A stretch of 64,000 nt of DNA from Pegethrix bostrychoides GSE-TBD4-15B (GTDB lineage: Bacteria; Cyanobacteriota; Cyanobacteriia; Elainellales; Elainellaceae): assembly GCA_019359155.1 (NCBI GenBank), contig JAHHHV010000075.1:1-64000 (forward strand), given 5' to 3'. Position 1 is the first letter of the stretch; every line of letters starts with the position of its first letter. A program made the position numbers and the translations under genes. Below the pieces are notes generated by a model. That model was not told the origin of the DNA. It saw nothing but the letters and a program-made list of their open reading frames with translations, and did not search any database. Below, piece after piece: positions 1 to 64,000 of the stretch.

Positions 1-82
1 GAGTGGCAAACGCTAGGATAATGGGCAGAAATTCTTTCGGTAGCAAGTTCATCAGGAGAAACCAAATAACGCTTTCCTGATT

Positions 83-433
83 TTGCTACCTTTCCTACTC
101 TCAAAATGGATAAAGTCGAGCTCAGAGATCATTGATATTCTCAATAAACGATTTAATACTGATTTTACTGATGCTGATAAATACTTCTTCAGCCAGATTG
201 AAGAAGAGTTAATTCGGAATGAATCCCTGTCGCAGCAAGCCAAAAGCAATTCAATTCAAAACTTCAAATATGGCTTTGATGATGTATTCCTGACGACGCT
301 AATTGAGCGAATGGAAGATAATCAAGATATTTTCACAAAGATCATTGATGAGCCAGAGTTTGGTAATGCGGTCAAGGCGTGGATGCTCCAAAAAGTTTAC
401 GATCGCCTGACAGAGGAACCCTCGGCCCCCTGA
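83..433 (+). pseudogene. Type I restriction enzyme R subunit (HsdR), C-terminal remnant
   Basis: The reading frame ending at 433 encodes about 116 residues that look like the extreme C-terminus of HsdR, the translocase/nuclease subunit of type I restriction systems. Recognisable stretches are LNKRFNTDFTDADKYFF and FKYGFDDVFL, followed by an acidic segment and a closing KVYDRL. In the family this tail follows a nuclease and helicase of several hundred residues, none of which is present. The frame has stops at about 14 and 35, so it does not run in from outside the window; the only start is a TTG at 83. It is therefore probably a decayed fragment, although a frameshift near position 80 with the rest of the gene lying outside the window cannot be excluded. 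No HsdM or HsdS gene is visible. The stop codon lies in a 10-nt tandem repeat (431-457). Confidence 0.6.
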
Positions 434-457
434 TTGAGCCTGATTGAGCCTGATTGA
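431..457. repeat. 10-nt tandem repeat TGATTGAGCC
   Basis: Two full copies and a partial third of TGATTGAGCC follow directly on the HsdR remnant and supply its stop codon. It is one of many short tandem duplications in the window. Confidence 0.85.
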
Positions 458-585
458 TAAGAACCAACGCATCGCCCTGAGTTTTCTGGTAGATTTTCTT
501 GCATGAATACCAATAGGTGACTGCTAGAGAAATGTCTCACTTCGACTAACCAGCACAATCACGGCCTAAAACACGGCCTAAAATC

Positions 586-1029
586 ATGGACTTAACCTGC
601 GTCATTCCCGTCGTCAAAACGCCCACCGACTATCAGGCTTACCGGATCAGCCCGCAGGATACCAACCGACTGGCGATTGTGTTTGACTCCAACAGTGCCA
701 ATATGTCGCTGACCTACTGCGTCGAGATTTTTGACGTTGGCGGCAAAACACCCCCGAATCGACATCAGCTGGCAGTCGAAATGTTTTTTGTGCTCAAAGG
801 TGAAGGCTTGGCCACCTGCGACGGCAAATCAGTGGCAATTCGCTCTGGCGACAGCATTTTAGTGCCCGCCACCGGAACGCATGTGCTGGAGAACACAGGC
901 AGCGAACGACTCTACGCGCTCTGCATCATGGTGCCCAACGAAGATTTCGCCGAGCTGATTCGCAGCGGTACTCCGGCAGAGCTGGACGCAGAAGACATGG
1001 CCGTGCTGCGGCGCTCAGAGCGGGTATAG
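586..1029 (+). CDS. Cupin domain protein
   Basis: A 147-residue single-domain cupin. The first cupin motif is seen around RHQLAVEMFFVLKGEG (His and Glu metal ligands). The second is GDSILVPATGTHVLENTG, which fits the G-x5-P-x-G-x2-H-x3-N consensus. The protein should fold as a small metal-binding beta barrel in the cytoplasm. Cupins include isomerases, dioxygenases and sugar-binding proteins, and nothing here fixes the substrate. It is convergent with the sulfotransferase gene, with one base between them, so there is no sign of a shared operon. The ATG start follows a region without an obvious strong ribosome binding site. Confidence 0.85.
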   Translation: MDLTCVIPVVKTPTDYQAYRISPQDTNRLAIVFDSNSANMSLTYCVEIFDVGGKTPPNRHQLAVEMFFVLKGEGLATCDGKSVAIRSGDSILVPATGTHVLENTGSERLYALCIMVPNEDFAELIRSGTPAELDAEDMAVLRRSERV

Positions 1030-1030
1030 C

Positions 1031-1792
1031 TCAGAGCGAATGTAGAGCAGCAGCCACCTGCCTGGGTTCAGACCAGGCGTTCAGACAGCGCTGGCTGTAG
1101 GCTTCCAAAAACCGGATCGAGGGCTGGTAGAAGCTCAGACAGGCATCGTAGACTTGAGTGCTCAGTAGCGTGGGAGCGCCAGCCAGAGAAGGCCGCGACA
1201 GCAGCGCATCTGGGATTTGAGCAAAAAAGCTGTCGTCAGCTCCGACTGCGCTGCAAACCTGGCTGAGTAGATCCCGGTAGTTGAGCGGCAGATCGTCAAA
1301 AAATAAGAGATGCAGCTGCGAGCTGTCAAAGACTGAGAGCCAGGTTTGCAAAATCTGGTCGTACTGGCCTAAAGCTGCTGTCCTGCCGCTGGTGATTGCC
1401 AAAATGGCCTGCTCGTCGTTGAGGTCAGCCAAATTGAGCTGGTGATAGCGGTAGGTCATCTTAATCGCTGACCAAGCTCGCTCAATTGGATTTCTGACCA
1501 TGAGGAAAATCTGCACGTTGGGATAGTGCTTCTGGAGCGTCTGAATCTGCTCCAGCGACATCACGGCATATTCGGGGGTGATTTCCCCGCAGAGATACTG
1601 ACCCAGCTCCACAACGGAGCCATGCATGGCGGCATAGTAAAGGCTTTGATGCAGCTTGCCCTGATAAAACTGGTGATTCCAGTGGTTGCCCTCTTTGCCG
1701 ACTGGAAAATAGAGCTGCGGGTGCATCTTCAGCCTGTCGAACAGCCAGGTTGTGCCACATTTCTGAGAGCCAATTACCAAAAAATCCAGCAT
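1031..1792 (-). CDS. Sulfotransferase family protein
   Basis: A 253-residue protein of the PAPS-dependent sulfotransferase fold, predicted to move a sulfuryl group from 3'-phosphoadenosine 5'-phosphosulfate to an acceptor. The 5'-phosphosulfate loop is at the N-terminus (GSQKCGTTWL, residues 8-17). The 3'-phosphate motif is around residue 100 (VRNPIERAWSA). Residue 1 lies only seven residues before the P-loop, as in many bacterial members, which supports the start at 1792. The acceptor could be a sugar, a lipid or a peptide, and the neighbours do not tell. The length is on the short side for the family but both nucleotide motifs are intact. Confidence 0.85.
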   Translation of the reverse strand: MLDFLVIGSQKCGTTWLFDRLKMHPQLYFPVGKEGNHWNHQFYQGKLHQSLYYAAMHGSVVELGQYLCGEITPEYAVMSLEQIQTLQKHYPNVQIFLMVRNPIERAWSAIKMTYRYHQLNLADLNDEQAILAITSGRTAALGQYDQILQTWLSVFDSSQLHLLFFDDLPLNYRDLLSQVCSAVGADDSFFAQIPDALLSRPSLAGAPTLLSTQVYDACLSFYQPSIRFLEAYSQRCLNAWSEPRQVAAALHSL

Positions 1793-2050
1793 GACACCGC
1801 TCCATCCCTCTTGCTCAACTTGCTGCCGTCCGCCAAACTACAGCCAAACCATAGCCGGCCAGCCCAGAATCCATCTAGTTCTAGCAGCGAACTCAGATTT
1901 CGGCATATTTTTTGTCGCTCGGCGGTTCATTTTTAATTTACGCGAATAGAATTATACGAACGTCAATACTCTCTGACCAAAGTTAAAAGCTTCACGGCAA
2001 GCTCTAAATTTTGGCAGTTATTTATTCTTAAAGATCCTTAGGAGCTGTCC

Positions 2051-2656
2051 ATGTTCTACAAGATATTCCGCAAAAAAACGACATGCCTCAAGGCCGGATT
2101 CAAGACCAGCTTTAAAGCTGGCGCGATTTCCCTGCTGATGGTTCAGCTGAGCTGCTTCACGGGACTGTTGCCTGCGGCTGCTCAGTTCGAGCCGGAGTCA
2201 GACTGGCAGGCTGCCTTACCCGCTACGCAGTCTGACTCCCCCGAAGACAGCCAGTGGATCGCCGCTCAGGTGGACGATCTGAAGCAATCGAGCCAGCAAT
2301 GGATTCAGATTAATCTCGATGAGCAGCGGCTGACGGCTTGGGAAGGTAGTACACCCGTATTCTCGGTAGTTGTTTCCACTGGACGAGTCGCAGATCAAAC
2401 GCCAACAGGTGTCTATGCGATTCAGGATAAATATCGTACGGCTCGGATGCAGGGCGAACATCAGGGAACTACCTATGATATTCCTGACGTTCCCTATACC
2501 ATGTATTTCTCAGGTTCCTATGCGATTCACGGAGCCTACTGGCATGACAACTTTGGCACGCCCGTCAGCAGTGGCTGCATCAATGTTCCCACCGAAGCGG
2601 CTGCTTGGCTGTTTGGCTGGGCTGGAGTTGGAACTTCTGTGATTGTTCAGAATTAG
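2051..2656 (+). CDS. L,D-transpeptidase (YkuD domain), exported
   Basis: A 201-residue protein with a basic N-terminus and a hydrophobic segment (about residues 25-45, ending LLPAAAQ) that looks like a signal peptide. The YkuD domain fills the C-terminal half. The catalytic motif is HG (His160) followed by SSGCIN with the nucleophilic Cys176. Enzymes of this family form 3-3 crosslinks in peptidoglycan or attach proteins to it, working in the periplasm. The domain is complete and ends with the protein. The start ATG at 2051 is preceded by AGGAG at about 2039. Upstream (1793-2050) is AT-rich and probably carries its promoter. Confidence 0.88.
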   Translation: MFYKIFRKKTTCLKAGFKTSFKAGAISLLMVQLSCFTGLLPAAAQFEPESDWQAALPATQSDSPEDSQWIAAQVDDLKQSSQQWIQINLDEQRLTAWEGSTPVFSVVVSTGRVADQTPTGVYAIQDKYRTARMQGEHQGTTYDIPDVPYTMYFSGSYAIHGAYWHDNFGTPVSSGCINVPTEAAAWLFGWAGVGTSVIVQN

Positions 2657-2690
2657 CTGTCTAGAATTGGCTATCTAGAATTAGCAGGCG
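2657..2690. repeat. Imperfect 14-15-nt tandem repeat around CTAGAATT
   Basis: Immediately after the L,D-transpeptidase stop, the words GTCTAGAATTGGCTA and ATCTAGAATTAGCA follow one another, and the end of the gene itself contains the related CAGAATTAGCTG. This looks like a local duplication of the gene end. Confidence 0.6.
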
Positions 2691-2781
2691 CATCGCGATG
2701 ATTTTGGCTGGCTACGCTGGCTGCACGATCCGCCGCGCAATGCTGCATGATAATGCTGCACAATACAGAAGTTAATCTTTT

Positions 2782-4773
2782 GTGCCGACAGCCATCGCCA
2801 TGCAGACAGACTGGACTCAACCCACAGCATCCCTAACGCAGTCCGCTCAAAACCTGGATGCGACACTCGATGCGGCGCTCGATGCGGCAATTGACAGCAG
2901 CCAGCGCTATCTGCTCTCGCTCCAGCATTCTGAAGGCTACTGGTGGGGCGATCTGGAGTCTAACGTTAGCATCACTGCCGAGATGGTGCTGCTGCACAAA
3001 ATCTGGGGCACGGACAGCAGCCGACCGCTAGCCAAAATGGCGGTCTATCTGCGCGCTCAGCAGCGGTCGCACGGTGGTTGGGAGCTGTTTTATGGGGACG
3101 GCGGCGAACTCAGCGTTTCTGTAGAAGCTTACATGGCGCTGCGGCTGCTGGGCGTTCCGGCGAGCGATCCCGATATGCAACGGGCGCGGGCATTTATTTT
3201 GGCGCAGGGCGGCATTGGCAAAACCCGCATCTTTACCAAGTTTCACCTGGCGCTGATCGGCTGCTATGACTGGCGCGGCCTGCCCAGCATTCCTGCCGCC
3301 ATAATGCTGCTGCCGGACTGGTTCCCGGTGAATATCTACGAGATGTCGAGCTGGGCGCGGGGCAGTACCGTGCCGCTACTAATTGTGTTTGACCGCCAGC
3401 CCGTCTATGTCACCGAGCCGGCCATCCGGCTGGACGAACTCTATGTGGGCGCAGTTGCTCCGGCTGAATTCACGCGCAGCGGCGACTGGAGCGATCTATT
3501 TATTGAACTAGACGGCTGGCTGAAGCGAGCTGCCGACTGGAATCTGATGCCGTTTCGCGCCGAGGGAATTCGGGCTGCCGAACGCTGGATTCTTGAGCGT
3601 CAAGAGCAGACGGGCGACTGGGCGGGCATCATCCCAGCCATGCTCAACTCCATGCTGGCACTCCGTGCCTTAAACTACAGCGTCAACGACATCAGCGTGA
3701 CGCGCGGGCTGGCGGCAATCGACCGCTTTGGAGTCGAAACTGAAGCTGAATACTGGACGCAGCCCTGCGTTTCGCCCGTCTGGGATACCGCTTTGGTAAT
3801 GCGGGCGCTCAGCGATTCGGGCTTGCCTGCGGATCATCCGGCGCTGCGCCAAGCTGCCGACTGGCTGCTGCGCCAGCAGATTCTCAGCTACGGCGACTGG
3901 GCGGTCAAAAATCGCAGCGGTAAGCCGGGTGGCTGGGCGTTCGAGTTTGTGAATCAGTTTTATCCAGACGTAGACGACACAGCAGTTGTGGTGATGGCGC
4001 TCCAAGCTGCGCCCAGCAGTCAGCCACAAGAGACTGGACAGGCAATTGAGCGGGCGCTTCAGTGGATTGCCTCCATGCAGTGCAGCGAGGGCGGCTGGGC
4101 AGCTTTTGACCTGGACAATAATCAGGACTGGCTCAACGCGATGCCCTACGGCGACCTGAAAGCGATGATCGATCCCAATACGGCAGATGTGACGGCGCGG
4201 GTGCTGGAAATGGTGGGGCGCTTGGGGCAAACCAACCTGGGGCAAGCCAGCCTGTCCCAGTCTGCGGCTTTTGCTCAGGCCGATTTGAACCGAGCGCTGC
4301 TCTATCTGCGGCAGCAGCAGGAGCCAGAAGGCTGCTGGTTTGGCCGCTGGGGTGTCAACTATATCTACGGTACGAGCAGCGTACTGACGGCGCTGGCGCT
4401 GCTGGTTCCCCAGACCTACCGAGACTGCATCGAGCGGGGAGCGGCTTGGCTGGCGAGCTGCCAAAATCCAGACGGCGGCTGGGGCGAGACTGGCCAGAGC
4501 TATCGCGATCCGACGCTAAAAGGGCAAGGCCCCAGCACGCCGTCTCAGACGGCTTGGGCGGTGATGGGGCTGCTGGCGGCGGGGGGCTTTGAGGCAGCGA
4601 CCCGACAGGGCATTCGCTACCTGCTCAGCAGCCAAAACCCGGATGGGAGCTGGGACGAGATCGAAACCACAGGCACAGGCTTTCCCGGTCATTTCTACCT
4701 GAACTACCACCTCTACCGCCAGCATTTTCCGCTGACGGCGCTGGGGCGATATCGGGCGGCGGCATCTGGTTGA
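2782..4773 (+). CDS. shc: Squalene-hopene cyclase
   Basis: A protein of 663 residues (657 if the ATG at 2800 is used instead of the GTG at 2782). It cyclises squalene to hopene/hopanol, the step that commits to hopanoid membrane lipids, and is a monotopic membrane enzyme. The catalytic acid motif DxDD is present (D396-V-D398-D399). Several QW-type repeats are visible (for example QNPDGGWGE, QNPDGSWDE, QQEPEGCWFG, QCSEGGWAAFD), and the early motif EGYWWGDLE is typical. The length matches the bacterial family. No other hopanoid gene (hpn) is adjacent, so the gene stands alone here. Bases 3670-4464 also carry a long antisense frame that is only a shadow of this GC-rich gene. Confidence 0.96.
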   Translation: MPTAIAMQTDWTQPTASLTQSAQNLDATLDAALDAAIDSSQRYLLSLQHSEGYWWGDLESNVSITAEMVLLHKIWGTDSSRPLAKMAVYLRAQQRSHGGWELFYGDGGELSVSVEAYMALRLLGVPASDPDMQRARAFILAQGGIGKTRIFTKFHLALIGCYDWRGLPSIPAAIMLLPDWFPVNIYEMSSWARGSTVPLLIVFDRQPVYVTEPAIRLDELYVGAVAPAEFTRSGDWSDLFIELDGWLKRAADWNLMPFRAEGIRAAERWILERQEQTGDWAGIIPAMLNSMLALRALNYSVNDISVTRGLAAIDRFGVETEAEYWTQPCVSPVWDTALVMRALSDSGLPADHPALRQAADWLLRQQILSYGDWAVKNRSGKPGGWAFEFVNQFYPDVDDTAVVVMALQAAPSSQPQETGQAIERALQWIASMQCSEGGWAAFDLDNNQDWLNAMPYGDLKAMIDPNTADVTARVLEMVGRLGQTNLGQASLSQSAAFAQADLNRALLYLRQQQEPEGCWFGRWGVNYIYGTSSVLTALALLVPQTYRDCIERGAAWLASCQNPDGGWGETGQSYRDPTLKGQGPSTPSQTAWAVMGLLAAGGFEAATRQGIRYLLSSQNPDGSWDEIETTGTGFPGHFYLNYHLYRQHFPLTALGRYRAAASG

Positions 4774-5021
4774 GACTCAGGTAGACGCAGCCCTGAAGAC
4801 TGTGCTGAGATTCTGAGATCTATTGGGTGATCCATTGGGTGTTTCTATCGAGCGTTTCTACTGGGTATTTCTATGGTCAAAATTAGATTTTCCGTGATGC
4901 AGAGCGGTAGCCTCGCTTGCTGATTGATCCCGATTAAGCATAGTATTTTTGTTATGGTTCTCTGATTTTGCATAGCTTAAATCAATATTTTTGACTAGCA
5001 GCCCCATTCTCCCCACGCAAT

Positions 5022-5495
5022 ATGACCAATCTGTGGAAAAAGCTGAGCCGCAGGCTAACTCAAGCTGGCAAAGACGAGAATTTTTTGAGTGTGGCGCACT
5101 GGCTGGAAAATCTGGCCGCTAAAGTGCTGATTCTGGCCTTGAGTTTGGTGATTCTAATCTCTCTAATTGATTTAATCATCCTGCTTGTCAAAGATATTCT
5201 TGCTAGTCCAACTGGATTCTTTGCTAAAACGCTAATCGATATTTTTGGTTTATTCCTAAATATTCTGATTGCGCTGGAACTGCTAGAAAATATCACGGCC
5301 TACCTCAAAAAGCATATTGTGCAGGTGGAGCTTGTGATTGTCACCTCGCTGATTGCGGTGGCGCGCAAGATCATCATTTTTGATTTTGAAAAATACAACG
5401 GTCTCGATCTGCTGGCGCTGGGAGCCGCCATCTTTGCGTTGTCGCTGAGCTACCTGCTAATTAAATGGACGACTCGTCGCTATGACCGCAGCTAA
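5022..5495 (+). CDS. PsiE-like phosphate-starvation-inducible membrane protein
   Basis: A 157-residue protein with four probable membrane helices (about residues 30-55, 65-90, 100-120 and 130-150). The pattern LELLENITAYLKKH, then VELVIVTSLIAVARKII, is typical of the PsiE family. In Escherichia coli psiE responds to phosphate limitation but its biochemical role is unknown. Charged N- and C-termini suggest a small inner-membrane protein. The gene lies 78 bases upstream of the assigned purB start on the same strand but is probably unrelated to it. No Pho box was recognised by eye in 4774-5021. Confidence 0.72.
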   Translation: MTNLWKKLSRRLTQAGKDENFLSVAHWLENLAAKVLILALSLVILISLIDLIILLVKDILASPTGFFAKTLIDIFGLFLNILIALELLENITAYLKKHIVQVELVIVTSLIAVARKIIIFDFEKYNGLDLLALGAAIFALSLSYLLIKWTTRRYDRS

Positions 5496-5573
5496 AGCTT
5501 CCAGCCAACAAATGCCATTCACAATCAGCGGTACAATAGGCTGTTGTATTTTGCGTCGTCCGCGCCAAGATCT

Positions 5574-6869
5574 TTGATAGAACGCTATACCCTGCCCGAA
5601 ATGGGCGAACTCTGGACCGATACCTACAAGCTGAAAACCTGGCTGCAAGTTGAAATTGCGGTTTGCGAAGCGCAGGCCGAGCTAGGATACATTCCGGCTG
5701 AGGCGGTTGAAACAATCAAGGCAAAAGCTAATTTTGATCCGCAGCGCGTCCTAGAAATTGAGGCGGAAGTCAAACATGATGTGATTGCCTTCCTGACCAA
5801 CGTCAACGAATATGTGGGCGAGGCCGGACGCTATATTCACCTGGGTATGACCAGTTCCGATATGCTGGATACGGCGCTATCGCTTCAGCTGGTCGCCAGC
5901 CTGGATGTGATCATGACGCAGGTGGAGCATCTGAGTCAGGCGATTCGCTATCAGGCGCAGCAGCACCGCGACACCGTGATGATTGGCCGCTCGCACGGCA
6001 TCCACGCTGAGCCGATTACCTTTGGCTTTAAGCTGGCTGGCTGGCTGGCCGAAGTGCTGCGCCACCGCGAACGGCTCTGCGCTCTGCACCAGCGGATTGC
6101 CGTCGGCAAGATTTCGGGGGCGGTGGGCACCTACGCCAACATCGACCCGCAGATTGAAGCCCTGACCTGCCAAAATCTGGGGCTAGAGCCGGATGCCGCC
6201 TCGACTCAGGTGATCTCGCGCGATCGACATGCCGAGTTTATCCAGGCTTTGGCGCTGCTGGCTGCTTCGATTGAGCGATTTGCTGTCGAAATCCGTAACC
6301 TCCAGCGCACGGACGTATTGGAAGTGGAAGAATATTTCTCGAAAGGGCAGAAAGGCTCCTCGGCGATGCCGCATAAGCGCAACCCAATCAAGTCTGAGCG
6401 GCTAACGGGAATGGCGCGGATCATTCGCGGCTATGCAGTTTCGGCCTTAGAAAACGTGGCGCTTTGGCACGAGCGGGATATTTCGCACAGTTCGGTGGAG
6501 CGAATGATGTTTCCCGACTGCTGCACGCTGATTCACTTCATGCTGGTGGAGGCCACAGATCTGATCAAAAATCTGCTGGTTTATCCAGAGAATATGCAGC
6601 GCAACCTAAACCTCTATGGCGGCGTGGTGTTTAGCCAGCGCGTGCTGCTAAAGCTGGTTGAAAAGGGCATGAATCGCGAAGCCGCCTATGCGGTGGTGCA
6701 GGGCTGCGCTCATACGGCCTGGAATCAGCCAGAGGGCGATTTCCAGGCGTTGATTCGTCAAGATGCTGAGGTGAACGCCCTGCTCTCGCCCGCCGAAATT
6801 GCTGACTGCTTCGACCCGCAGCACCACCTGAAAAACTTGAACACTGTTTACCAACGGCTAAATATCTAG
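5574..6869 (+). CDS. purB: Adenylosuccinate lyase
   Basis: PurB catalyses two fumarate-releasing steps: SAICAR to AICAR in purine synthesis, and adenylosuccinate to AMP. It is a cytoplasmic tetramer. The fumarase/aspartase signature GSSAMPHKRNP is intact, and the family-typical segments HLGMTSSDMLDTA and GRSHGIHAEP are present. The start is the TTG at 5574, giving MIERYTLPEMGELW, which matches the usual N-terminus and a length of 431 residues. The longer frame from TTG 5544 would add ten atypical residues. It is convergent with the PAP2 gene, with an 84-base gap rich in short repeats (CTAGTCA-like and GCGTTAGGAG-like words). Confidence 0.96.
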   Translation: MIERYTLPEMGELWTDTYKLKTWLQVEIAVCEAQAELGYIPAEAVETIKAKANFDPQRVLEIEAEVKHDVIAFLTNVNEYVGEAGRYIHLGMTSSDMLDTALSLQLVASLDVIMTQVEHLSQAIRYQAQQHRDTVMIGRSHGIHAEPITFGFKLAGWLAEVLRHRERLCALHQRIAVGKISGAVGTYANIDPQIEALTCQNLGLEPDAASTQVISRDRHAEFIQALALLAASIERFAVEIRNLQRTDVLEVEEYFSKGQKGSSAMPHKRNPIKSERLTGMARIIRGYAVSALENVALWHERDISHSSVERMMFPDCCTLIHFMLVEATDLIKNLLVYPENMQRNLNLYGGVVFSQRVLLKLVEKGMNREAAYAVVQGCAHTAWNQPEGDFQALIRQDAEVNALLSPAEIADCFDPQHHLKNLNTVYQRLNI

Positions 6870-6953
6870 TCATATCTAGTCACTGTTCTAGTCGCTGTCT
6901 CGGCTACTAACCGCTGAAAGATCAGTGCGTTAAGAGATGCGTTAGGAGGTGCG

Positions 6954-7706
6954 TTAGGAGACGTTGGCGCTGGGAGGAGGGTCGGGATTACTATCTGGAA
7001 GCTCGACTTCAGCGACGGGCAGCATCTCTTGGGGAGCCGGGGGCATGGGCTGCACCACCAGGCTAACTGCTACCACCCAGGCAATTCCCAGCATCCAGCC
7101 TGCCACAATATCGCTGGGGTAATGCACGCCTAGATAAAGCCGCGACCAGCCAATCGTTATGGCAAACAGACCGCCCCCCAGCCAGATCCAGAGTCGCCAG
7201 GGTTTGTGAAGCGTCAGCAGGATCAGCGCCACCACAAATAACATGCTCGACATGGCATGTCCGCTGGGAAACGAAAAGTCGGCCAGCGGCGGGTAGTCCC
7301 AGAGGCTAGGGCGAACGCGATGCAGCCAGAGCTTGGCGAGATGATTCAGCAAGCCGCCCCCCAGCATGGCTATCAGCCAATAGGTGAGCGAGCGCCAGCG
7401 CCGATCCTGGAGCAGCTTCAGGGCAATCAGCACCGTGGCTGGGAACACGCCCCAGGCAGTGCCAAAATTCGTCAGGGTTTGCGCCAGCCAATCAAGTTGG
7501 GGGCGAGCCGTGCTGTGGATGGCCGTCAAGATTGCCACATCCCAGTTGAGTCCACCTTCCTGCCGCCAAATCTGCAAGGCCAGCAGGCTAAACACCGCCA
7601 GTGGTAAATAGATACCCAACAGCAGCAGCGGTAGCCTGTTTTGACCTAGCCACTGGCGCAAAAACGCTGGGAAAGACTGGGGGCGAGCCATAGGCATTTG
7701 AGGCAT
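6954..7706 (-). CDS. PAP2-superfamily phosphatase, membrane
   Basis: A 250-residue protein with about six hydrophobic segments. The three phosphatase motifs of the PAP2/undecaprenyl-pyrophosphate phosphatase superfamily are in order: KLWLHRVRP (K-x6-R-P), PSGH, and SRLYLGVHYPSD (S-R-x5-H-x3-D). Such enzymes hydrolyse lipid phosphates on the outer face of the cytoplasmic membrane. The substrate could be undecaprenyl pyrophosphate or phosphatidate; the sequence does not decide. The C-terminal 30 residues are proline-rich and probably lie outside the core fold. Confidence 0.88.
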   Translation of the reverse strand: MPQMPMARPQSFPAFLRQWLGQNRLPLLLLGIYLPLAVFSLLALQIWRQEGGLNWDVAILTAIHSTARPQLDWLAQTLTNFGTAWGVFPATVLIALKLLQDRRWRSLTYWLIAMLGGGLLNHLAKLWLHRVRPSLWDYPPLADFSFPSGHAMSSMLFVVALILLTLHKPWRLWIWLGGGLFAITIGWSRLYLGVHYPSDIVAGWMLGIAWVVAVSLVVQPMPPAPQEMLPVAEVELPDSNPDPPPSANVS

Positions 7707-8024
7707 CTTGTTTAAGAATTACGCTTTAGAGATCATGATCCAGAAACTTATTCCAGAGAGTTATTCCAGAAACTTGCTCAACGATATCCGCAGCATTGAT
7801 TAAGTTAAACCGCGCCGATTTTACAACAGCAGCGAGAGTAGAAGCTGTATTAAATCTGAGCAGAATCAGATTTGATTAGATCTTAGCCGGATGAAATGTT
7901 TCTCCTGACAGATGGATGGGCTAAGCCAGATTTTGTACAGTTCGAGGCATTGAGACTCTGTTTCGGCCATTTGTTTAGAGCATGATTTCAGAGCATGATT
8001 CAGAACACCATTTAGGATAAGCCT
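7707..8024. other. Intergenic region, divergent promoters
   Basis: These 318 bases separate the minus-strand PAP2 gene from the plus-strand DUF2267 gene. They are more AT-rich than the genes and contain short repeated words (TTATTCCAGA near 7750-7780, AGAGCATGATT at about 7975-8000). No credible open frame, RNA gene or terminator hairpin was seen. Promoters for both flanking genes presumably lie here. Confidence 0.5.
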
Positions 8025-8576
8025 ATGTCGCCTCAAATCCAGCCCGACCCAACCGAAATCGACACCGAAGGCGCACTCAATCAACCAGAAGCGCTACCCG
8101 AGCACCAGATGGCCTTTCTCGAAAAGGTGATGCTCGACGGCAACCTCCCTGATCCCTACGATGCTAGAGACATCACCAACGTCGTGTTTCGGATCATGCG
8201 CGATCTGATGACGACTGAGGCTGCCGATCGGGTTGAGGGAGAGCTGCACGAGGAAGCTGTTGCCCCAGAAGCTACTGACGTTAAAGCTCTGCAAGAGCTA
8301 GAGGTTAGCGATCTGTGGCAGGATACTAATCCGATTGTCGGGCTGCTGAGCCGGGTGCGGCCACCCTGGCAGGGTCCTGGAATCTTCAAAATTGACTCTG
8401 ATCGATTTCTGTTTCGGGTGGCGAACGAAGGGGGACTGCCGCCAGAGCGGAACGTGAATCAGATTGTTAAGGCGATTTTTAGCGCGACGAAAGCCGAGCT
8501 GTCTGAAGCCAGAATCCAAGAGATTGCGGAATGGATGCCAGAGGGCAAAGTCATGCAGCTCTGGAACGAAGCCTAG
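8025..8576 (+). CDS. DUF2267 family protein
   Basis: A 183-residue acidic soluble protein. It contains two helical repeats with the DUF2267 look: a first around NVVFRIMRDLMTTEAADRV and a second around QIVKAIFSATKAELSEARI followed by EWMPEGKVMQLW. Members of this family have no established biochemical activity; many are stress-associated. It has no signal peptide or membrane segment. The next gene (histidine kinase, start 8705) is on the same strand 128 bases away; co-transcription is possible but unproven. Confidence 0.7.
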   Translation: MSPQIQPDPTEIDTEGALNQPEALPEHQMAFLEKVMLDGNLPDPYDARDITNVVFRIMRDLMTTEAADRVEGELHEEAVAPEATDVKALQELEVSDLWQDTNPIVGLLSRVRPPWQGPGIFKIDSDRFLFRVANEGGLPPERNVNQIVKAIFSATKAELSEARIQEIAEWMPEGKVMQLWNEA

Positions 8577-8704
8577 AGGGCTGCGCTAAACGCCAATCGC
8601 TGATTTGTGCCCCTGGCCTTCATGCTGGGGGCGCTTTGGAATTTGGCTGATGATATTGCATCTAATTTGCATCAAAGCGTGAGCCTGCCGCAAAAGACGG
8701 CACA

Positions 8705-10651
8705 ATGAAGTGGAACTCACCTGATGCCCGATGCTGGTGCCTGACGCTGATGCCTGACGCTGTGGAAGAGACTGACGCAAATCGTCCCCAAGCTGACTTG
8801 CAAGCTCAGGCTCAGCAGGCAATAATCGCGCTGCAAGCCGTCTCAGATGCGCTGGTCTGGGTGAACCAGCTTGGGAAAATCCAGTCCTGCAACCCCGCCT
8901 TCAGCCGTCTGGTTCAGCAGCCTGCGCCCCAGCTTGTCGAGCAAGATCTCACCCAACTGCTGCTGCTGAAGGTGCAAGGCCAAAAGCCAACCCGCCATCC
9001 TGTGCAGCAATGCCTCCAGTCTCTTGAAGCGCAGCAGATTGACTGTGAGCTAGTCTTGGCAGGGCAGCAGATGATCGAGCTGATTTCAACGGCGGTCTGT
9101 TCGCTGCATTTGCCCCGACTGCTGATCTTGCGGCTCAGCCCCGCCCCGCCTACAGCCGATCAGCAGCTAGCCATCCAGTCTACTCAAATCGGCATTTGGA
9201 GCTGGGACTTAGGCGAAAACACCGTCACCTGCAACGCTGAGGCCATGGCGCTGCTGGGGATTGAGCCGCAGGCTAAAACTAACAGCTATCAAGCCTGGGC
9301 AGAGCGACTGCACCCCAAAGATCGCGATCGCGTCGAGCAGCAGATCCGGCAGGCGCTGACCGTCAATCAGTCGTTTGAAGCCGAATATCGCGTTCTGCAT
9401 CCCAATGGCGCAGTCTGCTGGCTGCTGGCCAGAGGGCAGGGAATTCGCGAGTTCGGACAGCCCGTGCGGATGGTGGGGATGATCATGGATATCAGCGCCC
9501 GCAAGCGCAGTGAAGTGCTGCTGAAGCTGGCCGAAGTTGCTTGGCAAGAGAACCAAGAGCTGCTGGATACGATCATGGCCAACCTGCCGGGAGGCGTGTT
9601 CCGCTGCCTCTATGCCCCAGATGGCAGCGTCACATTTGCCTATGCCAGCGATGCCTATCAGGATTTGCTGGGGCTGAATCCAGAGCGGCTTGCCGCTGAG
9701 CCTGACCGCTTTTTTGACCTACTGCATCCAGAGGATCTGAACGCCTGGAGTCAAATTATTGAGGCGGCTCAAGTCAAGCCAGCGCCGAGCTACTTTGAAT
9801 ATCGGGTGCTGCTCCGGCAGCCGGACGGCAAAATAGCCGAGAAGTGGCTGGCTCGCACGACGCGGTTCGCCTGGGCAGTCAGCGGTGAATTTGTGGTAGA
9901 CGGGGTCGATATCGAAATCACTGATCGCAAGCTGGCGGAAGCGGCGCTCTATCAGCTCAACCAGGAGCTAGAGCTGCGGGTTGAGCAGCGCACCCAAGAG
10001 CTGATTGCCTCGCTCTCTGAGAAAGAGGTGCTGCTAAAGGAGCTGCATCACCGCGTTAAAAATAACTTGCAAATGATCCAGAGCTTGCTCAGCCTGCAAG
10101 CGCGAGCCATTGAAGATCCCCGCAGCTTGGCCGTACTTAGAGAGAGCCAGCAGCGAGTCAAGGCAATGGCGATGGCGCATGAAAAGCTCTACCAGTCTGA
10201 CAGCCTCGCTCAGATCGACTTTGCCGACTATGTGCAGAGCCTGATCCGCGACCTGCGGCAGTCCTACATGCTCAACAGCGCTATGATTCAGCTCTCGCTT
10301 CAGATCGAACCGCTAAAGCTGCCGGTAGATACGGCGATTCCCTGCGGGCTGATCATCAACGAGCTATTTTCCAACGCCGTCAAATATGCCTTTCCAGAGC
10401 CGCCTAGTGGCCCCGCGCCGCAAATCACCGTTCAGTTTCTAGCCGATCAGCAAGACTATCTACTGACGGTGGCCGACAACGGCATCGGCATTCCGGCCAG
10501 TCTCGATCTCCAGACGACCCGGTCGCTGGGTCTACGGCTGGTGACTGCGCTGACTCGGCAGATTCGGGGAACCCTAGATCTCGATCGCTCAGCCGGCGCC
10601 CGATTCACAATTCGGTTTGCCCAAGCCCCGGAATCAGCCGAGCGCAGCTAG
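8705..10651 (+). CDS. PAS-domain sensor histidine kinase (HisKA_2 type)
   Basis: A 648-residue soluble kinase. An N-terminal PAS-like domain (about 30-140) is followed by a PAS/PAC unit (about 155-270, ending VRMVGMIMDISARKRSE) and another PAS/PAC unit (about 280-420). A short coiled coil leads to the phosphoacceptor box ELHHRVKNNLQ (His448/His449). This box is the HisKA_2 form found in light- and stress-sensing kinases. The C-terminal ATPase domain has NELFSNAVKYAF (N box) and DNGIGIP (G1 box). No transmembrane segment is visible, so it should sense a cytoplasmic signal. The downstream receiver-kinase gene starts 77 bases later on the same strand, so the two may act in one relay. Confidence 0.92.
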   Translation: MKWNSPDARCWCLTLMPDAVEETDANRPQADLQAQAQQAIIALQAVSDALVWVNQLGKIQSCNPAFSRLVQQPAPQLVEQDLTQLLLLKVQGQKPTRHPVQQCLQSLEAQQIDCELVLAGQQMIELISTAVCSLHLPRLLILRLSPAPPTADQQLAIQSTQIGIWSWDLGENTVTCNAEAMALLGIEPQAKTNSYQAWAERLHPKDRDRVEQQIRQALTVNQSFEAEYRVLHPNGAVCWLLARGQGIREFGQPVRMVGMIMDISARKRSEVLLKLAEVAWQENQELLDTIMANLPGGVFRCLYAPDGSVTFAYASDAYQDLLGLNPERLAAEPDRFFDLLHPEDLNAWSQIIEAAQVKPAPSYFEYRVLLRQPDGKIAEKWLARTTRFAWAVSGEFVVDGVDIEITDRKLAEAALYQLNQELELRVEQRTQELIASLSEKEVLLKELHHRVKNNLQMIQSLLSLQARAIEDPRSLAVLRESQQRVKAMAMAHEKLYQSDSLAQIDFADYVQSLIRDLRQSYMLNSAMIQLSLQIEPLKLPVDTAIPCGLIINELFSNAVKYAFPEPPSGPAPQITVQFLADQQDYLLTVADNGIGIPASLDLQTTRSLGLRLVTALTRQIRGTLDLDRSAGARFTIRFAQAPESAERS

Positions 10652-10659
10652 CCGCTGCA

Positions 10660-10728
10660 AATCAAGTCGCCCCAAATCGCCCCAAATCGCCACCAGTCGC
10701 CACCAGTCGCCCCAAGTCACCCCAAACC
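10660..10728. repeat. Short tandem repeats (TCGCCCCAAA / TCGCCACCAG)
   Basis: The gap between two kinase genes consists almost entirely of reiterated words: CAAGTCGCCC, CAAATCGCCC twice, TCGCCACCAG twice, and CAAGTCACCC. The array ends at the start codon of the next gene, so it occupies the position of its ribosome binding site. Confidence 0.9.
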
Positions 10729-11814
10729 ATGCCACCCCCACAAATTTTGGTTGTCGAAGATGAAACTGTCATTGCCCTCGATATTGAAGAGAGCTTGATT
10801 CGGTTGGGCTACGGGGTGACAACGGTGGTAGCCTCAGCGGCAGCGGCGTTGACCGCAGTGGCCGAGCGGCAGCCTGACTTGGTGCTGATGGATATTCATT
10901 TACAGGGCGAGCAGACGGGCGTGGCTGCCGCCGTCCAGATCCGCCAAGACTATCAGCTGCCGGTCGTGTTTTTGACCGCCCATGCCGATGCCGCAACGCT
11001 GGCGCAGGTTAAGTCGGCTGAGCCGTTTGGCTATATTGTCAAGCCGTTTGATCTGCGCGATTTGAGCGTTACGATTGAAATTGCCCTTAGCCGCTATCAG
11101 GCCGAAGCGTCGGTGAAGCGGGCGCTGGAGCAGGAGCAGACGCTCAACCAGATGAAGTCGCAGTTTGTCTCGATTGTGTCGCATGAGTTTCGCAATCCGC
11201 TCAGCGCCGTGCTGTTTTCGCTCGATCTGCTCGACTATCCGCCGGAAGCCTTCTCGCCCGAAAAGCGGCATGGCTACATTCAGCGAGCCAAAGCTGCCGT
11301 TGAGCGGATGAATCAGCTGCTCGAAGATGTGCTGGTGATGGGGGAAACCGAGTCGCGCTGCTTCGACCATCATCCTCAGCCGCTGCCGCTGCTTGCCTTC
11401 TGCCAAGAGCTAATCCAGCCGTTTGGCGCAACGCATCCGATGCAGGTTGAGGTGACGGGAATCGGCATGGGCGAGCAGATCAAGCTCGACGAGCGCCTGC
11501 TACGGCATATTTTGACCAATCTGCTCTCCAACGCCGTCAAATATTCGCCAGTCGGCAGCCCGATCCAGTTTCGGCTGAGCCGTCAGGCCAATCAGCTCAG
11601 CTTCCAGATCCAAAATCAGGGCATCGGCATTGACAAGGCAGATCAAGCTCGCCTGTTTGACTCGTTCTATCGGGGGAATAACGTTGGCACAGTTCCCGGA
11701 ACCGGTCTGGGGCTGGCGATTGTCAAGCAGTGCGTTGAACTGCACCAGGGACAGATCAAGGTTGAAAGCCAGCCGGGAATGGGCGCAACTTTCACAGTTA
11801 CTCTAGAGCTATAA
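10729..11814 (+). CDS. Receiver-histidine kinase hybrid
   Basis: A 361-residue protein. The N-terminal receiver domain has the acidic pair (VEDE), phosphoacceptor Asp55 (LVLMDIHL) and conserved Lys105 (IVKPFD). A linker leads to a HisKA domain with His152 (IVSHEFRNPLSAV) and an ATPase domain with LTNLLSNAVKYSP and the glycine-rich GTGLGLAIVKQ. This order (REC then kinase) is common in cyanobacteria and suggests a kinase switched by phosphorylation from an upstream kinase, plausibly the HisKA_2 kinase just upstream. It has no membrane segment and no DNA-binding output domain. Confidence 0.93.
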   Translation: MPPPQILVVEDETVIALDIEESLIRLGYGVTTVVASAAAALTAVAERQPDLVLMDIHLQGEQTGVAAAVQIRQDYQLPVVFLTAHADAATLAQVKSAEPFGYIVKPFDLRDLSVTIEIALSRYQAEASVKRALEQEQTLNQMKSQFVSIVSHEFRNPLSAVLFSLDLLDYPPEAFSPEKRHGYIQRAKAAVERMNQLLEDVLVMGETESRCFDHHPQPLPLLAFCQELIQPFGATHPMQVEVTGIGMGEQIKLDERLLRHILTNLLSNAVKYSPVGSPIQFRLSRQANQLSFQIQNQGIGIDKADQARLFDSFYRGNNVGTVPGTGLGLAIVKQCVELHQGQIKVESQPGMGATFTVTLEL

Positions 11815-11852
11815 ACAGCCTGGAGCTACAAACAGCCTGGAGCTATAAACAC
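11811..11852. repeat. 16-nt tandem repeat GAGCTATAAACAGCCTG
   Basis: Three copies of a GAGCTAYAAACAGCCTG-like unit start inside the last codons of the upstream hybrid kinase gene and continue into the gap before the next kinase. Confidence 0.8.
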
Positions 11853-11941
11853 AGACCAAAAAACAGACTACATAAATACTTAGAGCTGGAGCCGCAAGCC
11901 GGAGTTTGGTACAGGCTGACGCTCTAGGGCTGGAGAGATCA

Positions 11942-13096
11942 ATGTGGAGTAATTTGAGCAGTTCAAGCAAAACTATCCTGGTAATTGAGGATGATCTCTT
12001 TATTCGGGAGTCGATTCAAGACGTGCTGAGTTTGGAGGGTTACCAGACCCAAACGGCAGCCAATGGCGCTCTCGGCGTTCAGCGGGCGCTAGAGCTGCTG
12101 CCCGATCTGATTCTCTGCGATGTGGCCATGCCCGAAATGGACGGCTATGCGGTGCTGTCGGCACTTCAGCAGCATTCGGCCACCGCCACCACGCCGTTTA
12201 TCTTTCTGACCGCCCGCACCACCCGTGCTGACCTGCGCTACGGCATGAATCTGGGTGCAGATGACTATCTGGCCAAACCCTGTACCGCCACCGAGCTGCT
12301 TCACGCTATCACCAGCCGATTTGAGCGGCAGGACGCGCTCCAGAGCCGTTCACAGCAGCAGATGCAGAGCTTGCGCGAGAACATTGCTCAGTCTTTGCCT
12401 CACGAGCTGTACACGCCGCTGAACGGCATCCTGGGCTTTTCAGAAGTGCTGTGCCAGGAAGCCGAGACGATTGAGCGGTCAGAACTCAAAGAATTTGCCG
12501 AGTCGATTCACACCTCAGCGCTGCGGCTACATCGGCTAATGCAGAACTTTTTGCTTTACACCAAGCTCGAGCTGATCACCCACAGTCCGGAACAGCAGCA
12601 GCAGTTTCGGACGCAGCGCACTCAAAGCCCCAGCGCCATTTGGCAAGAGATCGCTCAACAGATGGCCACAGCGCTGAAGCGGACAGAGGATTTGCAGATG
12701 CAGCCGTCGGAGCCGCTTGATCTGGTGCTGGGTATGGCCGAGTCTCATTTCTATAAGCTGGTCGAAGAGCTGCTCAGCAATGCGTTCAAGTTTTCTGAAC
12801 CGGGTCAGTCGGTGGAAATTAGCAGTGGCCTAACGGGTAGCTTGACGGGTAGCTCGACAGGCGCAACAGGCTGGCTCGCAGTTCGCAATCAAGGCCGGGG
12901 CATGACACCTGAGCAGATTTCTAGCCTGGGAGCTTATATGCAGTTTGAGCGCAAGAGCTATGAGCAGCAGGGGACTGGGCTGGGACTCGTGATTGTCCAG
13001 CAGATTGTTGATCTCTATGGCGGCAGGCTCCAGATTAGTAGCCAAGCTAATGCCATGACCTGTGTTCGAGTTTTGCTGCCAGTTGTCGCCTGCTAG
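11942..13096 (+). CDS. Receiver-histidine kinase hybrid
   Basis: A 384-residue protein with the same order as the preceding gene: receiver (VIEDD, Asp60 in LCDVAMPEMDG, Lys112 in LAKPC), HisKA (His154 in LPHELYTPLNGIL) and ATPase domain (EELLSNAFKFSEPG, QGTGLGLVIV). The ATG at 11942 is preferred over an in-frame TTG at 11906 because GGAGAG lies just upstream and the receiver begins directly after it. A 12-nt in-frame duplication (12832-12868) adds a Thr/Gly/Ser-rich stretch (TGSLTGSSTGATG) inside the ATPase domain. Its 3' end overlaps the convergent kinase gene by four bases. It is likely a cytoplasmic relay kinase with no DNA-binding output. Confidence 0.92.
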   Translation: MWSNLSSSSKTILVIEDDLFIRESIQDVLSLEGYQTQTAANGALGVQRALELLPDLILCDVAMPEMDGYAVLSALQQHSATATTPFIFLTARTTRADLRYGMNLGADDYLAKPCTATELLHAITSRFERQDALQSRSQQQMQSLRENIAQSLPHELYTPLNGILGFSEVLCQEAETIERSELKEFAESIHTSALRLHRLMQNFLLYTKLELITHSPEQQQQFRTQRTQSPSAIWQEIAQQMATALKRTEDLQMQPSEPLDLVLGMAESHFYKLVEELLSNAFKFSEPGQSVEISSGLTGSLTGSSTGATGWLAVRNQGRGMTPEQISSLGAYMQFERKSYEQQGTGLGLVIVQQIVDLYGGRLQISSQANAMTCVRVLLPVVAC

Positions 13097-14442
13097 TTTT
13101 GGTCTGCCCACTCTGGTCTGTCCGCTCTAGCCTGCTGCACCAGCTGATCTACAGTCTCAATCAGGGCTTCTGGCTCCATCGGCAGCGACAAGTAGGCTTG
13201 GAAGCCTGCCGTCGCGATCTCCTGCTGATTTGACTCGCTGGCGTGGTTTACCAACGCTAGAGCCGGAGTCTCACCTCCCAGTTCTGGCACCAGACTGCGG
13301 ATTTGCCGCAGCAGATGACAGCCGTTCACGTTGGGTAAATCTAGGCCGCAGACCAAGACTTCTGGCCGCCAGCGGGACAGCTTGGCCAACGCCTCGCCTG
13401 CCGAACCTGCCAGCATGACCTTAGCGCCTGCCGATTTGAGCACCAGAGCCAGATAGTTTTGCAGGTCAGTATTCTGTTCTACCAGCAAGACCCGCACCTG
13501 CTGAATCGACTCTCGCTTGGCGACGGGTGGTATGGGCGCTAAAACAAGCGGTGGAGGAATATCTGCCTCATGGCTCAGCAACGGCAGCGTCACCCAAAAC
13601 GTCGAGCCTTGGTCTTGGCCAGCGCTTTCTACGCCAATGATGCCGCCATGTAGCTCAACGAGATGCCGCGCGATCGTCAGCCCTAGTCCTAAGCCATTAA
13701 ACTGGCGCGTAATGGTGCTGTCGGCCTGCCGAAAGGCATCAAACATATAGGGCAAGAACTGTGGCTCAATGCCCTGTCCGCTATCTTTCACCCAGATGCG
13801 GGCTAAGCGCCGCTCCGGATCATCCGGTCGAGTTGAAATCTGTTCTAGCTCGACCTGCACCTGGCCACCCGCAGGCGTAAACTTGACGGCATTCGAGAGC
13901 AGATTCCACAGAATTTGCTGCAACCGAGCTGCATCACCCGCCACCCAAACTGAGCTGCCTACGCTAGCCTTGATTTCGATCTGCTTATTCTGAGCGGCCA
14001 GCTGCACCGCTTTTAGAGCGGCCTGGAGGATGCCTGTTAAGTCCACCTGAGCAATATTTAGATGCAGCTTGCCCTGCAAAATCTGGGAGACATCCAGTAA
14101 GTCCTCTATCAGCTGCACTTGCAGCTTGGCATTTCGCTCAATTGCATCCAAGGCACGCTGCGTCATGCGCGCATCGAACTGCTGCGAGCGTAAGAGCTTG
14201 ACCCAGCCCAAAATTGGGTTGAGCGGCGACCGCAGTTCATGCGACAAAACGGCTAAAAACTCGTCCTTGATGCGCGCAGATGCCCCTGCCTGCACCAGAG
14301 CCTGCCTGCGCGCCTGATGCAACTCGCTAACCTGCTGCTCTAGACGGGCGACCTGCTGCCGCAGCTTCGATAGCTCCTGGGTGAGCTGGGCTTCTTCGGT
14401 TGTTATGTTGCGTTCAGAAACCATGGGCAGCATATTTACCAT
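13093..14442 (-). CDS. Histidine kinase with degenerate C-terminal receiver
   Basis: A 449-residue protein. A coiled coil (about 15-50) is followed by HisKA with His68 (VLSHELRSPLNPI), an ATPase domain (WNLLSNAVKF, KDSGQGI, GLGLGLTIARH) and a C-terminal receiver-like domain from about 316. The receiver has lost every catalytic residue visible by motif. The acidic pair is VEQN (Glu322, Gln323). The phosphoacceptor position is Gly366, with an Asp only two residues later. The switch Thr is Asn399 and the conserved Lys is Leu420 (YLSLPMEP). The fold is probably kept as a pseudo-receiver that regulates or docks rather than accepts phosphate. It is transcribed toward the preceding kinase genes. Confidence 0.9.
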   Translation of the reverse strand: MVNMLPMVSERNITTEEAQLTQELSKLRQQVARLEQQVSELHQARRQALVQAGASARIKDEFLAVLSHELRSPLNPILGWVKLLRSQQFDARMTQRALDAIERNAKLQVQLIEDLLDVSQILQGKLHLNIAQVDLTGILQAALKAVQLAAQNKQIEIKASVGSSVWVAGDAARLQQILWNLLSNAVKFTPAGGQVQVELEQISTRPDDPERRLARIWVKDSGQGIEPQFLPYMFDAFRQADSTITRQFNGLGLGLTIARHLVELHGGIIGVESAGQDQGSTFWVTLPLLSHEADIPPPLVLAPIPPVAKRESIQQVRVLLVEQNTDLQNYLALVLKSAGAKVMLAGSAGEALAKLSRWRPEVLVCGLDLPNVNGCHLLRQIRSLVPELGGETPALALVNHASESNQQEIATAGFQAYLSLPMEPEALIETVDQLVQQARADRPEWADQN

Positions 14443-14677
14443 ATGATAAGTTTATTTTATAAAGATGTTCAGTATTCTCAATCAAATTACGCTTGTTTAA
14501 TGCTATGTGACCTGTTGAGTCTATCGGCAGCAGACCCGTGAAGGCATTGATCTATGGAAAGAGTTTGAGCCTGCGGTAGTCTTTGAACACTACTGGAACA
14601 CTGCTGGAACACCCCTGCTAGATCTAGCAATTAGACTTATGCAATAGCCCAGCAGTTCATATTGGACAAACGACGAC

Positions 14678-17600
14678 ATGAATGCTGAAGCAGCGCTTGC
14701 CTTTCTAGAAATTCAGTTGGAACAACAGCCAGAGCCTCGGCTGAGATTGACCACGATTCAGACTCAGATTTTTTGTAGCTGCTGGCAGGGCGAAACCTAT
14801 GCCGACATGGCAGAGCGCATGGGCTATGACACTGGCTACGTCAAAGATACGGGAGCCAAGCTCTGGAAACTGCTCTCAGAAGCGCTGCATGAGCGCGTCA
14901 CCAAAAGTAATGTTGAGTCGGTATTGCAGCGGTTGCAGCGGACAGCGCCGCCGTCTGCTGCGCCTGCCTCACTCCCGCTTTTATCTTCAGAGCCTATATC
15001 TTCAGAGCCTATATCTTCAGAGCCTTCAGAACCTTTGCCCATAGAGATGCCAACGCCCTCAGCCGACTGGGGTGAGGCGATTGATGTCTCCCGATTTTGG
15101 GGGCGCAGCGTCGAGCTATCGCAGCTGAAGCAGTGGATTTTGGAAGAAAACTGCCGCTCGATTTCGCTTCTGGGCATGGGCGGCATTGGCAAAACGACCT
15201 TATCTGTAAAGCTGGCGACAGAGATTGCCCAGCAGGCAGGCTGCGAACGCTTGATTTGGCGCACTCTTCGCAACGCGCCGCCCGTTGAAGACCTGCTGGG
15301 GGATTTGATTCGCGTTCTGTCGGGCGGACAGGTGCAGGCTGAAGATCTGCCGCCCGATCTGCCCGGACGCTTGGCGCGGCTGATGTCCTATCTACAGGCT
15401 CAGCGAGTGCTGCTGCTGCTCGACAACCTGGAGACGATTTTGCAGGCTGGCGAATATTCCGGCTATTTTCAGGCGCAGCATTTTGGCTACAGCGAACTCC
15501 TGAAGCGGCTCGCCCAAACTGCTCACGCTAGCTGTCTGGTGATTACAAGCCGCGAAAACCCCAGAGAGCTAACGCTGCTAGAAGGTGACAGTCTGCCGGT
15601 GCGCTCGCTGCGGCTGAGCGGACTGGGGGGTGACGAATCCCGCGCCATCCTGGAAGCCAAGGGCAGCTTCACGGGCAGCGCCGCCGACTGGCAAACTCTC
15701 AGCGAGCGCTACGCAGGTAATCCGCTGGCGCTGAAGATTGTGGCCAGCACGATTCAGGATTTGTTTGACGGCAGCCTCTCGGAGTTTTTGACGCAGGGCG
15801 CGATTGTCTTTGACGATATTCGGCATCTGCTGGGCCAGCAGTTTGATCGGCTCTCGCAGCTGGAGCAGCAGCTGATGTACTGGCTGACGATTGCCCGCGA
15901 GCCGATTTCTGTCGCCGAGTTTCAGGCCGATTTGCTCAGCCCTGTCCCCAAAACTAAGCTGCTGGAGGCCGTGAGTTCGCTGGTGCGGCGGTCGCTAATT
16001 GAAAAAACGGGGCAGTGCTACACGCAGCAGCCTGTGGTGATGGAATATGTGACCGACCGACTGGTGGCCGCAGTCAGCGCCGAACTTAGCCAGCCAGAAC
16101 TCAGCCAGCCAGAGCTAAGCCAGCCAGAGCTAAGCCAGCAGCCCGATCTGTCTACCAGCTTGCTTCAGAGCCACAGCCTGATTCAAGCCACCGCCAAAGA
16201 CTATATCCGCGAACGCCAGAGTCGCCTGATTGTTGAGCCGCTGATCGAGCGATTGCAGCAGCGGCAAGGAGCTGACCTAGAGCCGCAGCTCAAGCAGTTG
16301 CTGATGGCTCTGCCCCGTCAGGCAGGCTATGCGGCAGGCAATCTCCTGAATCTGCTGCGGCAGCTCAAAACTGACCTGAGTGGCTATGACTTGGCGGGGC
16401 GCACCGTCTGGTCAGCAGATTTGAGCGATTTGCCGCTGCATCGGGTCAACTTTGCTGGAGCTGATCTGGCCAAATGTGCCTTTGCTCAAACGCTGGGCAG
16501 CGTGCTATCGGTTGCCTTTAGCCCAGATGGCCAGTGGCTAGCGGGCAGCGACGGCGATGGCGAAATCCGGGTTTGGCAGACTCAGGACGGCAGGCAGCTC
16601 TTGAGCTGTCGTGAGCATCGCGGCTGGGTCAAGTCGATTGCCTTTGCGCCGCCTAACCCGCGAGAGCCGGAGTTTCAAACCCTGGCCAGCAGCGGAGCTG
16701 ATGCCGTGATTCGGCTCTGGGATCTGGAGAGCGGTCAGTGCTACCAAGACCTGCGCGGCCATAAAAACTGGGTCTGGGCGATTGCCTTTAGCCCCAGCGG
16801 TGGCCAGCTTGCCAGCGCCAGCGAAGACGGCACGGTGCGACTCTGGGATCTGGAGAGCGGCGACTGTCTTCAGGTTTTGAGCGGCCATCAGGGCAGCGTT
16901 TGCGCCGTGGCCTTCAGCCCGGATAGTCTGACCCTCGCCAGCGGCGGCGAAGATCAAGCCGTGCGGCTCTGGAACTTAAGCAGCGGCGACTGCCAGGTTT
17001 GGTCGGGACATCAGGGGCGAATCCGGACGCTGGTGTTTGGTGCTGGCTGGCTGGCTAGCGGCGGGGATGATGGCCGCGCCAGAGTCTGGGATCTGACGAC
17101 GGGCGAAACGCTGCAAATTTTGGACTGCCAGCAGCGGATCTGGGCGCTGGCTGCTCCGGTCGAGGGAGCGACCAGTACAGCAGCGACCAGTACAGCAGCC
17201 ATCCCCAGAACGCTGGCCACAGGCGGCGATGATCAGATGATTCGCATCTGGGATATTGCAACAGGCCACTGCCTTTCGACCTTTCAGGGGCATAGCAGCA
17301 AGCTCTGGTCAATTGCCTTTAGCCCTGACGGTCAGACGCTGGCCAGCAGCAGCGATGATCAGACGGTGAAGCTCTGGGAGCGCGACAGCAGCCGCTGCAT
17401 CCGCACCCTGCAAGGCTACAACAACTGGATCTGGTCAGCCGCCTTTAGCCCCGACGGCACTGCCCTCGTCAGCGCCAGCGAGGATGGCAAGCTGCGCGTT
17501 TGGGAGATTGCTAGCAGCAGTCATCGCGCCTTAGAAGGTCATCAGGGTCGCGTCTGGACGGCAAATTTCAGCCCCAACGGCGAAATTATCGCCAGCGGTG

Positions 17601-18469
17601 GCGACGACCAAACGATCCGCTTCTGGCAGGTTGCCTCTGGGAAATGCCTCAGAACGCTTCGCGAACGCTCTGGCCAGATCCGGCGAGTCACCTTTAGCCC
17701 CGACGGCCAACTGCTGGCCACCAACAGCGGTGACAGCACCGTGAAACTCTGGGATGTCAGCTCGCTCTATGCTGTTAATGCTGTTGCCACTGCCTCAACA
17801 GCCTCAACAGCCTCAATTTCCCGGCTCAGAACGCTGCGCGGCCATACGGGACGAGTCTACGCTATGGCTTTTCTGCCGAATGCGGTGATTACGGGCGGCG
17901 AGGATCAGCTGCTGCGGCTGTGGGAGCTAAACCAGGACGATTTAAGCCAGGGTGAATGTCTGCGAGTATTTACAGGGCATGATCGCTATATTTTGGATGT
18001 TGCTTGCCTGCCTCGACAGGATCAGCCGGCGCTAATTGCCAGCGGCAGCACCGACCAAACCATTCGCCTCTGGAATGCTGAGACGGGTGACTGCCTAAAT
18101 ATCCTAGAGGGGCATCAGGGCTGGGTTCAGTCGATTGCCTTCAGTCCCGACGGCAAACTGCTGGTCAGCGGCAGCACCGACCAAACCATTCGCCTCTGGG
18201 ACGTGCAGACAGGCAGCCTGCTCAAAACGCTTACAGGCCACAGCAAAGAGCTGCGCTCAGTGGCTTTTTCGCCAGATGGGACGCTGCTGTTGAGCGCTAG
18301 TGAAGATGAAACGCTGAAGCTGTGGCAGGTGGCGACGGGTGACTTGGTGCAAACGCTCCGGGCAGATCGGCTCTATGAAGGCCTGGATATCACGGGTGCA
18401 TCAGGCTTGAGTGAGGCTCAGCGAGCGACGCTGCTGCGGTTGGGGGCAGTAGATGCCGAGAAGTTTTAA
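14678..18469 (+). CDS. HTH-NB-ARC-WD40 STAND NTPase
   Basis: A 1263-residue protein. Residues 1-90 form a helical, HTH-like N-terminal domain (IQTQIFCSCWQGETYADMAE) of the kind seen at the front of cyanobacterial NTPase-WD40 proteins. The NB-ARC/STAND ATPase follows, with Walker A G166-MGGIGKTT-174 (Lys172) and Walker B around LLLLDN (Asp249). After a helical region (to about 590), about fourteen WD40 repeats run to the C-terminus, many with the VAFSPDG and TIRLWD words. STAND proteins are switches that oligomerise on ligand binding; in bacteria some are defence or stress sensors. No effector domain is recognised apart from the N-terminal helical domain. Period-15 in-frame duplications lie at 14983-15027, 16082-16140 and 17168-17200. 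Confidence 0.9.
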   Translation: MNAEAALAFLEIQLEQQPEPRLRLTTIQTQIFCSCWQGETYADMAERMGYDTGYVKDTGAKLWKLLSEALHERVTKSNVESVLQRLQRTAPPSAAPASLPLLSSEPISSEPISSEPSEPLPIEMPTPSADWGEAIDVSRFWGRSVELSQLKQWILEENCRSISLLGMGGIGKTTLSVKLATEIAQQAGCERLIWRTLRNAPPVEDLLGDLIRVLSGGQVQAEDLPPDLPGRLARLMSYLQAQRVLLLLDNLETILQAGEYSGYFQAQHFGYSELLKRLAQTAHASCLVITSRENPRELTLLEGDSLPVRSLRLSGLGGDESRAILEAKGSFTGSAADWQTLSERYAGNPLALKIVASTIQDLFDGSLSEFLTQGAIVFDDIRHLLGQQFDRLSQLEQQLMYWLTIAREPISVAEFQADLLSPVPKTKLLEAVSSLVRRSLIEKTGQCYTQQPVVMEYVTDRLVAAVSAELSQPELSQPELSQPELSQQPDLSTSLLQSHSLIQATAKDYIRERQSRLIVEPLIERLQQRQGADLEPQLKQLLMALPRQAGYAAGNLLNLLRQLKTDLSGYDLAGRTVWSADLSDLPLHRVNFAGADLAKCAFAQTLGSVLSVAFSPDGQWLAGSDGDGEIRVWQTQDGRQLLSCREHRGWVKSIAFAPPNPREPEFQTLASSGADAVIRLWDLESGQCYQDLRGHKNWVWAIAFSPSGGQLASASEDGTVRLWDLESGDCLQVLSGHQGSVCAVAFSPDSLTLASGGEDQAVRLWNLSSGDCQVWSGHQGRIRTLVFGAGWLASGGDDGRARVWDLTTGETLQILDCQQRIWALAAPVEGATSTAATSTAAIPRTLATGGDDQMIRIWDIATGHCLSTFQGHSSKLWSIAFSPDGQTLASSSDDQTVKLWERDSSRCIRTLQGYNNWIWSAAFSPDGTALVSASEDGKLRVWEIASSSHRALEGHQGRVWTANFSPNGEIIASGGDDQTIRFWQVASGKCLRTLRERSGQIRRVTFSPDGQLLATNSGDSTVKLWDVSSLYAVNAVATASTASTASISRLRTLRGHTGRVYAMAFLPNAVITGGEDQLLRLWELNQDDLSQGECLRVFTGHDRYILDVACLPRQDQPALIASGSTDQTIRLWNAETGDCLNILEGHQGWVQSIAFSPDGKLLVSGSTDQTIRLWDVQTGSLLKTLTGHSKELRSVAFSPDGTLLLSASEDETLKLWQVATGDLVQTLRADRLYEGLDITGASGLSEAQRATLLRLGAVDAEKF
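14983..15027 (+). repeat. 15-nt in-frame tandem repeat (ISSEP)
   Basis: Three tandem copies of a 15-nt unit encode the repeated peptide ISSEP in the linker between the N-terminal helical domain and the NB-ARC domain. The unit keeps the frame, so copy-number change would alter linker length only. Confidence 0.9.
16082..16140 (+). repeat. 15-nt in-frame tandem repeat (ELSQP)
   Basis: Four tandem copies of a 15-nt unit encode ELSQP repeats between the STAND ATPase region and the WD40 repeats. The copies differ by a few third-position changes. Confidence 0.9.
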
Positions 18470-18539
18470 ATGTTGCCAAACTTGAACGAGGATAGACTCA
18501 ATAAGAACTGCTGAAGCGACGAGAAGCGGCGAGTCAGGC

Positions 18540-20963
18540 TCAAAAAATATCTTTGCGCTTCTGCATCCACCAGGTAATCCCCCAATAGACCAGCGCATGA
18601 ACGCCCAACATCCCCCAGTTGAGCGCCAGATTCCCAGCTGTGAGATCGTAAACCGGAGTTGGTTCAAAGGGCTGCGGCAAAATGCTGCCGTCTGGCAGGC
18701 GCGTCGGCTCTGGCACCAGCTGATTCACATTCACCAGAGCCCCGTAGGCTCCCACCGACCAGCGGCTCAGCATCAGCCAGGACAATTTGCCCGCCAGCCC
18801 GTCAATCTTAAACAGCACGCCCGAAAAGATAATTTGGGGCAGCAGCAGCAGTGGCAGGGCGCTGTTCGCCTGGGAGCCGTTTTTGACAATTGCCGAAACC
18901 ATTAGCCCCAGGCTGAGGCTCGTGAGCAGCGTCAGAAATGATGTGATCCAAACGCCTAAGCTCCAGGGCAGCAGATCTGGCTGCGGGGATTTGAAGCCGA
19001 TCAAAATTATGGCCAGCATCAGCAGCGCTTGCAGCAGCGCCAGCCCTCCCAGCACCAGTAGCTTAGAGCTGAGGTAGGCCGAAATCCCTAGGTTTACCAG
19101 TCGCTCTCTGGCATAGATAGCGGCCTCTTTGACAATCTCTTGCAGCGAACCCGACAGCCCCACCCAAATTGCCGCACAGGTAAAGACAAACAGCACGCGC
19201 AGCGCCAGCGGAGCCAGCGTTGGGTCAGGTTCTGCTCCCAGCACCAGCGGGTCTTTATTGCGAACCGCCAGCGTAATCAGACCAATGCCAATCGGAGCCG
19301 TCAGCAAAGCCAGCGCCAGATTCACCCGGTCGCGCTGCACGAGCTGGAAATAGCGTTGCGTCAGGAGTTTGCACTGCTGAACTGCCGAGGGCTTCACCTG
19401 CTGAGCAGGCGGTTGGGCTGGCGTTCGGCTCGCACTAGATGCCCCAGATGCACCGCTGAGGCTGAGATGATTGGTGATGTATTCCTGATAAAATCGGGTG
19501 GTTTGGAAGCGGCTCGCCCACTGCTGAATAATCGATTCATCCTGCTCTAGCTCGTTGTAAATATCGGCGAAGCTGTCAGCAAAATCATCGGAGCTGGCGT
19601 TGAAAAAAGTCGGCGCTTCTTTGGGCGGGCCAAAAAAGCAGAGTCTGCCGCCGCGCCCCAAAAACACCACCCGGTCGCAGAGCGTAATGTTAGCGGTCGC
19701 ATGCGTCACCAGAATAATCGTTCTGCCCTGGTCTGCCAGCTTCCGCAAGAGCTGCATCATTTTTTTATCGAGTCCTGGATCAAGCCCTGAGGTTGGCTCA
19801 TCTAGGAAAAATAGCTTTGGGTCAGCCAGCAGCTCAACGCCAATGCTCACCCGCTTGCGCTGACCGCCGCTGAGCCGACTCACCTGAACGTTTTGCCGCT
19901 TGGTCATTTCGATCTGCTCTAGCGTCTGCTGCACCACAAAAGCCACGTCGGTATCGGGCGGCAGACGCAGTTTGGCGGCGTAGCTTAAGACTTCTACTAC
20001 GGTTAGCTCTTTGTGGATAATGTCATCCTGGGGCACATACCCAATCTGTGAGCGATAGATATTAAAATTCTGGCGAAGTCTGTTACCGTTAATGTATACT
20101 TGACCCGATGTAGTCGGATCAATTCCCAGGAGCGTTCGCATTAGCGTTGACTTACCTGCTCCGCTGCCGCCGACTAGCGCCACAAACTGTCCAGGCTCGA
20201 TGGCTAACGTAATCTGATCAAGCAGCCGCAGCGGTTGCCCTTTTTGATCCTGCACCTCCCGCACCAGCTGATCCGCATCGAGCCGAATCTGGTTGCCCGG
20301 ATCGAGAATGCAGAGAGCCTGACCTTGCAGCAGCAGCAGAAACGGGCCGATGTTCAGCGTTGTGCCTTCGGTCAACAAGACCGAACCATTGACGCGCTGC
20401 CCGTTGGCAAACACGCCGTTGGTGCTGTAGTCATGCAAAATGTAGTCTTGTCCTGCGGTCTCAAGCATGGCATGTTTGCGCGAGACAATCGGTGCATCTA
20501 GACAGAGATCGGCGCTCGGATCACGCCCAATTGTGATTGGAGATTGCCTCAGCAAAATGCGCTGCTGCTGCACTACAGCGGTCGTAGTGCTGGTTGGGTT
20601 GTGATAGCTTATCTGCACCTGATCCTGCGGATTCTGGCCAATCCAGAGCTGCATACCATTGGTCAGCAAGAGTCCCTCGGTCGAGGTGATCCGGGTGCGA
20701 TCGAGAAATAGGCCGTTGGTGCTGGGACGCTGCCCGTCGCCATCGCAGATTCTATAGTCGGAGCCACTGCGACGCAGCAGCGCGTGACAGCTCGAAATGA
20801 TGTTCCAATCGTCTGGAATCACCAGATCGCAGCGCTGCTGATCGCGCCCCAGATAGTGCAGATCTTGAGTCAGATCAAACTGAAGCTTTTGCCCCCGGTA
20901 GCCGAGCGCCAGATAAGGATCTTGCTGAATCTCGGTGCTGGCCTGACTCGACAGATTGCTCAT
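18540..20963 (-). CDS. FHA-domain ABC transporter (ABCG-like, fused)
   Basis: An 807-residue half- or full-size transporter. Two forkhead-associated domains occupy about 25-115 and 135-215; the second has GRDPSADLCLDAP, SRKH and STNG, the phosphothreonine-binding signature. The ABC ATPase follows, with Walker A at 265-273 (GGSGAGKST), signature LSGGQRKR and Walker B LFFLDEPTSGLDPG. After a linker (Ser/Ala-rich, about 500-525), an ABC2-type membrane domain with about six helices fills the C-terminus. The order ATPase then membrane domain is that of the ABCG family. FHA domains suggest control by a Ser/Thr kinase; one is encoded at 35.1-37.0 kb, though no link is shown. The substrate is unknown. 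Confidence 0.92.
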   Translation of the reverse strand: MSNLSSQASTEIQQDPYLALGYRGQKLQFDLTQDLHYLGRDQQRCDLVIPDDWNIISSCHALLRRSGSDYRICDGDGQRPSTNGLFLDRTRITSTEGLLLTNGMQLWIGQNPQDQVQISYHNPTSTTTAVVQQQRILLRQSPITIGRDPSADLCLDAPIVSRKHAMLETAGQDYILHDYSTNGVFANGQRVNGSVLLTEGTTLNIGPFLLLLQGQALCILDPGNQIRLDADQLVREVQDQKGQPLRLLDQITLAIEPGQFVALVGGSGAGKSTLMRTLLGIDPTTSGQVYINGNRLRQNFNIYRSQIGYVPQDDIIHKELTVVEVLSYAAKLRLPPDTDVAFVVQQTLEQIEMTKRQNVQVSRLSGGQRKRVSIGVELLADPKLFFLDEPTSGLDPGLDKKMMQLLRKLADQGRTIILVTHATANITLCDRVVFLGRGGRLCFFGPPKEAPTFFNASSDDFADSFADIYNELEQDESIIQQWASRFQTTRFYQEYITNHLSLSGASGASSASRTPAQPPAQQVKPSAVQQCKLLTQRYFQLVQRDRVNLALALLTAPIGIGLITLAVRNKDPLVLGAEPDPTLAPLALRVLFVFTCAAIWVGLSGSLQEIVKEAAIYARERLVNLGISAYLSSKLLVLGGLALLQALLMLAIILIGFKSPQPDLLPWSLGVWITSFLTLLTSLSLGLMVSAIVKNGSQANSALPLLLLPQIIFSGVLFKIDGLAGKLSWLMLSRWSVGAYGALVNVNQLVPEPTRLPDGSILPQPFEPTPVYDLTAGNLALNWGMLGVHALVYWGITWWMQKRKDIF

Positions 20964-21080
20964 CGCCAGAAATTGCTCATCGCTAAAGGCTGCTCAGGGT
21001 TTAGATATTGACTGATACTTGCTTAAGCATGAAGTAGATATCGAGCGTTTGCAAGCGTAGCTGTTGCCCAAAGCCACAAA

Positions 21081-21713
21081 TCACCGCGTCCCGTAGAGTC
21101 TGTCGCCCGCATCGCCCAATCCCGGCAGGATATAGCCATGATCGTCTAGGCGCTCGTCAATTGCGGCACTGTAGATGGGCACGTCAGGATGCTGCTCGTG
21201 GAAATGCTGGATGCCTTCGGGAGCCGCCAGCAGACAGACAAATTTAATCGAAGCAGGGTTAGCTTCCTTGAGTCGATCGACCGCTGCGACTGCCGAGTTG
21301 CCCGTCGCCAGCATGGGGTCAACCACGAACATATCGCGCTGCTCCACATCCAGCGGCAGCTTCAGGTAATATTCAACGGCGGTCAGCGTTGTCGGCTCGC
21401 GGTAGAGACCAATATGCCCGACTTTGGCGGTGGGAATTAGCTCAATCATGCCGTCGAGCAAGCCCTGTCCGGCGCGCATAATTGAGACAATCACCATTTT
21501 TTTGTCGGCAGCCAGCATCGGGGCGTTCATCTCAGCCAGCGGCGTTTTGATTGGCTCTAGCTTCAGCGGCAGGTCGCGCGTCACTTCATAGGCCAGCAGC
21601 ATCGCAATTTCTTTAAGCAGACGGCGAAAATCCTGGGTGTGAGTTTCAGCCTGTCGCATGATGGTGAGCTTATGCTGTACCAGTGGATGATCAATCAGGG
21701 TAAGTTCTGGCAT
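21081..21713 (-). CDS. upp: Uracil phosphoribosyltransferase
   Basis: A 210-residue enzyme that joins uracil and PRPP to make UMP. The N-terminus [14 protein letters not shown], the PRPP-binding loop [11 protein letters not shown] and the C-terminus [17 protein letters not shown] match the family closely. The start chosen is the ATG at 21713. The frame continues upstream to 21770 but those 19 residues ([10 protein letters not shown]...) are outside the usual length. It is divergent from the URC1-like gene with a gap of about 98 bases, an arrangement that fits the URC uracil-degradation pathway, in which uracil is first turned into a nucleotide by this enzyme. Ordinary pyrimidine salvage is an equally valid role. 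Confidence 0.95.
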
Positions 21714-21811
21714 GGCTTGCTTGAGTTTAGGTGGGGATATGGGGAAGCTGAATCGCTGAACTGAAGGCACATCCGTTTAGAATACGATCATCATAAAGGC
21801 TGCACCTCACC

Positions 21812-23083
21812 ATGACCGAAGATCGCGCCAATCCCCTCAAGCCAGCTAAACCCAAGCATATTATTCTCAACTCTCATCAAACCCGCGACAGCGCCAACCT
21901 GGTGCCCATCCAGTGGGGAGCCGCCAATCCGCAGCAGCGCGGGCCGATTATTGGCTCGCTGCGCAGCCTCAAATATCGCAATGTGATTGGCACGCACGCC
22001 GGGTCTTATGGGGTCTATCGCGCTCTGGCTGTGGCTAGCGGTGTACTTGACCCCACCCACAAAGCCGACCTGACCGACACCTCGCCCGTCGTACAGCTAG
22101 GGCCACATCCCAGCTGGAGCGACCCCGACAAGATTGTCTCGCTCGACCCGTTTGGCACATTGGCCGGACAGTCGTTTGGCGAATACGACACCGACAAATA
22201 CGATATTCTGCCCACGATTGCCATCACCAAGGCGCATATCAACATTCCAGAGCTGAGAGACGAAATTGCTCAGGGGCGGCTGCATGTGGACGGCAAACTG
22301 CTCAAACCGGACGGTAGCCTCGTCGTCACCAAAGCCGCCATCGATCCGGTCTGGTATTTGCCGGGGCTGGCCAAGCGGCTGAACATCGACGAATGGGAAT
22401 TGCGGCGCGTCCTGTTTCAGCAGACGGGCAATATGTTCCCAGAGCTAGTCACTCGCCCCGATCTGCATGTATTTTTGCCGCCAATTGGCGGCACGACGGT
22501 CTACATTATTGGCGATCCGGCTGCAATTACCAATCCAGATCTGCCGCTGGCGGTGCGCGTGCATGACGAATGTAATGGCTCAGACGTGTTTGGCTCTGAC
22601 ATCTGCACCTGTCGCCCTTATTTGGTGCATGGCATTGAGGTCTGCGTTCAGACAGCCCAAGAGGGCGGCGCGGGAATTATTGTCTATTGCCGCAAAGAAG
22701 GCCGAGCCTTGGGCGAAGTTACCAAGTTTTTGGTCTATAACGCGCGCAAGCGGCAAGAAGGCGGTGATCGGGCGGATGCCTATTTCCTGCGGACGGAATG
22801 TGTCGCGGGTGTACAGGATATGCGGTTTCAGGAGCTGATGTCAGATGTGCTGCACTGGCTGGGCGTGACGCGAATTGATCGGCTGGTCTCGATGAGCAAC
22901 ATGAAATACGACGCGATTACCAATTCGGGTATTCAGGTCGTCGAGCGGATTGCGATTCCGCCAGAGCTGGTGCCAGCCGATGCTCAGGTGGAAATTGAAG
23001 CCAAGAAGGCCGCAGGATATTACTCAGAGAATGGTGGACTAATGGGTGAAGAACTGGGGCAGGTGAAGGGACGAGACTATTAG
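21812..23083 (+). CDS. GTP cyclohydrolase II homologue, URC1 type
   Basis: A 423-residue protein. The GTP cyclohydrolase II core occupies about 215-400, with the zinc site H251-D-E253-C254 and CTC (Cys265, Cys267). The family's YCRKEGRALGEV segment corresponds to the catalytic loop of RibA. It differs from riboflavin RibA by a long N-terminal half (about 1-215) and by having no DHBP synthase domain. This size and shape match the URC1 family of uracil catabolism, and the divergent upp neighbour supports that. The third partner, URC4 (DUF1688), is not in the window. A role in riboflavin synthesis is less likely but not ruled out. Confidence 0.8.
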   Translation: MTEDRANPLKPAKPKHIILNSHQTRDSANLVPIQWGAANPQQRGPIIGSLRSLKYRNVIGTHAGSYGVYRALAVASGVLDPTHKADLTDTSPVVQLGPHPSWSDPDKIVSLDPFGTLAGQSFGEYDTDKYDILPTIAITKAHINIPELRDEIAQGRLHVDGKLLKPDGSLVVTKAAIDPVWYLPGLAKRLNIDEWELRRVLFQQTGNMFPELVTRPDLHVFLPPIGGTTVYIIGDPAAITNPDLPLAVRVHDECNGSDVFGSDICTCRPYLVHGIEVCVQTAQEGGAGIIVYCRKEGRALGEVTKFLVYNARKRQEGGDRADAYFLRTECVAGVQDMRFQELMSDVLHWLGVTRIDRLVSMSNMKYDAITNSGIQVVERIAIPPELVPADAQVEIEAKKAAGYYSENGGLMGEELGQVKGRDY

Positions 23084-23103
23084 GGCAAGCTATCTCTAGC
23101 AGC

Positions 23104-23140
23104 TGCGCTACGTCCGCGCTACGTTTGCGCTACGTCTGCC
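23104..23140. repeat. 13-nt tandem repeat GCGCTACGTCC
   Basis: Three imperfect copies of a GCGCTACGTYYGC-like unit lie between the stops of the convergent URC1-like and glycosyltransferase genes; the third copy reaches into the 3' end of the latter. Confidence 0.8.
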
Positions 23141-24170
23141 GCGGCCCTAATCTTGACGAGTTCAATGGTTTTGATGCAGCCAGGATTTCGTCCAGCGACA
23201 GCAGCAGATTTTGCTGAAACCGCTGCTGCTGTCGCTCATACCAGCGCCTGGCCTCTGCGCCTTTAGCCGACTTCTCCGCCTCCGAGGTTTGCACCAGCTG
23301 CCAGATAGTTGCTTCAAATGCAGCCGGATCAAAGTGAAATCGCTGGTCAAAATAGCCTTCTAGAGTAGTCTGCTGGCTCCAGTTGACCAAATAGCCGCGA
23401 TCGAAATCAACCAGCTCATTCATTGGGGGAGCATTGGTTGTAATGACGCAGGCTTGAGCGCTCATGGCCTCAGCCATAAAATGGCCAAAGCCCTCAGCTT
23501 CTGAGAGGCAAATATGCAGGCCAATCTGGTTTTGGAGCTGTCGAATTTGGTCGTCAGCTAGATAGCGGCTGAAAATCTGGATATTGGGACAATCTGCATA
23601 GGCCTCTGCATCGAGAGTGTGAGCCACAACCGTCAGTTTAGGCAGATCAGGATATGCTTTCCAAAACCGTAAAATTTGAGCCGTGCCGCGTCTTCTGTGA
23701 CTTTTTCCGGCTAGATGAAAAAACTGGCTGTAGTCAGGCTGAGCATCAGGCAGCTTTCGGTCTTGGGCTGTGAAGCCAATCTGCCGGAATCGGGGCGTGA
23801 GCTGAGCGAAAATCTGTTCTGCATATGCAGTTTTACAGAGCACCGAGTCAATCGAGTCCAGCAGCGGCACTGCGGCTTGGCCAAACAGCTCTTGATTCGG
23901 GATCAGCAGATTCAGCTGCGCTAGATGCAGCAGATGCGGCTGAACTGTCTCTAAAAAAATATTGACATCGAAAGGTCTGACTTTGGCTTGCAGATGAGCG
24001 CTCAGCCTTGCGGGCAGAGTGGCGAACAGGCCAAATTTACGCTCAGAGATCGGGTAGTGATGGATCTGATACTGACTGGACAGAGCAGCTTGCATCATCA
24101 TCGCATCGCGCTTTAGCCCCGTGACCTTGCCAACTGAAGTCTTGTAGATAATGTTAATCCGCTGGGTCAC
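23130..24170 (-). CDS. Glycosyltransferase, GT4-like
   Basis: A 346-residue protein with a GT-B look. The C-terminal half carries the family's nucleotide-sugar site: ICLSEAEGFGHFMAEAMS has the E-x7-E pattern, followed by PVIATN-like AQACVITTNAPPMNEL. It probably transfers a sugar from an activated donor to a surface polysaccharide, glycolipid or protein at the cytoplasmic membrane face. The N-terminal acceptor domain (about 1-170) is not specific enough to name an acceptor. No other polysaccharide genes are adjacent. The final residues come from a repeat-rich stretch (23104-23140) and are probably not conserved. Confidence 0.75.
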   Translation of the reverse strand: MTQRINIIYKTSVGKVTGLKRDAMMMQAALSSQYQIHHYPISERKFGLFATLPARLSAHLQAKVRPFDVNIFLETVQPHLLHLAQLNLLIPNQELFGQAAVPLLDSIDSVLCKTAYAEQIFAQLTPRFRQIGFTAQDRKLPDAQPDYSQFFHLAGKSHRRRGTAQILRFWKAYPDLPKLTVVAHTLDAEAYADCPNIQIFSRYLADDQIRQLQNQIGLHICLSEAEGFGHFMAEAMSAQACVITTNAPPMNELVDFDRGYLVNWSQQTTLEGYFDQRFHFDPAAFEATIWQLVQTSEAEKSAKGAEARRWYERQQQRFQQNLLLSLDEILAASKPLNSSRLGPRQT

Positions 24171-24298
24171 AATAGCAAACTTGGGTCACAGTAGCGTTAG
24201 TAATATGCCCAAATAACATGTTTAATAACACGTCTGAATACTGTGCCCAGCAGAAGATGCTCAATCAACTGACGCGCCAAATTCCGGTTCAGCCGCAG

Positions 24299-24712
24299 TT
24301 ACTCTTGCAGATTGCCACGCAGCGCCTTCACCTGTCCGCGCTTGGTTTTGCGCTCAAGTCGCCGCTGCTGAGCGTTGCGGGATGGCTGAGTAGGTCGGCG
24401 TTTTTTTGGCGTGACGGTGACACTCTGAATCAATAGCTGAAGCCGCTTGAGCGCATCTTCTCGATTCTGCTCCTGAGTGCGATGCTGCTGTGCCTTAATC
24501 ACAATGATGCCGTCTTTGGTGATGCGGCTGTCGCCCAAATTCAGCAGGCGCTCCTTGTAGATGGGCGAGAGCGATGAGGCATTGATGTCAAACCGCAGAT
24601 GGATGGCGGTGGCGACTTTGTTGACGTTTTGGCCGCCTGCTCCCTGAGAGCGGATGGCGCTCAGCTCAATTTCATGGCTCGGAATAGCGGTGCGGCTCGT
24701 GATTTGCAGCAT
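24299..24712 (-). CDS. arfB: Peptidyl-tRNA hydrolase ArfB (RF-1 domain)
   Basis: A 137-residue protein. The catalytic GGQ motif sits in SQGAGGQNVNKVATA (about residues 26-40), and the C-terminus is a basic tail (KKRRPTQPSRNAQQRRLERK) that in the family enters the mRNA channel of the ribosome. ArfB releases nascent chains from ribosomes stalled without a stop codon. The length matches the short stand-alone members and lacks the codon-recognition domain of RF1/RF2. It stands alone between the glycosyltransferase and cbiO. Confidence 0.93.
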   Translation of the reverse strand: MLQITSRTAIPSHEIELSAIRSQGAGGQNVNKVATAIHLRFDINASSLSPIYKERLLNLGDSRITKDGIIVIKAQQHRTQEQNREDALKRLQLLIQSVTVTPKKRRPTQPSRNAQQRRLERKTKRGQVKALRGNLQE

Positions 24713-24804
24713 GGGTGGATGGCGAGGCTTTCGTCTGGACGTGACCTGGATTTCTAGATGGCTCTGGGGCAGTAGTTATGCCTCAACTCCAGTTTAGCGC
24801 AGCC

Positions 24805-25650
24805 TCAGGGGCGAATTGCCAGCCGCAGCTGCTCCAGGGTACGAGGCGGTGACTGCCCTTGCCGCAGATCCGCAGGCAGACTGTCCCAAATCTGCTTGAG
24901 CAGCGGCAGCCCCAGCCCCAGTTCCAGCAGGTCTGGCCGACTAAAAACCTGCTCTGGCGTACCTTCTAGCAGCAGTCTGCCCTGATCCATCACTAGCAGC
25001 CAGTCTGCCCACCGATAGACAAAATCTAGATCATGCGTGGCAATCAGCAGCGTCGTGCCCTCTGCTTCAATCTGGGTGAGCGCTGCCAAAAACTGCCGCG
25101 TCTGGATCGGATCGAGATAGGCCGTGGGTTCATCGAGCAGCAGCAGCTCTGGCCGCAGCGCCATCACCCCTGCCAGACTCACCCGCTTTTTCTGACCGAG
25201 GCTGAGCTGATGCAGCGGACGCATCGCTAGCTCGCTCAGCCCAAACTGATGCAGCACTTGCTCAACGCGCTGGGCAATTTCGGCCTCCGGCAGTTCCAGA
25301 TTGCACAGTCCGTAGGAGACATCGGCGGCAACCGTGGGAGCCACAAGCTGCTGCTCTGGGTCTTGAAATACCAGCCCCACCCGCTGCCGCCACTGATTCA
25401 GCGCTACGCGATCGTGCCTGAGTGGCAGTCCGCGCGATTTGATTACGCCGCGATTGGCACGGCACAGCCCGTCAGCCAGCAGAAACAGCGTCGATTTACC
25501 GCAGCCGTTTTGCCCAATCAAGGCGGTCTTTTGGCCTGCCGTCAGCTGTAGCGACAGGTTCTGGATGGCTGGCATCTCGGAGAGCGGATAGCTGTAGTCT
25601 ACGGCATCAAATTCCAGCAGAATATCGGGTCGTTCAACCATATGATTCAA
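24805..25650 (-). CDS. cbiO: Cobalt ECF transporter ATPase CbiO
   Basis: A 281-residue ABC ATPase. Walker A is GQNGCGKST, the signature is LSLGQKKRVSLAG (the LSxGQ form of ECF ATPases) and Walker B is LLLLDEPTAYLDP, with the switch His in IATHDLD. It is the last gene of cbiMNQO and overlaps cbiQ by four bases (ATGA), so the two are translationally coupled. It drives uptake through CbiMNQ. In the absence of other substrate-specific components in the window, cobalt is the expected substrate because of the cobalamin riboswitch upstream of the operon. Confidence 0.92.
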   Translation of the reverse strand: MNHMVERPDILLEFDAVDYSYPLSEMPAIQNLSLQLTAGQKTALIGQNGCGKSTLFLLADGLCRANRGVIKSRGLPLRHDRVALNQWRQRVGLVFQDPEQQLVAPTVAADVSYGLCNLELPEAEIAQRVEQVLHQFGLSELAMRPLHQLSLGQKKRVSLAGVMALRPELLLLDEPTAYLDPIQTRQFLAALTQIEAEGTTLLIATHDLDFVYRWADWLLVMDQGRLLLEGTPEQVFSRPDLLELGLGLPLLKQIWDSLPADLRQGQSPPRTLEQLRLAIRP

Positions 25651-26429
25651 CCATAGATGCGCGTCAAAAGCTCCCCGGTCAATAGCCCCAGCCAGCCAGC
25701 CAGGATCTCGGTCATATGGCGCTGCGAGTAGCGGTAGAGCTGCGGCTGCCAGAAGCGGAACTGGTGATTGAAGCCGCGCGCCCGCACCCCCAACGTAAGC
25801 TGCTGATAGCGTTCTACGGTGCGCTGCAATAGCCCTCGGATCAGCAGGCTAGCACTCTTTAGCGTCAACTGCCGCGTCCGATATCCGCCTCTGGCTGTTT
25901 GGGCGAGCAGCAATCGCTGAACGGTATCGGTAAGCAAAAAAATAAACCGATAGGCCAGCAGCAGCAGCTCGACGAGAATGGCGGGACATCCCAGACGCGC
26001 AAACAGCAAAGATAGCTCTATGAGCGGAATTGTGAATGCTATGAACAGCAGACAAGCAGTGGAGGCCAGCGAACGGCAGAAAATCTCAGATGCCTGCGCC
26101 AGTCCGCGATGGCTTAGATAAAGCTGCCAGTTTGCCAGCGGTATTCCCCAGACTGCATCAGCAGGCAGGTGATCGGCCAAATTCAGGATCAAGACTGGCA
26201 GACTCGTTGCCAGAAACGCCATAATTCCCAGCAGAACACGCCGATAGAGATGCGCCGGAACGCCTGCATAATGTACTGTCCAAAAGCTTAGCCAGCCTGC
26301 AATTGCTAGCTGTACAGGCGGATGACTTCCCAGCGCCAGCAGCAGACTTCCCGCCCCAAACAGCAGCTTTTGCCAGGGCGGCAGATGGCGCAGCCGATTG
26401 GTATAGCTGAGCGTATCAAGCGCATTCAT
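25647..26429 (-). CDS. cbiQ: Cobalt ECF transporter membrane component CbiQ
   Basis: A 260-residue energy-coupling T component with about five to six hydrophobic segments. The two short cytoplasmic coupling helices with the ARG motif typical of the family are seen as LLAQTARGGYRTR and LTLGVRARGFNH. These contact the ATPase CbiO. It overlaps cbiN and cbiO by four bases each (ATGA), showing tight coupling within the operon. The N-terminal segment with a histidine- and proline-rich loop (LRHLPPWQKLLFG) is also characteristic. Confidence 0.92.
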   Translation of the reverse strand: MNALDTLSYTNRLRHLPPWQKLLFGAGSLLLALGSHPPVQLAIAGWLSFWTVHYAGVPAHLYRRVLLGIMAFLATSLPVLILNLADHLPADAVWGIPLANWQLYLSHRGLAQASEIFCRSLASTACLLFIAFTIPLIELSLLFARLGCPAILVELLLLAYRFIFLLTDTVQRLLLAQTARGGYRTRQLTLKSASLLIRGLLQRTVERYQQLTLGVRARGFNHQFRFWQPQLYRYSQRHMTEILAGWLGLLTGELLTRIYG

Positions 26430-26764
26430 TTTGGAGGATTTTGAGAGTGAGTTTGGGGGCTTATCTGTGAGTGGCTTTGAGAATTACTCTCTGAACGTCC
26501 TTTATAGAGACCAATCACGTAGCCGAGTAAGCCTGCGCCCAAAGCGGCCTGCGAGGCAAACAGCAGGCTGGAAATTTCGCCGCTGGGCGGTTCAAACAAA
26601 GGTTGAAACCAGGGTTGATACTGCGGCTGGATTTCGGTGATTGCAGCCTTAGCCCGATCATCCGCACCACCAAACTCAGCGTTTCTCACTAGCAGCAGAG
26701 GCGTAGCGGCCAGCGCCAGGACGGCCAGCACGAGTAGCCAATTATTGGGTTTGTTAGACTTCAT
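26426..26764 (-). CDS. cbiN: Cobalt transporter component CbiN
   Basis: A 112-residue protein with two membrane helices (about 8-26 and 70-90) separated by an exported loop. The loop contains [13 protein letters not shown] and the [19 protein letters not shown] stretch typical of CbiN. CbiN is an accessory subunit that, with CbiM, forms the metal-loading unit. The start overlaps the end of cbiM by 11 bases. The last 20 residues are Ser/Gln-rich ([14 protein letters not shown]), produced by short in-frame duplications, and are probably dispensable. Confidence 0.9.
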
Positions 26765-27530
26765 AGCGCGGAGTCTCCTGCTTGATTAAGTTCAGCGTTT
26801 CTAGATCCGTTACGTTGTAGGTTCTCAGCCAATTCCAGACCAGTACCGTCAGTAGCCCCTCGCTGACCGCCAGCGGAATTTGAGTGACGGCAAAAATCCC
26901 GGCAAACTTGACCAGCGAAGCCATCACCCCACCCGACTCTGCCGGAAACGCCAGCGCTAGCTGCACCGACGTGACTAAATAGGTGAGCAAGTTGGCCAGA
27001 GCCGCCGCCAAAAACATCGCTAGCCCCTGCCGTCGGGTGAGTCGCAGCGTCAGGTGATAGATGCCGTAGGCCGCAAACGGACCTGCTACCGCCATTGACA
27101 CTGCATTTGCCCCCAGCGTTGTCAGACCACCATGCGCCAGCAGCAGCGCCTGAAACAGCAGCACCATCGCCCCCAGCACCGACATCACCCCCGGCCCAAA
27201 CAGCACGGCTCCCAGTCCGGTACCGGTCGGGTGGGAGCAGCTGCCGGTGACAGAGGGGATCTTGAGCGCTGAGAGCACAAAGGTAAAAGCGCCAGCCAGC
27301 GCCAGCAGCAGCTTTAGCTCCGGGTTGGCCTGCGTAATTCGCGTCAGGGAACGCAGCCCCCAGCCAAAAAACGGCAGAAACACCACCCACCAAAACAGCG
27401 CCCATCCCGGCGGCAGGAAGCCTTCCATAATATGCATTGCCTGCACCGGAGCGGCTGAACCGATGACTAAATAGCCGCTCAGCCCCGCCATCAGCGCTAG
27501 CCTGATGTACGAATTCTGTCTTTTGATCAT
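26754..27530 (-). CDS. cbiM: Cobalt transporter substrate-binding component CbiM
   Basis: A 258-residue membrane protein of the S component of the ECF cobalt/nickel transporters. A signal peptide (residues 1-31, hydrophobic core plus AAPVQA) precedes [13 protein letters not shown]. In related transporters the metal is bound by the free N-terminus and the His of Met-His, so cleavage after VQA would restore that site. Further ligands are likely in the [10 protein letters not shown] segment. About seven membrane helices follow. The gene is first in cbiMNQO, and the cobalamin riboswitch lies just upstream, so vitamin B12 should repress it. Confidence 0.94.
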
Positions 27531-27554
27531 TCTGTGCCTCGCAGATGAGTCTTT

Positions 27555-27705
27555 TTTGGGACGGACAATCGGCGGGCGTTCTGACTCTGGGCGACGAGCG
27601 ACGGCTCAAGGCCCATTACAGCTGCGGGACAGTGTTGGATTTGCACCAAACTTTCCCCATTGCTTCCGGCGGCTGTTCCCCGCCAGAACCGACTATGTGT
27701 AGGGC
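27555..27705 (-). promoter_or_regulatory. Cobalamin (B12) riboswitch upstream of cbiM
   Basis: Read on the minus strand, the region carries the conserved core of the adenosylcobalamin riboswitch: GGGGAAAGTTTGGTGCAAAT, followed by a segment with CACTGTCCCGCAGCTG (27615-27657). Further on is a B12-box-like CAGAGTCAGAACGCCCGCC (27571-27590). An upstream GC-rich hairpin lies at about 27667-27690. Binding of B12 is expected to switch off cbiMNQO. The exact ends are approximate. No clear intrinsic terminator was seen between the B12 box and cbiM, so control may be at translation. Confidence 0.9.
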
Positions 27706-27771
27706 TAAGTATACCAAGTTTTGCTGAACCCGCAGTTCGGCTTAATTTTACTTATCGCTCTAGAGGGCATG

Positions 27772-27800
27772 AAAAAGCTTGAAAGCATTTGCCTTCAAGC
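27772..27800 (-). terminator. Intrinsic terminator after the ferritin-like gene
   Basis: On the minus strand, a stem of about eight pairs (GCTTGAAG with CTTTCAAGC, six-base loop) is followed by TTTTT (27772-27776). It sits about 85 bases past the stop of the ferritin-like gene and before the cbi riboswitch region, so it would separate the two units. Confidence 0.7.
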
Positions 27801-27884
27801 CTGTTTGCGGGTTTCGTTCACGAACTCTAGCCTTGCGTCAACTCTAGCTATCCATCAGCTCACTTGAGCCACGACTTTCGGCAC

Positions 27885-28511
27885 CTATACTTTCAGCACC
27901 CAGTCCGGTCGCGTATCGGCGCTGACAAACGAAGCGGGTACATAGTCAATCTCCACGCCCAACGACACAAAGGCGGCTCGAATTGCTGTTGCGTGGGCTG
28001 ACTCTGTCGAGCCAATGCTGGCTCCTGCCGAAATTAAGGCGGGCGTTTTCAGCTGAGAAACTTCGCTAATGTAGGCAATTGCGGCATCTGTTTCTAGCGC
28101 CAGCGCCAGCTTTGCAATGTTCACATCGCTATCGATATTGCCTTCACCCTGTTCGATATAGGATGACAAATCATAGCTGCTCTCAGCTGCAACTGGCATT
28201 CCTCCCAAGCTCTCAACCGCGCTAGCCAGAACGTCCCGATGAGCCATGTGGTCAGCCAAGTTGCGTTTCGCTAAGGCCAGCACCGCCTGTCCAACTTCCG
28301 TATTGCTCAGTTTGCCTGCCGCAAACTGGTAGGCCCAAATCGCCTGATGCTCATAGTAGAGTGCCCCGTTCAAAATTTTGGCATCGTTAACCTGCGCGGA
28401 TCTAGAACTAGCCGAGCTGGGGCTAGCCGTCATAGCCAGTCCAACTGCGCCCACCAAGCCTGCTGCACCGCCGCTGGCCAAAATGCCGCGTCGAGAAAAA
28501 CGTTTGATCAT
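27885..28511 (-). CDS. Ferritin-like domain protein, Tat signal
   Basis: A 208-residue protein. The N-terminus (MIKRFSRRGILASGGAAG) has the twin arginine and hydrophobic stretch of a Tat signal peptide, followed by AxA-like cleavage sites. The mature part is a four-helix ferritin-like domain with the spaced acidic and His residues expected (YYEHQAIWAY, LADHMAHRDVL, LETDAAIAYISE, ESAHATAIR). Export through Tat fits a protein folded around metal in the cytoplasm. Its activity is not known; related periplasmic ferritin-like proteins may bind iron or act as peroxidases. The unit has its own terminator. Confidence 0.8.
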   Translation of the reverse strand: MIKRFSRRGILASGGAAGLVGAVGLAMTASPSSASSRSAQVNDAKILNGALYYEHQAIWAYQFAAGKLSNTEVGQAVLALAKRNLADHMAHRDVLASAVESLGGMPVAAESSYDLSSYIEQGEGNIDSDVNIAKLALALETDAAIAYISEVSQLKTPALISAGASIGSTESAHATAIRAAFVSLGVEIDYVPASFVSADTRPDWVLKV

Positions 28512-28647
28512 TAGTATCTCCTAAATTCAAAGTCCGGCTCGAAGAGAAAAAACAGCGCTGCTTGACTTCGGCTTTCTGTTGAGTAATACGCAGCACTGCC
28601 GCAATTGGATTGCAGCTTCCAGGATTTGATCGCTCAGACTCTAAAAA

Positions 28648-29202
28648 TCAGACTCTAAAAATGCTCAGCCCCATCAAATGCGCGTCCACATCAGGGCGAT
28701 GAGCTGAGAGGCTGAGGCGCAGCTGCCCGTCCGATAAAGTGACGGCATAGCCGCCGTAGCAAGCCCAATGTCCTAGCGGCAGCTTGCCCAGATTTTGCGC
28801 CACTGGGCTGTCGTTGAGCCGCAGTTCGAGCGCGTGCCAGTCTGACTGATAGTTTTCGATCAGCCAGAGGTAGAGTTGATAGCTGCCGTTGGGAAGAATC
28901 TGCGTCAGCTCCAGCTTTTGGGGTCGGTAAACGAGCGTATTCAGCATTTGACGCATTGGCTGGCTGGCGTAGGGCTGCGGCAGGAGATTGGTTTGCAGTT
29001 GCTGAGCTGCCGGCAGCATCAGGCCAGCCTGCAAAGCACTCTGCTCAGATTCCCAGCGATTGCCCTGAATCGTCAGCGCCTCACCGCCGAAATTGATGCC
29101 TTTGACAAATTTGCCGCTGACGGACAAAGCTGGCTCAGACCGAGTTAAATCTTGGAAGAAAAGCGAAGATTGCTGCAAAAGGGAACTGAGTTTGGCGCGC
29201 AT
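28648..29202 (-). CDS. Malectin-like carbohydrate-binding protein
   Basis: A 184-residue protein without a signal peptide. The pattern INFGGEALTIQGNRWES near the start and the beta-rich GSYQLYLWLIENYQ followed by LSLSAHRPDVDAHLMGLSIF resemble malectin/di-glucose-binding folds. These proteins bind carbohydrates; nothing here shows catalysis. The gene is divergent from murJ with a 138-base gap. The assignment rests on a weak fold-level match. Confidence 0.55.
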   Translation of the reverse strand: MRAKLSSLLQQSSLFFQDLTRSEPALSVSGKFVKGINFGGEALTIQGNRWESEQSALQAGLMLPAAQQLQTNLLPQPYASQPMRQMLNTLVYRPQKLELTQILPNGSYQLYLWLIENYQSDWHALELRLNDSPVAQNLGKLPLGHWACYGGYAVTLSDGQLRLSLSAHRPDVDAHLMGLSIFRV

Positions 29203-29340
29203 GAGCTGATACCGGGAGTGATCTGCGTCCCCAAGCTAGCCGTTGCAGCAGATGAACGGCAAGCGCTAAATCCAGCCTGAGCAATTGCGGTCAATTGACG
29301 CTTAAATAAGTGAAGCTCAAGTATCCTCTGGAAGTCGCCT

Positions 29341-30978
29341 GTGTCTGAACCTCTGCCTGATCCGCTCCCATCTCCCCCAAAGCCAGCGCGTTCATTTGCC
29401 GGGATTGCCGGAATTGTGGCGGTGGCGACGCTGCTGAGTAAGCTGGTGGGGCTGCTGCGCCAGCAGGCGATTGCGGCTGCCTTCGGGGTAGGAGTGGCGG
29501 CAGATGCCTACAGCTACGCCTACGTGATTCCGGGCTTCCTGCTGATTCTGCTGGGTGGCATCAACGGCCCCTTCCACAGCGCCATTGTCAGCGTCCTGTC
29601 TCGGCGCAAAGACGAAGATGCCGCGCCGCTGATTGAAACTATTACAACGCTGGTAGTGGGGCTGCTGCTCGTGGTGACGGTGCTGCTGGTAATTTTTGCT
29701 GCGCCGCTGATTGACCTCTGCGCCCCCGGACTCAGCCAGACTGAAGTGGGTCAGCAGACGCGCCTGATTGCCATCCAGCAGTTTCGGATCATGGCTCCCA
29801 TGGCGGTTTTAGCTGGTCTGATTGGGATTGGCTTCGGCACGCTCAATGCAGCAGATCAATATTGGTTGCCCTCGGTGAGCCCGCTGTTTTCTAGTGTCAC
29901 AGTGCTGATTGGGCTGGGGATTTTGGCCTTACAGCTCGGTTCGACGATTACCGCGCCAGAATATGCGCTGTTGGGAGGCGTGGTACTGGCTTGGAGTACG
30001 CTGGCGGGGGCGCTGTTGCAGTGGCTGATCCAGCTGCCAGCCCAGTGGCAGAGCGGCATGGGCAAGCTGCGGCTGCGGTTCGAGTTTTGGCGGCCAGGGG
30101 TCAAGGAAATTATTCGGATCATGGGGCCTGCCACCTTTTCGTCGGGGATGCTGCAAATCAACGTCTATACCGACCTGTTTTTTGCCTCGACGATTCCGCA
30201 GGCAGCGGCGGCGCTGGGCTATGCCAACCTGCTGGTGCAGACACCGCTGGGCGTAATTTCAAATTTGATTCTGGTGCCTTTACTGCCCATGCTCTCCCGG
30301 TTGGCTGATCCCCAAGACTGGGATGAGCTGAAGCGCCGCATCCGGCAGGGGCTACTGCTGAGCGCGCTGACAATGCTGCCGCTGAGCGCCATTATTATCG
30401 CGCTGGCCTTCCCAATTGTGCGGGTGGTTTACGAGCGCTATGCCTTCAATCAGCAGGCTTCGCTGGTGGTGACGCAGGTGCTAATTGCCTACGCGGTGGG
30501 GATGTTTTTCTATTTGAGTCGGGATGTGCTGGTGCGGGTGTTCTATGCGCTAGGCGATGGCGATACGCCGTTTCGGATTAGCGTGGTGAATATTTTCCTG
30601 AATGCGCTGCTGGATTTCCTGCTGGTCAAGTCGTTTGGGGCGGCGGGTCTGGTGATGGCGACGGTGGGGGTCAACGCGATTTCGATGGTTTGGCTGCTGC
30701 TGCTGCTGGCGAGGAAAATTAACGGTCTACCCTGGCGCGAGTGGGGCATTCCGCTGGCGCAAATTACGCTGGCTAGCCTGGTTGCAGGGATTGTTTGCTG
30801 GGGACTGCGCTGGAATCTGGAGGCTGGCCTGGGGACTGAGGGAATGCTGGTGCAGCTATTGCAGCTCGCCATCGCGGGTGGAGCCGGACTGCTCTGTTTT
30901 GGGCTGATTGCTAGCCGCCTGGGGCTGCCGGAGGTCGATCAGCTGGCGGGGCAGATTCGGCAGAAGTTCGGTCGATGA
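29341..30978 (+). CDS. murJ: Lipid II flippase MurJ (MviN)
   Basis: A 545-residue protein with about fourteen membrane helices. It belongs to the MOP superfamily and moves the peptidoglycan precursor lipid II across the cytoplasmic membrane. The N-terminus (AGIAGIVAVATLLSKLVGLLRQQ) and the FRIMAP and RVFYALGDGDTPFR segments are typical of MviN. The start is a GTG at 29341 following GTCGCC; an upstream start is excluded by the gap to the divergent gene. It is monocistronic here. Confidence 0.95.
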   Translation: MSEPLPDPLPSPPKPARSFAGIAGIVAVATLLSKLVGLLRQQAIAAAFGVGVAADAYSYAYVIPGFLLILLGGINGPFHSAIVSVLSRRKDEDAAPLIETITTLVVGLLLVVTVLLVIFAAPLIDLCAPGLSQTEVGQQTRLIAIQQFRIMAPMAVLAGLIGIGFGTLNAADQYWLPSVSPLFSSVTVLIGLGILALQLGSTITAPEYALLGGVVLAWSTLAGALLQWLIQLPAQWQSGMGKLRLRFEFWRPGVKEIIRIMGPATFSSGMLQINVYTDLFFASTIPQAAAALGYANLLVQTPLGVISNLILVPLLPMLSRLADPQDWDELKRRIRQGLLLSALTMLPLSAIIIALAFPIVRVVYERYAFNQQASLVVTQVLIAYAVGMFFYLSRDVLVRVFYALGDGDTPFRISVVNIFLNALLDFLLVKSFGAAGLVMATVGVNAISMVWLLLLLARKINGLPWREWGIPLAQITLASLVAGIVCWGLRWNLEAGLGTEGMLVQLLQLAIAGGAGLLCFGLIASRLGLPEVDQLAGQIRQKFGR

Positions 30979-31136
30979 GCCGCCTTGCAAACTTTGCATA
31001 GATATTTGCCACCCATCACGATAGAGAAAAACCGTAGTGTTTGATACTGTTTAGCGGGATTTTTGAATTTCAGAATGGTATAGTAACTTTGGATACAGAA
31101 ATTGTGGATTAGTTTTTTACCTTCTAATAGAAAGAG

Positions 31137-31514
31137 ATGAAAGCAGCGGGTCGTTTGGCAGTAGGTCAGGGTGGAATGGTTAGCAGTCGGTGCGTTGGCA
31201 TCGGTCGGCTGGCGGCAGGGCTGATGGCGCTGACTTTACTGACCGCAGCTCCGGCCATCGCTCAGGCGGCGACTGTTGAACCCACTGCATCGCCGACCGA
31301 ACCTGCTGCGTCCGCGCCCCGCACCGCGCTGCTCACGCCTGAGCTAGATAGTCTGCTCTCTTCTAGCTTGCTTTGGATAATCTACCTCAGCTTTCCGACC
31401 GGGCTAATCTTGGCCGTCTGGCGCTACGATTGGCAGGCGCGTCAGCAGATGATCAAATTTGTCGAACAGGCAGCAACGCTAGAGAGAATCTGGCAGAATC
31501 CGCAGGCTGACTAG
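31137..31514 (+). CDS. Small predicted membrane protein of unknown function
   Basis: I do not recognise a family. The 125-residue protein has a hydrophobic segment at about 22-45 that looks like a signal peptide (ending PAIAQAA), a Pro/Thr/Ser-rich stretch, a second hydrophobic helix at about 78-98 (LLWIIYLSFPTGLILAVW) and a basic, helical C-terminus. The likely topology is an exported short domain with a single anchor and a cytoplasmic tail. It starts at an ATG preceded by AGAAAGAG. It lies 158 bases after murJ on the same strand, so co-transcription is possible. Confidence 0.6.
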   Translation: MKAAGRLAVGQGGMVSSRCVGIGRLAAGLMALTLLTAAPAIAQAATVEPTASPTEPAASAPRTALLTPELDSLLSSSLLWIIYLSFPTGLILAVWRYDWQARQQMIKFVEQAATLERIWQNPQAD

Positions 31515-31573
31515 AGTGCTGGTTGGGATAATGCTGGTCGGGATGCTAACTGAGGATGCAGATCGCGCTGCCC

Positions 31574-32977
31574 CTACGCCTGATTCACGCCGAAGCTGAT
31601 TGCAGGCTGAGTGCTGGGCTTTGGCTGATATTCTCCGGCAGTTACCTTGCGCGACCGCTGAGTGGTGATTAGCGACACCTGAGTGGTGAGCAGAAAGCTG
31701 GTAAAGCTGGCAATCACAATCACTGGCACCATTGACGTGTCAGCAATCACGCTGAGGATGACGGTCGTGCTGATGGGCGTTTTGGTAATTGCCACATTTA
31801 CAGCCGCCATCAGGCAGACCATCGCAATCGTCGGGTGAATCTGCGGGAAGCCCAGCGAAATGGCTAGCCCTACCGCCGCGCCAATGTAGAACAGCGGAAA
31901 GATGAAGCCGCCTCGGAAGCCAGAATGCAGCGTGCAGCTAATCGCCAGCATTTTGGCAAGGCCAATCAGCAGCAGCAGCGCAATTCCGTAGGTTGCGCCA
32001 TGCTCAATGATCTGATCGATCTCTTTCTCGCCAAAAAACAGCGTCTGCGGAAACACCAGCGCAATCAGCCCAATCGCCAGCCCGCCCAAGGTCGCCAGCA
32101 AAATCGTCTGGTGATGCAGAGGAGCGCTCAGATACCCCACGACGCGGAAGATCAGCACAAACAGCAGCGCCACCGCCGCCCCCACCGCGCCCAAAACCGC
32201 ACCCTCCAGCAGGTTGGTCAGCGTCATGGGAGGAATCGACTCAAAGTGATACATGCCGCCAATTGACAGTCCGGTAGTGAAGCGAAACACGGTAAAGCTG
32301 AGAATGGCAGCGAGTACGGCGGGGATAATTGCCTCGTAATATTCTAAGCCACGCCGATGCGGAATTTCTAAAGCAAACAGCGCTCCGCCCAGCGGCGCAC
32401 CAAAAAAGGCCCCCAGCGCCGCGCTCATGCCGCAAAAGGTGAGAATCCGCACGGTCGGCAAGCTCAGCTTCAGCTGAGTGCCAATCCAGCCGCCGAGGCT
32501 GCCGTTCACCTGCACCAAAGGCGCTTCCGGGCCAGCGCTGCCGCCTGCGACAATCGAAAACAGCGAGGCCACAATCATGGCTGGCGTTTGCTTAATGTCA
32601 ATCCGTCCCGGATCATGCACCTTGTCTACGACTAGGGCGACTTCTCCCGGCAGCCCCATGAAGTAGAGCGACAGTCCAACGAGCAGGCCACCGACTGTCG
32701 CCGTGCTCCAGACGTAGTTTTTCGCGAGCCATTTGCTCGGCCAGTGGACTTGCAGAAGTTCCGGCAGCTGATGCCAGACTAGATGCATCGAATTTTCGAG
32801 CAGGTAATAGTATGCGGTGGCGACCAACCCGCCTGCAATGCCAATCACGGCTGCCCAGAAAATCACCTCAGCGTAGGTTAGCTGATGCTGCTCGGCTATA
32901 GATTCAGCCGTAGATTCAGCCGTAGATTCAGCGAGCGGTAATTCGGAATGAGCTGACTTTGGGGAAGTGGATGACAT
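31574..32977 (-). CDS. ClC-family chloride channel/transporter
   Basis: A 467-residue protein with the ten or more membrane helices of the ClC family. The selectivity region is GGSAGPEAPLVQVNGSLGG (146-163). In the classical GREGP motif the third residue is the gating glutamate; here that position is Ala148, while Glu151 follows two residues after the next glycine. An N-terminal tail of about 30 residues is built from in-frame 12-nt duplications (STAESTAESIAE). There is no C-terminal CBS pair. It probably carries chloride or another halide, with channel versus antiporter behaviour open. Confidence 0.88.
   Translation of the reverse strand: MSSTSPKSAHSELPLAESTAESTAESIAEQHQLTYAEVIFWAAVIGIAGGLVATAYYYLLENSMHLVWHQLPELLQVHWPSKWLAKNYVWSTATVGGLLVGLSLYFMGLPGEVALVVDKVHDPGRIDIKQTPAMIVASLFSIVAGGSAGPEAPLVQVNGSLGGWIGTQLKLSLPTVRILTFCGMSAALGAFFGAPLGGALFALEIPHRRGLEYYEAIIPAVLAAILSFTVFRFTTGLSIGGMYHFESIPPMTLTNLLEGAVLGAVGAAVALLFVLIFRVVGYLSAPLHHQTILLATLGGLAIGLIALVFPQTLFFGEKEIDQIIEHGATYGIALLLLIGLAKMLAISCTLHSGFRGGFIFPLFYIGAAVGLAISLGFPQIHPTIAMVCLMAAVNVAITKTPISTTVILSVIADTSMVPVIVIASFTSFLLTTQVSLITTQRSRKVTAGEYQPKPSTQPAISFGVNQA
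32898..32933 (-). repeat. 12-nt in-frame tandem repeat in clc N-terminus
   Basis: Three copies of the 12-nt unit GATTCAGCCGTA (plus-strand sense) encode STAE repeats in the N-terminal tail of the ClC protein. Confidence 0.88.
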
Positions 32978-33113
32978 GGGTAGCGTCCAAATTTAGATGT
33001 CTAGGGAATAGCTGTGAGCAATAAAAAGAGAAATAAAAATAGAGTTCAGCGCCGCTGGCTTCTCGATTAGAAGTTGGATTGGCGAGCGCCGCTGAACCCT
33101 CAGCCTATGAACA

Positions 33114-34616
33114 TTAGCGTTCCTCTGGAGCTGCCGAAACCATTTCTGATCTATTTCTTTCAACATGCTCACCGTCATGCGTACCCGTTGGCTCCTTCAA
33201 GAAGAAGGCGTTGATGAAGGCGGTAATTAACGCCACGATACCCAGCATTTGGAAGAAGGTGCGATCACTCTCCGCCCCTTGCGGCATCAGGCTATAGATG
33301 GTCAGATAGAGCACCGCACCGACGTTACCATAAGCGCCGACGTTCCCGGCAATTTGTCCGGTGACACGACTCTTAATCAGCGGCACAATTGCATAGGTTG
33401 CTCCCTCAGTGGCCATCACAAAGAACGAAGCCAGCATTGTGGCTGCAACGACCAGCGCCAGCGGAATGCCAGAGCCAAGGCTGGCAAAGATCAGATAGCC
33501 AATGCCAGTTCCAAACATGGTGACAACCAGTGTCCATTTGCGACTACCAATCTTGTCAGAAATCAAGCCGCCACCGGGACGCGCCACGATATTCATAAAC
33601 GCATAGGTGCCCGCAACCGCTCCAGCCAGCGCCGCCGCCAAACCATAGCCGCGCTCAAAGAACGAAGGCAGCATCGAAACTGCTGCTAGCTCTGAACCAA
33701 AGCAGGCGATATAGGCTAGCTCCAAATTTGCCACCTGCGAGAATCGATAGCGATCGCTGGCTGGATAGCGCTTCTCGCCCGTCATCAGCGGCCTGTTAGC
33801 TTTGTAAGCGTTGAAAGCCTGGAACAGATAGAGCGCAACTAGCAGCACGCAGATGATGATAAAAGTGTTGCTGTTAATAAACTGAACCTTGTTCAAGCGC
33901 CAAGCAATCACGCCCAAAGCGCCCACCAAAGGAATATTCATCACCATCATCAGCCAGAAGTCGCGCTGAGTTGTCACTTCCATCCCTGCACTGCTCGGCG
34001 GACGCTGATAAACTTTACCCGGCGGTGTATCCGATACGTTGAAGAAGTAAATCACGCCGTAAATTGCCGCCACAATCCCGGTTAGGGCAATAGCAAACCG
34101 CCAGTTGACCTGACCGCCGGCCATGAAAGCCGCCGCCGCCGCAATAGTGGGCAGCGTAAAGGCCGCACCCGCTGAGCCAAAGTTGCCCCAGCCGCCGTAG
34201 ATCCCCTCTGCTAAACCAATCTCTTTGGAGGAGAACCATTCAGCCACCATCCGAATCCCAATCACAAAACCACAGCCGACAATGCTCAGCGCCAAGCGGC
34301 TGTACACCAGCTGCGTAAAGTTCTGCGCCATCGCAAAGGCCAGACAGGGCACTGCGGCATAGACCAGCAGTGCTGAATAGGTAATGCGGGGGCCAAAGCG
34401 ATCGAGTACCATGCCGACAATAATCCGAGCCGGAATTGTCAGCGCCACGTTACAGATCGCGAGCGTCCGCATCTGCTCTTCTGAAAGCCCCATCTCGGCC
34501 TTGACGGCGGTGGCAAACGGCGCAAAGTTAAACCAAACTACAAACGTCAGAAAAAACGCAAACCAGGTAAAATGCAAGATGCGGTATCGCCCGGTGAATG
34601 ACCAAATTCCAGCCAT
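33114..34616 (-). CDS. nrtP: Nitrate/nitrite MFS permease, NrtP type
   Basis: A 500-residue transporter of the nitrate/nitrite porter family with twelve probable helices. The two nitrate signature regions are seen as GGWGNFGSAGAA (about 140-152) and NIVARPGGGLISD. The N-terminus MAGIWSFTGRYRILHFTWFAFFLTF is close to that of cyanobacterial NrtP. The start has a strong ribosome binding site (AGGAGG nine bases upstream). It lies without narB or nirA nearby. No canonical NtcA box (GTA-N8-TAC) was found by eye in the upstream region. Nitrate uptake is the likely job. Confidence 0.9.
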   Translation of the reverse strand: MAGIWSFTGRYRILHFTWFAFFLTFVVWFNFAPFATAVKAEMGLSEEQMRTLAICNVALTIPARIIVGMVLDRFGPRITYSALLVYAAVPCLAFAMAQNFTQLVYSRLALSIVGCGFVIGIRMVAEWFSSKEIGLAEGIYGGWGNFGSAGAAFTLPTIAAAAAFMAGGQVNWRFAIALTGIVAAIYGVIYFFNVSDTPPGKVYQRPPSSAGMEVTTQRDFWLMMVMNIPLVGALGVIAWRLNKVQFINSNTFIIICVLLVALYLFQAFNAYKANRPLMTGEKRYPASDRYRFSQVANLELAYIACFGSELAAVSMLPSFFERGYGLAAALAGAVAGTYAFMNIVARPGGGLISDKIGSRKWTLVVTMFGTGIGYLIFASLGSGIPLALVVAATMLASFFVMATEGATYAIVPLIKSRVTGQIAGNVGAYGNVGAVLYLTIYSLMPQGAESDRTFFQMLGIVALITAFINAFFLKEPTGTHDGEHVERNRSEMVSAAPEER

Positions 34617-35091
34617 AAATTTATATTCCTCCTGAGTAAAGAACGCTCAAAGTTAGCCCCTGTAACTGACATGAGGCTCCGCCTAAATTGCCTCTGACAT
34701 ACGAAGCTACAGCCATCTTGATGACTCATGTCATCACCTGAACCAATCTAATCTGAATGATCTACCTGATTAATCTACCTGATTAATAGCATTGCCATAC
34801 TTGTTCTATTTACATCTTGCTTGTAGTCGGACAAAAAGCAGGTTATGTAGATTTCTTGTCGGCAGAACTGATTTAAAATCATCGGCGCTGCTTTCACTTC
34901 AAGGTAACGGCAGCTTCTCGGTTGATTTGTTTATTTCGATACAAACTCTATAGAGCTATTGATGAACTGCATGGAGTAATGCAGATCCCGCAATATTGAT
35001 CAAAAATAATCTGAGTCGCAAGGCGATGGACTCTTTCTGTAGCTGAGTACTACGAAAATTTAGGCTTTAGCTGAGTTTCAGTTAAAGCCTG
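34617..35091. other. Intergenic region upstream of nrtP
   Basis: These 475 bases lie between nrtP and the kinase-WD40 gene, both on the minus strand. They are AT-rich and contain a 14-nt duplication (GATCTACCTGATTAATCTACCTGATTAAT at about 34759-34788). They should hold the nrtP promoter. I saw no open frame, RNA gene or perfect NtcA site. Confidence 0.5.
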
Positions 35092-36969
35092 TTAAATCCC
35101 CTTAGCCTGCCAGATCCGCACCGTTTCATCTACGCTGCCGCTCACCAGCCAGCCATCTGGACTAAAGCCAATTGCTCTTACGCCCCAAGCGTGGCGCAGA
35201 CTAGCCTGAAGCTTACCCGTCCAGAGATCCCAGAGCTTGACCGTGCCATCCTCGCTGCTGCTGGCAATTAGATTGCTGGCGGGGGAGACTGCCAGAGCCA
35301 GAATGCGGTCGCGGTGAGCTGCAATCACCTTCTGCTGCTCTCCGGTCGCCAAGTTCCACAGCTTCAGCAGCCGATCCTCGCCAGCGCTGATTAGCGTACA
35401 GCCTTTCGGGTCGAGCGCCAGGGCACTCACGCCTTCTGCATGGCCTTTGAGCGTGGTGAGCAGCTGGTTGAGGCTGAGGCTCCACTGGCAAATTGATTTA
35501 CCGCTGCTGCTCCAGAAGCTTTGCCCGGTTGGGCTAAAGGCGAGTCCGGTAATCGGCTGGTGGAGCTGCACCCGGTTAGCGCGCAGCCGCTCTTGCTCTA
35601 GATCCCAGATTTGAATCAGGCCATCTTCGCTGCCGCTGACCAAGACGGGCGCATTGGGACTGAGTGCCAGCTTCGAGATGCCCCAGCCCTGTCCCGGCAG
35701 GCTGCTGAACAGCTCGCGGTTGCGTAAGTCCCACTGTTTGATGCTGCCGTCGGCGCTGCCGCTCACCAAAATCTTGCCGTTTGGGCTAAAGACTAGGGCG
35801 CTGATCCGGTCGGTATGTCCCTGGGGGAAGCGAAACGAGCGTCCCGACCAAACTTGCAATAGCTCGCCTTCTAGAGTCCAAAGCCGAATCGTCTTGTCGC
35901 TGCTGCCGCTGGCAATCATCTGGCCATCGGGACTAACGGCAATGGCCGTAACGGCTCCCTGATGTCCGGTCAGCCGATGTAGGCAGCGCCAGGTTGGAGT
36001 CTCGCGGTCAGACCGCACAGGCTGAGCCACAGGTCTGGCAGTGGGGATCGGAGCAGGAGCTATTTCTGGGGCTATTTCTGGGGCTATTTCTGGAGCCGCC
36101 TCTAGCCTCAGCGCCTGCAAAACCTGATCGACCGTGCCATAACGCTGGCTGGTTGCCCGTTGCAGCAAATTATCCAGCACTCGCCGCAGCTCCATGCTGA
36201 CGGGCTGAGTAAGAAACTGCCGCCAAACCCAGCGATCCTCGCTCACCGAGTAGAGATCAAATGGGTGCAGCCCGGTTAGCAAATGAATGCAGGTCACGCC
36301 CAGGCTGTAGAGGTCGCTAGCAAAAGTTGCCTTGCCCATCGCCTGCTCTGGCGCAACATAGCCTGCACTGCCAATGCTGGTGCCCGTTTTCAGCGGATCG
36401 AGGAAGGCTTTAGCCGCGCCAAAATCGACCAGCATGTACTGATGAGCGCCTTGCTGAGCCAGCCGGATCATGTTGGCAGGCTTGATGTCGCGGTGGATCA
36501 CCTGCTGCTGATGGACAAACCGCAACACGGGCAAAATCTCGGCCAAGAGCTGACGCAGCTGCGCTTCGCTAAAAACGCCTTTACTCAGCAGTTCCTCTAG
36601 GTTTTGGCCTGCCACAAACTGCTGTACCAAATATTGTCCTGTCTCATCCGCAAAGTGATCGAGCAGCTGCGGAATCTGGGGATGCGCTCCCAGTCGGCTC
36701 AGCAGCTCGGCCTCTTGCTCAAACGCTTCCGGTCGTGTCTCATCAGCCAGCGTCGCGCCGATCAGCTGTTTGATCACGCAAAAATAGTCAGAAGCTCCGG
36801 GGGGCTGGCGTGGGTCAATGGCTAGCAGCGTCCGGCCAAAGCCGCCCTGACCGATCACTCTTACCGCCCGGTAATGCCGTTTAGTCAATAAGCTGCCGCA
36901 AGCCTGACAGTCAACTGCCGCATCGGGATTTTGGGGCGCGGGACAGGCGGGATTGAAGCAAAAAGCCAT
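35092..36969 (-). CDS. Serine/threonine protein kinase with WD40 repeats
   Basis: A 625-residue protein if it starts at the ATG at 36969; the frame is open 40 residues further but that part overlaps ycf34. A four-cysteine zinc-ribbon-like segment is first (Cys4, Cys9, Cys21, Cys24). The kinase domain follows with glycine loop GQGGFG (40-45), Lys67, HRD (Asp161 in HRDIKPAN) and DFG (Asp182). The C-terminal half is about seven WD40 repeats (LTGHQGAVTAIAVSPDGQ and others). A linker has four EIAP repeats. There is no membrane segment, so it is a soluble Hanks-type kinase. Its targets are unknown; the FHA-ABC transporter at 18.5 kb is a possible partner by logic only. Confidence 0.9.
   Translation of the reverse strand: MAFCFNPACPAPQNPDAAVDCQACGSLLTKRHYRAVRVIGQGGFGRTLLAIDPRQPPGASDYFCVIKQLIGATLADETRPEAFEQEAELLSRLGAHPQIPQLLDHFADETGQYLVQQFVAGQNLEELLSKGVFSEAQLRQLLAEILPVLRFVHQQQVIHRDIKPANMIRLAQQGAHQYMLVDFGAAKAFLDPLKTGTSIGSAGYVAPEQAMGKATFASDLYSLGVTCIHLLTGLHPFDLYSVSEDRWVWRQFLTQPVSMELRRVLDNLLQRATSQRYGTVDQVLQALRLEAAPEIAPEIAPEIAPAPIPTARPVAQPVRSDRETPTWRCLHRLTGHQGAVTAIAVSPDGQMIASGSSDKTIRLWTLEGELLQVWSGRSFRFPQGHTDRISALVFSPNGKILVSGSADGSIKQWDLRNRELFSSLPGQGWGISKLALSPNAPVLVSGSEDGLIQIWDLEQERLRANRVQLHQPITGLAFSPTGQSFWSSSGKSICQWSLSLNQLLTTLKGHAEGVSALALDPKGCTLISAGEDRLLKLWNLATGEQQKVIAAHRDRILALAVSPASNLIASSSEDGTVKLWDLWTGKLQASLRHAWGVRAIGFSPDGWLVSGSVDETVRIWQAKGI
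36054..36097 (-). repeat. 12-nt in-frame tandem repeat (EIAP)
   Basis: Four copies of a 12-nt unit (plus-strand GGGGCTATTTCT) encode EIAP repeats between the kinase domain and the WD40 repeats. Confidence 0.9.
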
Positions 36970-37004
36970 TGCGATGCGGTTGCAAAGATGCGTTGAATCT
37001 GGCC

Positions 37005-37253
37005 TCAGGTGGGAACCAGCTCGCCGGGACGCAGCCGCGACCATTTGCCTGTTTCTCGCACAAAGCTCTGGCAGCCAACGACATCCCACTCCATTTCAAT
37101 CACGTCGTCCTGCTGGCGGATATTGACGTTGATTTCGGGTTCGATGGGCTCAAAGTTAGGAGCATCGGTAAGATGCGGCTGCTGATGCTGGTACTCCACT
37201 GCATGGTAGGTCAAGCAGCGATCTACATAGTCACAATTCACGCAAATACACAT
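37005..37253 (-). CDS. ycf34: Ycf34 family iron-sulfur protein
   Basis: An 82-residue protein nearly identical in pattern to cyanobacterial and algal Ycf34: MCICVNCDYVDRC at the N-terminus and EMEWDVVGCQSF and ETGKWSRLRPGELVPT at the C-terminus. Cys2, Cys4, Cys7 and Cys13 are the probable cluster ligands; Ycf34 of Synechocystis has been reported to carry an iron-sulfur cluster and to affect photosynthesis. It is a good marker of cyanobacterial origin. Its stop lies 35 bases before the chosen start of the kinase-WD40 gene. Confidence 0.95.
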   Translation of the reverse strand: MCICVNCDYVDRCLTYHAVEYQHQQPHLTDAPNFEPIEPEINVNIRQQDDVIEMEWDVVGCQSFVRETGKWSRLRPGELVPT

Positions 37254-37455
37254 GGTGAATTCCTCCGTAGGTTCGATCTATCAGTAACAGTCAAGAGACA
37301 ACAGTCAGGAAAACGAGCCGTGAAGCTGACTGCTTCGCTTTCTGTCACTCTATCTCAGTTTGATTAAAACCGGGGCAGGCGTGACAAAACATTGCTGCCT
37401 CGCTGCCCCAACCTGTTAAATTTGAGTTCTAAACCCGCCTCAAACAAAATTCACC

Positions 37456-38811
37456 TTGCTGTCAGCCTCACTGCCCCCCGCCTCTCATCTGCCCCCTGCG
37501 CTCTCTCCGCAGCGCTGGCCGTTCAGCCTAGAATGGCTACCGCCTGCGGCCTATCTGGTGGGCGGCAGCGTCCGGGATGCTCTGCTGGGGCGGCAGGCTG
37601 CCTATCTCGACCTCGATTTTGTCCTGCCTGAAGGCGCAGTCCAGACCGCCAAACGCATCGCCAACCACTATCAGGCGGGCTATGTGCTGCTCGATGCCCA
37701 GCGGCAGATTGCGCGGGTGGTGTTTGAGGGAGCCACGCTAGACTTCGCTGCACAGGTGGGCGACTCGCTCGAAGCCGATCTCTGGCGGCGCGACTTTACC
37801 ATCAACGCCATCGCCTACAGTCCGCACAGTCAGGAGCTGCTTGATCCGCTCCAGGGCTATGCCGATCTCCAGCATCGCCTGATTCGGACGGTGCAGTTTG
37901 AAAATCTCAAAGAAGACCCGCTGCGGCTGCTGCGCGCCTATCGACAGGCGGCTCAGCTGGGATTTGAGATTGAGCCAGAAACCCAGCGCCAGATTCGGCA
38001 GCTCTCTGATTTGCTGAGCGAAATTGCCGCCGAACGCATCCAGTCTGAGCTAGGCTACCTGCTGAGTAGCGCGTCCGGCACGCCGTTTTTGCAGATGGCT
38101 TGGCAGGATGGCCTGCTCTCTAGCTGGCTGCCCCACGCCACGGCCAGCTCGCTCGCGCAGATTGAACGTCTGGATCGGGCGGCGCTTGACCCAAGCCTGG
38201 CGCAGATTTTAGCGCCCGATAGCCCGCAGAGCAGCTCACAGAGCAGCCCGCAGGCTAGCAGCCGCAGCTGGCTGAAGCTGGCCAAGCTCGCCGCGCTGTT
38301 AGCCCCTGATCTGGCCACTGCTGAACAGGAACTTTGGCGCTTAAAGTACAGCCGTGCTGAGATTCAGTCTGTGCTGGCGGTCGTGTTGCTGTTGCCCCAG
38401 ATTTCGCCCCAGATTTCGCCCCAGATTTCACCTCAAAGGCAGGAGCCAGCAGCCGATTCAAGCGTTAGGTTAAACAGCGCAGATGATTTGAGCACAGATG
38501 ATTTGAGTGCCGCTCAGCAGTATCGTCTCTTCCGACAGGCAGGTGCCGCTTTTCCAGCTCTGGCTGTGGCGGGGCTGGCTGCGGCAGTCCAACCAGCCGT
38601 GATCAGGGCACTGGTCAACCGCTATCTCGACCCCGCTGATCCCATTGCCCATCCTACGGCGTTGCTGAGCGGACGAGATTTGATCACTCAGCTCAAGCTG
38701 CCTGCCAGTCCGGTGATTGGCCAGCTTTTGGAGGCGATTCAGCTTGCTCATGCAGAGGGCAAAGTCTCCAGCCGCTCAGAGGCTTTGGCGTTTGCGAGAA
38801 CCTTGATCTGA
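37456..38811 (+). CDS. CCA-adding tRNA nucleotidyltransferase family enzyme
   Basis: A 451-residue class II nucleotidyltransferase. The head domain has GGSVRDALLG, the metal-binding DLDFVL (DxD) and RRDFTINAIAYSP; the neck has EDPLRLLRAYRQAAQLGF and ERIQSEL. The family adds CCA (or, in split systems, only CC or only A) to tRNA 3' ends, or polyadenylates RNA. The sequence alone does not decide which. The start is a TTG at 37456. The C-terminal body contains several in-frame duplications (SSQSSPQASS, QISPQISPQISP, DDLSTDDLS) that lengthen loops without breaking motifs. Confidence 0.88.
   Translation: MLSASLPPASHLPPALSPQRWPFSLEWLPPAAYLVGGSVRDALLGRQAAYLDLDFVLPEGAVQTAKRIANHYQAGYVLLDAQRQIARVVFEGATLDFAAQVGDSLEADLWRRDFTINAIAYSPHSQELLDPLQGYADLQHRLIRTVQFENLKEDPLRLLRAYRQAAQLGFEIEPETQRQIRQLSDLLSEIAAERIQSELGYLLSSASGTPFLQMAWQDGLLSSWLPHATASSLAQIERLDRAALDPSLAQILAPDSPQSSSQSSPQASSRSWLKLAKLAALLAPDLATAEQELWRLKYSRAEIQSVLAVVLLLPQISPQISPQISPQRQEPAADSSVRLNSADDLSTDDLSAAQQYRLFRQAGAAFPALAVAGLAAAVQPAVIRALVNRYLDPADPIAHPTALLSGRDLITQLKLPASPVIGQLLEAIQLAHAEGKVSSRSEALAFARTLI
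38395..38434 (+). repeat. 12-nt in-frame tandem repeat (QISP)
   Basis: Three copies of CCCCAGATTTCG encode QISP repeats in the C-terminal part of the CCA-adding enzyme. A second, 15-nt duplication (DDLST) lies at 38479-38510. Confidence 0.9.
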
Positions 38812-38950
38812 AGCCGTGGTTTAAGGCTTTATGCTAAAATTGCAGCTTTGCAGAAGTTTGGCGACCAGCCTTTGTCAGGCCGGTTTAGCTTCTAGAGTTA
38901 TCTTTTCTCAACTGTCTTATTCACTCTTATTCACTTTATTGAGGTCAAGC

Positions 38951-39142
38951 ATGGCTAAACGCCGCAACCAGAAGAAAGAAAAAGCACTCCGCAACCTAGC
39001 CTACGCGCGCAAGTTTCGGAAGCGCACCAACACCGGACGCTTCACCAGAAGACGATACGGTAGTGACGGCAGCGCTCAGGGTGACTCAGACGAGACGGAT
39101 CAAGAGAACACCCAGGATAACAGCACGGGGGCGGCTGACTAG
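38951..39142 (+). CDS. Small basic conserved protein (63 aa)
   Basis: A 63-residue protein starting MAKRRNQKKEKALRNLAYAR, very basic in the first 40 residues and acidic at the end (DSDETDQENTQD). Similar short proteins are widespread in cyanobacteria but have no assigned function; the charge suggests binding to RNA, DNA or the ribosome. The ATG at 38951 has GAGG upstream. The frame is open to 38831, but the upstream part reads like an untranslated leader. Convergent with the FAD oxidoreductase gene. Confidence 0.72.
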   Translation: MAKRRNQKKEKALRNLAYARKFRKRTNTGRFTRRRYGSDGSAQGDSDETDQENTQDNSTGAAD

Positions 39143-39213
39143 AGCACCGCAGGGTTCAGCCAGCGGGTTCAGCGAATCTGTTGAGCGGGCCAGTACGGCT
39201 ATCAAGGCGGTTA

Positions 39214-40380
39214 TCAAGACAGGGCAAGTTGTTGCATCAGCTCTGAGAAGACAGTTTCAGGAGAAGCAGCCTCTAGAGATTGAGCTGAGTTCAGGTTCAA
39301 CAGCCGCTCTATCTGAGCCGCCGCCGCCAGTCCAGAAGCCAGTGCCGCCTCGATTTGACTGCCGCCACACCAGTCGCCGCTACAGACGAGCGGATGAGGA
39401 GCGCAGGCAGACAGAAATCTTTCCAGCAGCGGCTGCCGCACAAAGCCGTAGCGCCAGCGATGAACTTGCAGCGCGGCAGGTTGGCTGCGATCGCGTGCTA
39501 AAGCAGTCTCCAGGTTGGCTGCTAACGTTGCAGCAGCCTGCTCCAGCAGCAGGGTTCCAACTGGCTGGAGGTCTTCGGCCTCTAAATGCAGCGCTGCAAA
39601 CTTGGGTGTACTCTGCACCACGAGCACCGGAATTTGCAAATCGCGGCCTTTAGAGCTTTCCAGACTGATCCAGCTCAGCTCCGGATGATCAATCAACTGA
39701 ACGGCCTGCCAGGGCAGAATCGCCTCAGTCGGTTCTGCCGGATAGCTAGCAATCACGGTCAGGCAGGGATCGAATTCAGCGCTGCGGATAGCTGGAATTA
39801 AATCTGGTAGCTCTGCTGAGAGCGGTTTGAGTAGGGCTAGCGCCTGCGGAGCCGGAATTGCCATCACGACTGACCGAGCCAGCAGTGGTGAATTGGCTGG
39901 TGAATCAAACTGCGCTTCTAGCTCTAGCTGCCAGCCCGCTTCAGTCTGGGTCAACCGCTGGAGCCGCTGCCCTGACCAGATTTCCAGCTTGGCGGCCAGC
40001 CATTTGGCCACGACAGTCAGCCCGTTCTGAGCAGTATAGTAGGCGACTTTTGGGCTGGAGTGCTCGCCCGACTCAATCACCTCTAGCCGAGTGGGCCAGG
40101 GCTGAAGCAGAGATTGCTGGAGCAGCGTTTGGATCAGCAGATGGGTGAGCGCTCCCTGATCTGCGAGATAGCGCACGCCGTGGTCAGCGCAGGTTCCAGA
40201 CAAGGTTCCAGACAGTCGCCGAGTTGCCAGCCTGCCGCCTAGCCCGCGTGACTTTTCGAGCACCACCACCCGCAGTCCGGCCTGCCGCAGCCGTTGGGCA
40301 CAGACTAAGCCAGCCAGCCCTGCTCCGACGACCGCTACATCTGCCTGGGTTTCGTCTGCTGCACCGCTTTGCATACTCAA
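39214..40380 (-). CDS. FAD-dependent oxidoreductase, renalase-like
   Basis: A 388-residue flavoprotein. The dinucleotide-binding motif VVGAGLAGLVCAQRL with VVLEKSRGLGGRLATRR is at the N-terminus, and the C-terminal FAD-binding segment is CSGDWCGGSQIEAALASGLAA. The overall layout resembles the renalase/NAD(P)-FAD amine-oxidase-like group in cyanobacteria. The substrate is not known. It carries no membrane segment. It is convergent with the small basic gene and divergent from the YaaW-like gene. Confidence 0.82.
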   Translation of the reverse strand: MSMQSGAADETQADVAVVGAGLAGLVCAQRLRQAGLRVVVLEKSRGLGGRLATRRLSGTLSGTCADHGVRYLADQGALTHLLIQTLLQQSLLQPWPTRLEVIESGEHSSPKVAYYTAQNGLTVVAKWLAAKLEIWSGQRLQRLTQTEAGWQLELEAQFDSPANSPLLARSVVMAIPAPQALALLKPLSAELPDLIPAIRSAEFDPCLTVIASYPAEPTEAILPWQAVQLIDHPELSWISLESSKGRDLQIPVLVVQSTPKFAALHLEAEDLQPVGTLLLEQAAATLAANLETALARDRSQPAALQVHRWRYGFVRQPLLERFLSACAPHPLVCSGDWCGGSQIEAALASGLAAAAQIERLLNLNSAQSLEAASPETVFSELMQQLALS

Positions 40381-40419
40381 TTCCTCTGCTGGGTCTGGGG
40401 GCTATTCAACAGTCTGCTC

Positions 40420-40460
40420 AAGCGTGCTATTCAAGAGTGTTATTCAAGAGTGCTATTCAG
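40420..40460. repeat. 15-nt tandem repeat GTGCTATTCAAGA
   Basis: Three imperfect copies of GTGYTATTCAAGA-like units lie in the gap between the divergent FAD oxidoreductase and YaaW-like genes. Confidence 0.8.
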
Positions 40461-40569
40461 TAGAATATGAGACAACGGTTGCGATGCTAACTGCTCGCGG
40501 CAAGCAATTGCGCTAGGTTGAGAAAACCCGCAAGATATTTCACGGGCAGTTTAGTAAGGGAATGAGGCT

Positions 40570-41388
40570 GTGGACGAATTACGAGAAGCATTGGATCTAG
40601 CGACCGACGAAGAACTTCAGTCTCTGACCGAGATTTTGTTTCGCCGCAAGTTTAACCCGCTTGACTATGTTTGTACGCCCGAACCAATCGCGATCCAGAG
40701 CCAGGAGCGCGAAACCCGGATTGATGCTATTGAAAGCCGCTTTCAGTTTTTGGCGGCAGATGGCTTTACCGTTCTCCAGCGCCGCACGGGCGAAGTCAGC
40801 TATCGTCAAGTTTTGGTACAGGTCTGCCGTCACCTGAAGATCTCATATTCGCACAGCCTTTCGACCGAGCATTTAGAGGCTGAAATCTTTTTGTTTTTGC
40901 TAAACCGTGCCTGGAAGCAAATGCCTGCTGCTGAGCAAACGACGCTGAACGGCGAGCTACAGCAGGTGGTTTCGGAATCTGAGCTGACGCAGAATCTAGC
41001 GGCGGCTCCGGCAGGGCTGCTGGTGAGTGGCAGCGCCATTGCCGCAAATTCGGTGTTGCGAAATCTGGTGCTGCGGTTTATGGCGCGCCAATATGCGGTT
41101 CATGCAGCCACCTACCAGGTTGCTCAGGCTGCTCAAGCTGGCGCTCAAGCCATCGCCCAAATTCAGAGTCAGGTGGCGATGCAGACGGCCTCTCGCTCAA
41201 TGGCGCTGACTGCTGCTCGATACGGAGCTGCCCGCAGCGTTTTTGCGTTGCTTGGCCCCGCCATGTGGACGTATTTCTTTGCAGACTTAGGCTGGCGAGC
41301 GATTGCCACCAACTACAGCCGGGTGATTCCGGTGATCTTCACCCTGGCGCAAATTCGCCTGACCCGCATGAGCTACGAACTTGCCTAA
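40570..41388 (+). CDS. YaaW-like (UPF0174/DUF3944) protein
   Basis: A 272-residue protein starting at a GTG. The order of segments (ELREALDLATDEELQSLTEIL, then VSYRQVLVQVCRHLKISYS, then FLLNRAWKQMP) resembles the YaaW family of Escherichia coli. The C-terminal third has a long Ala/Gln-rich helical stretch and a hydrophobic segment (VFALLGPAMWTYFFADLGW), so it may associate with the membrane. The function is unknown. Homology is judged by pattern and could be wrong in detail. Confidence 0.6.
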   Translation: MDELREALDLATDEELQSLTEILFRRKFNPLDYVCTPEPIAIQSQERETRIDAIESRFQFLAADGFTVLQRRTGEVSYRQVLVQVCRHLKISYSHSLSTEHLEAEIFLFLLNRAWKQMPAAEQTTLNGELQQVVSESELTQNLAAAPAGLLVSGSAIAANSVLRNLVLRFMARQYAVHAATYQVAQAAQAGAQAIAQIQSQVAMQTASRSMALTAARYGAARSVFALLGPAMWTYFFADLGWRAIATNYSRVIPVIFTLAQIRLTRMSYELA

Positions 41389-41440
41389 CGCTATGCCCAA
41401 CGCTACACCTAATGCTATAAAGCGGCGCTGACAGAACTAG

Positions 41441-41478
41441 CGAAAAGAAAGCGACAAAAGCGACAAAAGCGACAAAAT
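41441..41478. repeat. 9-nt tandem repeat GCGACAAAA
   Basis: Three copies of GCGACAAAA lie just upstream of the J-domain gene, in the position of its leader and ribosome binding site. Confidence 0.88.
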
Positions 41479-41483
41479 CAGTC

Positions 41484-41942
41484 ATGTCTGATGTATCTAA
41501 ACAGGCATCTGGACAAGCCGCCAGACCTGTCTCCTACTACGATTTACTCAGGCTGCATCCCTCGGCCTCAGTGCAGCAGATTCGGCGCGCCTACCGGGAC
41601 TTGAGCAAGCTCTATCACCCGGATACAACTGAACTGCCCGCCGCGCTCGCCACCGCCCAGTTTCAGCAGCTCAACGAAGCCTACGCCACGCTCAGCAATC
41701 CAGAGCGTCGGCTGACCTACGATCTCAAAATCGGCTACTCGCGCCTTTCGGTGATTCAGCCCTTAACTGACCTGAACCGCCCCGTCTCAGAAATTCGGCG
41801 TGACGCTGCCTATCTCGACCCGACCGACCGACCGCTTTCAGGTGGCGAGTTGTTTGCCTTGTTTATGCTGGGACTTGTGTTTGTGCTCTGTGGCGGCTTG
41901 GTGCTGGTGGTGGGAGTGATGCGCGGCGAGATTACGCTTTAG
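41484..41942 (+). CDS. J-domain protein with C-terminal membrane helix
   Basis: A 152-residue protein. A J domain fills about 18-85: SYYDLLRLHPSASVQQIRRA, the catalytic HPD (in YHPDTTEL) and NEAYATLSNPERR. The last 35 residues contain one membrane helix (LFALFMLGLVFVLCGGLVLV). It has no zinc-finger or C-terminal substrate domain, so it is a type III J protein that would recruit DnaK to a membrane-localised client. It lies upstream of the ATPase-TPR cassette but does not look part of it. Confidence 0.88.
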   Translation: MSDVSKQASGQAARPVSYYDLLRLHPSASVQQIRRAYRDLSKLYHPDTTELPAALATAQFQQLNEAYATLSNPERRLTYDLKIGYSRLSVIQPLTDLNRPVSEIRRDAAYLDPTDRPLSGGELFALFMLGLVFVLCGGLVLVVGVMRGEITL

Positions 41943-42121
41943 CTGGCTTGTGATCTAAAACGTCTCAGCAGCCGACTCACTTCGATATCTCAATCTGGAA
42001 AGGCGGGCGGCTGGATGCAGCTTGTTTCATCAATGACGCAGGCAATGTTGAAAGAGCTGAGCAATGAATAGCCGGATTCTCGTTGTGAAATTTAGCTCGC
42101 CGAAAGAACTTAATGCAGCCG

Positions 42122-42213
42122 ATCAATCCTGCGAGTCAGACTGCTCTGGATTGACCAACTCGCCCAGATCCTGCTGAACGAAGGCGGCTGCGGCTTCAGG
42201 GTTGAGCTGATTG
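42122..42213. repeat. Direct repeat, left copy (HTH gene 3' end)
   Basis: These 92 bases match 45475-45563 in the same orientation, with about ten substitutions and one 3-base indel. They bracket the ATPase-TPR cassette on its left. Confidence 0.88.
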
Positions 42214-42260
42214 TCTTCATGGCGCAACAGCAGCTCAGCACTAGAATCTCTGCTATAAGT
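42123..42260 (-). pseudogene. Truncated second copy of the small HTH gene
   Basis: On the minus strand an in-frame stretch reads NQLNPEAAAAFVQQ, then DLGELVNP and a stop. It matches the C-terminus of the intact HTH protein at 45476-45727 almost residue for residue. Further upstream, DSSAE aligns with DPSAE of the intact copy, but the rest of the HTH is absent and a stop lies at about 42261. It therefore looks like the remnant of a duplicated gene, cut off by the ATPase-TPR cassette that follows. About nine of ten bases agree with the intact copy over 42126-42213. Confidence 0.85.
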
Positions 42261-42303
42261 TCAGAGGATGCTGATCTTTTGCGTTTGATTAACCTGGAGG
42301 CTT

Positions 42304-43761
42304 ATGCAGTCTCGCCGACAAGCTCCGATTCAACTCAAACCAGCGACCTCGTTGGACGTGGTCTATAAAACCTTGCAACCCGCTCCACTGCAAACCCCGG
42401 CAGAATTGCAGGCATTTTACAGCGAGGAGATTAATAAGGTGCGCGGGGGCGACAAGATGGAACGCATCCAGCGGCGGCTCGATCGCGCGGCTAACGATGG
42501 CATTCCGTTTAAGGCTTGCGTGATGGGACATCGCGGCGTGGGCAAGTCAACCGAACTCTCGCGCTTGATTCAGCAGGTGAAGCATCAGTTTGTGGCGATT
42601 CGGATTGAGGCATTGTCGGATCTCGATCCGGGGAGCTTTCGCCCGTTGGATATTGTCTTGCTGATGATGGTGCAGGTCGCAGAACAGACGGCTAAACCGA
42701 TTGACGAGGATGGAGCCGGACAGCCTCCCTCAGATCAGCGCCTGCGGGAAATTTGGGACTGGTTTGCCACCGAAAAGGAGATCCGTGAGCAGTCGCAGTT
42801 GGCAAATTTGACGGTGGAAGCTGGGGCAGGGGTGAAGGAAAATTCCCTGTGGAACCAGGTGTTGGGGTTGTTTGCCAACCTCAAGGGCGACATCAAGTTT
42901 GCTTCGACGCGCAAAACCGAGGTGGTGGAATATCGGTTGACTCGGCTGAGTTCGCTGCTGGAGATTGCCAATCGGCTGCTAGATGATTGCAACGGGCTAC
43001 TGCTGAAAGCTACGGGAAAGCAATGGCTATTTATTGGCGAGGATTTTGATCGGGCAGGGATTCCGGATGAACGGATTACGGAGCTGTTTGTCACCTATGC
43101 GAACATTTTTCAAGCGCTGCGAACGCATCTGATTTTCAATTTGCCAATCGGACTGTACTATTCGGCGGCGGCTTCTCGGTTGCCCTTTGCCCAAGACTGT
43201 AGCTTTGTGATTCCAGATACGCCGGTTTACAGGGCGGATCATCAGCTCAACTCAAAGGGTTGTTTGGCGGTGGACGATGTTTTGAAATCGCGGATGGATT
43301 TGCGTCTGTTTGAGTCAGCTTCAGTCCGGCTTCAGGCCATTGTGGCATCGGGCGGTAACCTGCGAGATCTGTTTGCGCTGGTGAACTATGCAGCAGACAA
43401 TGCCTTGGGGCGTGGGGCAAGCCAAATTAATGCAGCAGATATGAATGACTCAGTGACGAACCTTCGCAGTGACTATCAGCGCCGACTCGGACAAAGCCCG
43501 TATGATAAAGAAGCAATTACCTATAGCCAAAAGGCCGATCTGCTGTCGCGGATTTATAACGGCGACGCTGAAGCGCAGATGACTGATCCGGTCATGTACT
43601 CTTTGCTCAATTCCAGGGCGGTACAGGAATTTGTGAACGGCAGTCGCTGGTTTGGGCTGCATCCGCTGGTGGTGGATTTGCTGGTAGGGCAAAAGCGACT
43701 GGAACCCCAGGAAGGCGAAGCAGGAGTTCGTGGTGGCACGCAATATATCCCCAAAAGCTAA
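42304..43761 (+). CDS. P-loop ATPase of an ATPase-TPR cassette
   Basis: A 485-residue AAA/STAND-like ATPase. Walker A is G75-HRGVGKST-83 (Lys81) and Walker B is around LFIGEDFDR (Glu246, Asp247). After the ATPase core (about 55-320) a helical region of about 150 residues follows. No signal peptide, membrane segment or DNA-binding domain is recognised. The start ATG has GGAGG five bases upstream. The TPR gene begins at a GTG overlapping the last 32 bases of this gene, so the two are translationally coupled and probably form a complex. The cassette sits between an HTH gene remnant and an intact HTH gene. A conflict or stress-sensing role is plausible by architecture only. Confidence 0.7.
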   Translation: MQSRRQAPIQLKPATSLDVVYKTLQPAPLQTPAELQAFYSEEINKVRGGDKMERIQRRLDRAANDGIPFKACVMGHRGVGKSTELSRLIQQVKHQFVAIRIEALSDLDPGSFRPLDIVLLMMVQVAEQTAKPIDEDGAGQPPSDQRLREIWDWFATEKEIREQSQLANLTVEAGAGVKENSLWNQVLGLFANLKGDIKFASTRKTEVVEYRLTRLSSLLEIANRLLDDCNGLLLKATGKQWLFIGEDFDRAGIPDERITELFVTYANIFQALRTHLIFNLPIGLYYSAAASRLPFAQDCSFVIPDTPVYRADHQLNSKGCLAVDDVLKSRMDLRLFESASVRLQAIVASGGNLRDLFALVNYAADNALGRGASQINAADMNDSVTNLRSDYQRRLGQSPYDKEAITYSQKADLLSRIYNGDAEAQMTDPVMYSLLNSRAVQEFVNGSRWFGLHPLVVDLLVGQKRLEPQEGEAGVRGGTQYIPKS

Positions 43762-45457
43762 CTTCCCAGAACCTAGACCCGTTCCTGCTTCGCCCGCAAT
43801 GGGGACTATAGACGACCTGGCTCAACGGCTGACGCGCTGGGGACTGCGGCAGACTGGGGGCTTGCTGCGGGTGGAATATAGCTCTGAGTTTGCCCGCCAG
43901 CAGGTGATGCAGCAGGTTAAGCAAGCGCTGCAAGCTCAGCAGATCTCGCTGGAGGAAATCAGCCTGCCCCGTGCCCAGCCGCCTGAAACCGTGGTGCGCT
44001 TTTTGCTGGAAGCCTTGGAGCAGAGCCAATCTCCGGTGGTGTCGGTGGTGGGGTTTGCTTCGGCTTTTGGGTCGCAGGTGCCGCTACCGGATGCACTGCG
44101 GTTGTTCAACTTCAACCGCGAACGGTTTGTGGCAGCGGGCAAGCTGCAAATTTGGTGGATGACTCCCAATTTTCTGCAAACGGCGATCCATGCGATGCCT
44201 GATCTAAATAGCTGGTTTAGTCAGCGCTTGCAGTTGATTGAGCCGATTGCGTTGCCTGCTGATGCCTCGCTGGCTATCACGCGCTCTGGAGAATCGACCG
44301 AGGGATTTGTCGCCAATCTGGAGGATGCCAAACGCCGCGTCTACGAGCTGTTGCAACGAGAACGAGCCGCCCAAGCTGCTGGCGCTAGTGACTTGGAGCG
44401 TCTGCAAACCTATATTCTGCCAGCTCTGGAGGCTCTGGCTGACGTGGGAGCCGAGCAATCGCTGCACGACCTGACGATGCAATTTGAAGGATTGCTCAAC
44501 CAACTGAAGTTTAGCAACACGCCAGAAATCGCTACCAGTCTGGGTCGCTTGGCAAATCTTTATGCTGCCCAAGGGCGCTACAGTGAAGCAGAACCGCTCT
44601 ATCTGCAAGCCTTGGAGATCAGACGCAGCCAGCTTGGGGCAGAGCATCCCACCACGGCCACAAGCCTCAACAATCTGGCAAAGTTGTATCGTGCTCAAGG
44701 GCGCTACTCTGAGGCAGAACCGCTCTTTCTCGATGCGCTCAACATCAAACGCCGCCAGCTTGGGGCAGAGCATCCCTCCACTGCTCTAAGCCTCAACAAT
44801 CTGGCAATGTTGTACGATTCTCAAGGGCGCTACTCTGAGGCAGAACCGCTCTTTCTCGATGCGCTCAACATCAACCGCCGCCAGCTTGGGGCAGAGCATC
44901 CCGACACGGCCTCAAGCCTCAACAACCTGGCAGCGTTGTACCATTTTCAAGGGCGCTATGGTGAGGCAGAACCGCTCTTTCTCGATGCGCTCAACATCAG
45001 ACGCAGCCAGCTTGGGGCAGAGCATCCCTCCACGGCCACAAGCCTCAACAATCTGGCTCTGTTGTACAAGTCACAAGGGCGCTATGGTGAGGCAGAACCG
45101 CTCTATCTCGATGCGCTCAACATCAGACGCAGCCAGCTCGGTGCAGAGCATCCCGACACGGCACAAAGCCTCAACAATCTGGCTAATTTGTACGATTCAC
45201 AAGGGCGCTACTCTGAGGCAGAACTGCTCTATCTCGATGCGCTCAACATCACTCGCAGCCAGCTTGGAGCAGAGCATCCTGACACGGCCTCAAGCCTCAA
45301 CAATCTGGGTGCATTTTATGTAGAGCGTGGCAACTTCGAGGCTGCCATACCGCTATTGCAACAGTCGTTAGCGATTTGCGAGCGAGTTTTGGGCGATTCA
45401 CACCCTAATACGCTGGTCCCTCGGCACTGGCTAGAGCGGGCGCAGGCAGGGGAGTGA
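43730..45457 (+). CDS. TPR-repeat protein, partner of the ATPase
   Basis: A 575-residue protein starting at a GTG (43730 or 43733) with AGGAG just upstream, overlapping the ATPase gene. Residues about 20-210 form an unrecognised domain (GGLLRVEYSSEFARQQVMQQ; LWWMTPN-like QIWWMTPNFL; MPDLNSWFSQRLQLIEP) that may be an inactive ATPase-like fold. From about 275 to 540, kinesin-light-chain-type TPR units of 42 residues run in tandem: about six near-identical copies of AEPLxLDALNIxRxQLGAEHP joined by LNNLAxLYxxQGRYxEAE. The final 50 residues are a diverged TPR. TPR arrays bind proteins; this suggests the recognition side of a two-component machine. Confidence 0.7.
   Translation: MVARNISPKANFPEPRPVPASPAMGTIDDLAQRLTRWGLRQTGGLLRVEYSSEFARQQVMQQVKQALQAQQISLEEISLPRAQPPETVVRFLLEALEQSQSPVVSVVGFASAFGSQVPLPDALRLFNFNRERFVAAGKLQIWWMTPNFLQTAIHAMPDLNSWFSQRLQLIEPIALPADASLAITRSGESTEGFVANLEDAKRRVYELLQRERAAQAAGASDLERLQTYILPALEALADVGAEQSLHDLTMQFEGLLNQLKFSNTPEIATSLGRLANLYAAQGRYSEAEPLYLQALEIRRSQLGAEHPTTATSLNNLAKLYRAQGRYSEAEPLFLDALNIKRRQLGAEHPSTALSLNNLAMLYDSQGRYSEAEPLFLDALNINRRQLGAEHPDTASSLNNLAALYHFQGRYGEAEPLFLDALNIRRSQLGAEHPSTATSLNNLALLYKSQGRYGEAEPLYLDALNIRRSQLGAEHPDTAQSLNNLANLYDSQGRYSEAELLYLDALNITRSQLGAEHPDTASSLNNLGAFYVERGNFEAAIPLLQQSLAICERVLGDSHPNTLVPRHWLERAQAGE
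44560..45325 (+). repeat. 126-nt tandem repeats encoding TPR units
   Basis: About six 126-nt units differ mainly at the LYxxQ position and at the two residues before the next SLNNLA; the rest is nearly unchanged at the nucleotide level. Such uniformity points to recent amplification or gene conversion. Confidence 0.9.
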
Positions 45458-45474
45458 GGGTGAGCGGTGGGTTG

Positions 45475-45563
45475 GTTAATCCTGCAAGTCGGGCGGTGGA
45501 TTGACCAACTCGCCTAGATATTGCTGAACGAAGGCTGCTGCGGCTTCGGGGTTGAGCTGATTG
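45475..45563. repeat. Direct repeat, right copy (HTH gene 3' end)
   Basis: This is the partner of 42122-42213 and forms the 3' end of the intact HTH gene. The same orientation on both sides of the ATPase-TPR cassette means recombination between the copies would delete the cassette. Confidence 0.88.
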
Positions 45564-45727
45564 AGAGCCTGCGTGATCTCAGCGACCGCTTCTGCGCTGG
45601 GGTCAACCTGCTCATGAAACCATCGATAGACCACATATCGCTGAACGCCAAGCATGACAGCTAGTTTGTTCTGACTAATTCCATACTGCTCTAAGACCCG
45701 CCTGAGCGCTTTACCAGCTTTTCCCAT
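45476..45727 (-). CDS. Small Xre-type HTH regulator
   Basis: An 83-residue protein. The HTH fills about 8-50 (VLEQYGISQNKLAVMLGVQR and YVVYRWFHEQVDP), followed by AEAVAEITQALNQLNPEAAA, a dimerisation-like tail. Related 80-90-residue HTH proteins of this pattern are common in cyanobacteria. It reads toward the TPR gene and is divergent from the small gene at 45825. A palindrome (TGTGCACA, 45776-45783) and TGTA/TACA words lie in the intervening promoter region and could be its operator. Confidence 0.82.
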   Translation of the reverse strand: MGKAGKALRRVLEQYGISQNKLAVMLGVQRYVVYRWFHEQVDPSAEAVAEITQALNQLNPEAAAAFVQQYLGELVNPPPDLQD

Positions 45728-45769
45728 GCCCCTGATCCTGTCAGAGGAAGATCAAGCCGTAAATAGAAA

Positions 45770-45824
45770 CATATTTGTGCACATCATGTAAGATGAGATC
45801 TGTACACTGATTTGTTTACAGATT
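45770..45824. promoter_or_regulatory. Putative operator in divergent HTH promoter region
   Basis: The gap between the divergent HTH and 82-residue protein genes holds the perfect palindrome TGTGCACA (45776-45783), flanked by ACAT and ATGT, and a TGTA...TACA pair near 45811-45826. These symmetric words are consistent with a binding site for a dimeric repressor, most simply the HTH protein itself. Confidence 0.35.
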
Positions 45825-46073
45825 ATGGCTCAAGATTTCCGATCTGACGACTTTGCAGAACTGCCGCCCGATGCGCCGCTAAATTACGACGCTGCACCCA
45901 TCCGCGAACCCGTGCGGCTGATCGTGGTCAGCTCGCGCCAAGGCGTAACCCGCATGATTCAAACCCTGCATCTGCGCGGCGTGGTGAGCGCTCACGAATG
46001 GAGCGCCCTCCAGCCAGAGCCAATGACCGGCAAATGGATGAGCGTGGCGACCAAATATCTGTCGCTGGGCTAA
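45825..46073 (+). CDS. Conserved 82-residue protein of unknown function
   Basis: A small soluble protein with an acidic N-terminus and a conserved-looking core (REPVRLIVVSSRQGVTRMIQ, then LHLRGVVSAHEWS and TGKWMSVATKYLSLG). I associate this pattern with a family of short cyanobacterial proteins but know no function. It is divergent from the HTH gene, which may regulate it. Confidence 0.62.
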   Translation: MAQDFRSDDFAELPPDAPLNYDAAPIREPVRLIVVSSRQGVTRMIQTLHLRGVVSAHEWSALQPEPMTGKWMSVATKYLSLG

Positions 46074-46249
46074 AGCGCTCAGCTATTAAGCCAGCGTAAT
46101 TTTGCCCCAGCAAACATCTCAAAATATTGCAAAAAATATTACGGTCTGTTTCAATTCGCGGTATTCCGCCCAGTTTTGGCCGAGGAGCCTGAACTGGCGT
46201 GATACGATGCCTTTCGTAGCCTTAAGAGATCGATTTTAGGAGAAAACCT

Positions 46250-47470
46250 TTGACACTGCGGGTTGCTGTTGTAGGATCGGGTCCGGCAGGCTCCTCGGCT
46301 GCCGAAACCTTAGCGAAAGCTGGAATTGAAACCTATCTGATTGAGCGCAAGTTAGACAACGCCAAGCCCTGCGGTGGAGCAATCCCGCTCTGCATGGTGG
46401 CCGAGTTTGAACTGCCGCCCGAAATCATCGATCGGCGGGTTCGCAAGATGAAAATGATCTCGCCCTCCAATATCGAGGTCAACATTGGGCGGACGCTAAA
46501 AGACGACGAGTATATTGGCATGTGCCGCCGCGAAGTCCTAGACGGATTTTTGCGTGACCGCGCTGCCAAGCTAGGAGCCAAGCTGATCAACGGCACAGTG
46601 CATACGCTGGAGATTCCCAGCGGCAGCGGTGCCTATACGCTGCACTATGCTGATCACTCCGACGGCAGCTTAGAAGGCGTAGCCAAAACGCTCCAGGTGG
46701 ACTTGGTGATCGGCGCAGATGGAGCCAACTCGCGGGTGGCCAAAGCCATTGATGCGGGCGACTACAACTACGCCATTGCCTTCCAAGAGCGGATTCGCCT
46801 CCCCGAAGACAAAATGGCCTACTACGAAGAGCTGGCCGAAATGTATGTCGGCGACGACGTTTCGCCCGACTTCTACGCCTGGGTTTTCCCCAAGTACGAC
46901 CATGTGGCAGTCGGCACAGGCACGATGAAAGTCAACAAGTCCAAAATCAAAGACTTGCAGGCAGGCATCCGGCTGCGCGCCGCTAAAAAGCTGGAAGGCG
47001 GGCAGATTATTAAAGTCGAAGCGCACCCCATTCCAGAGCATCCGCGTCCGCGTCGGGTGGTAGGTCGCGTGGCGCTCGTTGGCGATGCGGCAGGCTATGT
47101 CACCAAGTCTTCGGGCGAGGGCATTTACTTCGCGGCCAAGTCAGGCCGGATGTGCGCCGAGACAATTGTGGAGTTCTCCAACCGGGGCGCGAGCATCCCG
47201 ACCGAGGCCGACCTGAAGGTTTACCTAAAGCGCTGGGATAAAGCCTACGGCATCACCTACAAAGTGCTGGATATTTTGCAGCGCGTCTTCTACCGCTCAG
47301 ATGCCACCCGCGAAGCCTTTGTGGAAATGTGCGCCGATATCGACGTGCAGAAGCTGACCTTTGACAGCTACCTCTACAAAACCGTCGTGCCTGCCAACCC
47401 GCTGGTACAGATGAAAATCACCGCCAAGACAATCGGCAGTCTGCTGCGCGGCAACGCCCTAGCGCCCTAG
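46250..47470 (+). CDS. chlP: Geranylgeranyl diphosphate/chlorophyll reductase
   Basis: A 406-residue flavoprotein that reduces geranylgeranyl groups to phytyl for chlorophyll and tocopherol. The FAD-binding motif VVGSGPAGSSAAETLAKAG is at the N-terminus, followed by LDNAKPCGGAIP and GADGANSRVAKA; the C-terminal half has VGDAAGYVTKSSGEGIYFAAKSG. All are typical of ChlP. The start is a TTG at 46250 with a strong AGGAG seven bases upstream. The protein length is as usual for the family. It ends just before a bidirectional terminator. Confidence 0.97.
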   Translation: MTLRVAVVGSGPAGSSAAETLAKAGIETYLIERKLDNAKPCGGAIPLCMVAEFELPPEIIDRRVRKMKMISPSNIEVNIGRTLKDDEYIGMCRREVLDGFLRDRAAKLGAKLINGTVHTLEIPSGSGAYTLHYADHSDGSLEGVAKTLQVDLVIGADGANSRVAKAIDAGDYNYAIAFQERIRLPEDKMAYYEELAEMYVGDDVSPDFYAWVFPKYDHVAVGTGTMKVNKSKIKDLQAGIRLRAAKKLEGGQIIKVEAHPIPEHPRPRRVVGRVALVGDAAGYVTKSSGEGIYFAAKSGRMCAETIVEFSNRGASIPTEADLKVYLKRWDKAYGITYKVLDILQRVFYRSDATREAFVEMCADIDVQKLTFDSYLYKTVVPANPLVQMKITAKTIGSLLRGNALAP

Positions 47471-47489
47471 CGCGAACGCTAGACAATTC

Positions 47490-47524
47490 AAAAAGGGATC
47501 TGCTTTTGGCAGATCCCTTTTTTG
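47490..47524. terminator. Bidirectional terminator between chlP and tRNA-Ser
   Basis: A perfect stem (AAAAGGGATCTGC with GCAGATCCCTTTT) with a short TTTTG loop is followed by T residues on the plus strand and by A residues (T on the minus strand) on the other side. It can end chlP transcripts from the left and tRNA transcripts from the right. Confidence 0.93.
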
Positions 47525-47550
47525 CTGTGAACTTCTTGCCGTGAATAGAA

Positions 47551-47639
47551 CGGAGAGGGAGGGATTCGAACCCTCGGTACGACCTAAACCGTACAACAGA
47601 TTAGCAATCTGCCGCTTTCGACCACTCAGCCACCTCTCC
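47551..47639 (-). tRNA. tRNA-Ser (anticodon GCU)
   Basis: On the minus strand the sequence begins GGAGAGGTGGCTGAGTGG and ends GGGTTCGAATCCCTCCCTCT plus CCG, with a seven-pair acceptor stem and a T-arm containing TTCGAAT. The anticodon loop is TTGCTAA (anticodon GCU). A long variable arm, as in class II serine tRNAs, is present. The encoded gene lacks CCA. Confidence 0.96.
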
Positions 47640-47744
47640 ATTAAGGCTCACTTAATATAGCAGATCACCACCCAGCCTCCGCAACTGGTTGTCCATCAAG
47701 TTTAATAATGTTAATATCGGGTAAAATTGCACCCGCACGCATCC

Positions 47745-48242
47745 ATGGGCAAGGTTCTGGTTTTGAACGCTTCCTACGAGCCGCTAAACATTACTAGCTG
47801 GAGACGTGCTGTTGTCTTATTAATCAAAGGGAAAGCCGAGCAGATCGAGCATAACGGTCGCCAGATCTACGCCGATACACCCCTGCCTACCGTAATCCGG
47901 CTGCGCCACTACGTCCGGGTGCCCTACAAAGAAATTCCGCTCACCCGCCGCAATCTAATGCACCGCGACAGCCATTCCTGCCAGTATTGCGGCTGCATCA
48001 GCGACGGCCTGACGCTCGATCATGTTGTGCCGCGCTCGCGAGGCGGCGACGATTCCTGGGAAAATATCGTCGCCGCCTGCGTCCGCTGCAACGTCAAAAA
48101 GGGCAACCGCACGCCTAAAGAGGCCAATATGCCACTGCGACAGGTGCCTCATCAGCCCCACAGCGGTCTGTATTTTGAGGTGACTAAGTACATTAAGAGC
48201 GGTGCCCATCAGGAGTGGAAAAAATATGTGATTGGCGGCTGA
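47745..48242 (+). CDS. HNH endonuclease family protein
   Basis: A 165-residue protein. The HNH motif spans CQYCGCISDGLTLDH, PRSRGG and NIVAACVRCNVKKGN, with two CxxC zinc-binding pairs. The N-terminal segment (VLVLNASYEPLNITSWRRA) is that of the widespread bacterial/cyanobacterial HNH family. Catalytic activity on DNA is expected but the biological target is unknown. The ATG at 47745 (MGKVLVLNASYEPL) is preferred to a TTG at 47727. Confidence 0.92.
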   Translation: MGKVLVLNASYEPLNITSWRRAVVLLIKGKAEQIEHNGRQIYADTPLPTVIRLRHYVRVPYKEIPLTRRNLMHRDSHSCQYCGCISDGLTLDHVVPRSRGGDDSWENIVAACVRCNVKKGNRTPKEANMPLRQVPHQPHSGLYFEVTKYIKSGAHQEWKKYVIGG

Positions 48243-48344
48243 ACATTGCCTCCACTGCGGCTGCAATCGCGTTCAGGCTCCCTCAGAAGAGGTAGATCTT
48301 GAGCTATCTGAGACAACGGCTGCTTTTTTTGCCAAGATCAAGAG

Positions 48345-49703
48345 GTGTTCCTTGATGCTCCGCAATCCCCTAAATCTATTGCCCTCATGATTGAGTCTGT
48401 TGCTACGCCCAAGAACGCTACGCCTAAGTCGAAAGCCCAGCCTAGCCAGTCTGCGAATCAGTCTGCGAATCAGCCCGCGAATCAGCCCGCGAATCAGTCC
48501 GCCAATCAGCCTGCCAATCAGTCGGGTGAGCAGCGTTCAGGCCCAGAACAGGCCGCGCCCACCAGCCAAGGCTGGATGACCCCGCAGGCGCGCAGCACCA
48601 CAGAGCAGAAGGCGAGCGAATTCCGTCGGGTGCTGGAACAACATCGGGGTGAACGGCAGCTGGTGGCGCTGCAAGATTTTCCAGATCCAGACGCGCTCTC
48701 CTGCGCCTGGGCCTACAAGCTAATTGCCCAGCAGTACGACATTCGCTGCGATATCGTCTATGCAGGCGCACTCAGCCACCAGGAAAACATTGCGCTGGTG
48801 CGGCTGACCAACTTGCCCGCTCAGCGCTGGTCGCCGCAGGTGCTGCGCGAGAAGGATTTTTCGGTCTATCAGGGCTGTGTGTATGTCGATAATCAAGGCA
48901 CGACTACCCAGTTTCAGAGCATTACGCAGCAGGCCAGAATTCCGCTGGTGGTGGTGATTGATCACCATACGGCGCAGGGCGAACTGAACGCTGAATTTAT
49001 TGACCTGCGGCCACAGGTGCGCGCCACCGCCACGATTTTGACCCAGTATCTCCAGTCGGGGCTGATCAAGTTCGATACCAACAACAGCGAGCATGTCAAA
49101 TGCGCTACTGCCCTGATGCACGGGCTGCGCTCAGACACGAATCGGCTGATGCAGGCGCAGGAAGAAGACTTTTTGGCGGCAGCTTACCTCAGCCGCTTTT
49201 ACGACACGCAGCTGCTCAACTCGGTGCTGCAAGCCTCGCGCTCGAAGCGAGTCATGGATGTGATTGAGCGCTCGCTGCGGAATCGGATGCTGCAAAACAA
49301 CTTTTCGATCGCTGGAGTTGGCTACCTGCGCTACGACGACCGAGACGCGATTCCGCAGGCGGCTGACTTTTTGGTGACTGAGGAGAACGTGCATACAGCG
49401 GTGGTCTACGGCATTGTGCATGACGAAGACGACGATCTCGAAGTGGTGATTGGCTCGCTGCGAACCTCAAAAATCACGCTCGACCCAGATGAATTTATCA
49501 AAGAGGCGTTTGGCCAAGACGCTCAAGGGCGATTCTTTGGCGGCGGGCGCTCAATGGCGGGCGGCTTTGAAATCCCGATGGGCTTTCTATCAGGCTTCAA
49601 CGAAGCTTCTGACTACACGCGGATGAAATGGGAAGTATTCGACGCGCAAATCAAGCAAAAGCTACTGCGCTTAGTCAACCCGGATGACGATATTCTCACC
49701 TGA
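48345..49703 (+). CDS. DHH family phosphoesterase
   Basis: A 452-residue protein (438 if the ATG at 48387 is used). The DHH motifs are FPDPDALSCAWAYK, VYVDNQGTT and VVIDHHTAQGEL; a DHHA1-like C-terminal region follows with FGGGRSMAGGFEIP. Family members hydrolyse phosphodiesters such as nanoRNA, pAp or cyclic di-AMP; the sequence does not select one. An in-frame 12-nt repeat (48447-48521) makes a Ser/Ala/Asn/Gln/Pro-rich N-terminal tail. The start is uncertain because this tail is not conserved. Confidence 0.87.
   Translation: MFLDAPQSPKSIALMIESVATPKNATPKSKAQPSQSANQSANQPANQPANQSANQPANQSGEQRSGPEQAAPTSQGWMTPQARSTTEQKASEFRRVLEQHRGERQLVALQDFPDPDALSCAWAYKLIAQQYDIRCDIVYAGALSHQENIALVRLTNLPAQRWSPQVLREKDFSVYQGCVYVDNQGTTTQFQSITQQARIPLVVVIDHHTAQGELNAEFIDLRPQVRATATILTQYLQSGLIKFDTNNSEHVKCATALMHGLRSDTNRLMQAQEEDFLAAAYLSRFYDTQLLNSVLQASRSKRVMDVIERSLRNRMLQNNFSIAGVGYLRYDDRDAIPQAADFLVTEENVHTAVVYGIVHDEDDDLEVVIGSLRTSKITLDPDEFIKEAFGQDAQGRFFGGGRSMAGGFEIPMGFLSGFNEASDYTRMKWEVFDAQIKQKLLRLVNPDDDILT
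48447..48521 (+). repeat. 12-nt in-frame tandem repeat (QSAN/QPAN)
   Basis: Six imperfect copies of CAGTCTGCGAAT encode repeated QSAN and QPAN in the N-terminal tail of the DHH protein. It is the longest of the short in-frame repeats in the window. Confidence 0.93.
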
Positions 49704-49831
49704 TAACCACCACGGCGGAATATAGAACTGAGTAGCTCACTGTGGATAGATAAGTAGATATATAGATTGATAAATATAGATTAGTAGATGATTGATTGAG
49801 CTGCCCAACTTTAAGATGACGGATGAGATGA

Positions 49832-51367
49832 TCAATAGAATGGCGTTGCCGTCTGCTCAATCTGCTGCACGGCGGTCAAAGCCGCATAGCTCACCCCTGC
49901 CGTGCCCTCGCCGGGGTGGGTTGAGTCGCCGACTAGCCAGAGATTGCGGATTGGAGTCCGAGTCGCAAAGCCAAATGGGCCAAAGGTGGGAACTCGCTGG
50001 CCAATGCCGCCCACAATGCCGTGATCGCGAGCCGTATACCGCGCAAAGCTGCGAGGCGTAGCGGCTTCGATATGGATAATATGCTGCGGGTCTAGATCGA
50101 AATAGCCGGAGAGTCGAGCGATTGCCTGATCCGTATACTGCTGCTTTAATGCCGCATACTCTGTGGTGTTCCACCAGATATCTGGATTGGTAAACGAAGA
50201 AGCCACAATTGTGGCACAGCCTGCCGGAGCGCGACCATCCCCCGGCTGACTCACCGAGACAAACAGCGAGTTGTTCTCGGCAATTGGCTCGTCGTAGTCA
50301 TAGAGAAACTGAAGATGGGGCGGGCAGTCAGCCGGAATAGCAGCTTGCTCAACGCCCAGATAGATGACAAATGCACCTGACCCTGCTGGGAGCCGCTCGA
50401 CGCGCTGCCGATAGCCCGCAGGTGCTGCGCTGCCCAAAAGCTGCACCAAGTTTTGCACCGTGACGTTTGCGACTATATGATCAGCCGGTTCAGTCCAGGT
50501 TTTGCCCGTTTTCTGATTGCAGATTTCGACGGCTGCACTGGTAGCCGCACTGGTAGTCGCACGAGTAGACGCACTAGCTGGCTCCGGCTTGATTTGCTTG
50601 ACCGTATGCCGCAGATGCAGCTTGCCGCCCTGCTGCGCTAGCGCCTGCACCAGCGCATCACTCAACGCCTGCATACTGCCCTGCAAATGCGACAACCCCT
50701 GCGGCTGTTGCGAGACATTGAGCGCTGTAGCTGCATAGAGCAACGCCGTTTGATCTGCCCCAACCTGCGAGTACAGCTTCAGCTGCATGTCAAGAAACGT
50801 CTTCAGCCGTCGGTCGTTGAGTCCATAAGCTCGCAGCATCTGACCCACGGTTGTGAAGGTATGCGGCAGTGTCAGCAGCGTATCAGGCCGCAGCGCCTGC
50901 GCCAAGCGCCAGCAATCCCAGACGCTGCGCGGCGGCAACACCGGATCGCGCGACTGGAACGCCCAGCTATATCGAAACAAGCTGCCCAAGAGCTGCCAGA
51001 ACGGCTCGCTGCCCGGAAACTGCCGCTGTCGTTCAGCCTGCCAGCGCTCCGGGTCGCGCCAGACGTTGATGGGCTGGCGTTCACCGGGCAAAAATACGGC
51101 GCAGGCGGGATCGCAGGCGGTCGCCGCAGGCAGGGCAACTCCCAGTTCAGCAAAAACGCGATGGTGAATACCGCCCGGTTCTAGACCCGCTACCTGCGTT
51201 GCGCCGACATCAAACGTGAAGCCGCGCCGCTTAAACGTAGAAGCGCAGCCTCCCGGCACTAGCGCCTGCTCAAAAACCTGCACCGCATAGCCGCGCTGCG
51301 CCAGTAGAGCTGCTGCCGTCAAGCCACCAATTCCCGCGCCAACAACGACGACCCGCTTGCCATCCAT
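49832..51367 (-). CDS. crtD: Carotenoid desaturase/isomerase family, CrtD-like
   Basis: A 511-residue FAD protein of the phytoene desaturase superfamily. The N-terminus is VVVVGAGIGGLTAAALLAQRG, followed by EQALVPGGCAST and FDVGATQVAGLEPGG; the C-terminus has NLWLVGDSTHPGEGTAGVSY. The AGLEPGGIHHRVFAELG stretch recalls CrtD, the C-3',4' desaturase of cyanobacterial myxoxanthophyll synthesis. The related CrtO or CrtH families are alternatives. The start is the ATG at 51367, directly before the FAD motif; the longer frame to 51460 adds unrelated residues. An in-frame 12-nt duplication gives a TRATTSAATSAA stretch. Confidence 0.8.
   Translation of the reverse strand: MDGKRVVVVGAGIGGLTAAALLAQRGYAVQVFEQALVPGGCASTFKRRGFTFDVGATQVAGLEPGGIHHRVFAELGVALPAATACDPACAVFLPGERQPINVWRDPERWQAERQRQFPGSEPFWQLLGSLFRYSWAFQSRDPVLPPRSVWDCWRLAQALRPDTLLTLPHTFTTVGQMLRAYGLNDRRLKTFLDMQLKLYSQVGADQTALLYAATALNVSQQPQGLSHLQGSMQALSDALVQALAQQGGKLHLRHTVKQIKPEPASASTRATTSAATSAAVEICNQKTGKTWTEPADHIVANVTVQNLVQLLGSAAPAGYRQRVERLPAGSGAFVIYLGVEQAAIPADCPPHLQFLYDYDEPIAENNSLFVSVSQPGDGRAPAGCATIVASSFTNPDIWWNTTEYAALKQQYTDQAIARLSGYFDLDPQHIIHIEAATPRSFARYTARDHGIVGGIGQRVPTFGPFGFATRTPIRNLWLVGDSTHPGEGTAGVSYAALTAVQQIEQTATPFY
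50531..50578 (-). repeat. 12-nt in-frame tandem repeat in crtD
   Basis: About four imperfect copies of GCACTGGTAGCC (plus-strand sense) encode an Ala/Thr/Ser-rich insertion in a surface loop of the CrtD-like protein. Confidence 0.85.
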
Positions 51368-51611
51368 TTGTAGTTTTGCTGAGAGTTCGTTACATTTCTT
51401 TAATTCTATCTTGCTCAACCCCAGGTGCGAGACTGCCGCAGTCCAGTTCTGCCCTGCCAAACTCAGTGATCAAAAATTGTCTGTATAGCCCCAAATGCCA
51501 GTGTGACTCGGCACACAGCCTGTGACTGCATAAGTTCTTAGCTTGTTGATATAGATCAAGACAGATCGATCGAAATAGATCCATACAACACAATTGCTGG
51601 AGGATATCGCG

Positions 51612-53534
51612 ATGTCTGCAACTGGAATGACTGTCGTGCTAGCAGCTTTGATGGGTGGCGGAGCCGGAACTCTAGGCGCAATGCTGCTGTTCAATCAGCG
51701 CCATAAGCAGATCAAACAGCGGTTTCAACAGGTTCGCCAAGAAATTGACGGGTTGCTCCAGACGCGGACTCGTACAGCGCCAGATGCAAAAATAGATCCA
51801 GAAATTTTCGAGACGCTGGAGCGGCTGCACCAGACTATGCAGGCTACGCAAGACAGCATTTTGCAGGTGAAGCAAGATCAGAAGCAGGTTCAAAAACAGC
51901 TTCAGGGAGAAGTAGGGGGACTGCGGAAGGAGTTTAATCAGCTGCGCGCATCGATGCCGTCCACTGAGCGCCAAGCCGATATCCAGGCCGAAATAGCAGC
52001 CCTCAAACAGCGCCTCGATCAGCTGACGGTCAGTTTGGCCGCCGCAACTCCAAAGCAGATCGGCCTGCCCTCTAAGCCCAGCTCGCTGCCTCCAGCAACC
52101 CCTCCAGCATCACTCGCCGGAGTCTCTCCCAAACTAACCGCAGCCGATCCGGGCTTGGAGAACGTGGAGGAGGCGATCAACTGGCTGGCTGCCCACAGCG
52201 TCAGGGTAGAGAGCTACCATCAGCCCGATCCGCAGATTGACGCGCTGTTTAATCGATTTGCGCTGGAGCTGGGCAATCACTACAGCAGTTTGGCTGCGCT
52301 CAACAAGCAGATTAAGTTCAATGCGGCTAAAGGAACGCGCTTTGTGTTTAGTCTGGCCGACCGCGCTCAGTATAGCCAGAACGATATCAAGAACTGCACG
52401 CAGTTTTGCAGCCGCCTGCACGACGCTTCGCTGCTCTCTTTTTACCGATATGACCGAACCAGCAAGTCGATTCAGGCAGCGCTGCATCGGCGCGATGACC
52501 TCACGGCTTTCTTCATGGGTAAATGGTTTGAACGCTTTGTATATCGCAAGGTGGCCGATTTTTTGAATGCTCAAGGGCTGGCCTATAAATGCCTGATGAA
52601 TGCCCAGGTGAGATTTGCCAACCAGGATCGCTACGAGCTAGATTTCTTGTTTTTAGTCGAAGGGCAGCCCGTCTGGATTGAATGCAAAACCAGCGCTGGC
52701 CAGAACACAAACTATTTGGCCAAATACTCAGATCATGCTGAGCTGCTGGGCATTCCCAAATTAAGAGCGCTGCTGGTAATTCTGGATATCGAGAAACCTC
52801 AGGCTACAGAATGGACGAGCCTCTGGGGCATCAGAGCTGTGACTAAAGATGATCTCATCCCGGCGTTGAGGGAGGCTCTAGCTGCCCCACAGGCGCAGAG
52901 TCCCCAGCCTGAGCAATCCTCCGCATTAACCGCTGCCGCCACGCCAATCCTTAGGCTCGTCAAACGCTCAGAACCGCCTGTTTCGACTTCTCCAGTTCCG
53001 GATCGTCCAGCGGCTCAGCTTGACGACAGCCTGATCACAGACCAGCTCAAAGCTCTGCTGGTGAAGCGCTCGCTCCCGCCCCATCCGGATCATCGAATGG
53101 CAGTCATCCAGGCGCTGATCAAGCTGTTTGGGGAGGAGTCCTATCAGCCTGCTAACTTTAAACAGATTAAAGATACTCTTGCAGAGCGCCTGCAGCTTGC
53201 CAAGGGCAGAGTTCAGGATATTCTCAAGGCCATTTCTCGATCGGGCTGCTTTTTAGGCGAGGACGGCAAAACCATCTCGACCTTCAGCGAGCCAGTTGTG
53301 GAGCTGCTCTCCTCTGACCCGGATTGGCTGGAGAGTCAGTGTGTGGAGCGCTATGCCGCCATTGCGCTCTCTATAGACCCAGACTACTTCACGCAGTCGC
53401 AACATCGTCAGGCATTCCAAAAGGTTGTGGGGAGTACTGTACCGGATGCAGCCGTGCTGGAGCAGCTGAGCGCCGATCTCCAGTCGCTCTCGCAGTCTGA
53501 GACAGAAGTCGAGGCCGAAGAGGCAGCCTCATAG
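51612..53534 (+). CDS. Membrane-anchored coiled-coil PD-(D/E)XK nuclease protein
   Basis: A 640-residue protein. One membrane helix (about residues 5-25) is followed by a long coiled coil (about 30-145, Gln/Glu/Leu-rich) and a Pro-rich linker. A central domain (about 290-420) has GKWFERFVYRK and the nuclease core ELDFLFL, then IECKTS: Asp344, Glu357 and Lys359 fit PD-(D/E)XK. This core resembles the nuclease half of Card1/DUF1887 proteins, but no CARF domain is evident. A C-terminal region (about 480-640) is helical and unrecognised. The layout parallels RmuC. The ATG at 51612 has GGAGG nearby; a TTG at 51594 is less likely. Confidence 0.72.
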   Translation: MSATGMTVVLAALMGGGAGTLGAMLLFNQRHKQIKQRFQQVRQEIDGLLQTRTRTAPDAKIDPEIFETLERLHQTMQATQDSILQVKQDQKQVQKQLQGEVGGLRKEFNQLRASMPSTERQADIQAEIAALKQRLDQLTVSLAAATPKQIGLPSKPSSLPPATPPASLAGVSPKLTAADPGLENVEEAINWLAAHSVRVESYHQPDPQIDALFNRFALELGNHYSSLAALNKQIKFNAAKGTRFVFSLADRAQYSQNDIKNCTQFCSRLHDASLLSFYRYDRTSKSIQAALHRRDDLTAFFMGKWFERFVYRKVADFLNAQGLAYKCLMNAQVRFANQDRYELDFLFLVEGQPVWIECKTSAGQNTNYLAKYSDHAELLGIPKLRALLVILDIEKPQATEWTSLWGIRAVTKDDLIPALREALAAPQAQSPQPEQSSALTAAATPILRLVKRSEPPVSTSPVPDRPAAQLDDSLITDQLKALLVKRSLPPHPDHRMAVIQALIKLFGEESYQPANFKQIKDTLAERLQLAKGRVQDILKAISRSGCFLGEDGKTISTFSEPVVELLSSDPDWLESQCVERYAAIALSIDPDYFTQSQHRQAFQKVVGSTVPDAAVLEQLSADLQSLSQSETEVEAEEAAS

Positions 53535-53549
53535 CGGTGCCCCGGCGAG

Positions 53550-55232
53550 TTACGGCGGCGGCAGCTCCTGTAAAATCGTGAAGCGAATATGGTTAATGGA
53601 GAGATCGCCAATCGAGGTATCTTCGGGAATGTCAGCCGCCGCAATCTTCTCAAACGAAATGCCTTTGGCGATCTCTGCATGGAACCAAGGCAGCCCCATA
53701 AAAAAGCGGGTTGGGTAGGGGCCGCCCTCAGTCACATCGTCCACGTTCGACTCCATCGGCAGCCAGCCGCGCCCCGGCACATAAAACTCAATCCAGACAT
53801 GGTTGAAGTCGGGCTGTAGAGGCACGCCGCGCTGATCAGGATCGGGAGGGCATTTATAGCGACCGACGGTGCGGCAGGCAATGCCGTTGAGCCGCGCCAG
53901 CGCCAGCAGCACACCCACATATTCGCCGCAGGAGCCAGTGCCTCGCTCCAAGGCCACGTCCGGCGTGTCAATATGCGGCTTGATGCTGTAGGAGAGCCGG
54001 TCGTAAACATAGTTGCGAATCCGCAGCATTTTCCGCAGCAGGTTGGTCTCAGTGCCGATGGCGGTACGGGCGGCAGCCCGAATCGTACCGGAGTCCATCG
54101 CCAAATCGTCGTCATCCACCAGATACTTTTGGCTTAGCTCTAGCGAGAGCGGCGGCAGCTGTTCGACATCTCGCGGCGTGAGCTGGTATTTAATGCCGCG
54201 CACCTCCATCAGCGCTTTCCAACCAAAAATCCGCCCTTCTCCGGCAGCGAGCTGATCGAATCGAAACACCGCCACGCGCTGCCCGCCCTGCTCTTCTTCT
54301 GTAAACGGCAGACCCACTGGCTCAACTTGCAGCACCCGCTGCCGATCGGTACTCGCAGGCAGGGCAATCCGCCATTCCAGATTCGTCAGCGATATGGCAT
54401 CGAGCTGCGACAGCTCTTCAACATAGGACATCTCGATCAGGTAGCCATTGGAGAGCGCGTAGCCTTGAGCCGCGTCGTATTTGACATGCAGCGGATGGAT
54501 AAAGGTGCGGTCGCGCAGGGTCAGCTCTCGCTGGTTTTCGAGGTCGTTGGGGTTGTCGCGGATGTAGTATTCCTCAATCGCATAGGCGACATAGAGCAGA
54601 TCGGCGCCGCCGTTGGGATCTGGGTGAAAGGCTAGTCCGGAGGGGCAGTCGTAGGGGGTCAAAACGCTAAACCGCACTTCGCCTGTGCCGCGATCCATGC
54701 AGTAGACGGAGCGCTCCACGTCATCGCAGACCCAGAGTTCTTCATCGCGGACGCTGAGGCGCTCGATCCCGACTCCCGGCTTCGGAAAGCGGGTGATTTG
54801 ACGCGCCGTTTTGCGATCAAAGACGGCGATATAGCCCAGCTTTTGCGAGCTGATGTAGACGGCAGATTGCCAGACAGCAACTCCATCGACCGGATAGGGC
54901 AGCTCAACAAAGTGCTGAGGCTGAAAGTCAGCGCCGCAGTAAAACACCGCATTGCCTCTGGCAAACCAGATCTGATCCTCCCAGATCGACAGCCCCGACG
55001 CATCTTGAAAGGCTTCGACCTGATAGCTGTTTAAAATGCTCGTATCGTCGGTCTGGCTGACCTGCACTAGATAGCCACGCACCCAGTCGAGCGCCAGTAG
55101 CCGCTTGCCGTCAGAAGCCAGCCCTTGCAGAGCATAGACCCCAATGGGGCGAATCGTGCGGCGGCTGTAGTCAATGGCAGGAGCAGCCGTCGATTGGGCA
55201 GATTGGGCAGAAAGACTCGATTCGAGCAGCAT
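53550..55232 (-). CDS. Beta-propeller and transglutaminase-like domain protein
   Basis: A 560-residue protein. Residues about 30-300 form NHL/six-bladed-propeller-like repeats (LSVRDEELWVCDDVERS, IWEDQIWFARG). Residues about 375-540 contain a transglutaminase-like domain: RGTGSCGEYVGVLLALARL (catalytic Cys), FNHVWIEFYV (His) and the following acidic stretch ending MESN. Such domains hydrolyse or form amide bonds in bacteria, often as peptidases. No signal peptide is clear at the chosen start. The fusion is uncommon, and the substrate is unknown. It is convergent with the nuclease gene. Confidence 0.75.
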   Translation of the reverse strand: MLLESSLSAQSAQSTAAPAIDYSRRTIRPIGVYALQGLASDGKRLLALDWVRGYLVQVSQTDDTSILNSYQVEAFQDASGLSIWEDQIWFARGNAVFYCGADFQPQHFVELPYPVDGVAVWQSAVYISSQKLGYIAVFDRKTARQITRFPKPGVGIERLSVRDEELWVCDDVERSVYCMDRGTGEVRFSVLTPYDCPSGLAFHPDPNGGADLLYVAYAIEEYYIRDNPNDLENQRELTLRDRTFIHPLHVKYDAAQGYALSNGYLIEMSYVEELSQLDAISLTNLEWRIALPASTDRQRVLQVEPVGLPFTEEEQGGQRVAVFRFDQLAAGEGRIFGWKALMEVRGIKYQLTPRDVEQLPPLSLELSQKYLVDDDDLAMDSGTIRAAARTAIGTETNLLRKMLRIRNYVYDRLSYSIKPHIDTPDVALERGTGSCGEYVGVLLALARLNGIACRTVGRYKCPPDPDQRGVPLQPDFNHVWIEFYVPGRGWLPMESNVDDVTEGGPYPTRFFMGLPWFHAEIAKGISFEKIAAADIPEDTSIGDLSINHIRFTILQELPPP

Positions 55233-55342
55233 AGCGCGCAGATCTCAGAGAGTCTCCCAATCATAAACAAAACTGCCCAAAACTTATGTACACCGAACGA
55301 ACAGTTTTAGCAGATTTGGCTGGAAGCTAATTTCCTGAGCGG

Positions 55343-56242
55343 CTAGCTGCTGGCTAGCTGCTGCTGCCGCAAAGAGGCCGCCGTATAGAGCACCAAGGCC
55401 GCCCAGATGCAGGCAAAGGTGATCAGATGCGTCTGGGTGAACGGCTCGCGGTAGAGAAACACCCCCAGCCCCAGCTGAATGCTCGGAGCCATATATTGAA
55501 AGAAGCCCAGTGTCGCCAGCTTCAGCCGTTTGGCCGCGTTATTAAACCAGAGCAGCGGCATTGAGGTAATCACGCCGCAGCCGATAAACAGCAGATTCAG
55601 CCGCCAGCTCTGGCTCCAGTGGCCTGTCCCTGTACTCGATCCGTAGGCCAGAATCGCAATAGACAGCGGCGTGATCAGCAGTGTTTCAACAGCCAGTCCG
55701 GCCATGGGGGCGACCTGAGTCACTTTTCGCAGCAGGCCATAGAAGGCGAACGAAACAGCCAGCGCTAGCGCAATCCAGGGCACAGCCCCAAACTGCCAGA
55801 TAAAATAGCCGACCCCGACCGCCGCCAGCGCTACCGCCATCTGCTGACTGCGATTCAGCTGCTCTTTGAGAAACAGCAGACCCAGCAAAACGCTGACCAG
55901 CGGATTAATAAAATAGCCAAGGCTCGTTTCAATCACCCGATCGGTATTCACGCCGTAAATATATAGCCCCCAGTTGAACGCCAGCAGCAGCGCCGTCAGC
56001 AGCAGCGCCCGCAGCTTTTGGGGCTGCCAAACTGCGCGAAACTCGGCTTGCCGTCCTTGCAGCCAGAGCAGGCTACATAAAAACAGCGCCGACCAGAGAA
56101 TCCGGTGGCTCAGCACCTCAACAGGCTGCACCTGGCTAAAGAACTTCCAGTAGATGGGCAGCAGCCCCCAGGTTCCGTAGGCCAAGATGGCATAGAGCGG
56201 GCCAGCATCGAATCCAGCTAGAGGTTTGGTGAAGCGACTCAA
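55343..56242 (-). CDS. rarD: RarD-like EamA-family permease
   Basis: A 299-residue protein with ten probable membrane helices of the drug/metabolite transporter superfamily. The N-terminal AILAYGTWGLLPIYWKFF and SHRILWS are RarD hallmarks. The name comes from a chloramphenicol-sensitivity phenotype; the physiological substrate is unknown. It is divergent from the TrmH-family gene. Confidence 0.88.
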   Translation of the reverse strand: MSRFTKPLAGFDAGPLYAILAYGTWGLLPIYWKFFSQVQPVEVLSHRILWSALFLCSLLWLQGRQAEFRAVWQPQKLRALLLTALLLAFNWGLYIYGVNTDRVIETSLGYFINPLVSVLLGLLFLKEQLNRSQQMAVALAAVGVGYFIWQFGAVPWIALALAVSFAFYGLLRKVTQVAPMAGLAVETLLITPLSIAILAYGSSTGTGHWSQSWRLNLLFIGCGVITSMPLLWFNNAAKRLKLATLGFFQYMAPSIQLGLGVFLYREPFTQTHLITFACIWAALVLYTAASLRQQQLASS

Positions 56243-56363
56243 AATAGTGACAAACTGAACGACAGGCGGTAAACCATCACGGTAGCGCAGACTGTCAACA
56301 GATGACAGATCCCGCAGATGACAGGTTCAGTCTGGCGCAACGCCAGCACAGGTTGTAACTCCG

Positions 56364-56978
56364 ATGCTTAATCCCAAAGAGATCCATGAAAAGATCCATG
56401 AAAAGATCCATGAAGAGATCCATGAAGAGATCCAGATAGCAGCGCGCCAGCCCGTTTCGCGCAGTATTAGCCGCGACCAGTATCCTCACCTGCCGCGTCA
56501 CTCGCTGATCATCTGCGCAGTGCTGGTGCAAAATCCGGCCAACCTGGGCAGCCTCTGCCGCACCGCAGAAGCCTTTCGCTTAGAGTCGCTGCTGCTTGGC
56601 GATTTGACGATAGCAGCCAGCCATCCGTTTAGGAATCCAGCCGCCTCAACGCATCTCTGGCAGCCGATGCAGAGCTGTGCGCTGGAGATGCTCCCGGCTT
56701 GGCTGGCACAACAGCAGCAGGCGGGCTACCAAATCATTGCTCTGGATGCTAATACTCTCGATGCCAACACCAAGGCGCTGCCCCTGACTCAATTTGCCTT
56801 TCCGCTACGCTCTGTGCTGCTGCTGGGGCAAGAGCTGACTGGCATTCCGGACTGTATTTTAGCTCTGGCCGACCAGTCCGTGACCATCCCGCAGTTTGGC
56901 CTTGTCGAATCGCTGAACGTGCAGACCGCAGCCGCCATCGCCACCTATGAATATATCCGGCAGCATGGCGGCTCATAA
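56364..56978 (+). CDS. TrmH/SpoU-family RNA 2'-O-methyltransferase
   Basis: A 204-residue SPOUT methyltransferase. The three family motifs are seen: NPANLGSLCRTAEAF, LLLGQELTGIP and IPQFGLVESLNVQTAAAIATYEY. It should methylate a ribose 2'-O in tRNA or rRNA using S-adenosylmethionine. The first 25 residues (EIHEKIHEKIHEE) come from a 12-nt tandem repeat (56373-56433) and are probably not part of the fold, so translation may begin further downstream. Confidence 0.88.
   Translation: MLNPKEIHEKIHEKIHEEIHEEIQIAARQPVSRSISRDQYPHLPRHSLIICAVLVQNPANLGSLCRTAEAFRLESLLLGDLTIAASHPFRNPAASTHLWQPMQSCALEMLPAWLAQQQQAGYQIIALDANTLDANTKALPLTQFAFPLRSVLLLGQELTGIPDCILALADQSVTIPQFGLVESLNVQTAAAIATYEYIRQHGGS
56373..56433 (+). 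repeat. 12-nt tandem repeat AAGAGATCCATG
   Basis: Five copies of AARAGATCCATG make an EIHEK-type peptide in the gene frame and a row of ATG codons in another frame. The array lies over the start region of the TrmH-family gene. Confidence 0.92.
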
Positions 56979-56998
56979 AGAGCGAGAGCTGCTGGCAA

Positions 56999-57616
56999 CT
57001 ATTGGCGATCAGCCGTCCGCAGAATCCCCAGCGTCGAGACCAGGCCAATGAAGTGAGCCATAATGGTGTTGGTGTTAGCCTGCACCACAAAAATATCGAG
57101 CGGATTGATGAACCGCTGGAAGTTGCCGCTGAAGATGCCCACGCCCTGAGCAAACGACTTGGCCACCAGAGATCCGACGATGGCCTGTGCGCCCAAAATC
57201 GTCAGCAGCATTCCGACCAGATTAATTCCCAAGCCGATATAGAGAATCCGCAGCACGTCCCCGCGCTTAGGCCGATCCGCAGCATTTCTGAGCTTGCGAG
57301 CAATCCGCGTGTAGCGATAGGCCCAGTAAGCGCCCACAAACAGCACCAGCAGACCCAGTACCGCCAAAAAAAGTCCTGCCCCCGTGCCGGGATTGAAGCT
57401 GCCAGAGGGCACTTGAGCCTGCGGCACACCCGGAATGGTCTGCACCGGAACAGTTGAGGATGCACCAAAGCTGCCTGCGGCAAACAGCAGCACAATCGCT
57501 GACACCACCGCCAGCACAATCTGAATCCAGAAGCTCAGCCAGCCGCCAAACCGGAATGCGGTGACAACCCGACGCAGCGCGGGCGGCAAAGAGTAGGAGT
57601 CAATTCGGTTTGCCAT
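56999..57616 (-). CDS. DUF3611 family membrane protein
   Basis: A 205-residue protein with four probable membrane helices (about 28-50, 78-100, 130-152 and 180-198). The N-terminal YSLPPALRRVVTAFRFGGWLSFWIQIVLA is typical of DUF3611, a family shared by cyanobacteria and plastids. No function is established. Its end lies close to the convergent TrmH-family gene. Confidence 0.82.
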   Translation of the reverse strand: MANRIDSYSLPPALRRVVTAFRFGGWLSFWIQIVLAVVSAIVLLFAAGSFGASSTVPVQTIPGVPQAQVPSGSFNPGTGAGLFLAVLGLLVLFVGAYWAYRYTRIARKLRNAADRPKRGDVLRILYIGLGINLVGMLLTILGAQAIVGSLVAKSFAQGVGIFSGNFQRFINPLDIFVVQANTNTIMAHFIGLVSTLGILRTADRQ

Positions 57617-57721
57617 AGGTTGGATTGCGGCGACTGCGGCTCAGAAGATAGCTTGTGAGTATCTGTGAGTAAGATATCACTATTGCAGGACTGATCGCTG
57701 ACGCAGGGCTGATCGCTGGCG

Positions 57722-58606
57722 CTAAACCTGGATTGCCTGCCGCCGCCAATAGAAAGCTAGCCCGCCCAGACAGAGCAGCCCGATCACACCCGCCAGCGGA
57801 TTGCCGTCAATCCCAGTTAGCCATTCCGGCGCAGCCTGGTTCAGCTCGGCCAACTGTCCTACATCCACGAGATAATAACCCCAGATTAGTCCTGCATGTA
57901 GGCCAATCGGCAGCGCCAAGCGTCCAGGCCGGGTAATCAGGCTATCTGAACTGCGGCGCTGGCTTTGCGTCGAGCGCTTCATCCAGACCAAAATCAGCCC
58001 CAGCAGCAGCAGTCCGGGAAACTGCGGCAGCGTGCGAATTACTTCCGGCAGTGGCTTGATGAAATGCAGGACAGCAAAGCAGAGGCTGCTGATCCAAAGC
58101 GCAACTGGAGGGCGATAATCCCGCTCCAGCTCGTCCAAGATCCAGCCCCGGAAGACCAGCTCTTCGGCTAACGCAACTCCGGCTGCAACCAGCAACCCTT
58201 CTAGGGCAATCCGTCCCAGCCCATGTCCTAGACCCGATGGCTGCTGCCAGTCCAGCCAGCCCAGCCCGCCATAGAGGCCAAACATCAGCATCAGGCAGGC
58301 TAGCCCCGTCCCTAGGCCCAGCAGCAGCTCACGGCGGCTGTCGCGGCCAAACCCTAGGCCGTAGGTGCGAAAAATTTGCGGCTCTTGGTACAGCCAACGC
58401 CCCCAGCGCTGCATCAAGAGCAGAAAGCCCATAAACAGCAGGGCCATTGTCCAGATCGTGGTTTGGTTCGCATTGCGGCTCCAGAGGGCAATGAAGCCAG
58501 CCAGCGGCAACCAGCAGCAGCCCAGCAACAGTAAAAAAGCCAGAATCCGCAGTGGCGCAGGCAGGTGGGCAAGCTGCGCCAGTCGAGCCGTTAGGGGTTT
58601 GTTCAA
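57722..58606 (-). CDS. CPBP-family intramembrane metalloprotease
   Basis: A 294-residue protein with about eight membrane helices. The CPBP/Abi motifs are ALAEELVFRGWILDELER (EExxxR), FAVLHFIKPLPEV and LPIGLHAGLIWGYY. Related proteases process membrane proteins or are immunity proteins; this one has no bacteriocin genes near it. A role in the photosynthetic membrane is possible but not shown. Confidence 0.85.
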   Translation of the reverse strand: MNKPLTARLAQLAHLPAPLRILAFLLLLGCCWLPLAGFIALWSRNANQTTIWTMALLFMGFLLLMQRWGRWLYQEPQIFRTYGLGFGRDSRRELLLGLGTGLACLMLMFGLYGGLGWLDWQQPSGLGHGLGRIALEGLLVAAGVALAEELVFRGWILDELERDYRPPVALWISSLCFAVLHFIKPLPEVIRTLPQFPGLLLLGLILVWMKRSTQSQRRSSDSLITRPGRLALPIGLHAGLIWGYYLVDVGQLAELNQAAPEWLTGIDGNPLAGVIGLLCLGGLAFYWRRQAIQV

Positions 58607-58700
58607 CGCTGATTCCGTACCTCAGATCTAGGTTCGCTCAACCGCAGCTAGCATAATAAATGTCCAGTCAGGATGACTCCAGTTCGGATGACTGCCAGCG

Positions 58701-58982
58701 CTACTCATCTGGCTCAATCGTGCTGGTGAGGCTGTGGTTTTTCAGCGTTTCACAATAGAACTCGGCATGTTCTTGGGCGCAGGTAATGACCAGAGCCACG
58801 CCATTGGTATGCGCCTCCATCATGATGCTGACCGCCTGCGGAATCGTCAGGCTAGGCACTGTCTTAATCAGCGACTCTACCACATGCTCCATTGGATTAA
58901 CGGCATCGTTATGCAGCAGAACTCGGTAGCGAGGAGCCAGCTTGCGAATGGTTTCGGGTTTCTGAATGGTTTCGACGGCCAC
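58701..58982 (-). CDS. clpS: ATP-dependent Clp protease adaptor ClpS
   Basis: A 93-residue protein. The core YRVLLHNDAVNPMEHVVESL, MMEAHTNGVALV and AEFYCETLKNHSLTSTIEPDE matches ClpS. It delivers N-end-rule substrates to ClpC/ClpA in the cytoplasm. The N-terminal tail that enters the chaperone is present (about 1-15). It is a single gene here with a promoter region upstream (58983-59100). Confidence 0.94.
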   Translation of the reverse strand: MAVETIQKPETIRKLAPRYRVLLHNDAVNPMEHVVESLIKTVPSLTIPQAVSIMMEAHTNGVALVITCAQEHAEFYCETLKNHSLTSTIEPDE

Positions 58983-59442
58983 GGAACTTACCCTCCGTTT
59001 TTGGGATTTACGACTAAATTATGCGAGTTCAGTTATGCGAGTCATACGGACGACGAAGATTGACTGGAGAATCTGTTGGGAAAGCCAGCTAGATGCCTGT
59101 CAAATTCTACGCCCGACCCAGTCAGACCTAGACTGAGCGGCAGGAGATTTCAAGATTGTTAAGAAACCTCACTTTTCTCACTCTACTTATAGCATCCTGC
59201 TCCGAGTTTAGTCTCTGAGTTTAGCTAGAGGTTGACAGAACTTTCACAGTTTAACTTTTGTCAACCTGAAATGCGGCGGAGCCAGATTGATGCAGTATTT
59301 GATGCAGTATGTAAGTCTAGAACTCTGAGATCTGGAGCGACAGAACTTAAGGACGCTACGGGTAGAGTTAGAGTCGATTAAAGTTTGAGCTTCGACTCTA
59401 AATCTGTTCTATAGTATAGGCGGTAACCGCACCAGGAAAACT
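58983..59442. other. Intergenic region between clpS and the RTX gene
   Basis: These 460 bases separate two divergent genes. They contain a perfect 9-base inverted repeat (59229-59237 with 59259-59267), a 14-nt duplication GATGCAGTAT (about 59288-59313) and a -10-like TATAGT at about 59410. No small gene or RNA was recognised. Confidence 0.55.
59229..59267. promoter_or_regulatory. Inverted repeat AGGTTGACA / TGTCAACCT
   Basis: Two perfect 9-base half-sites are separated by 21 bases. The left arm contains TTGACA, a possible -35 box. The spacing and symmetry suit either a repressor site or a stem-loop in a transcript; it lies about 175 bases before the RTX gene. Confidence 0.4.
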
Positions 59443-61578
59443 ATGAGCGCCAACTCATCTCGCCGAGATCTTCGCGTCAACACGTTCGTCAGCGGTCGGC
59501 AGCAAAATCCGGATATCGCTGTCGGCTCGCTCGATAGCTTTGTGATCACTTGGCAGAGCGAGCGGCAAGATGGTGACGGATTTGGCATCTTTGGGCGCAC
59601 CTATAGCCTTTCTGGTGCGCCAGTGGCTAGCGAATTTCAGGTCAACAGCACGACTCAGGGCGACCAGACCGCTGCCGCAGTCGCTGCCGACGGCAACGGC
59701 AATTTTGTCGTCACCTGGGCCAGTGATCAGGCGAACGGTCGGGGGCTATATGCCCAGCTCTTTCAGAGCGACGGTCAGCGGATCGGCTCCGAGTTTCGGG
59801 TCAATTCCAGCAGCTCTAATAGCTTCCAGCAGCAGAGCAATCCTGACGTAGCCAGGGACGCGCTGGGCAATTTTGTGGTGGTCTATGAGAGCCGAGGCAT
59901 CAATAACGACAGCTTTGGACAAGACACCAGCGGCACGGGGATTTTTGGTCGGCGCTTCAACTCGACTGGAGCCAGCATCGGATCTGAGTTTCGGGTCAAT
60001 ACAATCACGGATCGCAACCAAACAGAGCCAGCCATTGCCATGAACGGGCTGGGCGAGTTTGTCGTCACCTGGGTCGGCCCATCTCTAGGCGGCAACAGCA
60101 TTTTTGGCCAGCGCTACAGCAATACCGGCCAGCCGATAGGGATTGAGTTTCAGGCCAACAGCCAAACGGGCGGCAGTCAGACTTCCCCCGCAGTCGCGAT
60201 TGCGGACAGCGGCGAATTTGTGGTGGTTTGGCAGGGTACAGACGGCGACGATGATGATGGCTCCGGCATTTATGCCCAGCGCTATGATGCCAATGGCAAC
60301 CCCAGAGGCGGCGAGATTTTGGTCAACGACACAACGAGGGGCGATCAGGTCACGCCCTCAGTCGCCATTGACAGCGGCGGTGACTTCACGGTGGTCTGGT
60401 CGGGCGAGCAGAATAACCGCGATACCGTAATCTACGGCCAGCGCTTTTTCGCCAACGGCAATCGGGACGGCAGCGAGTTTGAGGTGAATGACTCTGGCTC
60501 TGACGATCAGATTAACCCGGCTGTGGTGCTCTCACCGACCTCTGACTTTGTCGTGGCCTGGGAAAATCAGGACGGCAGCAACTCAGATATTCTGGCGCGA
60601 ACCAACGTATTCAAGCGCCGCATCCGGGGCACCAACGGCGACGACAATTTAACAGGTGGCGACCAAGGCGACCAGATCTTGGGCAGAGGCGGCATGGATC
60701 GGCTGCAGGGTTTAGGCGGCAACGATGTTTTGAACGGCGGCAATGGCGCGGATCGGCTAGAAGGCGGCGACGGCAACGACGTGCTGCAAGGCGGCAACAA
60801 TGCCGACACCCTGGAAGGCGGCGATGGCAACGATACGCTCACGGGCGGCGGTGGCGCAGACACATTTGTGCTCAAATCCAAGCAGGGCAGCACGCTAATT
60901 AACGACTTTGAAGTTGGCGTTGACCTGCTGGGTTTGTCATCTGGAATCAAACGCAAAGATATCCGGATTGAGCAGCAGGGTGAGAACACGATTATTAGCG
61001 CCAAAGGCCGCAGACTGGCGACGCTGCTCGGCGTTCAGGCGGCAGATATTTCGGTCGATAGCGATTTCACAAATGCCTCCAGCACCGGCAGACCCATCCG
61101 CGGCACCAACAAGGCCGACGAGCTGACGGGCGGCGGCGGCGGTGACGAAATTTTGGGACTGGGCGGCAGGGATACACTCTCTGGACGCGGTGGCGATGAC
61201 TTAATTGAAGGTGGAGCGGGCGGCGACGAGATCTTTGGCGAGGACGGCAACGATGAGCTGATTGGCGGCAATGGCAAAGACACGCTAGTCGGCGGTAAGG
61301 GCGACGACTTTCTCCAGGCCGGTGATGGCAATGACTCGCTGACGGGCGGCGCTGGATCGGATACGTTCTTCCTCCAGCGCAAAACTGGCCGGACGACGAT
61401 CCAGGACTTCCAGGATGGTGTTGACTCGTTTTCGCTCGATACAGATATCAGGTCGAGTTCGCTAGTCTTTCAGGCGCAGGGCAGCGACACGTTAATTAGC
61501 AGCGCTGGCGACATACTGGCGCTGGTCAAGAATACTAGACCCTCGCAGTTCAGCACGAGCGCCAGCGATTTTGTCTAG
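59443..61578 (+). CDS. RTX-type calcium-binding repeat protein
   Basis: A 711-residue protein. The N-terminal half (about 1-390) has roughly seven beta-rich repeats of about 50 residues with the pattern EFxVNxxTxGDQxxPAVAxDxxGxFVVTWxG. The C-terminal half has two blocks of haemolysin-type GGxGxDxLxGG nonapeptides (about 400-470 and 560-640), which bind calcium. There is no N-terminal signal; such proteins leave through a type I secretion system using a C-terminal signal, and the last 60 residues could provide it. No transporter genes are adjacent. A surface or matrix role is likely. The ATG at 59443 follows AGGA. Confidence 0.9.
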   Translation: MSANSSRRDLRVNTFVSGRQQNPDIAVGSLDSFVITWQSERQDGDGFGIFGRTYSLSGAPVASEFQVNSTTQGDQTAAAVAADGNGNFVVTWASDQANGRGLYAQLFQSDGQRIGSEFRVNSSSSNSFQQQSNPDVARDALGNFVVVYESRGINNDSFGQDTSGTGIFGRRFNSTGASIGSEFRVNTITDRNQTEPAIAMNGLGEFVVTWVGPSLGGNSIFGQRYSNTGQPIGIEFQANSQTGGSQTSPAVAIADSGEFVVVWQGTDGDDDDGSGIYAQRYDANGNPRGGEILVNDTTRGDQVTPSVAIDSGGDFTVVWSGEQNNRDTVIYGQRFFANGNRDGSEFEVNDSGSDDQINPAVVLSPTSDFVVAWENQDGSNSDILARTNVFKRRIRGTNGDDNLTGGDQGDQILGRGGMDRLQGLGGNDVLNGGNGADRLEGGDGNDVLQGGNNADTLEGGDGNDTLTGGGGADTFVLKSKQGSTLINDFEVGVDLLGLSSGIKRKDIRIEQQGENTIISAKGRRLATLLGVQAADISVDSDFTNASSTGRPIRGTNKADELTGGGGGDEILGLGGRDTLSGRGGDDLIEGGAGGDEIFGEDGNDELIGGNGKDTLVGGKGDDFLQAGDGNDSLTGGAGSDTFFLQRKTGRTTIQDFQDGVDSFSLDTDIRSSSLVFQAQGSDTLISSAGDILALVKNTRPSQFSTSASDFV

Positions 61579-61701
61579 TCCCTGGCTAGCTTCTGGCAAG
61601 TCTTCTATGGGAACTATCGACTGCAATCTGGCTGCAAGCTGGACAGATCAGCTGGGAAAGCTATCATGGAATGCAGTTGATAATTCTTAATATTTCTCTA
61701 G

Positions 61702-63081
61702 ATGCTCAACTCTCTTCCCCGCTCTGCGAAGCTGAAGCAGGCTGCAACTGAGTTTGTGACTCAGAAGCTGCTATTTGGGCATGAACCCAGCCTGGAGCTA
61801 ACGGCCATTTTGATGGTCTATTTTGTCCAAGGGATTCTGGGTCTGTCACGGCTGGCAATTAGCTTTTTTCTCAAAGACGAGCTGGCGCTGGGTCCGGCGC
61901 AGGTCTCGGCCTTTATGGGAATTGCGGCGCTGCCCTGGATGATCAAGCCGCTGTTTGGCTTCATCTCAGACGGCCTGCCCATCTTTGGCTATCGTCGTCG
62001 TCCCTACCTGGTGCTGTCAGGGCTGCTGGGCACGGTAGCTTGGCTGTTGCTGGCAACGGTGGTGCAGAATGCCTGGTCGGCGACAGCGGCAATTGCCCTC
62101 AGCTCTCTGTCGGTGGCCTTCGCGGATGTGATTGTCGATTCGCTGGTGGTGGAGCGGGCGCGGCAGGAGTCGCTGCAAGAGTCGGGATCGCTCCAGTCGA
62201 TCTGCTGGGGGGCTTCGGCGCTGGGCGGTCTGATTACCGCCTATTTCAGCGGGATGCTGCTAGAGCATTTCACAACCCGCACCGTGTTCGGCATTACCGC
62301 GATTTTTCCGCTACTGGTGGCGCTGGTAGCCTGGTGGATCATTGAGGAGCGCACTGAGCGGCGGCAGGACTGGGCAGCAGTGCGAGGGCAGATTGGGCAG
62401 CTCAAGGCGGCAGTCACCCAGAAATCGATCTGGCTGCCGACGGCGTTCGTGTTTTTGTGGCAGGCGACCCCCACCGCAGATGCGGCCTTCTTTTTCTTCA
62501 CCACCAACGAGCTAGGGTTTCAGCCGGAGTTTTTGGGGCGGGTGCGACTGGTGACGAGTCTGGCTTCGCTGGTTGGTATCTGGCTGTTTCAGCGGTTTTT
62601 GCGCGGCCTGCCCTTCCGGGTGATTTTCGGTTGGACAATGGTGATTTCGGCGGTGCTGGGGATGACGACATTGCTGCTGGTGACGCATACCAACCGCGCC
62701 ATCGGCATTGACGACCGCTGGTTTAGCCTGGGCGACAGCTTAATTCTGACCGTGATGGGGCAGATTGCCTACATGCCCGTGCTGGTGCTGGCGGCGCGTC
62801 TCTGTCCACCGGGGGTTGAGGCGACGCTGTTTGCGCTGCTGATGTCGGTTTCCAACCTGGCGGGGCTGGTGTCTTACGAGCTGGGGGCGCTGCTGATGCA
62901 AGGGCTGGGCATTAGCGAAACTAACTTTACGCAGCTCTGGCTGCTGGTGATTATCACCAATCTCAGCACGCTGCTGCCGCTGCCGTTTTTGGGCTGGCTA
63001 CCGATGGCCGAAACCGAGTCTGAGCCGCTCGTCTTGCCGCCTGAAGCTGAGCTGGCTGGCGTTGCGCCTGAGCTGAGCTAA
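61702..63081 (+). CDS. Folate/biopterin-type MFS transporter
   Basis: A 459-residue protein with twelve probable membrane helices. The pattern MVYFVQGILGLSRLAISFFL, MIKPLFGFISDGLPIFGYRRR and ADVIVDSLVVERAR is that of the BT1/FBT family of cyanobacteria and plastids, which includes folate carriers. Folate or pterin transport is the best guess by family. It lies 48 bases before the carotenoid oxygenase gene on the same strand, so both may be co-transcribed. Confidence 0.87.
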   Translation: MLNSLPRSAKLKQAATEFVTQKLLFGHEPSLELTAILMVYFVQGILGLSRLAISFFLKDELALGPAQVSAFMGIAALPWMIKPLFGFISDGLPIFGYRRRPYLVLSGLLGTVAWLLLATVVQNAWSATAAIALSSLSVAFADVIVDSLVVERARQESLQESGSLQSICWGASALGGLITAYFSGMLLEHFTTRTVFGITAIFPLLVALVAWWIIEERTERRQDWAAVRGQIGQLKAAVTQKSIWLPTAFVFLWQATPTADAAFFFFTTNELGFQPEFLGRVRLVTSLASLVGIWLFQRFLRGLPFRVIFGWTMVISAVLGMTTLLLVTHTNRAIGIDDRWFSLGDSLILTVMGQIAYMPVLVLAARLCPPGVEATLFALLMSVSNLAGLVSYELGALLMQGLGISETNFTQLWLLVIITNLSTLLPLPFLGWLPMAETESEPLVLPPEAELAGVAPELS

Positions 63082-63129
63082 TCCAAATTTACTAGACCCC
63101 CTCACCACCTCACGATTAGGAAATCTGCT

Positions 63130-64000
63130 ATGAGCTTTTTGGGCGAACGCGCAACGCTGCCAAATCCAGAGCTAGACGCAAATCTAGACGCAAATCTGGC
63201 CTCTTACGAGCTGCAAGACTGGCGCAAGGGCTATGATTCTCTGCGGACAGAACATGACTACTGGATTGACGAGATCATAGGCGAAATCCCGGCTGAGCTA
63301 AGCGGCACGCTGTTCCGCAACGGGCCGGGGCTGCTGGAGATTGGCGGCCAGCCGGTGCATCATCCGTTTGATGGCGACGGCATGATCTGTGCCTTTAGCT
63401 TTGGCGAAGGTCGCGCTCATTTCCGGAATCGGTTTGTGCGGACACAGGCGTTCTTGGAAGAAGAAGCGGCGGGCAAAATTCTCTATCGGGGCGTATTTGG
63501 TACGGCAAAACCGGGTGGTTGGCTGGCCAACGCCTTCGACCTGCGGCTGAAAAACATCGCCAATACGAATGTGCTCTACTGGGGCGACAAGCTCTTGGCA
63601 CTCTGGGAAGCCGCTGAACCGCACCGGCTCGACCCGGCGACGCTAGAAACGTTGGGCTTAGACTATTTGGACGGCGTAATTTCACCGGGCGGCGCATTTG
63701 CGGCTCACCCTCGGATTGATCCAGCCTGCGAGCTAGATGACGGCGCGCCCTGCCTAGTGAATTTCTCGCTCAAAGCTGGCCTCTCCACCACGATTACGAT
63801 TTACGAATTTGCGCCCTCCGGCCAGATTCTGCGCCAGCACGCCCATTCGGTGCCCGGTTTCGCCTTCATGCATGACTTCGCAATCACGCCGAACTACTGC
63901 ATTTTCTTCCAGGCTCCCATGTCGTTCAATCCGCTGCCCTTTTTGATGGGCTTTAAGGGCGCGGGTCAATGCCTACAGCCCCGGCTTAGCCAGCCCACGC
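63130..64000 (+). CDS. Carotenoid oxygenase, 5' part (runs off the window)
   Basis: The frame opens at the ATG at 63130 (TAGGAAA upstream) and continues to the window end, so only about 290 residues are seen. Typical segments of the carotenoid cleavage dioxygenase/apocarotenoid oxygenase family are DYWIDEIIGEIPAELSGTLF, RNGPGLLE, HHPFDGDGMICAFSF and FAAHPRIDP, plus MHDFAITPNYCIFF. The two His-containing segments AAHPRIDP and MHDFAIT should supply two of the four iron ligands of the beta-propeller. A 12-nt duplication (LDANLDANL) lies near the N-terminus. It would cut a carotenoid or apocarotenoid; the exact substrate is not visible. Confidence 0.92.
   Translation, partial: MSFLGERATLPNPELDANLDANLASYELQDWRKGYDSLRTEHDYWIDEIIGEIPAELSGTLFRNGPGLLEIGGQPVHHPFDGDGMICAFSFGEGRAHFRNRFVRTQAFLEEEAAGKILYRGVFGTAKPGGWLANAFDLRLKNIANTNVLYWGDKLLALWEAAEPHRLDPATLETLGLDYLDGVISPGGAFAAHPRIDPACELDDGAPCLVNFSLKAGLSTTITIYEFAPSGQILRQHAHSVPGFAFMHDFAITPNYCIFFQAPMSFNPLPFLMGFKGAGQCLQPRLSQPT

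What the first reader, a model, noticed from the sequence alone, without database searches (positions are those of the whole stretch)
42122..45727. ATPase-TPR cassette bracketed by two copies of an HTH gene's 3' end
Seen: 42122-42213 and 45475-45563 are direct repeats (about nine of ten bases, one 3-base indel). The right copy is the 3' end of an intact 83-residue HTH gene. The left copy reads in frame as the same C-terminus but has lost the HTH. Between them lie a P-loop ATPase and an overlapping TPR gene. Inference: the cassette was inserted beside or within a duplicated HTH gene, or is gained and lost by recombination across the repeat, as expected for a mobile defence or sensing module. 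The N-terminal 200 residues of the TPR protein and the C-terminal part of the ATPase match no family I can name.
Basis: partly seen in the sequence, partly recalled or inferred. Interest (0 to 1): 0.78.

Follow-up and report, generated by a model that had tools for sequence, protein, structure and literature searches.

The report
Two-gene NLR-like sensor cassette
The cassette is a widespread but unnamed pair of bacterial genes, a working ATPase and a dead-ATPase protein carrying a fast-changing repeat "sensor arm", that looks like an immune-receptor machine split over two proteins; the HTH gene scrap beside it is only a local scar.

Summary
The repeat is real: 77/89 bases, the left copy being the last 28 codons of the HTH gene. 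But the cassette is not tied to it: close relatives (ATPase 65-69%) lie in other contexts without HTH gene or flanking repeat, and no empty site was found.

The substance is the gene pair. The ATPase is an ORC/STAND-type AAA+ protein; the partner's unnamed N-terminal domain folds as AAA+ without Walker A, followed by TPRs. The pairing is conserved across bacteria and archaea: in 60 cyanobacterial genomes 80 of 100 ATPase hits have it. Some partners continue into nSTAND1 and WD40 sensors; one ATPase relative sits in a MoxR-VMAP conflict system.

The window's TPR units belong to a pool shared with NB-ARC genes of this genome; variation concentrates on ligand-contact positions.

Best reading: a two-protein NLR-like sensor. 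ATP switching, ligand and output are inferred. Closest published idea: the nSTAND2 two-gene system (PMC8195603). New variant of a known kind.

The parts
42125..42213 (-). Relic of a second HTH gene: last 28 codons plus stop, HTH part lost
   Evidence: 77/89 identity to 45478-45563, in-frame C-terminus; tblastn hit at 42141-42245
42304..43761 (+). Active ATPase, 485 aa, ORC/Cdc6-STAND-type AAA+ with lid and predicted winged-helix end
   Evidence: AF2 pLDDT 89, pTM 0.90; VIA Z 16.0 to fly Cdc6 (7jgr), 14.0 to CED-4 (4m9s), 14.0 to plant NLR WRR4A (9qlv), 12.7 to a plant NLR resistosome (6j5t); 78-row family alignment
42526..42552 (+). Walker A motif GHRGVGKST (residues 75-83)
   Evidence: G75, H76, G78, G80, K81, S82, T83 invariant in 78 relatives
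43027..43053 (+). Walker B region LFIGEDFDR (residues 242-250)
   Evidence: family consensus LVIxDNLDR; D249 at least 90% conserved
43348..43371 (+). SGGNLRDL motif (residues 349-356), a candidate sensor-2-like arginine R354
   Evidence: G351 invariant, G350 and R354 at least 90% in 78 relatives; the sensor-2 role is inference
43730..45457 (+). Partner gene, 575 aa: pseudo-ATPase domain plus TPR arm; start overlaps the ATPase stop by 32 nt
   Evidence: the same gene order in 80 of 100 cyanobacterial ATPase hits
43802..44248 (+). N-terminal AAA+-like domain without Walker A (residues 25-173); invariant Arg130 encoded at 44117-44119
   Evidence: AF2 pLDDT about 95 over this stretch; VIA Z 12.1, rmsd 3.5 over 150 residues to TnsC 7ufi; R130 invariant in 68 partners; no Pfam family
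44566..45308 (+). TPR array: about six 126-nt units, a hypervariable sensor arm shared with other loci
45326..45457 (+). C-terminal cap of the TPR arm, 85.5% identical over 131 nt to the cap of a trypsin-NB-ARC-TPR gene on contig C23
45476..45727 (-). Intact HTH_3 gene, 83 aa; bystander from a multicopy HTH/82-aa pair
45825..46073 (+). 82-aa gene, divergent neighbour of the HTH gene, no Pfam family

Best explanation
The cassette is a two-gene module working like an NLR/STAND receptor split over two proteins. The first gene makes an active ORC/STAND-type AAA+ ATPase. The second makes a partner whose N-terminal AAA+-like domain has lost its nucleotide-binding loop and whose TPR arm is the sensor. 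SHOWN: conserved adjacency of the two genes, motifs in the ATPase, absence of Walker A in the partner, predicted folds, TPR units shared with NB-ARC genes, hypervariable codons at canonical ligand-contact positions. INFERRED: the two proteins form a hetero-oligomer; an invariant partner arginine (R130) may act on the ATPase active site in trans; ligand binding to the TPR concave face switches the ATPase; the output is a protective or cell-death response through an effector encoded elsewhere, since none is in the operon. The HTH gene and its relic are local neighbours: the relic is most simply the remains of a tandem HTH duplicate.
For: Pairing: a partner with the same N-domain lies directly downstream in almost all readable loci across Cyanobacteria, Clostridia, Chloroflexi, Planctomycetes, Deltaproteobacteria and archaea, and in 80 of 100 ATPase hits in 60 cyanobacterial genomes, several of the rest being fragments or at contig ends. 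No recurrent third gene. Folds. Partners: 60 of 63 match TPR_12; 24 of 80 paired partners have open frames of 1000 codons or more, and eight long frames read by eye carry an nSTAND-like NTPase and WD40 repeats, Pfam confirming nSTAND1 (E 3e-33) in one and WD40 in two. Conflict-system link: a homologue (hhalign E 1.2e-46) is fused to a putative vWA-type protein beside MoxR and VMAP-M1/VMAP-C genes on a Nostoc plasmid. Sensor arm: between-locus identity 87.1% equals within-locus 86.8%; label permutation shows no locus structure (p 0.62), and the window gene's head shares no DNA similarity with the other three. TPR helix-A positions 2, 9, 12 and 13 carry 88, 107, 107 and 71 non-synonymous against 1, 5, 0 and 23 synonymous pair differences.
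Against: No effector domain in either protein or recurrently nearby. No phage-resistance or toxicity data. Profile comparison of ATPase with partner N-domain is not significant (hhalign probability 2-6%), so the pseudo-ATPase call rests on predicted structure and the missing motif. Sharing of TPR units between loci was not seen in the one other genome tested, G058. Codon counts do not correct for shared ancestry. TPR and WD40 arms also occur in regulators that are not defence proteins, such as MalT.
Confidence: 0.6

Rival explanations
1. A MalT-like transcriptional or metabolic regulator split over two genes: the TPR arm senses a cell-made ligand and the ATPase, with its winged helix, controls gene expression. 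Not a defence system.
For: STAND ATPases with TPR arms include MalT; TPR_MalT matches 42 of 63 partners; the model ends in a winged-helix-like element; no effector domain present.
Against: No conserved regulated neighbour; patchy, non-syntenic, partly plasmid-borne distribution; hypervariable ligand-contact positions; arms shared with trypsin-NB-ARC genes; a homologue inside a VMAP system.
Confidence: 0.2
2. A DNA-handling AAA+ pair (ORC/TnsC-like), for example for a mobile element.
For: Best structural neighbours are ORC/Cdc6 for the ATPase and TnsC for the partner domain.
Against: No recurrent transposase or replication gene nearby; AAA+ folds are widely shared; TPR, nSTAND1 and WD40 arms point to protein sensing.
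Confidence: 0.08
3. On the HTH repeat alone: it marks the integration site of a small mobile element carrying the ATPase-TPR cassette, with the displaced 3' end of the target gene left behind. (This concerns the scar, not the function, and does not exclude the best explanation.)
For: Geometry fits integration into a gene 3' end; recombination across the repeat would leave one intact HTH gene.
Against: No integrase between the repeats; close cassettes have no flanking repeats or HTH; tandem HTH copies occur without it; the repeats have diverged; no empty site.
Confidence: 0.2

Closest known systems
nSTAND2 two-gene system (PMC8195603, section 15, Fig. 6C)
   Same: Described as a mobile two-gene operon of two STAND NTPases, one with eroded NTP-binding motifs and fused to variable modules
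   Different: There the eroded protein carries GT4 or HEPN effectors; here it carries TPR, or nSTAND1 plus WD40, arms. Sequence identity to nSTAND2 could not be tested
MoxR-vWA ternary conflict systems, VMAP and iSTAND (PMC7159879)
   Same: A relative of this ATPase is fused to a putative vWA-type protein of a VMAP system; iSTAND is also an inactive STAND module
   Different: The window pair has no MoxR, vWA or VMAP gene nearby
Bacterial NLR-like proteins (Avs, bNACHT, CARD-NLR/LypB; PMC13236601, PMC10907252)
   Same: STAND/AAA+ ATPase plus TPR-type sensor
   Different: In those, NTPase and sensor are one polypeptide, with an effector in the same protein or operon; here they are two polypeptides and no effector is visible
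Fungal NLRs with highly conserved TPR/WD repeats (PMC4986451)
   Same: Near-identical repeats with variation on the concave ligand face; possible exchange between loci
   Different: Here the units are shared between genes with unrelated heads, two of them pseudo-ATPases, in a bacterium; seen in one genome only
KAP family NTPases (Pfam PF07693)
   Same: Pfam KAP_NTPase matches 44 of 78 family members; one plasmid homologue is annotated as KAP family NTPase
   Different: P0001 itself does not reach the KAP model; no hydrophobic segment passed a simple scan in the ATPases, whereas KAP proteins typically have membrane helices (general knowledge)

Membership tests
STAND/ORC-type AAA+ ATPase | Walker A and Walker B motifs | tested here: met
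   GHxGxGKST invariant, LVIxDNLDR consensus
STAND/ORC-type AAA+ ATPase | ORC/CED-4/NLR-like fold with lid and winged helix | tested here: met
   AF2 model and VIA matches Z 12.7-16 to Cdc6, CED-4 and plant NLRs
nSTAND2 two-gene system | Two-gene operon, active plus eroded STAND NTPase | tested here: met
   conserved pair, partner lacks Walker A; AAA+-like fold by prediction
nSTAND2 two-gene system | Eroded protein fused to GT4 or HEPN effector | tested here: not met
   P0002 carries only TPRs; 60 of 63 partners carry TPR_12, and only the 25 commonest families of the scan were listed
nSTAND2 two-gene system | Conserved arginine finger in both proteins | tested here: inconclusive
   R130 invariant in partners, R330 invariant in ATPases; role not shown
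nSTAND2 two-gene system | NTPase closest to Dap3/CR-ATPase/RNA12 | tested here: inconclusive
   DAP3 model hits 11 of 78, KAP 44, nSTAND5 22
Bacterial NLR (Avs/bNACHT type) | Effector, NTPase and sensor in one protein | tested here: not met
   ATPase and sensor are separate genes, no effector domain found
Bacterial NLR (Avs/bNACHT type) | Protects against phage | not testable with these tools
   needs an experiment
MoxR-vWA ternary system | MoxR and vWA genes adjacent | tested here: not met
   neighbours are J-domain, HTH, 82-aa and chlP-type genes, read from the ORF list; one plasmid relative does have MoxR and VMAP genes
Defence systems in PADLOC 2.0.0 | Match to the system's models | tested here: not met
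   window ATPase has no hit at E 0.01; weak mad8 similarity in 54 of 78 relatives; the TPR arm hits only a generic TPR model

The most novel reading that the evidence does not exclude
A widespread, unnamed class of split NLR-like receptors in bacteria and archaea, in which a catalytic AAA+ subunit and a pseudo-ATPase sensor subunit form one switch, and in which hypervariable TPR arms are exchanged by recombination between these pairs and protease-linked NB-ARC genes of the same cell, giving a shared, diversifying sensor repertoire.
Probability: 0.35. Interest if true: 0.82.

Novelty: new variant of a known kind. Interest (0 to 1): 0.62.

Why it matters
If right, it adds a broad two-protein form to the bacterial NLR/STAND world and gives a conserved but unnamed domain a structural identity. 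The shared TPR arms would be a bacterial parallel to the diversifying repeats of fungal NLRs: one pool of recognition arms serving different signalling heads. That is testable in strain collections.

Tried and rejected
Empty site: sought by aligning the J-domain and chlP flanks in relatives; both flanks are intact elsewhere but were never found joined, so the site is a synteny breakpoint and no clean empty site is held. Integration footprint: no flanking repeat over 17 nt and no HTH in the close cassettes examined, two of which (L147, L150) had short downstream flanks. Third operon gene: none recurrent. Partner domain as a duplicate of its own ATPase: not supported by profile comparison. Phage or viral origin: no match in phages or viral contigs. 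MADS membership: only weak mad8 similarity. TPR unit sharing as a general rule: not seen in G058. A direct description of this TPR pair was not found in eight library searches. Supplementary files of PMC8195603 could not be read, so identity with nSTAND2 stays open. A structure prediction of the complex was not possible.

Full report
OBSERVATION. The direct repeat is real: 62/67 ungapped and 77/89 with a 3-base gap, against at most 41/67 in 20 shuffles. The right copy is the 3' end of an intact 83-residue HTH_3 gene; the left copy is its last 28 codons and stop, read in frame, with the HTH part gone. Recombination across the two copies would remove 42214-45474 and one repeat, leaving one intact HTH gene (from the sequence).

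THE HTH GENE IS A BYSTANDER. It pairs divergently with an 82-aa gene. Both occur in many copies in relatives and in a second place in this genome, contig C85 (69% and 82% identical). Tandem HTH genes are common, and in L133 HTH copies flank two small genes that look like a HEPN/MNT pair. The four loci of this pair that were read (L131-L134) lie near STAND/NB-ARC-like TPR genes and, in several, toxin-antitoxin-like genes. The relic is therefore most simply the remains of a tandem HTH copy.

CONTEXT. The left flank up to the J-domain gene (ends 41942) is syntenic in relatives, and chlP (46250) exists in all 25 genomes searched, but the two were not neighbours in the relatives examined. In the closest, G004, the J-domain gene is followed by a upp-like gene and chlP has other neighbours. 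The block is a breakpoint, not a simple insertion. Close cassettes (ATPase 64-69%) in G011, G047, Leptolyngbyaceae RU_5_1, RM1_1_8, Tildeniella nuda and Phormidesmis sit in other contexts, with no HTH and no flanking repeat.

THE PAIR. Nearly all readable loci have, directly downstream and mostly overlapping, a gene with the same N-terminal domain followed by TPRs. A two-sided test in 60 cyanobacterial genomes found the partner behind 80 of 100 ATPase hits and an ATPase before 80 of 102 strong partner hits; several of the unpaired ATPase hits are fragments or at contig ends. This genome holds three such pairs, on C77 (the window), C66 and C84. There is no recurrent third gene.

FOLDS. The ATPase model (pLDDT 89, pTM 0.90) is an ORC/Cdc6-STAND AAA+ protein with lid and winged-helix-like end, matching Cdc6, CED-4 and plant NLRs. 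The partner N-domain model (pLDDT 85, about 95 over residues 25-173) is AAA+-like, Z 12.1 to TnsC, and its first strand runs straight into a helix without GxxxxGK[ST]; an arginine, R130, is invariant in 68 sequences. No Pfam family covers it. Profile comparison does not show that it derives from its own ATPase.

LINKS TO CONFLICT SYSTEMS. Paired partners fall into 56 with open frames under 1000 codons and 24 longer. Eight long frames read by eye show, after the pseudo-ATPase domain, an NTPase with HGxSGVGKSS-like and DQFEEFFF-like motifs, a hydrophobic stretch and WD40 repeats; Pfam finds nSTAND1 in L227 and WD40 in L227 and L228. On Nostoc plasmid p057_J a homologue of the ATPase (hhalign E 1.2e-46) forms the C-terminus of a protein annotated SAV_2336-related, whose N-terminal half reads as vWA-like by eye, beside a MoxR ATPase and a protein with VMAP-M1 and VMAP-C domains: a published predicted conflict system (PMC7159879). 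Eight plasmids carry relatives, three typed conjugative; phages and viral contigs none.

THE SENSOR ARM. The window's six 126-nt TPR units are no closer to each other than to units in three other loci of the genome: C66 (second pair), C85 (NB-ARC-TPR) and C23 (trypsin-NB-ARC-TPR). Identity is 86.8% within and 87.1% between loci; third codon positions 83.2 and 83.6%. Permuting locus labels gives p 0.62, the unit tree mixes loci, and the C-terminal cap of the window gene matches the C23 cap at 85.5%, while the heads share no DNA similarity beyond 38 nt at one array border. Variation sits at TPR helix-A positions 2, 9, 12 and 13, almost all non-synonymous at 2, 9 and 12; these are known ligand-contact positions (position set from general knowledge of TPR structure). 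Fungal NLRs show a similar pattern (PMC4986451). In genome G058 the units of a homologous array are confined to that array, so exchange between loci is not universal.

MECHANISM. Shown: pairing, motifs, predicted folds, shared repeats, where variation lies. Inferred: hetero-oligomer, trans arginine, ligand-driven ATP switching, protective output through an unidentified effector. The nearest published concept is the nSTAND2 two-gene system with GT4/HEPN effectors on the eroded protein (PMC8195603); the effector feature was tested and not met here, so I do not file the pair as nSTAND2, though it may work likewise.

LIMITS. Loci came from a Walker A pattern scan and the best 80 hits; many contigs are short. 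Structures are predictions of single chains. No experiment supports defence.

Noticed in passing
window 45476-46073; C85 copy in L131 9475-10084; L132, L133, L134: A divergent pair (83-aa HTH gene and 82-aa gene without Pfam family) is multicopy in many cyanobacterial genomes, often with tandem HTH copies and near STAND/TPR and toxin-antitoxin-like genes.
   Followed up: partly
L133 8844-10527: HTH copies flank two small genes resembling a HEPN/MNT pair, the same anatomy as the window's HTH-cassette-HTH arrangement.
   Followed up: no
G028 C78 and C56; G015 C73 and C32: Some genomes hold one unpaired ATPase and one unpaired long WD40-type partner, as if the pair had been split apart on the chromosome.
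   Followed up: partly
L249 6363-6857: Behind the vWA-ATPase fusion of a Nostoc VMAP system lies a 164-aa protein with hydrophobic stretches and no Pfam family, possibly a membrane effector.
   Followed up: no
L237 2003-4057: An ATPase of the family is followed not by a TPR partner but by a 164-aa protein with a likely membrane segment.
   Followed up: no
window 21085-21719 and L136 3' end: A upp-like gene that follows the J-domain gene in the closest relative lies 20 kb away on the other strand in the window, marking a rearrangement.
   Followed up: partly
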